DNA from: Echinococcus granulosus
Lineage: Eukaryota; Platyhelminthes; Cestoda; Cyclophyllidea; Taeniidae
Reading direction: 5' to 3'
Length of the DNA stretch: 64,000 bases
Assembly (NCBI RefSeq): GCF_000524195.1
Contig: NW_020170401.1
Span: forward strand, 836,327 to 900,326
The translations under genes were made by a program, and so were the position numbers. The notes under the pieces are model-generated. The model did no database searches. It worked only from the letters and a program-made list of their open reading frames with translations, and was not told the origin of the DNA. This document shows positions 1 through 64,000 of this stretch, in pieces (the first letter of the stretch is position 1; the number at the start of each line of letters is the position of its first letter).

Positions 1-3000
1 TACAGTTTATCATGCCTCGTATAGCTTAAAAACAGTTTTCACCTTTGTTGCTTTACAACAGTAATCCAATCAGAACTAGCCTATGGGATGAACAAGTGAT
101 TTTATCCTTCTTTTGCACCACAAATGAAATATTTTTAGAAAGCTTCTTAAAATAAACGCCACTACGGTCTATAGGTTGTTCCTCAATGGGCCACAGGACT
201 GTGGTAAATTACACTTTTACCCCTGCATGCCCAAAACCTAGCTCTAGTCATCTGTCTTATTTTCAAACTGTCCATTTTGTGTGTGATTGTCTGATGGGAG
301 AAAAATGGTGCTACTCATGACTTGGAGACATCATGGAGGGAATATGGAGGTTAAAGTGAGGCATTATACCCCTTCCTCTGCAAAGTCCAAACCCTACTGG
401 TTAGGCCATGTGAAATTGGATCTTTCACCGTAATTACTGTGACGTGTCCACATCCCCAGAAAAACGTCGCTGTTCAAGTTTCTGCAGTCTTTCATTCTAC
501 TAGATAGTCCCCAATAAATCTGGAAATTGTGCCCTTACTCGCTGCCTTTGGATTTGCTGAGACCCTAATAGTCACTTTAATTGTAACATTGATTCACTTT
601 TATAAGTACTCATGGCTAATCCGGCCAAGTGACCCAGTCCCTGATCCAGTGAAAGCTGGGCCCGTACGCGCAGGTCACACCTCTGTGTTGATTCACCCTC
701 GTTCATCAATAGGGGCATTTGTCCTGAAGTCCACATCTATTTATGATCCGCGCATACAATATCAGGTCATAACAATTCCAGCGGTAGAAACTCAGTCTAT
801 AACTGTAATATCTTTGGAGAAGACTTTTCCTTATCCATCTTCGAGTTGTATCGAATAAAGCCAATGAACCTCAATCGTAACTGTTGTTTGGTTTCCGTGG
901 AGGAATTCGTGGCAAACGACTCCACCACTGCACACACAAAACGAAGGCAGCTTAGCCTTTGGATGAGGTGGCGCGTGCCTTAGAGCTTGGAGATCACCAA
1001 CGCTATGCTAATTCGATGGACTTTCTAGTAGATACAAAAACCTTTTTTTAACAAACCATCCAGCAAGCAATCCTTTAGTATTTTTATGAACCCAACAAAG
1101 CAAGTGACAAACAGCGGTTTGGTACCATTGAAGCCTGTTATCATCTATCGATGGAATCCATCTGTTTAGCAACCGCACGACTTTCGTCTTCTAATTGGCG
1201 TACATCTCAACGAATTGTTTCACACCGCTCACGTTAAATGTGGCCGGAATTTCTTCAAGCTATCATGAATTGTGGCTCGTGCTGAACGTGATGCATCACC
1301 ATCTGGTGGTGAATCACCGAAATTGGTTAGTTGATTCAACCCATTTCTGGGCGTCATGTTCTTCTGCTTTTTCTTCTCCAAATACCACACAAAAAGTTTG
1401 ACAGGAAGCTGGCTTCTGCAGTTTTAAACCCGATTCGTAAAGCCCACAAGCACCAAGGCTTAACCGACATTTTATTATGTGTGGGTCGAAAGGCATGGTA
1501 GACTGATGCTTTTATCTACACTTTGCGGTGCATGCATTTGATAATTACTTCTGTAGTGATTCTAACTACTTGTGATCTAGGTTTCTTAAGATCTGGATGC
1601 ACCGGTTTTTAATAACCAATTTTTCCTGAAAATGAAAGAAGTCGTAACACTAGGGCAGAGCATGTATTGGGAACATATGGAAGGGCTGAAAGGGGAGAGG
1701 GGTTTACTGGCATAGCCCAGAGTCCATACCGTCCAACAGAAGTACAATTTTGGAGCCTTAAATGTCTGCAAAACCAAAGTCAAGAGTTAGGCAAATAATT
1801 AAATCATTGCATAGTCCTCTTCTCCTTTTGAGCCTCGGGGACGGCGCCTCTCCTTGATCAATCACAATTGTAGTCGATGGTGTAAAGAAAAACACCCACG
1901 AACCAATTGACCCCGCTGGTCATTGAACCTGCGTCCAACTGAGGCAATATGTGACTGTGAAGTCACTGATCTCTCTTGAGAGTTTCACAGGTTGTGTAGT
2001 TTTGTCCTGCTTGGAAAGTATATTGGGGGAAGGTGGAATGTGCAGACCACCACGTATGACAATGGCTGGTCGTAAGAACACCGGTCCAAAAGCAGTCATT
2101 TAGTAAGGGACGGGGTTTAAAATAGTTTGATGGGGATATGAATTTGCATTTCTTCCTCCTGGCCACTTTGTTCCCACGGCAGTGTTGCCTAGTCATATCT
2201 GTCTGGGTTCCACTTAGCTAGTTTTTGTTTGACACCTTCACACAAGTACCGTAGACAGCTCCGTAAATAACTTTTCCAGATGGTTCACATCTATTACCAC
2301 TTCAGCTGTTAATAGCTTTCCTGCAGAACTCGGTACTGGGGTAGTTCCCAAGGGCCGACACCATTGTCAACCCTTCTGTTGGAGGGTCGTCACAGATTCT
2401 CCCATTTGCGTTACCTAACCTTCTCCCCTTATATTAAGGTTTGGCATTCTGGAATGGGAACTAAGGAAGTTGTCGATGTGCAGAAGGACTGCAGGGTTAC
2501 TGTCATGACCCAAAGGTCATTACGCCCAGCGGAAGTACAAAGGCGGAGCTTTAATTACCCACGAAATCGAGACGAAACGTTAAACAAACAATAATCCAAA
2601 CATTACAGTTTATCAAAACACGTACCTGTTTAAATAAGTCAGACTAATTCTGTCACACCTTGTCGTCGCTTCCTTCATCCACAACAACAGCTTTTAAATC
2701 TGCCAACAGTGAAGGCTTTGTGTGTTAAACAGCTCATAAATTAATCGCTTTGTTATATAAATCAAATATTATATTTCATTATAAATCCATTAAAATGACT
2801 ATTGATGCTTATCCAACTACGAAATTTCTTATTTATGGCTCATTATTATTTTACACAGTTAACAATCATGAATTCGCTGTGAAATCATCTAGCCAAAAAC
2901 ACTGTGGGTTATTGGGTTTATTCCAAAAACCTTGAATTTAAGCTGTATGCATTATCCCACTTTGTAGTTTGCCGTTTGCTTTCACTTGTTAAAGTGCTCT

Positions 3001-3465
3001 AGGCCTGAATTTCCGCATCCTAGGGTCCCCACCAAAAGGGTCGCTGATGAGTACGCTACTTAAAACAAATGGTGTTTTAGACTACGCTTGTATAGGGAAG
3101 CCTGTCCCGCATTAGATTGTATTGTTTGTCTATTAAGCAGCAGAAATTCAGCTTCGGCTTCTTGGCCAACCCATTTCAGAATTCCTTCACTTCAATTTCC
3201 ATTCAATTAGTAATCCCATGGTGATTTTGTGTCCTTGTCGTCTCTTTCATTCACAGAAATTACACGGTTTAACGATTGAACAAATGTGGACCGACTTGTA
3301 GTGTCCTCGTTACTTTAACTACACTACATCATCGTCATCCGATGCTACCATAGTTTTTAAATCTGAGCTAGCAGTGGGGATTGGGGCATAGATTTTGTAA
3401 TCCTCCCTTTTCCTACCTCGCATCAACGTTCTTGATTGCAGTGCACTTTTTCCTTTCAATTGCAG
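1..3465. other. Non-coding stretch, presumably a HEATR5 intron, with repeat relics
   Basis: No exon with family similarity was found. The stretch holds the left copy of a diverged dispersed repeat (about 1960-2620, listed separately) and a short element near 1643-1669 that recurs at 3941-3967. The open frames in this stretch, such as 529-858, show no recognisable domain. Confidence 0.5.
1960..2620 (+). repeat. Diverged dispersed repeat, left copy
   Basis: Shares a series of collinear blocks with 47690-48440: TTTTG.CCTG...GTATTGGGG.AGG.GGAATG, TCATTTAGTAA.GGA, GTGTTGC, TTGACACCTTCA..CAA.TACCGTAG.CAGC, AGATGGTTCAC and, near the end, GGAGCTTTAATT...GTTAAA.AAACAAT. Neither copy has coding capacity. 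The family is unknown; it is probably an old transposon or retroelement relic. Confidence 0.65.
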
Positions 3466-3552
3466 ATTGAGCAACACAACTACTGTCGTCCCGGTTCCCT
3501 GAGCAACGACACCGCTTACCTCTTCCTGAAGGAGGGACTTTTAACTGCTGTG
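3466..3552 (+). other. HEATR5B: Probable first visible HEATR5 exon
   Basis: A good acceptor (TTTCAATTGCAG) at 3465 opens a frame beginning IEQHNYCRPGSLSNDTAYLF. Its IEQ...SxxxDxxxYLxxxxG pattern resembles the short linker of human HEATR5B just before the block encoded by the next exon. The frame stays open to a phase-0 GT at 3553 or at about 3562, either of which fits the phase-0 start of the 5539 exon. The match is short and low in complexity, so this exon is less certain than the rest. Confidence 0.45.
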
Positions 3553-6500
3553 GCAAGTTTATTCGTGATTTCTAACTTTGCAACTTAACTTCTTGGTACC
3601 CCCCATTGGTTGTCTTTATTTGGTCCTAATGGGAGTGGGTGACTGATTTTGGTTTTTCCTATGGCTCTCATCCTTTGATGTTTTTGGTGCGCTTTTCACG
3701 CCTTTATTTAAGTTGTTGTTTTAATTTTCTTTCCTATAGGAACATTGTTATTAGTTAGCCTTCCCTAATGGTAAAAAGCGTGGAATTTGTTGCGTAAAGG
3801 CAATTATTTCATATTCCTTTTTGAGGAAGTGTACAGATCTTTTGTTTTGTTTAATATGTCTGTTTCATTTCGTCTGCGCCCCGTTCTTGGTTAACAAAGT
3901 AATTGTGGCGTCCCGAGACTTCCCTGAGGACGAAAGGGGACGTAACACTCAGGCAGAGTATGTATTGTCGACCTGCAAAAGTGCTTGGGACTACTTGCAT
4001 GCCCCGGAGGTCAGTCCCCTCGGCAAGAGAATAATGGCGGAGACCCTTACCGCCCCATTACGAAAGCCGGGAGTTAAACAATTTGTCTTTTCGTAATAAT
4101 TTGATTGCCTTGAAAAAGGGCAAGCTTATTTGTTATCCTTGGAACTTTCTAATTATCATAATGTGGGAGTTGGATATCAGAAAGTGGTTGTTCTGTCTAT
4201 TTGTGAAATGCGGACCAAATTATTTGCTTGTTTTTTTTCCGGTGGACCGGATGGATTTGTTTCTTTTTCCTAAAATATTCTTCCACCTCTTGACCTACGT
4301 AGGCAAAGACTTCGTTCCTAAATGTTACCACATTCAGATTCTGCGATTTTTAAGTTTAATTTGCTCAGCATTAGTTGGTGAATATCGTCTGGAGGGCTCC
4401 CTGAGGTGTCTCTTCCAAAAAGCTTAGAATTATTTTCATCTTTCTATAACCTGCTTCAACCGCTCCGCGCCCAGATTCGTCAAGTTGTTTGCTCCGAATC
4501 TCACCCCGTTTTCGTCTGGTTCATTGCAAGCATTTTGGATCCGCTCTGCTTAATTAGCCTGGCTTAAAGCATTCTCTAATTTTTTTTTACAGCAGACATG
4601 TGGAATAAATTTGCTCCCGCATCTAGTGGTTTTATTGATATCTCAGACCTCAGAAATCTCAAATTATTCGCCTAAATTTAATTTAAGTTTCCGTTTTTGA
4701 TTTTATGCAATCTGGGCTAAATTTCCCCGCATTCTTACACAAAATTTATTTCCGCTATCTTCGAACTCCCTTCTCGTCTACCTTTTGAAGTCGAGAGAGG
4801 CATATATAATTTCTACAGGGTGCACGTTGTTCCTATAGTTCAACATTAATTCACCTAAAGTCTTACCGTATCTACTGTGATTTTTGAAGAATTTCAAAAA
4901 GTTTGTAAACAAGGCAAATCCTCTTTTTAGTCCTACACAACTCTAGAAGGTCCCTTTAATTATCCTTCATTTCTCTTCTCTGCCACTGATGCCTTTTTAA
5001 TTCTCTACAATTGGAAAGTGAAATATCTTCCGGTGATTTTCTCAATTCCTAGACTTTATTCTCCTTAATCTATACGAAGTGAACGAAATTCAAATCTATG
5101 ATCTGCTCTAAAGAAATCTACGAAAAATTGTCTCAAAAATCCCCTTGGAAGGCTGTTGTACCTATCCTACTTCTTCCAACGCTAAAATGACTTCAGTCAC
5201 CAGCATCCAGAGTATTAGCTGCCGTACTCTTCAATAGTTGTAGGTAGTGTGTGATCTCTGGTCGTGGTAGTATTGTCCTGCACCTCAATAGTCCCCCTTC
5301 TTTGTGGTCAACTTTGGTCCTACAGGATTTTAAACAAATTCAAGAAAACCTCCACTTAACAAATATAAGTTTACATAAAACCCGCTTGCAATTTTTTAGT
5401 GATAATGAACTCTTAAGTGACGATGTATGCCAACTTATTTTTTCTCTTGAATAATTCCCAAGCACCGACTTTTGGAAGAGTACAGGTTCCTCTTTCTTTC
5501 TTTTTTCAATTGCTAAATCGGTTTTCACCTTCCCACAGACTTCCGACGCCTCCACCATCGACTTCTCCCTCAAGTTCATCCTGGAGGGTCAACCCGAGGT
5601 CCCTTCCATGATCCCACACAAGCAGAGCTCCACTTGTGTCACAGTCGACAACTCTACTACACCCAGCTACCTTACCAATCACCAGCACCACCGTCAGGGT
5701 CCTCCTGCTCTCTCCTCTCGGGTGATCGAGGCCTCCATTAACCTCTTTGGTCTCGTCTTTCCCTTCGTCTCCATCCGCCATCGAGTGCAGATGTTGGAGC
5801 ATTTCGTGGAGTGCATCCGGGTTTCTAAGGCTGCACGACAGGAAGCCATTCAGGTGAACATCTTTGCCGCTCTCCTCTGCGCTTTGCGACACCTCTCAGA
5901 AACCAAGTATGCCTTTGGCGAAGACAAACATCTGCGTGATACGGCGGTTTCACTCGCCATGGTAAGGCCTGCGCGGTTGCGTTTTATGTAGCATATGCAT
6001 CGCATTTATTTGTCAGTATTATGTCAGATTTGTGGTTGGTTAGGCTTTACCTTTTCACTATCCTTTAGGATGGTGTTTATTATTGTGTTTCAGTAGGGAT
6101 GAGAAAGAAAAGTTGTGAATTGCGTGAGAGGGCGTCTTCGACATTATGTATTCATCAATTCCTGACGGTGTTTCAGTCTACTCATGGCTTTTCAGCAGCA
6201 TGTTTCCCTATTTGGAACTTTTTCGCTACCTTATTCTAGTAGCACACTCAGTTTGATCATTTGGCATGACTGTAATCTGCTGTTTTTTAAACGCGATATT
6301 TTTTGTTCAATTAAATAAACTTTGTATGATGAACTTTACGCAGTCTTTAAATTTTATGTCGCCCCAGTTCCTGTTAGCGCTACTTTGTATCTTCCTCACA
6401 CTTCAAGAGCGCACTGTCGAGTTCCAACACAGTACTCCGCTTTGCCGCAGCTGAGTGCGTTGGCCGACTGGCGCAGGTAGTGGGGGAAGCGGGTTTTCTG

Positions 6501-9500
6501 GCGGATGTGGCGCAGACCTCCTTCGATCAACTGCGCTGTCTCCGCGACTCGAAGGCCCGTGCCGCCGGCCTCTGCGCCGCCATTGGCTGTCTTCATCGTT
6601 TGTCGGTGGTCTGGCGTGTGGCCAACATCTCAGCACTAGTGTCTCCGTTCTTCTCGCTGTTGCACAGGATTCAAGTGCTCCTACTGTTCAGGTAAGTTTC
6701 GGCTTTTCATTATTTAATATAAGTCCTCCTTGAGTCTCAGTGCATTGACAATTCTATGTTTCCCACTTTTAATTAAATGGATTCTAAAATTTTTTTAAGT
6801 CGTGTACGAGACCTATTTTTTCCTTTGTAATTACCATTTCAGGCTTGGGCACTGAACGCTCTTGCACTAACATCTGAGTCAGGTGGGCCAATGTTCCGTG
6901 AATTTGTGCAGCCCAGTCTTAATCTAGTCCTTCGTCTCCTCCTCAAGACACCTTCAACCATTACCGACATCCATAACAGTCTGGCAAACCTTCTTGGTGC
7001 TCTGATCACCACGTTAGGACCAGAATTGCAGTGTAAGTCAATTGTACTGTATTTTTGAAAGGATTAACAGTTGGATGGTTAGAATTAAAGACGGTGCCGT
7101 GTTTTGATTGCTCTGCGCAGTTGTCATTTCCTCCAAACTGTCCACCGTAGGGGTGTATATGATGTCATCAATCAGTATCTCAGTGGAAGTTCATCCACTA
7201 AACTAGAGTGGTCATCGACTTAACACCCCTCAAAAGGTATTCGACATCTAAATATTTCGAGTTGTAGCTGATGTTTTGTTTGGGATGTCGTCTAGTTGGT
7301 ATTCTTCTGGACTACCTTTCGTAGTAGTGATTGGTCTACGTGTATCCAATTTATTCATGAAAACTTTGTGCATATAAGAGTTCAGAAATAGCTTTATTGC
7401 AAGCCTACGGAAGGTCCAGACGATTATTAGCAACGATGACATGAGTAGAGCTCTATGACACCGTTGTGGAGGTCGAATTGCAGGGGAATAAAGGTCCAGC
7501 TTAGTAAAAACTATCATACCCATACAATGTAGAGGACTTCCTTCGCAGTAAAATGATTACCTAGCACTACTCACCTCTCAACCCGATAGCGTCGGGCGGT
7601 GGTGGGGGTGGTGGCAAACCGAACATGGGTCTCTGCTGTCTCCTCTGCTGCTCCATCCTGCTGGAGCATCCCGACCCCCTACTCCAGGCTGAGGGCATTG
7701 CCAACTTTCAACGTATCCATGTCTTCGCCCCTCACCTCGTAAACCTCAGCCTCTTTGCGCCCTTCCTTTCGGTAAGTTGATAAGATCGGTGTTGTAGTAT
7801 CGGTCCTGCGAAACTGCATTAATAGCCATTTTTGCGCCTCTTCTGAATTACTTTACCTTTGAAAGATAACCGCTAACTTTTCCAACTCTTCAATATGAAG
7901 AAGAATCTAATATATCCCTCTACATTTCAGAATAAAGGGGAGATCTTAAAAATTTCTGAATAAGTATGAAAATGTCCTATTTTCAGTTATTTAAAAGATG
8001 TGAAAGTTTACAACTTTCCAATGCATACTTAGAATTACCATTCCGTTAGCGACGCTTTATTGTAAAATGCGATTCTGAATGGATTGCTTTGTTTTCCGTT
8101 GCAAAAAGTATAAGAGTGTCTGCTTTTAACTCCATTCTAGTTTAAATAAAGCGAAATGTTGATACTACACTTTTTCCATCTGCTTCAGGCCTCCATGACA
8201 AGTCCGTACTTTGCTCTGCGCCGCGCCGCAATCACTTGCATTCGCCAGATAAGCCAGAAAGACGCAGACAACCTCTGTGAAGTCATGGCAGCAGTGTCAA
8301 CAACATCCCCTTACTCAGCTATTTCCACCACCACAACCGGTTTCATTGGCAATCTGCCGGGTGAAAAACCGCCAGCCTCGACTGTATCCACGAATATCGC
8401 GGCTGAGACGTCTGCTGAAGCTGTCGCCCCGCCTTTGGAAACAGTCCTCTTCAGTCTCCTGGACGTGGAGACGGATTCGAAGTTGCGCAGCCATCTTGAG
8501 GAGGCCATTTCGAGTCTACTTCAGGCCCGGGGCCTTAGCCACTTTTCTGGATGGATGAGGAGCCTTAAACAGCTACTGCAGGTGCATTTTGGGATTCTGA
8601 TGTCAGTGTGGCTACTTGTTTGGCCGCAATGATAATCAATTTTCAACCTCAAATCATCCATCAATTTAAAGTGAGGTCATGTTTTCATATTCTAGCGATA
8701 TCGGATCATTCGAACCAACCCTATAGGTGAATGAATTTTGTTTTCGAATGAGTTGTATAAACTGGTAGCGGGGCTCAGTCATTATGATTTTTTGTTCATC
8801 TTGGATAAAATGAGGTACTGAAACTGATTTAAAATCCAGATGATTAATTTTTTAAGGTCTAAGTTCCCTCTAAAGGCGTTTTGAGGTATTTCTGAGATAA
8901 TTGCGCAGGAAGGCTGGTGCACTGTTGAAAGGAGTGACCAGGACCGAACGCTGTAGCATCAAAACACTCACCAACACTGGGTGAAATAAAGATCTATGCT
9001 TTAATTGACGATCTTTCGTTCCCCTTTTCCTACTTCCAGTTGACAACCTCGAAGTTTAATGCGGTCAGGGAAGGCATTCGAGAAGAGGCGGATCCTTCGA
9101 AACCTCAGCGATCTCTGAAACAATGGGCCACCGATGATGGGAACAGTGGCAGAGCGAATGATAACACTGAGGAAGAAGCAGATGAGGATGATGATGAGCA
9201 GACCCTTGGTGCCAACACGAAATCACGGGGTGAAAGTTTTCGCCCTGGAGACACAATCTTTAGTCTGCCTCCAAGGTAAGGAGGAGTTATGTTACTGATT
9301 AGATGCGTCCTTTCTTCTTTCCGGATAGCTACCTTGCATTTATGCAAAACAATTTTCCATAAGAAATTAGAAAGCTTATTGATTACGTTACTAAGTTCTT
9401 ATTTTGCCACAAATTCCTCATCAAACCCCTGAATGTGCATTGCTCAACCTGCATTGAGTTCTTATCCATGGAAGGGAATGATGAGACGAAAACCGATCAT

Positions 9501-12500
9501 TAAATACGACTGAACTGGTGCGATGCTAGAGAGTTTGTGCCTACGTAGCTGAATATTTTAAAAACTTTTTTCTTAGATGGCCTACTCGCATTCTCGCCAT
9601 CGCTTGCCTGCGTCGACTCATGTGTCTCTGTTACCAGGCTGCCGAGTTAGCTACAGTTGCTCCCCTCTCCACCACAACTACTGCTACAGAAATCGGCCTC
9701 CGTAGTCCCCAGCTCTCTCGTGACTTGCCACTCACTCCGCTGCAGCAACAACAACGGGCACACTTTGACCTCGTTCTGGCACGCAAACTACGTAGCGGTC
9801 TGACCGACGTGCCTTGGCTGGTTCTGCATCTGGCTGATCTTGTGAGGGTGACTTTTATAGCGGCCACCGCTAGCAGCGACCATCTGCGCCGATTTGGCCT
9901 GTTTGCGCTGAAACAGGTCATCCAGTTCTTTGCGCCAGTGGTTGATCCTGATTCGACTGGTGAGTTGTATCCGGTCTCTCGCGCTGTCTGGGCGTTTGGA
10001 TTTAAAGGCGTTTAGGATAGCATCCGTTCTCCTTTAAATTTCCTTGTCGGTTCTTCTAACTGTTACAATTTTATATTGATCATCACAACGGTAAACATAT
10101 GATTAAAAATTGAATGATTAGAAAGAATGGTAGATGATTTGGTATCTTTACTTGACTTGGAGGGTATTGTTTAGCTTAATTTCAATGATGTGAAATGACA
10201 TTGCAGAAGAACTGAAAGACTGGAAGCTTGAACGGCGTGATTACAACTGCTACGGAGGCGGTGATACGGTAGCGTGGAAGCTAGAATCTGGCAACCTAAG
10301 TGCCGGAATCGGAGCTCTATGGTACCCGAATCCCGAATACCGTGTGCTCTGCAGTTCTCTCTCATGAAGACGCCCTGCGTTATTTCCTCGTCACTGTTGT
10401 CACTTTAATGATAGTGTCACCTTACTAGCTTTAGGCTTTCCGCGAGCCTGCAGATCATACTCATCATCTGTCCATCCCTTCACAGCCGTTTTGAATTGTT
10501 CAATTCTATTCCTGCTCCAAAATTGGACCTTATGTTCAATTCGATACTGGAGTCTTTGTAAACAATCAATGCGGATTTAATAGCCTCTCTAACGGCTTTT
10601 CTCGAATTTTACAATCTGCAACAGATGCATTCTTTCGTTCATTCTTGCTTTTGTTCTTACCAACTTCCTTATCTCGCCATGTGACTCGAAATGATTTATC
10701 TCTCACTTAAGGAAACTACCTTTTGGAACAGTTCCAAGCCCAAATCTCCACAGCTCTGAGTTCGGCTTTCGCCACCGCCGCCACCTCTGTCACCGCCATT
10801 ACTACCGCTCCGCTCCCCGACATCACTGCAGCCGCCTGCGAGGTGTGCGCATGTTGGCTGACCTCCGGTGTGCCTCGAGAGGCTGCAGACCTCCGTCGAG
10901 TTCACGACCTCCTCACTGCTTCTCTAGAAATCCTCCGCGCATCACCTTTCTCAACCTCCGCCTCCACTGCGCTCTTCTCCGAGGCCTGTGTGACTCGACT
11001 CAAGCTGGCTGTACTTACCGCCTGGGCCGAGGTCTTCATTGCTGCGGCGAGATTCCGAGAGACGGCTCTTCAAACTCTGCAGCTACTCTCTATTTTGGAG
11101 AGCAGCGGAAGGGAGAGTAGCAGTGGTGGAGATGCTCTAGGTGATGTAGTTCAACGACAGTTCTTTCTTATGTTGGCTGGTGACGGTGGTGCTGGTAGTG
11201 GAAATTGGGCCCAGCCATCCGTCCACGATGCGTCAAAGCTGTTGGAAGTGTTAGAAAAGGAGGTAGATAATGAGGACGAGTTGGATGAGGAGGAAGAGGA
11301 CGAGGTGTTCAATGAGGAGACAGGAGAATGCAGTGGTAGTGTTGATGGTGAGTTACGTTTCTCTATACTGCACACAATCTACTGGAAAGCTTCGTCATAG
11401 AAAGACTCGCTAGCGCGGCTCAGCCGTCCTAAGAGTCTTTTTCACTTCATCATCAGTGATGGTGGATCCCCATGTTTCAACCACTTCAATGCTAATGGAA
11501 GTGAAATAATGTACTCGAGTTCTGCTATATGTAGTGATGCGATCCAGGAGACCCTGGTCCCCTTGCTAATATACTCCCCTTGGAACTAAGATAGGTTCTC
11601 TTTCCACGGGTTGATCATTCCATCGCCCATCGACCGTATACATTAACAAAATGCCCCCATTTTTCCCTCCCACTTGCAGTGACAGTTATAGTCAAGGCCT
11701 TTGTGCAATTTTGTTCTATTTCATAATCTTTATCCTTCCCAGTAAAACGGAAGCGTTTCATTCGAAAATCGCGCCGCACAGTTGCCGAGTCACGTCATTC
11801 CTACCAACTTCTCTCGCGCCTAATTGGTGATGATCTCGCCGAACTGGCCTCGGATTGGCTGGCCGCACTACGCGATTTCGCACTCATTAATCTTCCCGAT
11901 GAGCTAGCCTTCCAGCGTCCTTCCACTGCGGGTGCATTTTACGACACACAGACGGGTATTGAACAAGTGCGGCCATTCTACGCGCGTTCTTGGCTTGCAT
12001 TGCTGGAAGCTGCTACGCTCTGTTTGAATACGGAATCGAAATGCACCTCCAGGTTGTCCTATTCTAGTTTTGAGGTCACCGAGAGGCAAACCGTTGTTTC
12101 CATGACACGAGACTCCTTCTTCCTCATTTTTGGTAAGCTTTCATCACTATCCGGTCAATTGGAAAAGCTATAAGTAGACTTACTCAACGTGGAGGAGGAT
12201 TGAGAAACTGTCAGCTTAGATGGCATGACTTTGATCGGATTCATGGGAGGCTAGAATTGTGTGCGTAATTTACTATAAGATACAAAGTTTTTGAGCATCT
12301 TCATACCATCTGCGAGACAAGAACGACGATCATTTTATGCTGTCTTGGTCTCTATTCCTTTCTTCCCCCTAGGCATAGCGGTGGAAGCTATGTCCGACGT
12401 CATCTCCAAACCCCCCACCTCGGTGGTCGCTAAATGCTTGCGCATCGTGGAGTTGCTTTTTATGAATCCACAGTCACAACCCTACTTCTTTGCTTCTACT

Positions 12501-15500
12501 CCACGTCTTTTGGTGGAACTGTTGTCGGTACTGCATCGAATCATCTTAACTCGTGACTCCATTTCTCTACACCTCGCCTGTCTCCGGGTTCTTCATCTCC
12601 TTCTTGCCGCAGCTAACAATAGACTCCGTACTACTCTAGCTGGTATGTGAAAATTTTATTGGTGCGATCTTAAATCTGGCTCTCCATTGTTTGGTCCATG
12701 ACTCCTCTTCTAGCTGCATTGAATCCCACTGGCAGTGGAAACACCGAAGCAGCCGTTGAAGCCATTCCAATTTGGTTGGAGACGGGTCAGAGTCTTGAGG
12801 AACTACTAGCCGTTCTCCTCTGTCCTTGCGCCACCGACATGGAGGTCGTGCTGAAGGCCCTTGAACTTGCTGATGGTGGCGCCAAATCCTGTTTTGAAGA
12901 ACCGCCCGATTCTTCCTGCCGCCTGGTCCTCGCCATACTCCAAGTAATCGTCTGTCTGCTGGCTCGTTACCATCCTTCCGTTCTGCAATCACCAGTGTCG
13001 GAGCAGGCTCAACCTTTAAAGTGTTCGTATCCATTTTTTTAATTTATGAAGCCAACGCCAAAAGTTGATTCTAAATAGCAATTGTTTTTTTCTATCAGCC
13101 TCATCAGCTTTTCCCAAATCAACGGCAGCTCAACATAGAAAGGCACCGGTGATTTTGGCTAGCGCAGTTCACGCTCTAACGGCATTGCTTCGAATTGCTT
13201 CACCTGACATCCTTTCAATCAATCCGGATAAAAAGGTTTCGGGTGTTCTGCCTGTCATGTGTCGATTGGTGTCGCGAATTGCTCAGGTTAGGCCTCCAAC
13301 GTCTGAATGACTGCATCAGATTTCCACTCGCTTTAATCACATCTTATGGTTCCACTTTGTTGAGCGCTAGCAACTAAGACCTTTTCTTGTTGCCAGGGTT
13401 TAAATGGAGAATCGGAGAAACAAATTACCGTTATTATTTAATTGTTAGCTCCTTTGGACACTTTACTCCCAACCGATTTATGATTTACTTCAGTTGGAGC
13501 TCTTGAATCCCTCGCACATTGGGAAACGGGAGTCGAGACCAGCACCAATAATAAGTTCCCCAGGTCTGAAAGAGGAAGACAAAGCAACGGACGTAGTTAG
13601 CCTGGGATCCACCTCGACTATATCTACCGTCGCCGCCAACGCCGCCTCCGCCCCTACAGCTGCTACGTCTGGTCCGCCAGACCTCGGTACAATCTCTGCC
13701 AGTGCCTTTAAGACAGCTATCACCGCGGAGACAGACATCACCTCCACAAGTTCTGGTATGTTTTCTTGACTCTTGTGCCAGTCAAATATACTCAAAAACC
13801 TTATAATTAAGCCCACGCTCTTACCCTCTTAATGCATCCTCCAAAACGAATTCTTTACCAGTAAAACGCAGGCAATGCTTTTACAGTTATGATGACTTTT
13901 TTCCCCACAGGCGCCAACGATACGGCCTATTCTACTACCGTTACCGCTGCAGAAGTCGCGGCTTTCAGCGCCGGGGGACGTGGCTGTGCCAGTCTCAACG
14001 CCAAATTAGGATGGAGTCAGGAACAGGCCTGTCTAGCTGACGCGTTGGTCGCTTTTCTCGCCACAGTGGCGCAACATCACTGCCGACCTGCTTCTGCTAC
14101 CACTGCCACCTCTGCGGCTACCGCCGCCGCCGACATCACCACCTCTGTTGATGCTTCTTCAGGTGCCGCTGCAGAGGCGGTGGATGATGCAGTGTCTAGC
14201 AGCACTCTGCCCTCCGTTAGCCAGCCTCATAATACTACTTCTGGTGTTGTTTTCAATGATTCTGGGGATACGCCGCCATGCGATTGGCATCAGCTTGTGA
14301 TTGCTTGTTTGTTAACCTTCGTCCAACATGATCATGCTGCTGAAGATGCGTCAATGATGGTGGTGGGGGAGACAAATGGAGGAGTAATTGAGCAGGAGGT
14401 ATGGCAAATTTTCCCGGCTTTGAATATTTTGTAGCATTCTTCTTGTCAATTTGCTTTATAAGACCAAAATCATATTTTTGGCACTTAGGCTCAATTATTA
14501 TACCAAAGCTCCTCTGATCTGCGGATTATGTCTGCTGTCTCACATCTTAGATTCGCTTTCTGGAATCAAAAATGTCGGAAATAACTTTAACTTGTTGTAC
14601 CCAGGTTAGCATTAAAAAGTTTATCGGACTTTTTACATCCAAAATGAATTAAAGGCTAGATGATTAGGTGGTATGCCTACAGAGCGGTAACCAATTCATA
14701 GGGGACTGGAACGGTTCCATGTACTCACATTCAGCCAGTCCGGAGGAATCTTGACGATACGCTCGCAAAGGGGATGTGGAACTATCCGTGCGAGTATTAA
14801 CCAAATAGCATTTTCACATGATCAGTAAACTCAACGATGTCTAATTTTTCACTTCAGCAAACCGCACGGTGCTGCCTCATTGCAGCGTGTCTCTCAGCTC
14901 GAGTGATCGCCGCAGCGCCACTGGCGGTGTTTCGCTGTCGTGCCGTCGAGTTCGGTATCTTTGATTTGCTGACAAGGGCCTGGCGCGACGCATCATCATC
15001 GGGGTCACCACAAGCTCCTTTGAATGGCGCTACGACCCGTACTGTCTGTCTTGCTGCCATCGAAATGCTCGTCAACCACCACGATGCTGATGTCAGTTCC
15101 TGCTGTGTGAAGACTCTTATGCCTCAGGTTAGTGGGGTTACTGATTATTCCATGTTTGTCGGTCTAATGTCAACACTTCGGCTTTTTTGTTATCAATGTT
15201 GTCATTTCACGATAGAAATTCAGTTTTTTTTTGAATTCTCCTTCGGGACAGTTCGAGTAGATTTCCAACGACATTAAATTGTTCTGAATGCAGCCGACTC
15301 AATAATTCCGTCACAGTCCCATCTTTGTGTTCCCCTCTTTAGGTGTTTCACTGGTTGTACGAGCTCTCTCTGGTCACTGCCACGACCTCTGGGGCCAGTC
15401 TTCCAATAACGGCATCAACAGTGGATGTGTTTGGAGAAACGCAATCACTAACATCACAACAGCAAGTTCGCCGTCTCTTCCTCTCCAGCCTGGAGGAAGC

Positions 15501-15927
15501 TGTATCCGCTGCCATAGCACTTTCCGTCAACGTTGTGGACATTGCCGAGGCCTCAGGACGTCAAAACCTTCTCATAATCCTTTTGCCCCTCTTTTGTGAC
15601 CTGCTTCATGATGCTGATGCTATTAGTAGCGGTGATAATAGCAACAACGATGGAATGGTCGCAGTACGTCGAATGCTTCACCGTCTGGCATTGAAGAACC
15701 TGCTTGCTCTGGGTTCTCGCTACCCCGCAGAGTTCCGACATGTGGTGGCGAAGGTTGCTGGTCTTAAACCGAGAATCGAGGCTGCCGTGAAAGCGTCAAC
15801 AACTGCTACCGGTACCTCCACCAGTGCAACTTCGACGAAGAAAGGGGCAACAGTCACGTCTCAACAACATCAACAACAACCGCGGGCTGCGATTAAATTG
15901 AAGATGGAGTTTTCCAACTTCACCTAG
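3466..15927 (+). CDS. HEATR5B: HEATR5 family protein (HEAT repeat-containing 5 / LAA1-like), C-terminal part, 17 exons
   Basis: HEATR5 proteins are very long HEAT-repeat scaffolds that bind AP-1/clathrin adaptors in endosome-Golgi traffic and motor transport. Exons read here: 3466-3552 (end uncertain), 5539-5961, 6408-6691, 6843-7032, 7590-7771, 8189-8581, 9040-9275, 9577-9959, 10712-11347, 11743-12132, 12373-12642, 12714-13022, 13099-13286, 13494-13755, 13911-14398, 14858-15127, 15343-15927. All junctions are in phase except for one missing base inside 6408-6691. Segments such as INLFGLVFPFVSIRHRVQML, AHFDLVLARKLRSG, EAADLRRVHDLL and the C-terminal KPRIEAAVKAS...IKLKMEF follow human HEATR5B in order, from about residue 880 to its end. 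Together the exons encode about 1,830 residues against about 1,190 in the human counterpart; the extra length is Ala/Thr/Ser-rich and acidic insertions. The N-terminal half lies left of the window. HEATR5A versus HEATR5B cannot be distinguished, since invertebrates usually have one gene. Confidence 0.93.
6408..6691 (+). other. HEATR5B: HEATR5 exon with one-base frameshift
   Basis: This exon is bounded by phase-0 junctions on both sides but is 284 bases long, one short of a multiple of three. The first part reads in one frame up to GCLHR. From there the family match (FVGG...GQHL.TSVSVLLA.AQD) continues in the -1 frame to the splice donor at 6692. The switch falls at the TTT run 6599-6601, where one additional T would restore a single reading frame. 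A homopolymer error in the assembly is the simplest explanation, because all other exons of the gene are intact. A true mutation is possible. Confidence 0.85.
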
Positions 15928-16209
15928 GTTAATGTCTGCGATGCTATTGGCATCGTTGTCATAATCATCGTAATTGCTGTTGGTGTTGTTGTTGTCGTCC
16001 TTCTTTGAGTTGTTTTTTTCATCCTTGGCTCCCATGAAGATAAAATGTTTCCTATCAGTTTTTTTTTCTTCACGCGCTTTCCTTCTTCTTTTATCTAAAC
16101 AAACAAATGAATGCAAAATGTGACATTACTGAAATCATTGAAAATACATCTGTCCAGGCGTTGTTCTTGCTTTTTGATTCACGTACTTTAATAGGATGAA
16201 TAGGAGATT

Positions 16210-16215
16210 ATTAAA
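16210..16215 (+). terminator. Possible HEATR5 poly(A) signal (ATTAAA)
   Basis: ATTAAA lies about 280 bases after the HEATR5 stop codon at 15925-15927. No AATAAA is closer. The assignment is weak. Confidence 0.25.
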
Positions 16216-16666
16216 CCATTCATATAATCGGAAAGTTCTTGAGCCCTACTACTACGTTTATAAGTAGTATCACTTAGTGTTAGCCTACTGCAAAATGTTG
16301 ATAAGTAGGTTAAAATAACAACCACTGGTTCCAAATTGCGCGATTACCCATTTTGAGGGTAAAATGATTAATATGAAGTTGAGGTCGCTTCGCGTCAGTG
16401 GCAGATCGGGGCGGGTGCTCGCTGTCCGATCGTACGGTGAGCCTCTGCGCGTTGACTCTGCCCTAGTTAAAGACTGCCAATTGAGCCCAAGGCTGCCTAA
16501 TGTTTGACGGTCTTGTTCGACCTAGGTCACTACATCTAAGGGCACTTCGCCAATTTAATCCTGGCGTCAGCTGCGTGAAGTTCATCGTCTGGAGTTTTGC
16601 GTATTTGCCAAAAGGCGGCAAAGAATTCTTGGAAAGTCCCACCGGTGCCTTGGTTTCAGTCAGGGG

Positions 16667-16704
16667 GGGTCTGGTCACGGACCCTTCTCGGCTTCACCAG
16701 ACCC
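16667..16704. repeat. Perfect 9-bp inverted repeat (stem-loop)
   Basis: GGGTCTGGT (16667-16675) is exactly complementary to ACCAGACCC (16696-16704), with a 20-base loop. It sits in a locally GC-rich, apparently non-coding patch. It could be a structured RNA or part of a dispersed repeat; the sequence alone does not say which. Confidence 0.5.
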
Positions 16705-18078
16705 ATCGATTGGCGTCCAACTAATGCCTTTTCAAGGTGGTGAGAGATAACATCTGTGGTCCCTCCCACAGCCACCAAGAGGCAACAAGTGATGCACAAA
16801 TTTGAAGGTAGCACATATTTTAAAAATGACGTTGGTCGCAGACAACGGAAAACAGTTCACTTTACTGTTGCTCCGTGGCTTTTGCTATCAATTTAATGTG
16901 CACCCTCAAGGGGCATTGATGCCAGCGCCCGGGAGTAGTGGTTGGGAGATTATCAATGTATAGCTAGGAAGATTTTTCACGAACGCGAAAATGTTATATT
17001 TGATGTCAAAGGTGGAAACATCACATGAGTGCGCCGCTTCAAGGCAGAACCCAGCAATCCAGCATTGTAGCTTGCCATGACAGGCTGCTTGATGTCTTCC
17101 ATCTGTGAATAATGCTTCACAGAATGTTATGAAAGTAAAAGCTTAGGCCGGTTTGACCTGTGGATGCGCGGCGCAAAACGAATGGGAGTCGGCCTTAGTA
17201 AACTTCTCTACTGACTTTCTTGTGAGAGAAGGTGATGCGAATGTCCGCCACCCCGAAACCGACCCTATTTTGATTTTTAAAATTTTTTTTTCATAACTAA
17301 TGCCCGACTGTCCAGACAGGCTCTGAGTATGCTAATAATCCATGTAAAATCAAGGCCATAATTTTTGAATTTGAGGTCGCGATAAGCTAAGGCATGAGTG
17401 GTTTAAGGACTCATTTAGATCTTCTTTACCCTCCTCAGTTACCCTTCCTTACTGATTGCTGTTTAAGACTTCTATTATCGTGGGTGTGATTGGCAAGTCT
17501 TGGAGGGCTCCGGATCCATCGCATTCTTATCGACTAGTATTCGTTTTTTGGCTTGATGTACAACATGGAAGAGGCTTTGACACCATAAAGGCAATGAATT
17601 CTTATAAAGAAGCACGTAAATGGACATAACTCAAGATTTAATGGATTTAACAAGATTCATCTCTGGTCTTGAAATCAAATATATTCTCGTCTCTTCGAAA
17701 ATTAAATGACCACCACTCCTGGTTTGCGGGTGGTTCATAAACACGGACTACTTCGTGATGGCCAGCACAGAACAGCAGCCGTAAGAGCTGAAAAGCTGAA
17801 GAAGTTGTATGAGAGGATAAAGTTTGTTTTGTGGATTTGTTCAACCACGTGGGTCCCTCACTTCTCCAGAGTGTGCTCACACATATAAACCCCTTTGGGA
17901 TAACCAGCTTCAATCCGTCTAACTAAAGGGCTAATTATCACTTCTCTCACCCTCATTGTCCACAATAAACTTTTGAATTACTGAGAGTTCCTCAATATTC
18001 AGTGTACGCATTACTATGCTAACTAGTAAGATTTCCATAAAAACCTATTCTTATGCACTATAATACTTTGTTTATTCG

Positions 18079-18261
18079 TGTAACGCTTTGTTTTGGTCTT
18101 GCGGGTACGTAAGGCTCCGTAAGGCTCCGCCTTTATGCTCCCGCTGGGCAGCATAGTCTCCAGACCTTGTTAGTAGCCCCAGCCGTCCTGTGCTTCGCTA
18201 ATATATATTCTGCTCTAGTGTTATAACTACTTTCGACTTCTGGCAATACTCAGGAGCTACA
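18079..18261 (+). repeat. 5' LTR of TRIM-like element
   Basis: Left terminal repeat, TG...CA, with an internal tandem duplication of TAAGGCTCCG and an AT-rich TATATATT stretch that could act as a TATA box. It is followed immediately by the putative primer-binding site. Confidence 0.65.
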
Positions 18262-18953
18262 TTGGTGGCAGTGGAAGGGGAACCCAATTCTTTTACCATT
18301 TCTATTCCTGATCGTTGAATCTAAACGTGATAGAAGAAGGGCATATGCTACTGATGGGCAAATCTGGGACCACTCCTATTGGAAGGATTGAAAATGACGT
18401 CTACCTTCGACAGCTACCCCAGTCTCGTGTTTTGCAGGAATGCTATTAACAACAGAGGCAACGCTAGCTGTGAGTCACCTGGAAAAGTTTTGTTTGAGGA
18501 GCTGTCTACGGTACCTGTACGAAGAAGCCAATGAAGTGAGCACACGATACTGCCTTCACCCTCCTAATAGCTGGATAGAAGTGAGACAGGTTGATATTGC
18601 CAGGCACCACTAGAGTAAGGGCAATGCGGCAAGGAGGAACTATTTTAAACATTTGTATACACAGTCCTTCAATAGGTGACTCTGTTTGTAGGCCAGTGTC
18701 CCTATGGTCACCGATAAATTTGCACATAGACAGCACATTTCCTCTTCCTTCAAAGCAGTTCTCAATAGTGACGAAGCTTAAGATCCAGTAGAAAAGCCAA
18801 TTGCACGCAAATTTGATGACTGATGTGATTGGTCTGGGGGTGTTTTTCTTACACCGCCGAGTGCAGTGTGGTGACCAACGCTGGAGGTTAACCAAGAGAA
18901 GTACCAAGGTAAAGCTTAAAAGAAGAGGGAGACATTGGAATGCATAAATTGTT

Positions 18954-19132
18954 TGTTTAACTCTTTGTTTTAATTTCACGGATATTTAAGGCTCCGCTAT
19001 TGTACCTCTGCTGGGCGACATGAACTTTAGACAATGTCAGTAGCCAGTTCTAAACCGTCCGGTACGTCGATGATACACATTCTGCCCTAGTGCGATAACC
19101 TCCTTCGTCTTCAGGAAACACTCGAGGCGACA
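18954..19132 (+). repeat. 3' LTR of TRIM-like element
   Basis: Right terminal repeat, collinear with the left one but clearly diverged. It lacks the internal decamer duplication. Confidence 0.65.
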
Positions 19133-20110
19133 AAACACCATTGCTTTACATTGTTAAGCATTGTGCAAGGTACATTCCCAAATGTTAACTTTTTATCATT
19201 TTCCCCCTTACTAATGCTAAGATTTTACCTGTAATTGCTAAACTCAAGATAAATTAAATTTCCACAGCAAAAAACTACTTGTCGTGAAAGTAATATCATG
19301 ACGCTCCAAATAGATAAGCAAGACTTATTATATTTACTTAAATATGTTCAGTAGCACATCATCTAGTCTTACCTCTAAATCGGGTCCTCTTCCAGAGTAA
19401 GCGATTCAGATTCTATAAAAATCCATTACTTATAGGTCCGAATATGTGCGTCCAAGATAAGTGACAAAAAGTACCGTTCTTTTATCAATATAGTCTTCTA
19501 TTACAGTAATAAATTTGAATTAGGGAATGCCCTTTTTGGAATCAGTAAAATTGGGAAACGGATTAATTCTCGCTACGAAAATTTCCATGCTTCCCTTAAA
19601 ATTAATCTACAGATAGCAAAGCATAAGACCGAGTCAGCATCACTGTTGAGTTTGTTGATATCAGGCAGCTTAAACCATCCTAGGGGCTTAATTTTAAAGA
19701 AAATTGGACAAAAATTGCAAGACAAATATTAGTGGAGGGTCTGGCGGCAATTATCGATTTTCATGAGGGCGACGTGAACTCCACTCTCCTGGTGAAACGA
19801 GTGTTGCTCAGGAGTGATCGCAGCTGACCTATCACGTGTTTGTTGAGCAACAACCAAAAGCCTCAGTCGCATTTTTTTCGTCTCGATATGAGGTGATTCC
19901 ATAAACTTCTCTCTATAAATTCCCACAGTATAAATAATCGAAACATTTTTTCACTAAGTATTCTAGAGCTCTAGTTTTATATTCCTTGCGATGCTGGTGA
20001 CTATTTTTCTCTAACTCACTCTTGCATTCCTTTTAACCGTGAAACATGAACTTATTTTGATTTCAAAGATCAAACATTCTTAAAGAAACTTACTACAACT
20101 TCTTTTGCAG

Positions 20111-21458
20111 CTTAAGCGATGACACTTATAAGTGTGATCAAGAGGACAGCGGCTTTTTTGATTACAGTCAGCAATACAGTCAAAATATCTATGCTACTAC
20201 GCTAGCTCCTCCTGCCCCTCCGCCTCCTCTTCCACCTCTCCCTTCTACTCATCCATCTATATCAGAGTACTTGTCATCTACTTTTCTGCCCACTGATACA
20301 TCCTCCTATCTCCAAGTTCGAAGTGATGAGCCATTCTGTGATAAGTATCCCAACAACAATAGTGACTTTCTCGGTGATACTTCTTTGGAGGAGCAAATCC
20401 TACCTTCCCTACCCGAACGAAGCTACGACTACAGCATGCCGCCCACCTCGACAACCCACAGCCTCAATTCTACTGCCTATCCAATGGAAGCAGTTGAAGA
20501 GGAGCACTTGGTAGAACCCAATAATCAAATTTTCCGCCCCTTTGTGCAAGATAGTCGTCCAGCTATATATGCCTATAGATCTTTAGCTCAGTCAACACCC
20601 CAACAAAATGATGTCGGGCCCGGAGAATGCTATAAAGCTAACAGTCACATCTACATGCAACAGGAGTTTGCAGGCCTGGATACCTCACACAATGGAATGC
20701 AAGGGCAAGATGAACCGCAGACATCAGGTGATATACAAAAGGGGAAAACTGCCCCAAACAGCCAGTTGAATCCAAATGCAGTGGCTATAATGGATGAGTG
20801 GTACAGGGCGCATCTAGACAGACCTTATCCCAATAAAGAGGAGAAACTGCGTATGGCTATCGCTGGGGATATTACAGAAACTCAGGTAAGTCTTTGACAG
20901 GGCTGTCTAGAGAAAAGCGACTTTTTTCTTGTCCAAGTCTTTGACAGTAATGGCTTCAATGGCCAAGGGTAAAAATCATTTTATTTCCTAAAAAAGTAGT
21001 CTTTAAATACTGTAAAAGAATATTTAATTTGTTTTAACAAGTTTATGCATTTTGATTGGGTTTAGTGCCCTACAAAGTCGATTCGCGCACACCAGACGAG
21101 AGAGGACAGGGAGTTGTAAATCGATTTTCTATAAAGCTGACTAAAAAATCAATATCGGGGGTGTTAGGACAGGTGTTAACCTACGTCTACTCGATTTTTT
21201 TAGCGTATTTTTATGTTTCAAAGTTTTTTTTTATTTTTTTTCACTTTCATCTCGCTCTCCGTGCTTCAGGTAGGTTCGTGGTTTGCCAACCGACGCAATC
21301 GTAGTAATAATACGCGGCCGAAGCAAAATATGAAGCGGTTAAAGGCGGCCATCTGGGCGCTGTGCTGTGAGTATCAGAAGATATGCAATGGGCTTGTTAA
21401 TGCCACGGAAATGCAGGCAAGGATAATCAGTCTAATCGAGCACCACACCAAATTCTAA
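20111..21458 (+). CDS. TALE-class homeobox protein (Iroquois/Mohawk-like), two 3' exons
   Basis: DNA-binding transcription factor. Exons are 20111-20885 (phase-2 start after TTTTGCAG, phase-0 end before GTAAGT) and 21270-21458, ending in TAA. The N-terminal part is Pro/Ser/Tyr-rich and low in complexity, with a proline run (APPAPPPPLPPLP). The homeodomain straddles the intron: DEWYRAHLDRPYPNKEEK with the three-residue TALE insertion before PYP, then TETQ, then VGSWFANRRNR with the invariant Trp48, Phe49, Asn51 and Arg53. Residue 50 is Ala, as in the Iroquois and Mohawk groups rather than PBC (Gly) or MEIS/TGIF (Ile). EKxxxAI...T.TQV.SWFAN also fits Iroquois/Mohawk, but the third helix reads NRRNR rather than NARRR. 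Only about 47 residues follow the homeodomain. The first exon and start codon were not found. Confidence 0.85.
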
Positions 21459-24400
21459 CCTTTCATGATTGTCTGTATATTTTTTGCTATTTCCCGACTG
21501 ACGCCTCATTTATTTCATTTATTGAAATAATAAAGAGATTTTAATATGTTTTATTATTAAGGTGAGGTAGCACGATGACATTGAATTGCCTAGGCGTTTG
21601 AAATATAGACGATAGAAAATTCGGCTATAATTGGTGCTTAGGTTTTATGGGCTAGGCAAAACAAGTGCTGGCCTTTTTTTCTTCTAACTATTTAAATACA
21701 CTACTTAATGGTTTGAATTTTGAAAATTTAGGAAATCCTAGCGGATGTTTAAGCCAAGCTACTTTTAAATATGGCTTTGCTTGCTATTTGTCAACATAAA
21801 GGCACACATTGCAATTGGTCGAGTAGGCCCTGACATTTAGATGTTTATTGGATAATGTCAACCAACCAATGGAATGAAAGTTTAAACCTTACATAATTTG
21901 CTAAAATATTTCACCATATATCTACTGGAGTATGTTTTCTTATCGAAATGACTAGGGTATTTTATTAACCAGGCCACGATATTATTTGTTTTCGGAGTTC
22001 AATCAAGCTCATTTAAACACGTCAATAGCATTTCTTGATGCTAATTCAAGATGAACGCTTTCCTAAGCCGGAGCAGAAATATGGGCTAAATTAATTTTTG
22101 AAAACTTTTTCAAAATCACATGCTTTCGCACTTATAGTTTTCATATTTTCTTATTTTAAACAAATAATAACTACTCAGGCTTAACAGGTCAATAAGAGTA
22201 CATTTTAAATGTGATCTACCAAATTTTGCACTTTGTTGTGCTGTCATCATATTTTAAGCCTTTTTCATAGCACTCAAGCCGTTTTATTTGAGTTTACCAA
22301 AGATTTTAAAAAAAGTACCTCCCGAGGTATGGAAGCCACGTTTATTTCTTGTCCCATTCCCCGCGTTTAACCAACATCTGAGGAGCCTCAACACAAAATA
22401 ACCATCCTAGGATAGTCTGTCCCAATTGTCTAAGTCACCGATATTCGCAAATTAGTTTGTTCACCATTCTCTTGGAGAGCTCCGTCTCCTGTCTACCTTC
22501 AGGGCACTTTAGACGTTTCAAACGCTGGACATCCACAGAAATGACTGCCGGGGCTGGACTCTTCAGTGGCAGACGTACTACTAGTCGTCTTTGTAACATT
22601 GGCATTTCAAATAGGTGGTCAAGCGCTCCATCGCTGTGCATATGGTACTTTGGATTTCCTGTAGGTATGAGTGAGTTTTCGCGGGTATTGTATCTTCACT
22701 CACAGAAAACCTCGTTACTTTTCATGAGTTTTCCCAAGTACTTCGTGCTTCCATCATTGCTTGCAGTCATCGTAAACGTTGTCTGCATCCGGTCCACGAC
22801 AATCGGATCGACAACTGGCAATAGAACGCACTCACGCTGGGTTTTGTCACGTCACAGTGGCATGCCTTTTATAGACGCATAACTCACGGTTGGTCTTAGA
22901 CACGCCCCGTAAAACCTACGCTATTTATAGATCTAGAGTTTGGCTGCATCTTACAGCATCCATTGTTTATTGAGCCAAATCTTCTCAGGACTTTACAAAA
23001 AGCTTACGTAGAACTTTTCACCTGACTTGGGTAGTAAAATCTCTGAGGGGCGAATTTCTCACAACTTAAGAAATAAATGAGAATCTTGCCTTAGCAAGGT
23101 ATTAAGGTCAGAAATAGAACGAAGTCTAGGCTGAATGAACCAGATGCGCCTTGAGCCCAAAGGGCTTTCCTCTCTCTTGTTAACAATAGAACAATTTTGC
23201 CTAGGCGATGTCCAAAAGACCTTACCCGTTTGAGACGACCGATTAGGGATTTTTCCCAATTTCATAATTCAATTTGGCTGGGAGATTCAACTCCAGAAGA
23301 ACTCCACGCCCGATTCATAAACACAATTTAAAAAGTGGACATTTTGCCCATGACTGAGATTCGCTTCCTCGAAGACCTTGATTAGGCGCTTGGACGGCAC
23401 ATTGATTGATAGCACTGACTTAACGCACAACGAGGGCAGAAGGCAAGTCGAGTTGGAAGCCGTGTTTCTATAGCTTGACTTTCCGTATGCTGTGGTGAAC
23501 AACCGGTCCTACGGGAAGGCAATGATAGCAACAATATTGACAAAGTAAAGGCCAGTCAGCAGCTTGAAGAGCGAACGACTGGGGCGATCAGTTCAAAAAG
23601 CGGCAAACTCGCTTCTAGCATACGCGTCCAACCCGCCGTGTAGCCCGGATGATATGCATGGCGTGCTGGGTAGGGCTCATACAGTAAGTGGGTGTCGCAT
23701 GTCTAAGTCTAGCCCCGGATGAGTCATCCATGGAATGGGGGGACCTCGGACACGTCCAACCACATGCATAATTATGTCCACTAGGTTCACGTCGATTGGG
23801 TGCATCCGAGCTGTAGATATGGCAGGCACGGCAACAATGCTTCAAATAAGAGTATCAAAGGAGGAAATGGGGGTCAATATCAAATAGACCATGATTTGGA
23901 CTGGCAGTTTTAAAACTATCCGGAAACAATCTCCAGCTGGATCAACCAATCAAGACTCAAAGTTTTGCGTCAAGTAACACCAACCACCTCATGCCTAAAA
24001 CCGTTGCTCATCACAATGATTAAACACCAAATGAGTTTAACTCAACTAAATTTTTTAAAATGGGTCCCATTTATTTTAGGTAATGCGATTGCTATCGCCC
24101 AGTTATTGCTTCCACTCCACTGGTAAACTTCTGTTAGATAAGTGAAATGGTGGAAGAGTCTCGCAGAAACATAAGCGATGGGTATATAGAAGCAACTGTG
24201 GAAAATAGATCTTTTATTTTTGTTAAATAATAGTTTAAATTTGCCCAGAAACACCACAATATCATCAGCTGCCTGATCTAAATCTTAACCAATCAAGGCC
24301 TTCCAATTTCATTGCAGATAGCACTAATTTTCGCTCGCCATGAATATCGATCGCCAAGTAGGCTAAAAATGCATTTGATGGAGTTGAGTAAACCAATGAC

Positions 24401-24571
24401 ACGCAGCGGCCAGATTTTTCTCTTACTGAGTGCGTGCAGGCATGCGGTTGGCCCAATGACCTTGACAAATCGCCAAATTATGCACGCACACACACACTCA
24501 TGCATACACCTGGCAAAAAAAGAGTCTAACCAAAGCCGCCAGGTGATTTGAGTTGGAAACGAGGTGAAGCC
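21459..24571. other. Intergenic, no supported gene
   Basis: AT-rich 3' flank of the homeobox gene, followed by GC-richer patches at about 22440-22880 and 23590-23850 that look like old dispersed repeats. Overlapping frames on both strands at 22435-22882 show no recognisable domain and no convincing splice context. Confidence 0.45.
21529..21534 (+). terminator. Poly(A) signal of the homeobox gene (AATAAA)
   Basis: A canonical AATAAA lies 71 bases after the TAA stop at 21456-21458. Confidence 0.6.
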
Positions 24572-26189
24572 ATGGCCTCTACCTCCTCTACACTGTATCG
24601 ATCCAGCCTATCCCTAGCTCACAGTCTCAATCACAGTCATGGTGACCTTGAGAAGGGGCACAAGGCGAGGGTCCTGCGGTCTGCTGACAGGGAGAAGCCA
24701 GCCCGTGGTATCTCCGTGAGCACTATCCCTCCCATGGACAGCGGAGCATGGAGAAAACTGACAAGGTTTCAACGCCGCTTCTACGAGTGGCTTGTATATG
24801 CGCACCACCTGCCCGTAGCTGGCGGAGAGGGTAATGAATATGGTAAGTTTGAGGCTTATAAAATCCACCCGGAAAATAAACTTAAACGTCTACAAAAGGC
24901 TATGTTCTTTACGCATTCACCCTTGTCCCAAAGATTGAAATTTTAAGCTCATCCTTTTAAGGCCTCAAAGTTGATAAAGGGGTTCGGAATATGTCCTTGA
25001 AAACTGGCCTTTTATGCGATTGGAGAAAGTGGCTTCAGGTAGTTTCCAATTGTAAGAATTGACGAATTACCTTCCTTAAATTAGTCATTTAGGTCGTAAG
25101 TAGAGCATTCTAGAGTATTTTCGCCAGAATTTAAATTTTATGGTAAAACCGAGTTTGCAACTGAATTGTAACAAGTTTCGGTGCTTCTCTCTGACACCTC
25201 TGCCTTCACACCCGTGAAACAGGCAGACTGGTTAAATGAGGGCATCTTTTGGTGGGTAGTGCTATAGGGTGGGTGAGAGGGATCTGCTTTAGTGTTATAA
25301 CCACTTTCAACTTCTGGCAAGACTGGGGGGCTGCATTGGTGGCAGCGGACGGGGAACCCAATCCTTTTACCATTTCTATTCCTGATCGTTGAATCTAAAC
25401 GTGATAGAAGAAGGGTATATGCTACTGATGGGCAAATCTGGGACCACTCCTATTGGAAGGATTGAAAATGACGTCTACCTTCGACAGCTACCCCAGTCTC
25501 GTGTTTTGCAGGAATGCTATTAACAACAGAGGCAACGCTAGCTGTGAGTCACCTGGAAAAGTTTTGTTTGAGGAGCTGTCTACGGTACCTGTACGAAGAA
25601 GCCAATGAAGTGAGCACACGATGCTTCATTCACCCTCCTAATAGCTGGATAGAAGTGAGACAGGTTGATATTGCCAGGCACCACTAGAGTGAGGGCCATG
25701 CGGCAAGGAGGAACTATTTTAAACAGTTGTGTACTCAGTCCTTCGATAGATGACTCTGTTTGTAGACTAGTGAAGGGTTATTTGAACTTGATAAATGTAA
25801 TTCGAGTTTGGCTTATATACCAACCAATTTTATCTTAAGCTTAAGTTTTAAAGAGACGTTCCTTTGAAATGAAATGGTTTCTGTGGTTCAAAAAGAAACT
25901 AATGATCATACCACTGGGCATCCTCCAACGATCTACTCACTATCCTTCTCCCACTTCTGAGACACTGCGAATGTGTGCAAGACTTCAGACGGAATCGTCC
26001 CCAGTGAATCGTTCAAGTACTGAAGACCGGAGGCTAATCAAGACACAAGACATAATAAATCATAACCCAAAACTAATCCGTGGGAAGACATTCACCTTTG
26101 GATCTGATGGAATGGGAGACATAACCTCACCTCGTCCTTATCCCCGTAATTCCCCGGAAGCAGCACTGGGCAATGACATGCAAAGTTGA
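24572..26189 (+). CDS. Hypothetical two-exon protein, about 204 residues
   Basis: Exon 1 (24572-24842) begins with an ATG in a strong context (AAGCCATGG), is markedly GC-richer than its flanks, and ends at a consensus donor (G|GTAAGT, phase 1). It is Ser/Arg-rich at first and ends with WRKLTRFQRRFYEWLVYAHH. A matching phase-1 acceptor (TCTTAAGCTTAAG) at 25845 opens a frame of 114 codons to TGA at 26187-26189, containing a short hydrophobic stretch (MKWFLWF...LMIIPLGI) and a Pro/Ser-rich tail. No family is recognised. The first exon is better supported than the join to the second. A truncated TRIM-like repeat lies in the intron. Confidence 0.45.
25282..25776 (+). mobile_element. TRIM-like element, truncated copy
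   Basis: Almost identical over about 490 bases to 18208-18700, covering the last part of the left LTR, the putative primer-binding site (here TTGGTGGCAGCGG) and the 5' two thirds of the interior. The rest of the interior and the right LTR are missing. The close match between the two interiors contrasts with the strong divergence between the two LTRs of the complete copy. Confidence 0.8.
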
Positions 26190-27840
26190 CACTGGGACTA
26201 TTAAAGTGAGGCAGAAATGGAAGTAATCCGGGCCGTTTTTTTGGTTCCTTAGCCAAGTCGTCTTATAACAATTGTTTGCAAGCCTGTATCTCTTTTGAGA
26301 AGGATTGCACCTTTAAAAGTGATCATTCAAGTGGTCAAAGAAACCTCGCATGGTTACTTATTTGTCACTGAGGCAAACTGTACTAACATAAATGCCTGTT
26401 CACTGTTAGCTGGGGAATGATAAAGGGTTTAAGTAATGCTTTAGCGACAATATGATTACTACTTTATTATTTAAGTAAAAGTTTTTTGCTCACGCAGATT
26501 CAAAGACTTGATTTCTTGCAATAAGTTTTAAGCCTACGCAAACCTAACTGTGCAGTAATTTAGTGCAGTTTATGTTAGATAGCAAAACTTTTCTAAGAGT
26601 TGAAAAATAAAGACTCAGGAAACTCCTATTTGTTAAATTATTTGTATTAAAAATGGTTAACACATCAACGCTGAAGAACTAATTATGGAATGCAAATTTG
26701 GCCTTGCGACATTCAAAAACGTGCACCTGAGGTACCTACGATTTTTTGCAAAAGCTTTGTACACTCAGTGTTTTCCTTAAAACCATGGTTGCGCCACCGA
26801 TAAATCAAAGATGACTAACCAAACTTACTTTAAAACTGCCCAAGGGTAGGATCACAGAGTTCCCCTTCAGTCATTTTTCCTACAAAGACCTAGCAAGGTA
26901 TTTTTCTTGTTATATTCCTTTTCAAAAGGCAGGAATAGTAAAATCCCATAAAATTTGTATCCTGAACGAAGGTTGGTAAACTTTTTTGCACACAACTGAC
27001 CGCTTATAGCACTCACACACACCCAGAGTCCATAAAAATCTGTACATGAAGTACAAAATCCTACACAAATTCCTACCATGTTTCACGGAAAAAAACGGAA
27101 ACAATGTGAATGAGCTTAAATTTCGCAGAAAGTGGGTAAATTTAGTGGTCCTTGAAGCTTATCTTAATTTTTTGCTATTATATGGTTTGTGTGTCTCAAC
27201 TACTTGATTACCTTGCACCACAGTTTCCTCCTCCAGGCTAATGTAGGCAACGACGAATCTTTTTTCATCAACGTCCACGTTAAGCAACACTGCAGGGTCC
27301 TTGCACCTTAATCTCAAGTTATTTTACAGAATGGTGGCAAAAAATTCTTCCTTATTAGGAACAAAACACCTTTCAGATTGCACTTCATCGGTCCTTGAAT
27401 AATTCCCTGTTAGATTCAAACACTTAAAGCCATTTCTGAGTGATACATTCTGGTAACGCTCCTTCATCCATTGTAGCCTATATCAAGAAACCCTATGAAC
27501 TTGATCGGTCACCTGTCAAACATTTTCTTGTTCCGCTGTAAAAGCTACTATCATAGCAAAAGACTTGGCTAACTCCTTTCCTCCCAAAATCACTGCTTAA
27601 ATATCTTGTAAATTCAGACATTTAAGGAAAGGCGGTACCTCCAGTCACTCGTAGGTAGAAATAAGCACACCAATCAACGGGGGCGTTGTCATTGGTTGCC
27701 GTCTGTCGACCAATCACGCTCACGCAGCTGCTACCTCGTCACTCCATTGCCAGGATGATAAAGATGACGCCGGAAATTGCAACGGAGGCAGCTGAGAGCT
27801 CGCCTCACGCACACGGTAGCGTGTGTACGCAAGAGGTAGC
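26190..27840. other. Intergenic, 5' flank of the SLC3 gene
   Basis: AT-rich, no supported exon. AATAAA at 26606-26611 could serve the preceding hypothetical gene. GC content rises over the last 180 bases before the SLC3 start codon, as expected of a 5' untranslated region or promoter. Confidence 0.4.
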
Positions 27841-30800
27841 ATGCAGCCAGGTTATCGCAATTACAACCGCTTTTCAGAGAATCTCCGCAATCAGCCACCT
27901 TCACTTCCACCCGTCTACAACGGCTACCGGCTTGGCGAGGAGGTGGAGTCGGGAACTAATGCTTATGACGAGGAGGAGTTGGATGGACAAGGACAGGCTT
28001 TCATCAGTTCCTCCTTCGAAGAGGGTCTAGAGAAGAATGTCTATTCCCCATATGTTAGTGGAATGGATGTGCGCTTGGCTCAATTTGTCAGTCAGCACAA
28101 CGTCAACATGGGCGATGGAGCTGTCATCTATCCGGTTTCAGGGGTAGAGGATGCGGACAGTAGGAAGAAAAAGTATGTTAAGTTGTTTTGTGTACATTTA
28201 AAAGAACACTGCACCAAAAAGATGTTTCATCTCCTAGTCTCCATAGCTTTTTGGCTATCACCTTGTCAACATGACATTCCCGTTTATGTTGATGGCATGA
28301 GAAAACGAAGGTAGTTTTATTAGTGACTGACGGGGGAGCTGGAAGGCTAGTCACTTAAAATGGCATGCTCATTGTCTCATGCTGCCGGTGTGGAGATGGA
28401 ATTGTGCACAGCCTGAAGGGCAGCTAGCAAACAGGGCAGCAGCATCACTAAATCGTGTCAACTGAGTTTAACACAAAAACCCAGTAGGATTTGGACGCTT
28501 TCGCCCTTTGAAAGGCGGGATTTTTATGTTTTCGAAAAGCATAACTTTGTCGGAGCAATAAAGCACCCATTGGTTCTGGTGTTCGGTTTTCCGACATCAG
28601 TGAAAGTGATAAAACTGCCGAGGTTCGGTTCCGGTACATTTCAATGCCAATGGATATCATGAAGATATATCTATTCTCCATGATATAATGGACAAGTTAT
28701 TACATCTATGAAGGACGGAAAAGGGTACAAAGAAGGCAGAAATTGGTATTATTTCCTGACAAATGAACCTTGAATTCGTGATGCCTTTATTTCACAAGTG
28801 GCGCAAACAAATTCAAATGACATTGAGTTGGTCAATTAAACAATAAACTTTTGAGGCAATAACATCCTTTCATTTTTTAATTTTTAAAAAAGCAAAATTC
28901 ATATTGTCTTGTAGAATTTTTAGCCAGGTCAAACCCTAACTCAATGCAATTTTCTATGTAGCTTTAAGATAGCTTGTAAATTTAGGCTTAAAAATATTTT
29001 GCGCCATTATTAGACGTTTATTTAAAGAAAATTCGTCGTCTATTAAAAGGGTACCGCAAGTCATGCCTCATTCGATGATAAGGGGTTCTAATCACTGACA
29101 CTGTTTTTCACTTCTTTCACGGGTGTCGCATAAACACACCGTCGGTACAATATTATTAGCTAAGCAACTAAAATCTGATGCAAAGTGGCCTAAACGAATT
29201 AGAACCTGTCTTATCAGTTGTTTTCTATAGCAATCCTCTCACCACACAGCCCACACCTAGGAGGAACCCACTACTCCATCCCAAGGCGACGGTTCTTACC
29301 TTGTGTATGCGGGTGTAGTGCACACATGAGATGATGATAGTCCTCCAAGTGATGATCAGCGCCTCTTCTGTGGACGAGGCCTAGACAATTGGAAGCGAAA
29401 TGGACAGCAGAGGAATGAAAGTGAACTAGATAAGGAAGAGACTGATGTTAGGTTTTTTTGGCCTCTGCAGGTAGGACTCTCTAGTCTGTGTCTCGTTAAG
29501 AAAGGGTTTTGCATTTCACGCCACTGATTCAAATAAATTGTAGTGCTTTCATTGTAGAAACATCGCATGAAGTTATTTATTACCTTGTAATAGAACTCGT
29601 TTTTGCCTCGAGATAATTACTTGTTGCCATAACTACGACGTTTGTTCGTTTATGGACGACAACTATGCTATACAATGAGCTCATTTAAAACCTCATAAAT
29701 AGATTAGAGCACGCTTAAGTTTTATGCCACACGTTGATTCCCCTCTAAGATGGTTCTTCATTAATACTTACGTCGTTGACATTTGTGACACAAATTTTAA
29801 CCTAAAAACATTATTTTAAATTAACGAAGTTGTTTGTATCTCCGTCCAACTGTTTTATTGACTGCGGAATCAATCTGACGAATCAAATTACTAAGACCTT
29901 ACTATTTCCCTCTGATGAAAAAGACCTTGCATTTATTTTATTATTTAATACCCAGTCAATCTGGGTCCGGCAGAATTTCGTTTGCTGGGTTGGCACAAAC
30001 CAATAAAGAGGGCGTGTCACATATATGTGACGCTGGTGGAAAATCTGTTAAAGTAATTATGTGGCCTCTCGCGGTGAAAAACACTTATTCGCTTAGAAAG
30101 TGGATTAATTTTTTTTTTGAGATTGTTGACTATAAGCCTTCTAGGCGCCCTAAAGACAGCCAAACTAGCTAGACCGACCTTTTGCAGAAAAAGTGGAAAG
30201 CCTGACCTAAAGTTATTCCCAAAATATTCTTAGTACCAAGTTATATAACAAAGAAAGAGCATGTTTCTAAGCTCTTTTGACTAGTTTTGCCTTCCTAATG
30301 ACCTTATCTGCTGTTCTGTGTTATGTGGGATGCGAGTAGTTCCTGAAAAGACTAGGATCCACACAAAAGTGCACATTTTGACAAAAAATTTATTTACTTA
30401 TTTATTAACTCACCTTTTCTTTACATTATGGGAAATTTAAAGCCAAGTTCTACGAACACAACGTAGTTAAATGTCACAAAATATCCTTCAACTAAAGGTT
30501 TAAATGCTTCACTCGGAACGGAGCACAAAATTCAAACATTTGTGGTATTCAGCCAGGATTTGTTGAATGTTTCCCTCACAGATTTGTTGCAATCAGTAGC
30601 AAAAATTTTTTGGACCTCCTGTAATGGATGTTGAATTAACTTGTACATTGTCAGAGGCGAATTGGAAAGTTAATCACCGTACCCCACAAAGTGCATATTC
30701 TACTTACAAATAATTGCAATTATCCAACTACTAATTTCGTGTTCAATTTCTTTGCCAAACATAATCTGGTGCACTTGTTTATCGCACTTGTTTGACGCTA

Positions 30801-33365
30801 TCACCAAACGTTTCCTCAGAAGAATTAAATGACTTTTCATTTCGATAATATCATATTGTAACTACTACATTTTGTTAAGTAGTATGGTATAGGAACAAAA
30901 GGCCAAAATTAGAAACTTCTGGAGCCTGACTTGATTGGTTGATTTAATCGTAAGATGAGATACCATTTGACTAAGCAAAATCTAACCATCCCCTTCTTTT
31001 AACCAAGGGCATTCAATCCTCCATGCGGATGCACTCGACAGCAGTTCAGCTGGGCAGTGGGTGGGATCACAGTGGCAGTTGTGGTGGTGATCGCGGTGGC
31101 GGTCAGTTTGGGTGTGATCTTCAACCGAGTCGAACCCCTCCAATTCCCCGAAGCTGAGCCCTGGTGGACCCACGGCCTTGTTTACCAAATCCACGTGCCC
31201 ACCTTTGCCAACGATGCTGGCGGAGCGCTGGGTCGTTTCAAGGATGTCACCTCTCGAATGGTCTACCTAGCTGACAAGGTTGGGTCGGCTTGATAGTTCG
31301 ATTTGTGACTAGTCGCATCGAGTACACGCATCGACGTCTATATCATATACATCGAATTGTATTTTTACTGTCATCAATGAAAAGCCAACCACTCTTCTGT
31401 TGGCTTGTGTTACAGATCTACGCGACAGCAGCAATATTGACAGGAGTCCTGGATGCGGATAAAAATGGGGTGCGGAACTGGAAGACAATCAATCAGGACA
31501 TTAACAGTGAGGGTGACTCGGTGGACGCATTATTGGCAGAAATGGACACTAGGGCAAGAGGGAATGAGATTGAGTTGATGCTGGGGATGCCGCTGTATGC
31601 CACAAGTGATAGACATCCCTGGTTCGCGCAGAGTATCCAAATGAACCCGCAGAGATTTGCCAACTTTTACTTGTGGAGAAAAGAGCAGGTAAATGATGGA
31701 AATAAAGTGAACCTTGGATTCCGTATTTGTGCTTATCAAACCCTTCAGACCAGATCCATCCATCCTGCATCCATCCATCCATTTATTCATCCTTCTATCC
31801 ATCCATGCTCTCAGGCATTAATTCATTACATTCTAATTTCTTCATCTGGATGAACATCGAACGGGTGTTATCGTTTGCATCCCACTACAATTTTCAGCCC
31901 GTTAACTCAATTGAAGCACGCTACTATGCCTTCAACAATGTGAGAAAGGAGTACTACCGTCATGTCCATGGAAATCCATCATCACCGCTACTCAACCTCT
32001 CCGATCCCGAAGTAAAAATTATATTTCTTCCACCCTTAACAAACCCATGTATTTAGGGGTTCAAAACTACTGATTTAATATTAGTAGTTAGGTTAACAAC
32101 CTTTAGAATAAAAAAAAGTTTTCGTTTAATATTCCTTTAATTCTTGCACATAAAGGTTCAAACAGAAATGAAGTCTGTGATTGCCTTCTGGAAAGAGGAG
32201 CTCGGGATTAGTGGAGTTTTCATTACCAACTCCACCAACATTTTAAATGAAATGGCAGCTCCACTCACCTCCATTTTGACCTCAGGTCTTGACAGTGAGT
32301 GAAACGATTTTAAAAAGGATGCTAAACTGCGGGAAAAAACTTAATTTTAATTGTAAACTTTAGAAAACACAGACGCCTTTACCTGGTTTGCCGACAATCC
32401 TACCGCCGACAAGCTGCTCACAGGCAAACCTCCCTGCTACTATGAACTGATTAGTAACGAACGCATTACCACCCGCACGGAGGATATAAATGCCCAGCTC
32501 TATTCTAGTGGGTATTATTAAGTAAAATCGACGCACCTTTTAAAGTTGAATTGCGTTTGCCTTCAAAGCATGAAGAAAAATTATTCCTAGGTGAAAAATA
32601 CGGCTTTCGAGATTAAAGTTTTGCTTAACATCTGAGTTAATTTACTCTACGATCTTTAAGAAAATAAACGGCCTCAATGTTTCACTTTCAGTTCTCCCCG
32701 AAATCAAGCAGAGATCATGTTCACCAGTTTGGCGTCTCACACAACGTTCTGCTGATTTCACTGATTACTTTTCACTGCAAAAATTCGCCGCGTTTCTGCC
32801 AGGTCTCAGTGTGATGAGGGCAGGAGAGGAAGTTCAACTCGTGAGTTATGCGTGGAAATAAAAATACATTCCATTTACATCCATTTTTGGCAATAACAAC
32901 TGCAAATAATATCAGATGACCGGATCAACGGAACTCATCCAATGGGATTCGACTAATCCAGCGGACTTCAAGACCTACTGGCCAATAAACGTACTGCCCG
33001 ATGAGACAGCGAAACAGCGATTGGGGAGTTGGGAGCGATATGGCGAGAAGACAGTGGGAGGGGCAGGAACGATATTTAACACCGGTTGGGGAAACAGTGA
33101 CGTTCGAGTTATGTCGATACCACGCACGGAGAACCTCTTTGTGGTGCAACGGGTCTATGTGCCCAACGAAGCACATTTTGCCACCTTTTTTGTTAGCTTT
33201 CAAGCATTGAATGCATTCACCAATCTGGCAGAGGTTGTGGCCACCTCAGATGGCAGTTCGATTGTCAACCTTGTCTACGAGGGGAGAGGTCTATTCGTGG
33301 GAAAACAGCTGCAGCTCAAGTGGGTGTATCTGGTCAATAATGATGTTTTTATTACATTATCTTGA
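27841..33365 (+). CDS. SLC3A2: SLC3 family heavy chain of heteromeric amino-acid transporter (4F2hc/rBAT-like)
   Basis: Type II membrane glycoprotein that escorts a light-chain amino-acid transporter to the surface. Exons: 27841-28172, 31050-31278, 31416-31688, 31898-32011, 32156-32294, 32364-32507, 32692-32840, 32916-33365; all phases agree and give about 609 residues. The start is the first ATG (MQPGYRNYN). A cytoplasmic tail of about 110 residues ends KKK. One membrane segment follows (WAVGG...VVVVIAVAVSLGVIF), then the (alpha/beta)8 ectodomain opening PWWTHGLVYQIHVPTF, equivalent to the family's WW...G..Y.I motif; a later FLPGLSVMRAGEE matches LPG.P...GEE. Glycosidase catalytic residues are not apparent, as is normal for SLC3. 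There is no cysteine between the membrane segment and WW, where 4F2hc bonds its light chain. The last exon may read through a GTGGGT donor at about 33320, so the extreme C-terminus is uncertain. Confidence 0.85.
28173..31049. other. First SLC3 intron, no supported gene
   Basis: 2.9 kb AT-rich intron separating the exon for the cytoplasmic tail from the membrane-segment exon. It begins AA|GTATGT and ends TTCAG|C. No exon-like or repeat structure was recognised. Confidence 0.6.
31748..31812 (+). repeat. Short CATC tetranucleotide repeat in an SLC3 intron
   Basis: Imperfect (CATC)n tract between the third and fourth SLC3 exons. It has the same motif as the large array near 60 kb. Confidence 0.7.
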
Positions 33366-35401
33366 AAACTGATATTGTGAAATATTAATGTAAATATTAA
33401 CTCATTTGTAATATAAATGATTGTTTCCTTGCAATTGACTTAAAAATTTCAGGCACATATGGTTTATGGGGATGTTATGTGGCATTCCCGAAAGGATAAA
33501 TCGCAAATTTTTTAAATAGCAAGAATCGTTAATGTTATGTGGTGTTTATTATAGCTCTCACAAAAAGAATCACTATTCATTATTTTGCGTGACTAAATAA
33601 AGTAGATAATATCGGTACGCGTCTTGTTCATGCATTTGAAAAGTCTGAAATATAATAATACAGTATTTGAATGTAACACTATCGAAGTGGCTTAATTGTT
33701 TACAGGATATGAGGCAAGCAAACTCTTCAAATTGGGTGGCCATAACAGTTAAAAACCACCCAAAGTTACAAGTTTTATTAAAATAGATGCCCCAGAAAGT
33801 AGCAAATATTGTCTTTTCTAAGCACCACTTGCCTCTCACTGGCCAATATTTGGCATAAACTGAGATGCGGTCTAAAAAATACCTCTGCACAGATCATTCC
33901 TAAACAAACACTCATATAGGCTTACAGCCTTTCCTTAAGTATAAGAAGGTGAGTAGATGGGCTGTAGTAAAGAAGTAAGAAACTAGCTACTATAATTTTT
34001 GTAAAATGCAGTAAAGTTTAGGTGCATGTCTTGAATAATTCACATTTGATTAATCAGCAAATATGCGGTCAACACAAGTGCTTAAAAAATTTTCGGTTAA
34101 AAAGCCAGAATTTAAAGCCCAAAATGTTGCTAAGAGGCCTAAAATAGTGAAACTGTCAATATTTGGCACGTCAAGTGCTACCTTTTAAGCCATCTGTTAC
34201 TGCAACTACCACTTTGCGTCCCGACGATAGTTTTAATTGACTAACTCCGATGCGCTCCCATTAAATCTGCAGAACCTTAATCTCCTCCGCCTTGGTTAGT
34301 TCCACTTGATGCTTCTTTGCATGCTTGTACTTTGGGTGCGCAACAGAACTTTTTGACCTTTCTCCGAACCAAGTTACATTGTTCTAGCCTTGTTTGCATG
34401 TGCCACTACTGTTTGGTATCGGCAGTCTTTAGTCATTTACTACCGGATTGCATATACCTCGTATACGCCTATTGGCATTGTTATATTGTAAATTAGACAT
34501 AATTTAGTGGTTTTTCAGTGTTTTATGACGTTGCCTAGGCTTTTACTTCACTGCTGTGTAATAAAGTGGGGGTCATTTTCCACTTTTTGCTTTAAATAGG
34601 TTACCAGTTTTTGCTTCTATAGTTTTTCGCTTTATAGTTCATTTATTCCGAGTTTTAGATCATGCTTGATTTTATATGTCATAGAATAAGTATATGTGGT
34701 TTAATTCCAACAGGTATATCTAGTTGTCAAATGCGTTAGTGTGGAGGTTCTGTTTTTCCCGTTCTTATCTACTTTTGGGAAACTTGCTAGTTCTTTGGCG
34801 CAATATCCATTAGTTGATCAATTCTTAGGTACCGTAATTGAGCTAAAAACAAATTTGGTTTCTGTTAATAACTTTTCTGGGGATATCGTGGATATAATAG
34901 ATATTTCTGTGCTAATTCAGTCGCCTCTGTATCTCTGTTGTGCACATCCGGCTGCATATCTTTACATATCCTATCAGTATTTTACTTTTTATTCCGTTAA
35001 GTTTAATTTTCTGAGCATCTTCTGAAGGTAGAGTTTGAAGAATCTCGTTATTTCTTTATCTCTGTCTTCATGCACCTGATAGTGCACTATCCTAAAACCT
35101 GAATACTGCTATACAGACGTTTTTGCTTCGTAACTTTTACTAGTTGTTGCATATTTGTTGGTTCTAATTAATTTCAACACGTGGAAGTGCTTATTGTTGT
35201 ACCTTTAATTGTATGGGTCTCAAAAAACTTCTCTAATTCAATTTCTAGCTTACTTTGTGCAACGTTTTCAACTCTCCTGCGCAATAGATAGTGCATTACT
35301 GTACGTGGCGCTTAGATTGTTATTGCGCTAAATGGAATTTCTCTCTTCAAGGGGAAACCAAAAACCTGCAGCCTCCGTTCTAAGTATCTAGACCTCATTC
35401 C
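33366..35401. other. Intergenic, 5' flank of the Ala/Tyr-rich gene
   Basis: No supported exon. AT-rich throughout, with T-rich tracts in the second half. Confidence 0.4.
33596..33601 (+). terminator. Possible SLC3 poly(A) signal (AATAAA)
   Basis: AATAAA about 230 bases after the SLC3 stop codon. Confidence 0.4.
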
Positions 35402-37595
35402 ATGCAGCCCATAGCACATTATGGTGCCTACACCGCGAGGGGCTACGAAGCCTCCGGGACGAGACCCATCACCTCTTCGTCCGCGATGCCATCAGGCGGC
35501 TACCAGCAGGCTACAAATAATACTTACGATGCCACAAAACTTCTGATTGGCGCTGTTGCTGCTGCAGCTGCCGCTGGCTACTCAAGTGTTCCTGTAAGTG
35601 TACTCAGAGAGAAAACCAGAGTGGAACAATGATTTTGGCTCATTGGCTCTATTTTCAACATAGTTGTGCGATATTGGTAAAAATGTTCTGCTTGTTAAAA
35701 GCTTTAAAAGCTTGAAGCTTATCGATGGGGCCATAATTTCGAAGGCACCTTGCTGCTATTAGAACTGTTTGGTTAATATTAATTATATGTAACTATTAAA
35801 TGGACGGAAAAATAGAATGCTTTGGTGACGACTTTCGATTTCCTCTACAATTCTAATAAAAACCATAGTGACAAACGATCTCGAATGTAGGAAGTTAATT
35901 TATTAACTGATCCACAATTCCAATTTTACAATAGGAGTTTACCCATGGGGTCTGATTTCATCATCTTTGTCGGTCGATTAACACACTTAAATAATATCAG
36001 AAACGAGAAGCTCATAAGAGAAAGTTTCTACAGTCTAGCTTGTCCACCCTGCCTCAGGGAAGTTCAGAAGTGTCAGCACTATGCTAGTTAGAAGTGTGCT
36101 AACATTTTATACCAGCCCACTTCGAGCCTAATATGATTCCGTTAAGTTGGAATCTGTCGGAAGCTTGGTGATGACCCAATCTATTGTAATCAAGTTTGTC
36201 GCTTATCAAAACGATTTCTCTCACACTTTAATACCACAAATGTGATTAAAATGCATAAAAAAGTCATCTGGTGAATCTAGTCTTGGCAACCAGATGTGTT
36301 GAGATCAAAAGGTTAGAGTATTTTTTGTACTTTCGACGCCGGATTAAGTTGTTACACTCACTGAGCGCGCTTCATGATAGCCTTGTCCACTCCCCGGGTC
36401 AAATTTACCATGGCATCATGCTACCAGCTTGAAGCCTGAATCGCAGACCCGCATTTCTAAATCTGCACCGTTGAAGTGGAACTCGCTTCGCTGTATTTGG
36501 TTGTAAACCTTGTCGCCGTTGCACACGTCTTCCCACAATTGTGGGTTCGTGCGTTATATCTCGATTTCGCCACCGTTCTTCGATACCGCATTACTAATGC
36601 AACTAAAATTTTACGAGAAATGGGAAGACTATCCATTTGCAATCCACTTTGTCAGTTCACCAATCTGAGTGCTTACAATATGATCAAAAAACTGCGGAGA
36701 ATTTCTTTTTTATTATCTATTCTACTTTATTCCATTGCCTAGAATCCCCTTAGTATCACAAACATGATCGGCGCCGGTACCACTGATGCAGCGGCCTATG
36801 CAAGTCGCTATCATGCAGTCTGTCAAGCTGCTTACCAACACCAGTACTACGACTACCAGCAGCATTACGGCAACAGTGTCAATCTCCAACGCCACACTTC
36901 CGCATTTCAGGCACCTTTCGGCTACGGTCTGCCACAACAACCACAATATCCCTCCACATCTGCTAGCATCGCAAAACCTGCCCCTTCAACACCCCAGGTA
37001 CTGATGCAGTTAGTCTTCGATGCTTTACCTACTAAGTATTTGTGAGCGCACATAGTTTTATGAACTTTTATTTGTAGACTTCCAAAACCACAGCAACAAC
37101 AAGTAGAAAGACTAGAAAACGACCGCCGTCTAGCGCTTCAACGAAATTGGCTGCGACTGATGCAAAGAAGCGTGAGGACTTCGATAAGCTTGTTCGTGCT
37201 AGGACAGACAAGCTGCTTTCTGATGGACCTCTATTTGTTGTGAGCAGCTGGTTTGAAATCACACTTATCCTTGCCCCACCTTGGCTATGTTTCTGGCTAA
37301 AATTATTACCCCTCCGTTTAATTTCTAGCCGCTCTCAGTGAACGAGGCTGTGGGAAATGCCTCTTCGACATCGTCTTGCAATTCTCTCGCCAATAGTGCT
37401 GAAGGTGCTTCAGCAGCCGCCGTGATTGCCGCTAGCAACTCACGACTCCTTCGAACTGTGCTTGATGAGAAAGTTCGCAAACTCATGACATCTCCATCCG
37501 TGCGTGGAGTGCTCCGATCGAGGCAGGCGATGGTGGGAGCGCGAAAGCGAAACAGTGAACTCTTCGCTGTGCAACAGCACCCTGCACGCAGCTAG
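35402..37595 (+). CDS. Ala/Tyr/Ser-rich protein of unknown function, 291 residues
   Basis: Four exons (35402-35593, 36743-36997, 37078-37239, 37329-37595), all joined in phase 0 with consensus splice sites, run from an ATG to a TAG. The N-terminal half is low in complexity: Gly/Tyr/Ala-rich (KLLIGAVAAAAAAGYSS) and then Tyr/Gln/His-rich (YQHQYYDYQQHYG). A basic stretch that could be a nuclear localisation signal follows (SRKTRKRPPSS), then a charged helical part (DAKKREDFDKLVRARTDKLL). The C-terminal region is Ser/Ala-rich and ends in a basic helix (LLRTVLDEKVRKLM... VLRSRQAMVGARKR). This composition is common in RNA-binding or transcriptional co-regulator proteins, but no defined domain is visible and I do not recognise the family. 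Confidence 0.72.
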
Positions 37596-40500
37596 CTAGT
37601 CGTGCTGTCGGGGTGACGTGCGGGGCTTTTTTATACCTCTTACTGCTACCCCTCACTAACTACCCTTTTAGTGAACACTTTTTTAAACCTCAAATGACTG
37701 TCTCCTCTTTGGATGTAAGTGTATATGTGTGTAGATGTAGGAATGTATGCATCCATTCCAAATTTTTGTAGCTGACACGCCTATTCACTTTTTGTACTCT
37801 GGCTTTTTGTACGCTCTTATATGGACACTTTTTTACTACCAGTGTGAATGTGTGTGCATTTGTGATGGACTGGCAGGTGAGACGTAAAACCTGTGCATTT
37901 CGACATTGTGGTACACTTTTACTATTTGTTAATTATACATTTGCTCTTTTTTTATAAGTTAAACTTCTGTGGTTGGATGTGGGTCATGGAGTGTGATTTT
38001 GTGGCAGGACTTAAACGCAGCTTTGCAGCTTCACACTTGGTTTAGAAAGCCCATAGCAAACCGACTGATCGAGGATCCAAGGAGTTCTTTTGGACTTTTA
38101 AAAAATAGAAAGCTTTTCCGGAGGTCGGGATGGAAATTCACTGAACTATTACTACTCCAATCATACTCTGAAGGTAAGAGAGCTAGCCAAATGGGTCTTA
38201 TTAGCGAAATATTAGCTGTTTATAGCGTTTTATGAGATTTCCCGCGTCCAGGCAATTGGACCATCAGGTTGGTAAACATAAGCATAGTCGTTCACATCCT
38301 TGGAATGCTGGAATCAGTTGACAAGACATGGCATTTGTATGTTTTGCTACGTTAAGTGATTGCTTCCAAACAATCCACCCACTGCCCTTCTCTGCAATTC
38401 TGTGTCTGTGTGGTGGTTTGCGAAAGGAATTGTTCACCTGCGAAATGTCAAAAGACGACTTCGACCGAGATCCATCTACTCAATCCAACTCGAAAATGGC
38501 TGTTGGGATTGATGATTCAGTCAGGGAAAAGGAATGCCTTCCAACAAGATATCACAGTACAAGATCGTATTTTGCATGCTATAAAGCCAACTCGTCGAAA
38601 AGATTTCTGGTATGCCAAGTTATTAAACACGGCAACTGTCAGATGAAAGGATAGCGGAGATCAGAAGTGCTAAATTTAACCTTATGGCGGTAATTCTGTC
38701 ACCGAAAGAATGCACAAACTTTACGCCAGACAAAAGTACTTCCTCGGGTCTCCTTCTCGCTGCTCTAAAAAGCCATCAATTCGAGCCAAAAGAAATAGCA
38801 AATCGGTGAATTTTGTCCACCCACGCAAAATATGTCAGGAAAATGAAAAATAATTGGGAGGTAAGGTGCAAGAGGAACGTTTTTCGTCGAAAAACTACAG
38901 AAAATGGCCATTACGAGAAGCGTCTGAAATAACTAGGGTGAAGAATGCGAAATGCCAACAACATAATCATGTAAGTTGGGTGTGTAAAAAACTGCAGAAA
39001 ACGCACGAATTATAAGTGTTCTACAAATAATGTCGTCTGTGCCAGCAACTTACAGACTCCTTCTACACAGTTTAATGAGTAATTTGGCCTCTTTAAGAAG
39101 CTTTTAGAAGTTATTATTGGCACCCATTTTTGTAGTGAATTCAAAAAAAATCCCTCATTATACTCAGTTGCAGAATCCAAATAGAATAAAAAGTTAAATA
39201 AAGAAGTGGTTTTAGCAGTATTATGTGCATCACCTTTAGCAATTGCACTTGTTTAACCGTAGGGTGTTTATCAACGCATATTTTCATAGTGAATTTTACA
39301 GCAGCATGTTTTGATAATCAATATAAGTAGATTTTGAACCTCAGGCGACTATAGAATTTGTGACGTACGCCTCGTTTAACCCCGAGATGGTCATTTATTG
39401 TGGCTTCCTTATGGTCTACGCATAAGTATTTAACAAAGTCCTGCCAATGTCCAAAATTTGTCCGATTCAGGTAAATAATAGACGTTTGGGTTAATTAGAA
39501 AGATTGCCACCCAGCTGAAAACAGTTTTTAAAAAACCTGCTAATTTTTGGTGCTAAAAAGCCAATCATTACTGTACGAGAGATGCTCAACACGAATCTGC
39601 GCGGGATGTGATTTGTGGTGGCAACTTACATAATTCCACCAGCATCAAGTTAACCTTGAAGTGATTTGTTATAACGGCAATGCAATATCACAGAAGAGTT
39701 GGGCTCTTAGACAAAAAGCAAAAATTCATTTTCATAGAATCGTTTTGCTTTTAGATGCAACACACAATGGAAAACAACTAATGCATTTTGTAGCAACATG
39801 GTCTCTGTGAGGGAGAAAAGCCTGATAATAGCCGGGTCATGAAAAATAACATTTAAGAGTGTTTACGATCAGGCCTTTGCTCGAATCCAGATTCTTGACT
39901 GCTGCGCCATTATTTTTGGCCCACATTGCCCTAACCCTTACTGCATTTTGCCACGATATCTGGAATAGGAAAATACTGTTGGTGACGTTTTTGTAATGTC
40001 TATATGCTCAGAGCACAGCAAATGATTTTTCGCAATTATTAAGTGCCAAAAAATATTTTAATGAAAAATTCTGCCATGCATGTAAGAAATTCCGAGGATC
40101 CAACCTCCCATTTTTGTCTTTAGCCCAGAGGTTCGAAACCACTAACTTTCACGTTAAAAGCTTTTGCTTAATAAAAAGGTAAGCAAGGAGATGAATGAAG
40201 AGATAGAACCTAGAAGGGACAGATCGGGATGCGATTATGCCCAAACTCAAGTTTTGGGATACACTATGGCTGGCAGAGATTTTATCGGAGGAATTTGCTG
40301 AAGGCATAGCCAAATATCTAATTTAAAGTCCTTCATGCATTCACTTAATTAGAGCAGTTCAACGTAGCTATGATTGGTTTAAATTTTTTTGTAGTCGCTT
40401 CATCAGAGAACAGTTTTGAATTGTAGCTTCGACTTAGAATAAAACTGTTATTCGAACACACCGTAAAGTAGGCGAATTTTGTTTATAAGAGAACAATAAT

Positions 40501-41570
40501 TTTTACCCTCAGTGGTAAATAATATGCTCATCATTAATATGTGCTGAGCACATATTTGCGTCGTGTACAAATGATAAATATGCTCTCTGTGTTACGCCCA
40601 CGGTAAAGTTTTAGTTTTTGGGTACGTCAGATACAGCAGATTGTAATTTGAATAAAGAAGGAAATATTTTACGTGATGAAGCAACACGCTGCTTTTTAAC
40701 GATGACCTACTTCAAAACAGTCGTTTGACGCCAATAATCTGCATAGGACGAGTGAAATTATGCAGCTGTCCATGAAGATCTCGTCAAGAACCTCTGAGAT
40801 GCCTGGCCATTTATGTATAATTTGCAGGATTAAAATTCGACCCCGAAGCTAATCGAATAAAACTAATCATTTAATTGCTGCATTCGGGTAGTGATTTCTC
40901 AGTTAATGTGAAAACAGCAGCTGATCACAAGTGGGAAAGTTAGGGATTTTGAAAAAGTGACACACAGACTCTTGTCATCATACATTTTCATATTTTGCAA
41001 ATTATTTTTTATGCTTGAAGTGCGTATCTTCGTTAAGCAGGATCAATACGGTTTCTCCAAGGTCAAGTAGAGGAGTTGGATGGTCCTCAAGTTCCCAGAT
41101 TTAGTATATTCTTAATTCACGCAATGGGACTTGTTAATTATATTTCCGTCCGCAACATCACCTTTAAACGATCAGCACTATCAGCTTAACCAATATCTTG
41201 ATAATTCCTTGGAAATACTAGCTCGCCATTTTCTTAAGAGGGCATAAAAACATTTAAGCGATTTCCTACTTTAGCACCATTTTCAGTACGTTGCAGTGAT
41301 GAATGAGTATGCAAGTACTATTTTTAGATTTCAAATTATTTGACTTTTTTGCCATTAACGTTATGATTAGTGACACTGTATTGATCGAGTGTGTAGAGCC
41401 ATTATTAGCAAACTCATTCTGTGCATAATGGGCGGCCGAATCCCCATCTAGTTATAAGGGTGCACAGTTAAGTAATGCTGATCAAATAGGTGACTATTTC
41501 GAGATATTTACTCTGCGTCCAATTAAAGGAGGGTAAGGGTTCCAAAATCGGAAAACAATCACCTAATTTG
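37596..41570. other. Intergenic, no supported gene
   Basis: 4 kb without an exon I can support. The first 400 bases, T/G-rich, are probably the 3' untranslated region of the preceding gene. The remainder is AT-rich, with no recognisable repeat or RNA gene. Confidence 0.45.
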
Positions 41571-41572
41571 GG

Positions 41573-41684
41573 CCAATCACTATCTTACCGGCAGCAAGGC
41601 TATAAACCAATCACACAAGAGGCTGGTATTCTGATGACTATAAAAACCCCCTTCTACGCATTCCTGGGTCCATTTGCAGCAGTC
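41573..41684 (+). promoter_or_regulatory. Core promoter of the EGF-like gene: two CCAAT boxes and a TATA box
   Basis: CCAAT boxes lie at 41573-41577 and 41607-41611, followed by TATAAAAA at 41639-41646. The start codon is at 41685, 39 bases after the TATA box, so transcription would start about 25-30 bases downstream of the TATA box with a very short 5' leader. An upstream in-frame ATG at 41634 precedes the TATA box and would therefore not be transcribed from this promoter, which supports the choice of 41685. The spacing is that of a classical regulated animal promoter. Confidence 0.6.
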
Positions 41685-44600
41685 ATGAGCCACCAGACAA
41701 ATCACCTCCTTCGTCTCGCCTTCTTCCTGGCGGTGAGTTTAGCCGGAGCCTCTACGATCCGGCCGCGTACCGCTTCAGAGCTTGAGACTACTGATCCCGA
41801 GACATTGAACGCACACAAAGACTTTCTTAGTCTTCTCCGTGGTCCTCTCATACCAGCAGCTTTCATGAACCCTCATGGGGCCAGAAACAATCCTCGTTGC
41901 ACAAAGAGTTCCCCTTATGTGGATATGGATGACAAAATATTCGTGGAAGAGCTTCCAAGTCCACGGATCGAGAGCAACATTCGAGAGATCATAAACACTT
42001 TTGTAGAGGCGCTGAAAGCACGACAAATCCTGGTTCGTCTCCCTTCTCTTCCAAATTCGCAAAGAACAAAAGCGGAGGGAATCCGAGTCCTGCAGTGAGG
42101 CGGAGTGCATCTACAAGATCCCCTGCTACCTCTCTCAAAGCTTTCGCTCAGTGCCCATGTACAGTGAGATGCTAAAGCGCGCTCGAGTGAGAGAGGGCTT
42201 CGATCTTCTAAGCCGGCGACGGCGCAGCCTCGATGGACTCGAAATGGATGCAGAGTTTAAATCTCTGATTTCGAGTGGCAAGGCGCCTGTCACAAACTGT
42301 ACGGGTATTTTTGCCAATTACTGTTACAATTCCATCTCCTGCATTTACGTCAGCGTTCTGGAGAGCGCTGCTTGCTCGTAAGTTGGCCACTTTTAATGTG
42401 CATAATCTCTCTCAAGGTTGAAACAAATCCATGAGTGTTTACTTACTAGAAAAGATGTGAGATCACTTCCCGACCACGCAGAGGTTTAAAATACCACACT
42501 AAATCCCTAAAAAATATTATCTGTGCCGACTCTGCACACATGAGGGTGGTTTATCATCAGGCAAGAATAAATTATTGCATTACATCATGCCTTAGACTAG
42601 TTGAGTTATAGGTAATGGATGTTCTTGAGATTAGGCTTGTTGCGATTGTCAGGAGTTGATCGCAGGTGCTCGATTATCTCCCAGAATCCAATAGCAGACG
42701 AGTTCAGGTGAAGCAGAAGGCAGCAGAGTCGCCTACCGGGGCATAGAAGCGATTTAAACTGCACTTTCGTTGGCAAAAGTAGGAGTAAACCGCATTTATT
42801 GCTGAGAGGGAGCGATAAAACCGAGCCACATTCTCTATAAAATGATTAGAATCATAAAGTTACAGAAACTTCTAACAAACTGAAGGAATTAAGAGCGTTC
42901 TGAGAGTCTAAATTAAGAATTTACGTAATCGGCGTTGTTTAAAGTTTCGCAACGCAGATGTTATTGCCAGACCTCTGTTCAGCATGACCTGAAATGGTAA
43001 ACAGAAACTCCTGCTTTAAATGGATTATGGGACCAAGGCTCGGTACTAAAAAGATCAGTTTATTTTCAGAGCCTCAAATACTATGAAAACGAAAGATTGC
43101 CCTTTAAATTCTTCCGCAGGACTCAAAAAGCATTCAGAAGGACTGACAGAAGAACAAAATAAAGATGCTGGTTTACGAGGTAAAGTTGACTGTAAATCGT
43201 TGGTTTAATGCAAGAGAGAGAGTATTTGAGAAATGTGTTTTAGGATTCACTCCTATGGCGTGGACAGTAGATATTTGTAGTGTTGATCAAATGATGGGGG
43301 CCTGGAATCAACAGATATCAACATCAGAGACTTCTAGAACACTGCAGAAAGAGGTGATCGTAAACTATTAGGTAGTCCGATTGCGTGAATGATGAGTGAC
43401 AGTGAAGAATTTGTGTTTAGACCTTAGTTGCATCAACAAGTATCACAGTAGTGCCACAACATCCGTGACAGAGGGGACAGTGTGTATCCTAGTTCGCTCT
43501 GAATAGCCATGTCACGGCTCGTTTAAACTTACCGGATATGGTACTTCAAGGGGTCGTATTAAAAAGCTAGCAAATAAAAAACAAAACCTTAAAGGGTAGC
43601 GAAGCACCAGAACTCCACTGGAAGATTTCGTGCCGTCTTGAAGGCAAAGCTACTTCACTTGCTGGGATGAAATCACAAAGACGTCATTCCTAACATTTAT
43701 CAGAACCGAAGCCATAAAATGCGGTATGCAACAGTGGTTGTGGGCATAGTTGTGTGTTAGTCATCAAATAACAGCGATACGGCATAACCTGAGGTACATC
43801 CATTATACCCCTTGTCGTCCCGTTAATTGTTCACTAACCACGTGGAGGCTTTTGATTAATTAAGGAGAATAAACAATAAAAATCTATTTTTCCCATTCGT
43901 TTAAAGACAGAATCTTGCATTAACTATAAGAAAACATTTTGCTTAGATGATTTTTATCCCAAGGAAGTTCACTGGTTAGGTATGAAACTATTGTATGTTT
44001 GTTACTGATTTTTGGACTCCCTCCCCCTCTCTCTCCCTAGGTTACAAGTGGTCGATGACTTTGTTTGGGATAATTTAAAGAAAGGCATTTTAATTTCTTT
44101 TTTAAAGTCGTGGAACATAAAATGCCTGATTTTAGGGGCCAAATAAATTCCTTTAGGGTTGTCATACTACTTAAAAGTTGTATAGACGATGAATCAGTGA
44201 AAGGGGAGACAACATATCTTTACGCAGTGGTGGTGGAGGTAATAGTTCATCTTCTTTTTGTCAGAAAGTGAAGTAAACCTGATTAGTCAGGCCTCCCTTT
44301 CCTTGGATCGAAATTCCCAAAAGGTGAATCGTCTTAGAGTAATTGGAACATTGCGGTAAGCCATAACAATAGGTAATCAGATTGGACTGAATGGGCATCA
44401 CATGAATGCATGATTTCACACCTTGGTTTTTGCAGCTTTTTGAACCAAAAGGTCAAGGCTAATTGGAAGTGGTCTATTCGCGCATCCACATGATTGACCT
44501 TTTCACATGTACCCTGCCAAACAGCCTACCCAACTAGATTCAGACAATAAAATGCCCAACAATTATTCTCCCAAATGGAAATAGAACCAGTAGAAAAGGA

Positions 44601-47182
44601 AGAGGAAAAAAGAGTAGACACGATTACTCAATCAAGACCAAATAAACGTCATAAGCATCAGTACTTGAGGAAGTTGGTTTTTTAATTGTCCTCTTTCAAG
44701 ATTTGAAGGCATGCGACTCAAGGTTCTGTCATTTGTATTTTGTCTGCCTCAGTTTAAGAAATTGTCTACAGTACTAGCCTCCTATTTAATTACTTCCGGT
44801 CACAGAACTGGGAGTTCTGGGTCATACTCCATTCTATTTCCAGCTGTCTCCAATAGCACAATCAAGAGGGCATGGCAAAAGGCTTTGGCAACGTGGGCCC
44901 ATTACCTGTTCTTCAATAATTGGTGGTACTGCTGCTGCTCTGAGGAAGATAAAGTGACCACAGAGCAATACTAAAAGGTCTCGATAAATGCCAACAATGC
45001 GAAACATTTCAGACATATGTGGAACGCTTCTGAGTGGGTGCCAGAAGGTTTCTAAATTTGGAAGTTATGGTAATAAGGTGAACTTTGAATGGAATTCGGA
45101 GACCTTTATGCCAACAAAATGCTTTGTGTCGATATCGTGATTGCTCTCACGCAGCCTCTTTAGGCACTTGGACACTCTTAAGAGGGGAAGCTGAAGTGGA
45201 TGGGATTTTTGGTTAGCATCTTATCCCAAATTACGCAAATCTGACACAATTTCGACAGAAGCAAAGGACATTTCTAAAATACCTCCTACCCCTTGGAAGC
45301 TGCAAAGTTTGACATGCTGAAATGACGTTTGTCACTTTTTATTGTAAGGAGGATCAGGTTGAATCCAAATACGCTTAAAGGAGTAGCTATAGAAAGTCAA
45401 AGGGTGTCTTGAATAAAAAACAATCGCTGCGGGCTTTAAGCACACAGGTCAACCATCTGGATGGGCTACTTATTATTGTCATTTTTCGTAGATTGCATTT
45501 ATAGTGATGAAAATATGGATCATAGTGATCGCCCTTCAGCCAAGAAACACTCTTCTTTTACTTTAGGCTCAACGAATCTGTTAATGTTGCATTTTACCAC
45601 AATCACTTTCCATAAGCTGATGACAAACACGGAGAGTATAGTGCAGTTTACAGAATGGAACGAAAAAGTGGTGTTACACAGAAGTAAGGCAAACTCCAGT
45701 ATTTAAAAATATCCATTCTGATTTTCGAGAATATAACTTGATAAATTTGACCAATCAGAAACAAACCTTTAAATGTCAAAAAGTAAAACATTGGCAAGAT
45801 GAAATAAAAGAACACTTCATCATAAATAAATTTATTAAAAGGTGGGATTAAAATTTTGTTTATTAAATCTTCATGCATTTGCAAGTTGAAAAGTTGAGAA
45901 ACCGCTCCAAGGGTCAACCGTGCGATTTGTTGTGACTTCAGGTGTATGCCGGGTTACACAGGTCTGCGTTGTGACCTCTATGACCTCTCGATAACCTTGG
46001 CCACCCTGTCTCAGTTTCGCACCACCACAGTTGACATCGAGGCTCTGCGACCTGAGGATTCTGCAACTATGTACAGTGTTCTCGATGCTACTGCGTAAGT
46101 CCTTAGCCTACTTGGGAATTACTCCCTATTGCCTTATACCCTACAAAAGTGCCGTTCGCTATGTTTTTCCTGAGGCTTCAGCACAATGAGGAGGTGATAA
46201 ACGGAACAAGGAGCTGAAGCACTGGAAAGGAAACATATACCTCTAACACAGACTTTAGTGTCTCTGAGTTAATTTAAGGGGTTTGGTGAACTTTACGGGT
46301 GGTAGAACTAAGTGGTGATAATGTGGGAAACCCTTCGAATGAAGTTGCAGCAAATTTCTATTTAAGAAATAACTTCAACTCAGCCAATAGAGCCAACTAT
46401 TTAGAAAGGAGAGGAGACTTTTACCATTCTACTATGGTTAAATCCGTTTTCCTTGTATGGGAAAAGATACCAAAAAGAATCACAGATAAGGTCGAGTACG
46501 AACTAGGTAGCGGAGATCAGTCTTAAAAGCGCGGGGTTTGTGCGAGCTTGATAAAGTAAGTTCCAAGGATGAAAAAGTCTGAAAAACCTGAATATTAGTA
46601 AAGTAGATCTTAAGGAGACCTAAAAATTTTCATGGTTATATTTAAGGATTTTAAAAACCTAAATATTGACATTTCCCGGCCATAGTAAAAAATTGAATAA
46701 AAATGATAACTTAAATTATTGAGGTCTTCAGAAAGGTAGAATAGCCAAATTTGCCACCTTTAGTTGTTCAGTACTTGGATAAAACACCCAGTTGCTAAGC
46801 ATTATTAACAATAACTATCTACTCCCAGTCCCAATGGACGCAAACTAGCTGTTCCATTCCTTCCAAAATTGAATTGCTCTGTCAATTCTGAGCTGCAGGT
46901 CTCCTAGTGCTCTGCAGTGAATCGGGATAGAAGCTTTGCACCACCTTTGGGATCCGAGAGAAAAGTCCGATCTCAGTCCAACAGGTTCAATGTTCATCCC
47001 ATGATATGAGATCTCAAAATAAGTGGAAGGCAGTAGGGTTGACGACAATGGGTGCCGAGCTGTACCGATGGACTGAGGCCTGTCTATGCTTTATGCTGCA
47101 TGCTCATAAACAGCTATTTCTTCTTCTCTGTCCTTTCAGACGATATACCTACTCGGCCTTCGAAATAGAGGACGAAGTTTGA
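41685..47182 (+). CDS. Secreted EGF-family growth factor (ErbB ligand-like), about 282 residues
   Basis: Exons: 41685-42032, 42073-42377, 45942-46094, 47140-47182. The protein opens with a signal peptide (LLRLAFFLAVSLAGAS), followed by a pro-region with four cysteines, a tetrabasic furin-type site (SRRRR, about residues 164-167) and one EGF module (about 192-228). Its cysteine spacing C-x7-C-x5-C-x10-C-x-C-x8-C equals that of human EGF. GYTGLRC.LYDL keeps the positions of EGF Tyr37, Arg41 and Leu47, which contact the receptor. The intron after 42377 splits the module between cysteines 4 and 5, as in vertebrate ErbB ligands. The tail of 54 residues has no membrane segment, so the product appears secreted rather than shed from a membrane precursor. 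The join between the first two exons is uncertain: a 40-base intron is proposed, but a one-base insertion error would also explain the frame change. By family knowledge the product should activate EGF receptors; that is inference. Confidence 0.75.
42033..42072 (+). other. Putative 40-base mini-intron in the EGF-like gene
   Basis: The signal-peptide frame runs into a stop at about 42098, whereas the frame carrying the furin site and EGF module has no start upstream. Removing GTTCGT...AAAAG (40 bases) joins the two frames in phase. The same GTTCGT donor is used in HEATR5 at 13023. The acceptor lacks a strong pyrimidine tract, so a one-base insertion in the sequence is an equally valid reading. 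Confidence 0.4.
42378..45941. other. Intron within the EGF module
   Basis: 3.6 kb intron, TC|GTAAGT to TTCAG|G, phase 2. It interrupts the serine codon between cysteines 4 and 5. No other gene is supported inside it. Confidence 0.7.
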
Positions 47183-47417
47183 ACAATTGCACTTCCCGAA
47201 TGCATTTTCACCCTCCTAAAACCTTTCTTTTTTATCTCTCTCTTGTCCTCTTTTTACGCGAGAACAACAAGTTCTTCACTTGCGTATGCATGCACTTGTC
47301 ACGTGACAAAAATGAGAGGGGACCTTCAATTTTTCACTTGATTCTCCATCCTTGTAAATATCAACATGCACACACTCGCACGTAACATTTAGCTTCGAGT
47401 AGACACAGATCCACGCG

Positions 47418-47423
47418 AATAAA
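47418..47423 (+). terminator. Poly(A) signal of the EGF-like gene (AATAAA)
   Basis: AATAAA about 235 bases after the TGA stop at 47180-47182. Confidence 0.5.
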
Positions 47424-47689
47424 CACTTCCTTCTTTCCTTTACACACTCTCACTTTGATAATTTTATAACTGAGGATAAGTTGGGATCACAGAAGTGCGA
47501 TAACGAAGCCTTAAATGCCTTCGATACTCAAACCAAGTGTTAAATTATCACAGAGCTCCTCCCCCCACCTCCTTTTGAGTGACTTCCTCCGTGCTTCCTT
47601 GGTCGGTCTCCCTCGTCTACCATCACAGCATATTTGGCGCTGTGGGGAAAAGCTCTCGCGAAGTCTTCGCACTATTCATCGAATTTGCT

Positions 47690-48440
47690 TTCAACCGAGA
47701 CGATATCTGACTGCAACATCACAGACCACGCCTTGCAATTTTACTAAATCGAAAGTTTTGCCCTGTCCAGGAGCTGTATTGGGGAAGGGGGAATGCGATG
47801 GCCATCACATACGTCCATCGCCAGCTGTAAGAACGCTGGCCTAAGCACGGAGTCATTTAGTAAAGGATAGGGGATAGGGTTCCCCATTTATTCCTCCTCC
47901 TTACTTTGTCCCGCGTCAGTGTTGCTTACCTAAGGTTCATCCAACCGGTAGGGAGGTGGAGGAGGTATCGCGTGTTTACTTAGTTGACACCTTCATGCAA
48001 ATACCGTAGGCAGCCGCGTAATGCACTAGTTCAGATGGTTCACGGATAGTGTCGCTTCATTTGTTAACAGCATCCCGAGGTAAAGTGAAACTGAGGTAAC
48101 TATCAAATGCAGAGGTCATTTTCAATCCATCTGGTAAGGATTATAACAGGATCCCATTCCACAGCATATCTCCTTCAATCAACTCGTATAGTTTTGCATT
48201 CAGTAGTCAAAAGCAGGGTAGATGTGTTTATGACCGAATATAGTTTCCGATCTTTCTAACGAAGCGCCCCGAGTCTTCTCTGCAGTCAAAAGAAGTCATA
48301 GGAGAACAGTAGAGCTGAAGCTACCCGCATAGTCCGAAGGCTTCGCAGCCCCACGAAAATGTAAAGGAGGAGCTTTAATTTTCGCGCTACCGAAGTTGAG
48401 TGTTAAAGAAACAATCAAAGTATGACAGAATTATAAAATG
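47690..48440 (+). repeat. Diverged dispersed repeat, right copy
   Basis: Collinear with 1960-2620 in the same orientation. It lies just downstream of the EGF-like gene's putative poly(A) site. Confidence 0.65.
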
Positions 48441-51400
48441 ATTGAAATTCTATTAAGTAAAGTGCACCATAGAATAGGTTGATGATTCCATTATGTAGGA
48501 GGTACAACACCGCTTGTTTTGGTTGCGCAGGAAGTAACTGTTGAATTCACCACCGAGATGGTGCTGAATTTCACACCTCACGTTGAGCCAAATTCGAGGC
48601 AAGTCTTTATTTAAATAGCCATATTTCTTTTCAAATTAAAATATGACCTTTCCGGCATCGTGGAAAACTTTTCGACCAAGTTCATGTGCCTCTAAAGTAA
48701 ACAATCTCTCCGCCCCTTGGCGCCTAAATTAACTGAGGATGTAAGTGCCATGTTACTCGGCGCATCCCACAGATTCCCTTCAGGCATTGCAATCATAAAA
48801 TATGGCCAACAGGAAGGTGGACAGCGCTGCCCCTCCATCCTTAAAGGTTGAGATTGTCTGAACCTTTCAATCCACTCATAAAAGAGGCACCTCTTAAGAG
48901 TGATTTGCACACACATACGCACATAAGTTCCTTCTCCCACCCCAAAAGTTCCCATTGGCAAATCTCCCACGGTACTCTTAACTAGTAGGATGAAATTCCC
49001 AAAGCCAATCGTGACATTTAAACCACGGAAATACTTCAACAGGGCACACCTTTTGATAAAAGCACGCACCTCATCCTTCGCTGAAGTCGTAAAGCGTGCG
49101 CAACAATGCGCGGTGAAGCCTAGGCTATAATTATTTCTCGGGCGAAAGACTTATAAACAGTCGTCTAAATATGGACAGAAATGTGTTGTTTTTCTTGCGG
49201 GATGGAGGCGGGGGAAATTATATTAATTTTTTTCCTTAGGGGCTAATTAAGCAGTACCCGCCTTACTCCCATTTGCTACATGTCTAGCCTCTTTTGAGTG
49301 TGAGCATCTCCTGTCAGGAGACAGTGATATTCCTCACTTTGAGGTGATAGGCAAGGAATTCGACGGATGGGGGAGGCGTTATCCCCGCTTCCAATTTTCC
49401 CCTGAATGCGAGTCTCTTCATGGACAGGCATTGTGGCACATGATCTAAGGCATACAGTAGGATTGGAAGGAAAATTTTTTCCCACTTACCCACGTGTCGC
49501 GAGATGTTAGACGTCAAGTGTTCGGCCTTCTGCAAGATATGCATAGCCAACATTTCCACCGGCAGTCCATCACATTCGCAGATATTGTTTGCCGCGGACT
49601 GCGTGGGTAGTGAGTGGTTCGCTTAAAGACAGAAAAATATCACAGCAAGCTCGTTTGCTTGGCGTTGCAATGTACACACACAAAACCTACATCTCATTGA
49701 AAGTCAGACAGTCAAAAAGTAGTCTAAAGTGCAAGACGCATTTTTTATATCATGCATAAACCCAGTGAATGGCAGTCAAATAGCCTTTGAAGCTTATTAC
49801 TGTCTGTTATTGCCACCCGGCGTATGAGTGATGCCTGTCATTTTAGTTACTTTTAGTGTCAAGTGCGTTTTTATAAGTCAGCAAAGGTGCTGCCTCAAAT
49901 CAGTGACGCATTCATAGAAAGCAAGCTTCAATGTAGACAATGAGGTCCACCTTTTTACAAGAAATAAGAAGCCTTCTGAAAGGTTATTTACCTATCTCTT
50001 TAGGAGTTACCATTTGGAATTAGGTAGTTTAAATCACTTCTGGGGGAGGGGATCTGCTAACGCCACTTCTGTAAATAAGTTGGACGTTCTCCAATTAAGG
50101 AAAGTTTTCTACATTCAAAGTAAAATATCAGCAACTTTCAACTTCATACTTAGATAAACTATCTAGACTGCGTTTCAGTCCAGAATAAAAAAAATATATC
50201 AAAAAATTGAGTAAACGTACTTTTAATTTGCATTAAGCTTAAAAGCTGTTTTAAAATGTGCGTTAAACAGCTTTAAAAATAAACTTTTCCTCAGTTAAAA
50301 AGTTAAAATGCCGCTGAGCTCCAGTTACGAGTCTGGGAGACAGAAGTTTATAACCTTCCTACTTATAAAATAAAGTAGATAGTCATAAAACTGTTTCAGT
50401 AACGGTTGGCAATTTACTAAATAGTTAGATTTTCTTTTAATACGCTTTGAAAGTAGAACAGAGAGATTGTTACCCACGACAAGCACGTTATTTAACAGAA
50501 GCTTTCGGTAACTTGATACGCCTGTATTATCATAACATCTTTTGGGAGTGGGTTGGAAATGCTTATCCTCATCCAACTCCTCAGTCTTTTGTGTCACGTT
50601 AGGGAATTCAAAATGTTAATTAGAATGCAGTCTATTTTATACCTTTAATGTTATGAAGAATTTTTTTGTCTTATTTAACTAATACTGCGCTATTAAGGCG
50701 ATAAACTTGTAATGCCACTTCTGAATCGGAGATTGGTTTAACGAAATGGAAGTTAGGGAAATATTCCCTCTATAATTAATTTATGTTAATATGGTGCCTC
50801 GAGTCTCTGTTAAATGTGTAAGAGGGCTTATGTAATGAGAACGGAGAGGCTCTTGTCGTGGACGAAAAGGCAAGTAGCACAAATACAGCAAGGGAAGCAG
50901 TATAGACGTAAAATCTCGACAAGTTAAATAATAAATCAAAGTGGCTTTCACACCTTTGCCGTAATAATTTTTCCCTTACTACCACCACGAGTTCATTTAG
51001 GTAGCTTTAAGACAGAAATGAGTCTAATGAAATGTACTTGTCTTAGTGGGGCAACACAATGGTTCGGATCCGTGCATCTTACACCCGCCGTTGTGTTTCA
51101 TTTTAAAACTGCTACTGAGAGCATAATGCGATTGACAACTGTCTTCGCCGAAGTGAACTTCCTAGGGAAAACATAAGAAAGGGGCTACTAGACCTTCAAA
51201 TTCATTTAAGAGCTCTGAGTCTTTAGCATCTGAACTAAGAACAAGGTAGACAAACTAAATTTCCATGCTCAGCCACTAACTACAGAGGTCTTTCTTCTAT
51301 GACATTTGAGTGTGAGGTGCCCCCCAACGAAATTAGGACTACCCTTTCCCTATTTATCCACAATCATCACGGATGCGGAGCTTAGGATCATCTTAGAGGA

Positions 51401-53500
51401 AGCGGTCAGATATACTAGGATTGAAGACCGAGTAGGAAGGGAGGAAAGGTATGGACGCATTGTCATGACGCCGAGGTGGTGAATGACATTGCCAGGCGAC
51501 CAAGAGGCAACCGTTTTGGAGTCTGGGGAAATCGGCACAAACACACAATTGTAAAAGAGCAAGCTTATCTCTTTGTTCGCATTTTGCGCCACAAGTCACA
51601 ATTAAGCGTCCACAAAGTAAATAAATAAAAAGAATGGCCGTAACTCCCACATTCGAGATAAATAACGATACTTTATCACTATGGTTCTAATTTTTTGATC
51701 TTCCATTTCACTAGATGTCATATGAAACAGGTAAATGTGATTCAAGGTTGTCTGCTTCACCAACTGAGTTCAAAGCCGTTCCGAGAGCTACGGAAGCCTC
51801 CCCTAGGATGCGTGTAGTAGTTGGAGAGAAATGATTAAACAAATCTTTATGACGATGATACAGTACATCCTGGAAGGTTCACCGCTCAAAAATTTTAGAA
51901 ACAGCATAAAATAACTGTTGGAGAAACATTTGGTACATGACTACATTAAGTGGGAGGGAAAACTCGTAATGGAAGCAGATGTTTCCCTCTTGCCATCCAT
52001 AAATAACAGATAACAATGAGGATGAAAGTCGATCCGCTCGCGCTAAAGTCCTTTTATCACGGCCTGTACTTTAGGTTGTTTGCTGACTGGCTCGGGATAA
52101 AAAACAGTTTTGGTGATGTTAAACAGACGAATATATTATCGCATTGGTCATTCCCAGTCAAAGGATCCGCCTCTCAACCCGCACTTCAATGGTGCGCACC
52201 GCTTTTATAAACAAAGCACTGATCAGCAAACTGAGACTTCTTTAAAAAGGAAGAAAGACATTACTAGGCAGAATAAGTAGAGAAGGACTGAAAGGCTATC
52301 GGCGTGGCAGCAGAAAGACGACGGCGGTGCCCTTCGGTGGCCCCGCATAGCCAAAGCAAAGACGTGGGTCCTGTTGGAAAGGGACTATCCAATGCAATGT
52401 CCTCCATTTCAATGGACTTGTTGCCTTAAAAGGAAGGGAAGTTGGCACAACTCAATCCGTCTTTTTGGATTAGGCATAAACTGACAACTACCGCGAGGAT
52501 TAGAATTGGTCCCACAATGGTATTTGAACAGACCTCTCGATTGCACTAGATAAAAAGGGAATTTTACGTCTCAAAAAGGCTAGAATTTGACAGTAGATGG
52601 CGTATTTTTATCAATCGGGTTTTGTCGGAACACTTGCCTAATAGCCGAGTCATTTGATGCAATGCACAATTTATAATAGCTTCTAGGAGCTAAATTTTAA
52701 ATCCGTCCCGCATTATCCCTTTGTACTCGTCTTACTGCTGTCCAACCTTTTACTTGTTTTCTAATCCGCTCCCTGCATTTCCTGTGCGGTTCAGATGGGA
52801 TTTATGAACGTTTCGGCATGGCTCCATCCTTTCCACTTTCCCCATCGAAACAAAATTTTATAGTCGAACGATACTACTTGTAAGCAGGGCTTCTTACCTC
52901 CGCTGATTACTCCACTTGGACTTTGAAAGATTTCGATCTAACACAAACATTAAAAGTCTCTTCCAAATCTATTCTCTACCTCCGAATGGAGTTAACTGCG
53001 ACAAACAAAATTAAATTTTCTAATTAATGATCTTAGCAACCTTATCCACACCATGAATGAATGATGAATTAGACATGAGTTGAAAAAAGGCGTGTAAAGT
53101 TAGCCATTTCGTATGTCCGCCTACGCGTCCATCCGGAAGTATCTTTTCCCAAAATCCTCTTTTGCTCCACTGGGCCTAATCACCATGCACAGCCCATAAT
53201 TGTAATGGAAATTGAAATTAAATTAAAAAAAAATAACAAGCCAAAGCACTGCCTTAAAATATATGTCTAGGGGGAATCTGCGGGGTCGGCATCTAAGCCA
53301 CCTAACGGTCCTTCTGTTCAGACATCATTATGTTCCAGCAGGACCCGCATTGCGCCTCACTGCATTTTCTTTCACCCTCTTAAGGATGATGGAGCCATTA
53401 TTTTGGTGTAAAAGGAATGCAAGAGTTTGTGTCTTTTAATCCGTTAGACCATCGCGGAGACAATCGAGGAGCCTGGAGAGAGGGAAGGGAATAAACATTC
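48441..53500. other. Intergenic, no supported gene
   Basis: 5 kb with only short frames on both strands. The longest (minus strand, 48692-49069) has no recognisable domain, start context or neighbouring exon. Confidence 0.4.
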
Positions 53501-53988
53501 ACCCTTCCCTCCCTCCCTTCCTACCTCTTAGCATTACCGCGACATCAAATCTCCCAAATTATAATCATAACAACGGTATTAAGTTCAAATCCTGCTATAG
53601 TATTTTTTTGTTTTCGGTGGTGCGCACGTGCTACCGGGATGAGCATGCACGCACGCACGCACGCGTGCATCGATCGCAACTCAGCCTACATGGCCGGGTG
53701 GAGATTGGCCAACTGACCCACATACACACACTCACCACTCACTGAGCACGTGCTCTGAGGCAGAAGGAAGTCACTCTATGGGTGCGTGCGTGCCTGCATG
53801 GGTGTGTGGGTGTGCTAGTGCGCGTCTTGAATAGAGGCAGTGTCTGGTTGTCGTTCCCAGTCTTACACGAACACTCCCCGCACTATCTATCCCCAGTCTT
53901 AATTATGCTCTAATCAGTAGCCTCACCTTACCTCACGTCACCTCGCCTCGCCTCGCCTCACCTCATCGCTCTCTTCGCCTCTCGCCTA
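53500..53988. repeat. Simple-sequence-rich 5' flank of the synaptic gene
   Basis: Contains a polypyrimidine tract (about 53505-53525), an alternating purine-pyrimidine run of ACGC units around 53645-53670 with Z-DNA-forming composition, GTGTG/GTGCG tracts near 53780-53822, and CCTCGCCTCACCT-type pentamers at about 53925-53985 ending just before the start codon. It probably includes the promoter and 5' untranslated region. No TATA box is obvious. Confidence 0.55.
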
Positions 53989-56900
53989 ATGGGCAATGAA
54001 ACAAGCTACCCTGTGTTGGCGTTTGAGGCTCCGTCGAGACATTCACAGACTGCGGCATCGTTGCCAGAATCTCTGACATTCTGTGCTCAACAGGAGAACT
54101 TTACTCGACGTCGGGAGTCCCTCCCCTCAGAGGCTGACTACACGGACAGCTCGGATAATTCTGTCATCTCGCGGAGACACCAGTTTCCTCGATCCGCCAA
54201 CATTAACAACCCCATCGCCTCGTCCTCCTGGCTTCGAACAGCTCCCGCCACCTGTGGAACACCGTCCAGTGAAAGGGGATCTATTTTGGATGTGTTGGTA
54301 AAACGGATCAGTGGTGGTGGGCAGAATCAGACCTCGTCTTCAGATGAGGATCAGACGGGCGGAACGAGAGACTTATCCTCGACTACGAGCCTTCAGGACT
54401 CGGCCTGTGAATTCTTGGAGTCTTCACAACAACTCACGGAGGAGGAGAAAGCTCAAATCAAAGATGTGTTGGACAGGGTTAAGCAGGTTGAAAATCGGGA
54501 GGCCAAACGCATTTCGTAGGTTCATTTTAAGTTAACCAATCCCTAGTGATGGAATTTTCTTTCAAAAAAAAATGCTTTTTAAGAAGTGGAGGGAAAGATG
54601 GAGGAGTTGAGGCACTGATGCGTGTGATGAAATAATGCGCCATTAAACTTACAAGAGGATGTACAAGACTTCAAGCCCTAAACCTATTGGCTGATGTTTT
54701 GGGTAGGAAAAAACCAAAGGGGCAGTTTGAATAAGTAATTTAGATTGCCTCAAAAATATTTAAAATTTATTTTTCCAAACTTGACCTTGACACTTGGATC
54801 CTATTGGTCCGAAGAGCACCAAAAACAGCGAGAATTTATCCTACCAACAAATGACAATTTTACTTATACTTCACTGAGTTGTGCTTACCGTTTTAATTAC
54901 AACGATTTACTTTTAGCCTTTTTTAAAAAATAACCACCATCCAAAACTGCTTTATACATGTGCTTTTTAGAGATAGTATCTCCTGCCATAACTGTGATTA
55001 AATGTTTTAGTTATCACAGTAATTTATGGCCCTTACACACGTTCCCCTTTAATGCAGAAATATCGTCCCCAGTAAGGGATATGCTGTGAAGAGAGAGGCT
55101 ATAAAATGGCATTATGGCGTTACATCTTCCCTGAATTAGTAACGGTGGGGCATGTGAATTTCCCAACCTAAAGATCGCTTTGTCATTTTAGGGATTCGGC
55201 AATCATTTCCACCTGAAAGAAGACTAGACTTTTTAGCTTCAGCATTCCACACTCTTCCCTTTTATCCTGCTCCGATTGATGAGTTCAAGACGCATAAATC
55301 ACACTTCGTTATGAGTTGACGCTGGTTTAGCTCAGCATCGTTAAAATGAGAAACAAATTTGGCCATTTCGACACTTTTATTTTGTGTCACTGTATTCGGA
55401 TAGCGAGTTGCCCTCAAACTGGAATTCCCACTCACTCTAAATTTGACATTTTTGTGAGGAAAAAGGATCGGTAAATGCGCAAGCAATGCTGCCCTCTGGG
55501 GAGGACGTAATAAAATTAAAAGTTGTACTTTCATCCCCCTTTTTAATTGCACCGAAGCAAAATGTCGAGCCAAAAGGTAACAAGAGTAGTTGGCCAATCA
55601 TAAGCCTTGCACTTTTAGTTTCCTTTTGGAAGCCAATGACTATACTACTTAAATTGTCCTCAGCAAATAACACCGAAATGAAAACGGCATTTTACAGGAG
55701 ATAGAAGGACCTCTGTCCTTCCATTCATCATAAACCATTAGACGCTTCCGAAGCTTAGCAATTATACCATAAAATATAGGAGCATTTCCTCAAATACAAA
55801 TTACCATTTTCTCTGTCTAACTCCTCCTCTCCGTGCGCTCCTCAGTTTTTTTGTAAGCACTTTGTATAAAAGAGCAGTTACTCACGTGGATTACGTAAAA
55901 GAGTCTTTTGTAAAGCACAACTTTAAAATTTTTCCTATTTTTACCAATTTATTTGTCTATGTACTCATTTATTGTTTTAAATAAAAGTCATTCAAGGGAT
56001 TCAACGAGGACAAAGCCAGGTGGAGGCAATAATAATTAGCGTTTTGTAGGCGCTACGAGAGCTGTGGTTAAACAATGAATTTTATAATCAATAAAAATTA
56101 TAAGCTTGTACATCTTATGGAAAAATGCTTTCCCAAATATCATATATTTTATCTTTTCTTGTTGATATCAGGTGTAAAGTGAAGCAATACTGTTTTGACA
56201 AATGTAGTCACTCACCTCAGTTCCTTGACCAGGTCATGTCAAAAGTCCACACTCTTAAACAATCAACGACACGTTTTTATAAAGAAACACTGTAATTAGT
56301 TAATGGGGTTGTCTCCAAACACCCGCAGGCAAAATCGCATTCAAGATGGGTACGTTTGATGGGACCCCGAGGCTCAAAATTAAAACGTTCGGTCAGTTAA
56401 AACTTAAATTGCTGCCTTTTTGAAGGTAAATACTTAGTTTTACTTCTAAAATGTAAACAACAAATTTTGTGGTAAGATTTACGTGTATTTCATTGATTTT
56501 AATGTCCACTCAAAGTGATGGCCCAGAGGAGAGAGCCTTCCATGGATTAATTACGCCTAAAACTGTGGATACGGGCAGGAGTCCAGGTATGTGATTTAAA
56601 ATTAATTTGTACTTAATTTTAAGATTCCACTTTTATTGCTAAAATGCACACAGAGAAATGTTTTAACCAATTAGAAGGAGTTTTCTCCCACTCTTTAGCA
56701 AAGATGCCCTAGTGGTGTCGTCTTGTCTTGATATCAAATCCGCACCAAAGGTACAGGAAAGTATTCTTCCTAATGTTGGAGTTGTATCAATTAACTCGGA
56801 GGCCATCCCGTTCAAAAAACACATTGACCTATCTTAGGTTTATCTGTAACCGCCAAGGATGTTTGAATCAAACAGAGACTCATGATTTCATTTGTATTAA

Positions 56901-59900
56901 TATGGATGCTACTGTGGCATCTCTAGAACCAGCTTTAATCTAGGAGACGTTATTTAAAGGGACAAACAATAGTGGTAGCAAACACATGTGTGTGTGCATA
57001 AGGCAGCCTGTGGTGATGATCCAAGTTCCTCTGATTTACTGGAGACTTCAGGGATATTTTGTAATATAGCATGAAGAAGCATGATACCTGAATGATGTAA
57101 ACGTTTCACAGACAGTCGACAAAACATCTCTACGTCTATTAGTTAAGATTCCGGCTGCGGTAGTTCTATTTGCAGTCCATAGTCTCGGTATTCCTTCAGT
57201 GTTGTGAACAATCAGCCCAGTGGAACGCCTCATCCTGGTTGCAAGATTGACGCCTTACATATAATGAATTTGCAGAAGAAGCAAAATTACCATTAATTCA
57301 GGTAAACACATGCATTAGCAAGCTGGCTTATTAATGTCGAAAAGTTGCCGTTCCTTAATTCACCAAATCTTAACGTCAAAGTGAATTAAATCGCCTGTGC
57401 AAGTCGTAGAAGTAGGTAAACGAGTGTCGTAGACAATTGCACCGAAACATAAACCCCTTTTCACTCCCCTGAAATTTTCTTCCCTTTTCCTACGCTCTTA
57501 ATTCTTGTTTCAACTTAATTGTACCTCTACTCGTTCAAAGCATCTCTCAGTCAAATTTATCTGAACAAATGAAGCTATTTCTTCCTTTGGAAAACTCTAA
57601 AGCCTTTAATCTTTTCTTAATAACACCGGAGATACTGCTCTTACTGTTTACCCACTAAGTACATTTCCTAGCTTTTGAAGATGCAATTCGCCCAAAATCA
57701 GCTTTTAAGAGGAACGATGTCAATACGAAGTACAAATAGTATTCTGCAATGTATGACAGTGATCAATTTAATCACTTAATTATTTTACTGCTCCGACTTT
57801 TCATTTTTCCTACATCGAAACAGGGTTATTAATGGAAGCGTTAATTTCGTAACCTTTATTGTGACGGGCTGTTTAAGCGTTTATTTCACTCATGTAGTCA
57901 TGGTAACCTCCATCAAATCAGGCATTCTAAACAAGAGGGTCATTGTTCGTTTTTGTAAAATTTATCACTACAAAGCATCACTTTTTGAGCTGTCAGGTAA
58001 ATGAACTGGTTTTTATGCTCCTCATTTTGGTTGATGTTTTGTGAACTACAAATGCTTACTGACGGCAAACTACGCGATTCACTTGCCATTTAAAAACAAT
58101 AGTTATTAAGCACTTTATGAAGTGTAAATTGTTTCATTCTGCTTTGCTGAAATTGTGTTTGCAATTATGTAGACAACGGAAGTCACTCAGTCGCAGAATG
58201 CAACTTCAAATGCGAATTGTGCTGCCTCACTGAAGGCAATTTTTCGCAGTTCTGAACCTTTAACCGAACCTCTCTCTGAGTTGCGGACGAGGAGCATATC
58301 GGTATTAAAATATTATTCATAGTTACCTAACAGCGTCCTAATAACAATGTTAAAGGTAGAGTCAATTACAAATGCTTTTCTTTTCTCTCAAGTTATTTAA
58401 TATCTAAACATTTCTTGTTTTTTGGGACCATGAGGCTAGCGACACCACCATAATATTTTCTCAAATGTAAAAATTGAGGCAATTCTCTACCTCATTTTTT
58501 TGCTTACTGCAGCACCGCGAAAGTACTGTTTTTTTTCTGACTTGATTAGGAGGAGTCTGAAGTGGGTTAATGCTCGGTCGTGCCAATTAAGGAGCAGTCT
58601 TTAGTAGAACCTGAGACACAAATCAAATAATGTAGCTATTTTAATTTCAAAAAAGGCAAAAGCTACAAAGACGGGGTGTCAGAAATAGGATGTGCCTTAC
58701 AAAAATCCGCAAAAAGCATCCACCTGACCGGGTATAGTTGGGGCTACTGTAGAAGCACTAAAAATTTACGAAATTTTCTTTTACAAACCAATGGGATCTC
58801 CCATAGGAACCACTGCTCTATAGCAAAGACGTTGGCCTGATGTTTTAGTCTTCCCTATTTAACTCATGGAATAATCGAGTGTCAAATGTTTATTCTACGA
58901 TGAGTACTTCCATAAAAAAGACAATTAATTTATTTGCACGATAAGTGCACATTCAGGGGAATATGGGGCGGAGGATACATTTAAGTACTTCTTATCTACG
59001 CGCTTCTCCCCTCCCAATTTCCCTACTTGTAAAGATTTCACCCTAACCTAGCAAAGATCGTTCATCTTTGCATTGCCTCGAAATCACGGAGGACTGGAGG
59101 AAGAGGAGGAGGAGGCGACATTTGGTTAGAGGCAAGACAGACACCTCGTGGTACGCGGGTGTCTCAGCTCGGATGCATTAGCCCCTTGGCTGCAATGCAA
59201 TGCGTGTGGCCCACGAAACTATTTAATTATTTATGTGACCTTTTAAGCCGAGGTGGTCAACTACATTCCATCTCGGCAAAGGAAATTGCAGTGGCTAAAT
59301 AGTATACTTTTTGGTCAAGAAAGACTGAAAAATGAAGAAAAAATAGGCTGTTTTTTCCAAGGATTACGTAGTTTGTGGAGATGATTTGTTGATGAGGGAT
59401 TTTTAATTAAAGTTCAAATCCAAAAACCCAAAATTCCCATTTTATTAAACGGTTTCGTGCATGTGAGAGGTATTGTTGACACAAAAGCATAAACAAAACT
59501 TAATGCAAAGTTTCAAAGGGAAAGATTGTGGTGATAAAATATTTATACCTCATTGTTAAAAAAGTCCCAATTGAAATGCCACTTTTTTCTCGGTCACGTT
59601 TGGTAAAATTTATGCGAAAAACAAATTTTGTTTAATGTGTATCTTAGTGAGGCATTTAAGTATAACTTCGTAGAAATACAACCATAAGGATCAGCGAGGT
59701 CCTCACATTTAATGACCAGTCATTAAAAAGGTGCCAATGGTAAGTGATTTTACTCGCCTACCTATCTATCAGTCTATGCAATCACCCCTCCATTCCATCT
59801 ATTTGTACATACATCCTGTACCCTTCCGCACACTCATCTTGTATCCAGCCTGTTTCCTTTTACCCACTCTTCCATCTATCCCGCATCCATTCCTGCATCC

Positions 59901-62032
59901 TGTGTTCAGACATATAAACAGTCTTCCATTCATCTATTCATTCATCCATCCATCAATCCATCCATCTATCCGTCTATCCATTCCTTATTCGTAAATCCTT
60001 TTCAACCATCATTCCAATCATCTATCAATCCAAACACCTATTCATCCCGCATCCATCCTTCTACCTCGTATCCTTTTTACCAGTCCATCCATTTAATATC
60101 TTTCCTTTCAACCATTCATCCATCCACCTATCATCCCTCTATCTAGCCATCCATCCACCAATTCCGCACCCATTCTTCCGTTTCATATCTATCCATTCGT
60201 TCATTTATTTATTCTTCCAACCATTTATCCCATATCCTGCCATCCATCATCCGTCTATTCATTCATCCATTTATCCACCCATCCGTCCATCCATTCATCT
60301 TGTATCCATCCATCCACCCGTCCATCCATTCCGTATTCTTCCATCCATCCACCCATCTTGTGTCTTTTCATTCATCCATCCATTTACCCATCAGTCCATC
60401 TACCCATTCATCCGTCCATCCATTCATCCATTTTTCATCCTTCTCTCTATCCATCTACCTACCTGTCTATCTACCACTTATCTGTTTCCATCTCTACCTA
60501 CTTATCAGTCTGTCTATCTACCTACTCAAATACCTGTCTTCATATCTGCCATCTTACCGGCTAATTCATCTATTCACCTATCCACCAGCCTACCAATCTA
60601 ACAATTAGTCATCCATCTGTTTATTCATTTATCTGGCTGAAAGAAGCGCTTTTCATTCGCTTTGTTCATCAAGCCTACCCATTCGTTAGAAAGCTTTCAT
60701 GAAATATGCACGACTTCCCCAAGTTTAAGACAGCGTCAATCTGCAAGGCGGAAACAATATGCGTCCCTTTGGTGGTAAGGCCTCCCTCTTTAATGGAAAG
60801 GTCAGGCGCCCATTTGCGCTGTCCATTCTTTAGTCCACCTTTAAAGACTGGGAGGGTGGAGGCACCCAACTGCTGAAATTAGGAGCAAAATAAGTGGTAA
60901 AACAACCAGACACTACTTTATGAATGCCAAAATATATGGTATCCGGTTTACCAACAAATTTTTTTTCCAAGACTACCTCACACTTGTTGAACGGATTTAC
61001 CCATTGAACAGGGCGTTCCATCATCAGCAGATGGGTAGTTGAATTGGGTTCTACGACAATCTCATTGAGAGTCTGATTGGAGAGCACTTCTACAGAACTC
61101 ATCAGATAGGGAAGGCAGGAAGGCTTTCCACTAGGTCGAGCCTCCACCCCTCATGGTCGATCACTGAAGCAGGTAGCTAATATCAAGCCTAAATGACTCT
61201 CAGTCCATGAGGATCAAAGACTGCGTTCCGTCCACCATTAAATGGGACAGGAGGCCACAGTAATGACGTGTTAATTGAGTCAAATCATCCCACAATTAAA
61301 CGAACTTTGAGTTATCACATGAAACTCTCACCCTAGATGCAATGAGTTTTTAGGCAAATTTTTGACTCCAAATCAATTTTCATGGCTTTTAAAATGCTAG
61401 ATAAGCCAGTGAGTTCTTTACCCTCAAACAAGAAGGTAACACCGACCGATTTAACCACTGATAATGTAAGTATCATTAACTCCTCACTTTCGAGCTGCCA
61501 CCGAAACCTCCGTAAAACAAGAAAAAACTATCCACGGAAGTTGCGGAAATAATCTGGAAAAAAAATTTTATCGAAATTTTATTAACCTCGCTTCACAATC
61601 AGACGGAGTTTTAGACAATAGCACCGGGAAAGTGGAGTGAGAGGGACGCAGAAGTATTAACAGTAGGTAGAAAAGAGGGACGAGTTAGCTACAACTCAAT
61701 TAAATGCAAACATAAAGTCCAGAACGCCCACACAATCCTGCGTAGCAATGCATCCTTGTGACGAAGAATTTATTTTTAGGTAGTAACAAACTTTTATTTT
61801 TATCACTAGTAATCTCGAACTAGAATTGCGGCAGAGAGAAGCCGAGGTGGCACGACGAGTGGTCAGCTCGGCGCAAGACATCTATGGAAGCGTCGGTGGG
61901 TGCAGTCTCTGTGATTCGCCTGCCACAGTCGAAAGGATGGAAGAAAGGGCTGCCAAATTTCGGCAATGCGATGATTGTGAACGTCGTGTCTGTCCCAACT
62001 GCTCCTTCACGATCAGTCAAAGTGATTCAAAA
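53989..62032 (+). CDS. Piccolo/Bassoon/RIM-like active-zone protein, N-terminal two exons (continues past window)
   Basis: Active-zone scaffolds that organise synaptic-vesicle release and bind Rab3 or other release factors. Exon 1 is 53989-54515 and exon 2 is 61810-62032; phases agree (phase 2, codon TC|T). The protein begins MGNETS, a consensus N-myristoylation site and the same MGNE start as vertebrate Piccolo and Bassoon. A Ser-rich linker of about 140 residues follows. Next comes a helical segment [20 protein letters not shown]... typical of Rab-binding domains of the RIM/rabphilin type, and then the first half of a FYVE-type zinc finger with Cys at about residues 207, 210, 229, 232, 237 and 240 (CSLC, CDDC, VCPNC). 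The last two metal ligands should be on the next exon, which is not in the window. Whether it is closest to Piccolo, to Fife-type proteins or to RIM cannot be decided from this part. Confidence 0.75.
54516..61809. other. 7.3 kb intron of the Piccolo/RIM-like gene
   Basis: Bounded by C|GTAGGT and CACTAG|T. Mostly AT-rich, with the CATC-type tandem repeat near its 3' end. A minus-strand frame of 105 codons at 60830-61147 has no recognisable domain. No nested gene is supported. Confidence 0.6.
59750..60625 (+). repeat. Large imperfect (CATC)n / (CATT)n tandem array
   Basis: Nearly 900 bases of degenerate tetranucleotide units (CATC, CATT, TATC, CCAT) on the plus strand, with scattered substitutions that break it into short perfect blocks. 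It produces meaningless His/Ser/Pro/Ile-rich open frames. An old expanded microsatellite. Confidence 0.9.
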
Positions 62033-64000
62033 GTGCGTTTCTTGGTTTTTTATAATAATTTTATTTGATAGTGGATGTGATTTATTGATGTCAAAATTAA
62101 TGTAGAGGTGACCTTGACAGTAACCAATGGAAAATGTCTGGGTTAATTAGTGAGTGATTTTTTTTTGTTTTTATACTATTTCCTGCTCCAATTTTTTAAA
62201 GATTAGTAAAATTTAAGGAAAATAAGATTTACACTAACAATTAAGACTAGGACGTCTTGTCATACTCATGAAGACAGTTTATAAATGAACCAGTTTACGT
62301 CTACTTAAACATAAAATCAAAAATCACACTTTTTATGAAATGCGTGAAATATTACATGCCTAAAAATTATTAACAGTTGCTAAAATTTAGGAAGCTTTTA
62401 GACAAGAAGTCTCCGAAATAAAAAACATCTCCACTTTTATTAATAGTTTTCAGTTAAGAAATTGCGTAAAATCTTTTTTGTCTGCTGAGTGGCAAGTCAA
62501 GGTGCACTTAAAGTTATCTGTGGATTACAAAAATTTTATACATTTGCACCTTTAAGAGATTTGCACCTTCTTGTGTCATGGAGGACGCCGTATTTATTAT
62601 TTATAACCAGAAGCTTATTACAGTTTGAGGTATTTAAATTGACTTAGGGTAAAAAGCCGGCCAGTACTGTAGGACACTACAGCCTTTATTCCATGCACAA
62701 TAGCATGAATTATGAACCAGAGCCTGGCATTTGGTTATTTTAGGGTGGATACGGCTCTATTGGGCAAGAAAGCGTTTTGTTTTTTGAGAGGCAAATGCCT
62801 ACTTTGTTTCCTTTTTTACAAACAGCATATAACTTTAAAACAGATCTCATATAAATTTTTAAGGAGCTCTCTTGGGGCAGTTACAAGTAAAAAAACACTA
62901 CTTGTTTGCATTGTTTGGCCGGGGCCATCCAGTGGTCAGAAGCAAAGTAACAAATGTTTGCTTGCTCCCTTCCGTTGTTTTGATAAAAGAAAATTTTGCG
63001 CAATCACTTAGAAGGATAAGCCACAAATTCAATTTCCTCGAAGAGGTGTTAATCACTTTCGGCGATTTGCATAAATTAGAAATAGATAATTAGGCCTTCG
63101 AATAAGGATGAGTTAGTATAGAAACATTTGAACTTTGCATTACCATTAAACTACGAGCTGGGAATAATTGGATGATGCTACAATATTACAAAAGAACCTA
63201 ATTCAAATATACTCAATTGAAATGCCAGTACTCTCTACACTTAAATGCCAAACTATTAGACCTAAAATGCATAAACAAAAAAGTGCCAAATGTTTGTTTC
63301 AAAACACAAGACACATGCAAAACAACTTAAATTTAAACTAGAGAAAAAAAAGCTCCTTTTGATGGACACATACGCAATAGATCGGTTAGAACTGCAAAGT
63401 ATCCCCTTTTTAGCAATCAGATCTCAAGAGGCTTTTTCCACTGAGAAACAAAGATTCTTTTGATTGGCGCAATTCAGCGGCTTTCTCAGACCCAACCGGC
63501 ATTTAGTTAGTCGTCTCACTCTAGTGTTTGGCTTGATGGAAATGTCGCCATGGTTTGAGTGAAGTAACAAAGCAACTCCCAAACGACTAAATAAAAAGTC
63601 TACACTGCTGGAGAAACTAAAGCATTCCCAGGGTCAACCTTTATTTTCATCAGACGATTTTGTTGCAGACAAAGCCCGTGAGTCGCAGACCACAATACCG
63701 AGTTCTTGGTTCTCCTAGTTAATTATTGAGAAATATATCGGAAACTGATTTCATTAGGCAGTAGCATTTACATGCCACCCTTTTAATAATTGCTTCAAAA
63801 GTTGTATGCAAATATGCACTTTCCCTTCTAGCGCAAGCGATACTTAATGTTCCTTTAGCTGATTAAAACAAGTTAAAACTTTAAAAATACATAAAGTTAA
63901 AAACTATTTAAATTAATTTAGCAGTAACAAAGCTTTTAACGAATGATTCTGTTAATGGCAATGCGCAAAAGTTGCCTTAATTTGAAAAATCTTTATTATG
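62033..64000. other. Downstream intron of the Piccolo/RIM-like gene
   Basis: Begins at the donor GTGCGT after the second exon. It is AT-rich to the window edge, with no further exon recognised, so the gene continues beyond the window. Confidence 0.5.

What the first reader, a model, noticed from the sequence alone, without database searches (positions are those of the whole stretch)
41685..47182. Endogenous flatworm EGF with vertebrate-type cysteine spacing and receptor-contact residues
Seen: signal peptide, tetrabasic cleavage site, a single EGF module C-x7-C-x5-C-x10-C-x-C-x8-C identical in spacing to human EGF, Tyr/Arg/Leu at the EGF 37/41/47 positions, and an intron placed between cysteines 4 and 5. 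Known: in vertebrate ErbB ligands the third EGF loop is encoded by a separate exon, and these residues contact the receptor. Inference: this is a worm-made EGFR ligand. It matters because work on cestode EGF receptors has stressed host EGF as the stimulus. The absence of a membrane anchor is also unusual for this family.
Basis: partly seen in the sequence, partly recalled or inferred. Interest (0 to 1): 0.88.

Follow-up and report, generated by a model that had tools for sequence, protein, structure and literature searches.

The report
Tapeworm's own secreted EGF-type signal
A hydatid tapeworm gene encodes a small secreted protein built like the animal growth factor EGF; relatives of it occur in tapeworms and flukes, and the gene is probably the counterpart of a recently cloned fox-tapeworm protein whose receptor is still unknown.

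Summary
The EGF module is real. The gene at 41685-47182 belongs to a conserved family: 21 homologous proteins, 10 from named cestodes, 3 from named trematodes, 8 unnamed. The 11 entries that include the whole module keep its cysteine spacing and Tyr/Arg/Leu at EGF positions 37/41/47. The intron between cysteines 4 and 5 is supported.

The window instead shows a frame offset relative to them, either an assembly error or a real lesion; I could not tell which. The gene probably has three exons.

Novelty is limited. E. multilocularis EmEGF (EmuJ_000753300; signal peptide, single EGF domain, cloned cDNA) is in print (PMC12963305) and is probably the orthologue, though I could not match identifiers. 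Its receptor assay failed technically, so its receptor is open. Anchorless EGF ligands are known in planarians (PMC4914847).

Not found in two literature searches: trematode homologues, and conserved blocks flanking the EGF module (a cysteine-containing pro-region before a furin-like site, and a ~50-residue tail where other ligands have a membrane anchor). Receptor binding is inferred, not shown.

The parts
41639..41646 (+). TATA-like box beginning 46 bases before the start codon
   Evidence: sequence; function inferred
41685..42377 (+). Exon 1 (one continuous exon, not two): signal peptide, N-terminal region, pro-block, RRRR site, EGF module up to cysteine 4. Carries a frame offset relative to orthologues between about 41949 and 42072
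   Evidence: P0005, probably read from unspliced DNA, spans it as one open frame
41685..41753 (+). Probable signal peptide (about 23 residues)
   Evidence: hydropathy of the identical N-terminus of P0001/P0002; no dedicated predictor was available
41949..42138 (+). Conserved N-terminal pro-block (ELPSP...CIYKIPCYLSQ in orthologues); two of its cysteines are kept in the trematode-type proteins
42033..42072 (+).
42214..42225 (+). Tetrabasic RRRR, furin-like cleavage site before the EGF module
   Evidence: RRRR in P0001-P0017 (17 of 17), R-x-R-R in P0018-P0021 (4 of 4):
42298..42377 (+). EGF module, first part (cysteines 1-4)
42378..45941 (+). Phase-2 intron between cysteines 4 and 5 (GTAAGT...TTCAG)
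   Evidence: 9 of 21 homologous entries end directly after cysteine 4, as a read into this intron would
45942..46094 (+). Exon 2: third EGF loop (C5 at 45943, C6 at 45970), Tyr/Arg/Leu contact residues, most of the C-terminal tail
46095..47139 (+). Phase-2 intron (GTAAGT...TTTCAG)
47140..47182 (+). Exon 3: end of the conserved tail and TGA stop; no membrane anchor
47418..47423 (+). AATAAA polyadenylation signal
   Evidence: function inferred

Best explanation
This is the Echinococcus granulosus(-like) orthologue of an E. multilocularis secreted EGF-type ligand (P0001; probably EmEGF, EmuJ_000753300). Shown by sequence: a precursor with a signal-type N-terminus, a conserved pro-block, a tetrabasic site, one EGF module with vertebrate-ligand spacing and contact residues, a conserved ~50-residue tail and no membrane anchor. 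Inferred: a furin-type protease cuts after RRRR in the secretory pathway, the pro-block is released, and the EGF module plus tail leaves the cell as a soluble ligand. It then binds one or more of the worm's own EGF receptors by inserting Tyr37, Arg41 and Leu47 between receptor domains I and III, driving receptor dimerisation and ERK signalling. Because it needs no rhomboid or ADAM release step, it would act over a longer range than the anchored neuregulin-type ligand. In the window itself the frame is offset upstream of the EGF module, so whether this particular strain makes the protein is undecided.
For: 16 homologues at E <= 1 with the single protein and 21 with a profile. The EGF spacing and Tyr/Arg/Leu are kept in the 11 homologues that include the whole module; only 1 of 40 other third-loop patterns read from 39 loci of this genome shows Arg and Leu together. 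Solved-structure matches rank ErbB ligands first: best E 3.2e-5, and the 12 best of 50 rows are EGF, EGF/TGF-alpha chimera, epigen or epiregulin chains with the profile. C4-C5 intron. Furin-like site in 21 of 21. In the 11 homologues with a tail, no 19-residue window after residue 40 exceeds 1.55 in hydropathy, and that one lies in the EGF module. Receptor L-domain loci are present in the genome: 6 matches on 4 contigs. Published: EmEGF has a signal peptide and a single EGF domain; human EGF activates EmER1 and interacts with parasite receptors.
Against: No binding or activation data exist for this protein that I could find; published EmEGF constructs auto-activated the yeast assay. The link P0001 = EmuJ_000753300 rests on architecture and name, not on a matched identifier. 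Against that link: the 2026 paper says the earlier survey required a transmembrane domain and speaks of replacing the transmembrane domains of its ligand constructs, whereas this protein has none; for it, the same paper ascribes a transmembrane domain to EmNRG only, and the survey itself allows zero. The module scores below Pfam's EGF cut-off (17 against 21.5 bits). One gene with many EGF repeats in the same genome also has Tyr/Arg/Leu. The window's frame offset could mean that the gene is broken here. No structure prediction was possible.
Confidence: 0.75

Rival explanations
1. A secreted EGF-module protein that does not bind EGF receptors (for example a matrix, tegument or eggshell-associated protein) and resembles ligands by chance or ancestry.
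For: The EGF module is below Pfam's cut-off. Conserved non-EGF blocks on both sides suggest functions beyond a bare ligand. Tyr/Arg/Leu also occur in 1 of 40 other third-loop patterns.
Against: A single module, exact ErbB-ligand spacing, all three contact residues kept in the 11 homologues that include the whole module, four of them of trematode type, the C4-C5 intron, and ErbB ligands outranking Notch.
Confidence: 0.13
2. An EGFR antagonist or modulator (Argos-like logic) rather than an agonist.
For: A secreted, anchorless, furin-type precursor fits an inhibitor as well as an agonist.
Against: Argos has an enlarged, atypical EGF loop (recalled); here the module aligns with human EGF without a gap.
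Confidence: 0.05
3. The window's gene is a pseudogene in this lineage: the frame offset truncates the protein before the EGF module. (Compatible with the family being a ligand elsewhere; not exclusive of the best explanation.)
For: The offset lies upstream of the EGF module. The E. granulosus model EGR_03844 (P0002), listed on a contig of 1,092,214 bases against 1,080,049 for the window's contig, reads the same offset frame.
Against: The sequence beyond the offset is intact, with its splice sites, and the exon 2 and 3 residues match orthologues. P0001's 90% cluster holds 3 members, so other near-identical intact Echinococcus entries probably exist (inference, members not seen). P0002 may be the same assembly in another version. 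A search with the truncated frame found no copy of it: 1 hit among 35 candidates, the unnamed relative P0010 at 55% identity; this also leaves the offset unconfirmed elsewhere.
Confidence: 0.25
4. The four-exon reading of the first reader is right and this lineage gained a 40-base intron.
For: GT and AG lie at the ends and the frame is restored.
Against: The 'intron' is coding and conserved in 15 homologues (P0001, P0003-P0016); removing it deletes a strongly conserved part of the pro-block.
Confidence: 0.03

Closest known systems
E. multilocularis EmEGF (EmuJ_000753300), Koike et al. 2026, PMC12963305
   Same: Signal peptide, single EGF domain, classed as EGF-type; same genus. P0001, named 'EGF region', is the E. 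multilocularis homologue and fits this architecture.
   Different: The identifier of P0001 was not matched to EmuJ_000753300; the E. granulosus copy shows a frame offset. The parts of the paper I saw do not mention a pro-block, furin-like site, conserved tail or trematode homologues.
E. multilocularis EmNRG (EmuJ_000090400)
   Same: Endogenous EGF-family ligand; interacts with EmER1 and EmER2 in yeast (PMC12963305).
   Different: EmNRG has an immunoglobulin domain and a transmembrane domain; neither is found here.
[quoted passage not shown]
   Same: Secreted EGF-type flatworm ligands without a transmembrane domain.
Human EGF, TGF-alpha, epiregulin, epigen
   Same: Cysteine spacing of human EGF; Tyr37/Arg41/Leu47; ErbB ligands top the solved-structure searches; intron between C4 and C5 (vertebrate side recalled).
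   Different: No membrane anchor; 54-63 residues follow cysteine 6 in the 8 homologues measured and are partly conserved; a distinct pro-block.

Membership tests
EGF-type EGFR ligand | A single EGF module with six cysteines in ErbB-ligand spacing | tested here: met
   Exact spacing and one module in 11 of 21 entries. Of the other 10, nine end directly after cysteine 4 and P0006 continues with unrelated sequence, so they lack the third loop as modelled
EGF-type EGFR ligand | Receptor-contact residues Tyr37, Arg41, Leu47 | tested here: met
   All 11 entries with the whole module; 1 of 40 other third-loop patterns of this genome has Arg and Leu. That these residues contact the receptor is recalled
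EGF-type EGFR ligand | Secretory signal peptide | tested here: met
   Hydropathy only; P0008, P0014, P0017 and P0020 show no hydrophobic N-terminus and may be incomplete; P0005 carries it after an upstream extension
EGF-type EGFR ligand | Transmembrane precursor | tested here: not met
   No later hydrophobic segment in the 11 tail-bearing homologues. Not a disqualifying feature in PMC4914847, which accepts zero to two transmembrane regions, though its introduction calls all known EGF proteins transmembrane precursors
EGF-type EGFR ligand | Intron between cysteines 4 and 5 | tested here: met
   That this marks ErbB ligands in vertebrates is recalled; searches found no paper on it
EGF-type EGFR ligand | Binds and activates an EGF receptor | not testable with these tools
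   Published assay for EmEGF failed through auto-activation
Neuregulin-type ligand | Immunoglobulin domain plus EGF domain | tested here: not met
Pfam PF00008 EGF | Score above curated cut-off | tested here: not met
   17 bits against 21.5; 10.9-16.9 in the six homologues scanned
Orthologue of EmEGF (EmuJ_000753300) | Sequence identity with that gene model | tested here: inconclusive
   P0001 is E. multilocularis, 96% identical over aligned residues, with fitting architecture; the gene-model number is not shown by any tool, and searches for neighbouring numbers gave no link. The paper's wording on transmembrane domains is ambiguous
Argos-type antagonist | Enlarged atypical EGF loop and inhibition of EGFR | not tested
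   No Argos sequence compared; the module aligns with human EGF without a gap

The most novel reading that the evidence does not exclude
Tapeworms and flukes share a distinct class of anchorless EGFR ligands, defined by three conserved blocks: a cysteine-containing pro-block ended by a furin-like site, an EGF module with vertebrate-type contacts, and a ~50-residue tail in place of the membrane anchor. The tail would be part of the active ligand, setting range or receptor choice, and the soluble ligand would reach host as well as worm EGF receptors.
Probability: 0.2. Interest if true: 0.75.

Novelty: new member of a known kind. Interest (0 to 1): 0.42.

Why it matters
EGF signalling controls stem-cell behaviour in larval tapeworms and is a drug target, and which ligands drive it is unsettled; the 2026 paper names EmEGF as an open candidate. 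The E. granulosus gene is named a hypothetical protein and its model P0002 skips conserved sequence, so studies relying on that model would miss part of the pro-block. Trematode homologues widen the question, because the 2016 survey listed no EGF-type ligand for Schistosoma mansoni.

Tried and rejected
Rejected: absence of an anchor as unusual (planarian egf-6 and egf-7; zero transmembrane regions allowed). No paralogue found in this genome: P0001 and P0018 each gave 3 matches, all at this locus; these searches run exon by exon and could miss distant ones.

Led nowhere: linking P0001 to EmuJ_000753300 through neighbouring gene numbers (only showed EmuJ_000752700 to be an alkaline phosphatase). 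Papers on the C4-C5 intron (0 papers each). Looking for independent copies of the offset frame (1 hit among 35 candidates, the unnamed relative P0010, not the same frame). The Pfam EGF search of the genome gave 125 matches, none on this contig, because the intron splits the module. Rfam: no match in the window at the gathering score.

Control limits: the 40 third-loop patterns are regular-expression matches in six frames that already require an aromatic residue at position 37, one of them contains a stop, and they come from 39 loci, 30 of which are the best of 125 EGF matches, so they favour strong EGF repeats. The 11 'whole-module' homologues were picked by a pattern that fixes the spacing, so the conserved spacing is partly by selection; the other 10 lack the third loop rather than showing another spacing. 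The profile search scored only the 8000 candidates sharing most words and filters by length, so absence of Schistosoma or planarians from the 21 hits is weak evidence. Two odds or words were changed on rechecking: 'very probably EmEGF' became 'probably', and confidence went from 0.78 to 0.75, because of the paper's wording on transmembrane domains.
Full report
What is there. The window lies in a genome of 103.6 Mb in 272 contigs, contig C252, 836327-900326. The plus-strand gene starts with ATG at 41685 and stops at 47182, with a TATA-like box at 41639 and AATAAA at 47418. A protein search returned 16 homologues at E <= 1 among 1625 candidates, led by E. multilocularis P0001. A profile search returned 21 among 8000 scored candidates: 10 from named cestodes, 3 from named trematodes (Fasciola gigantica, Paragonimus westermani, Clonorchis sinensis) and 8 unnamed.

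The gene model. The 42378-45941 intron splits a codon between cysteines 4 and 5, and the 46095-47139 intron splits a codon near the end; both have GTAAGT donors and give the protein seen in orthologues. Nine of 21 homologous entries end directly after cysteine 4, as expected if a reading ran into the same intron. The first intron, 42033-42072, does not hold. Read in the downstream frame, 42016-42078 gives 21 residues, 12-21 of them identical in the 15 proteins P0001 and P0003-P0016 and all 21 in P0001; P0017 has 8 of 21, the four trematode-type proteins 5-6, and P0002 lacks the stretch. P0005, probably read from unspliced DNA, carries the region as one open frame. The window is therefore offset in frame relative to its relatives upstream of the EGF module. 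Intact copies exist in relatives. The P0002 model shows the same offset and is listed on a contig of a different length (1,092,214 bases against 1,080,049), but I could not show that it is an independent assembly. Assembly error and real lesion both stay open.

The EGF module. The spacing C-x7-C-x5-C-x10-C-x-C-x8-C and Tyr/Arg/Leu at positions 37/41/47 are kept in the 11 homologues that include the whole module, four of them of trematode type. Of the other 10 entries, nine stop after cysteine 4 and P0006 continues with unrelated sequence. As a control, 1 of 40 distinct third-loop patterns read from 39 loci of this genome shows Arg and Leu together, so the signature alone is suggestive and its conservation is what counts. 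Against solved structures the single protein matches an EGF/TGF-alpha chimera and EGF first (E 3.2e-5) and Notch repeats later (1.6e-4); with a six-sequence profile the 12 best of 50 rows are EGF, EGF/TGF-alpha chimera, epigen or epiregulin chains. Pfam's EGF model scores 17 bits, below its cut-off of 21.5.

The rest of the protein. Conservation falls in three blocks. From P0001 to Fasciola P0018: pro-block 17 of 59 aligned residues, EGF up to cysteine 4 19 of 27, third loop through Leu47 9 of 16, tail 19 of 48. The stretch between the furin-like site and the EGF module is variable and 220-260 residues longer in the four trematode-type proteins than in P0001. A furin-like site follows the pro-block: RRRR in P0001-P0017 (17 of 17) and R-x-R-R in P0018-P0021 (4 of 4). 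Between 54 and 63 residues follow cysteine 6 in the eight whole-module homologues measured of 11, and no tail contains a hydrophobic anchor by 19-residue hydropathy. Four homologues (P0008, P0014, P0017, P0020) show no hydrophobic N-terminus and may be incomplete.

How it most likely works. Inference from the anatomy: entry into the secretory pathway, cleavage after the basic site, release of a soluble EGF module with its tail, and binding to the worm's own EGF receptors. Receptor L-domain matches lie on four contigs of this genome, compatible with the three EGF and two insulin-type receptors reported for E. multilocularis. No step is shown experimentally for this protein.

What is known. Of PMC12963305 I saw the abstract, the Discussion and passages. 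It describes two endogenous ligands. EmNRG has an immunoglobulin and a transmembrane domain and interacts with EmER1 and EmER2. EmEGF (EmuJ_000753300) has a signal peptide and a single EGF domain and is expressed mainly in protoscoleces and adults; its constructs auto-activated the yeast assay, so its receptor is unknown, and the Discussion names it as a possible further EmER1 ligand. The paper's wording on whether EmEGF has a transmembrane domain is ambiguous: it ascribes one to EmNRG only, yet says the earlier survey required one and that transmembrane domains were replaced in its constructs. Of PMC4914847 I saw the abstract and part of the introduction, the sections on ligand distribution and searching, the figure legends and tables, and passages. 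It lists one EGF-type and one neuregulin-type ligand for E. multilocularis and none of EGF-type for S. mansoni, accepts ligands with no transmembrane region, and describes planarian egf-6 and egf-7 as secreted without one. PMC10850878 was seen in passages only. P0001, named 'EGF region', fits EmEGF, but no tool shows its gene-model number. Two paper searches aimed at trematode ligands (10 of 16 papers listed and seen as a listing only, 0 papers) showed none that describes trematode homologues of this family; the library holds open-licence papers only.

Verdict. The useful remainder is the corrected gene model, the frame offset that needs checking, and a family in tapeworms and flukes with conserved blocks around the EGF module.

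Noticed in passing
window 10711-11397 +: Exon of a Laa1/Sip1/HEATR5-type HEAT-repeat protein (Pfam PF20210, E 1.9e-25).
   Followed up: no
window 20061-20894 +: Exon ending in the first part of a homeobox KN (TALE-type) domain (Pfam PF05920, E 5.7e-6).
   Followed up: no
window 31275-31850 +: Alpha-amylase-like exon, below Pfam's cut-off (19.3 against 22 bits); possibly an amino-acid-transporter heavy chain (recalled, untested).
   Followed up: no
window 59748-60605 +: Low-complexity stretch with long open frames in all three forward frames, rich in Ile-His-Pro-Ser repeats.
   Followed up: no
L009, L018, L031 (G000 contig C258, about 131-133 kb): A region with many EGF repeats holds the only other third-loop pattern with Tyr/Arg/Leu in the 39 loci read.
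   Followed up: no
P0018, P0019, P0020, P0021: Trematode-type homologues carry 220-260 extra variable residues between the furin-like site and the EGF module.
   Followed up: partly
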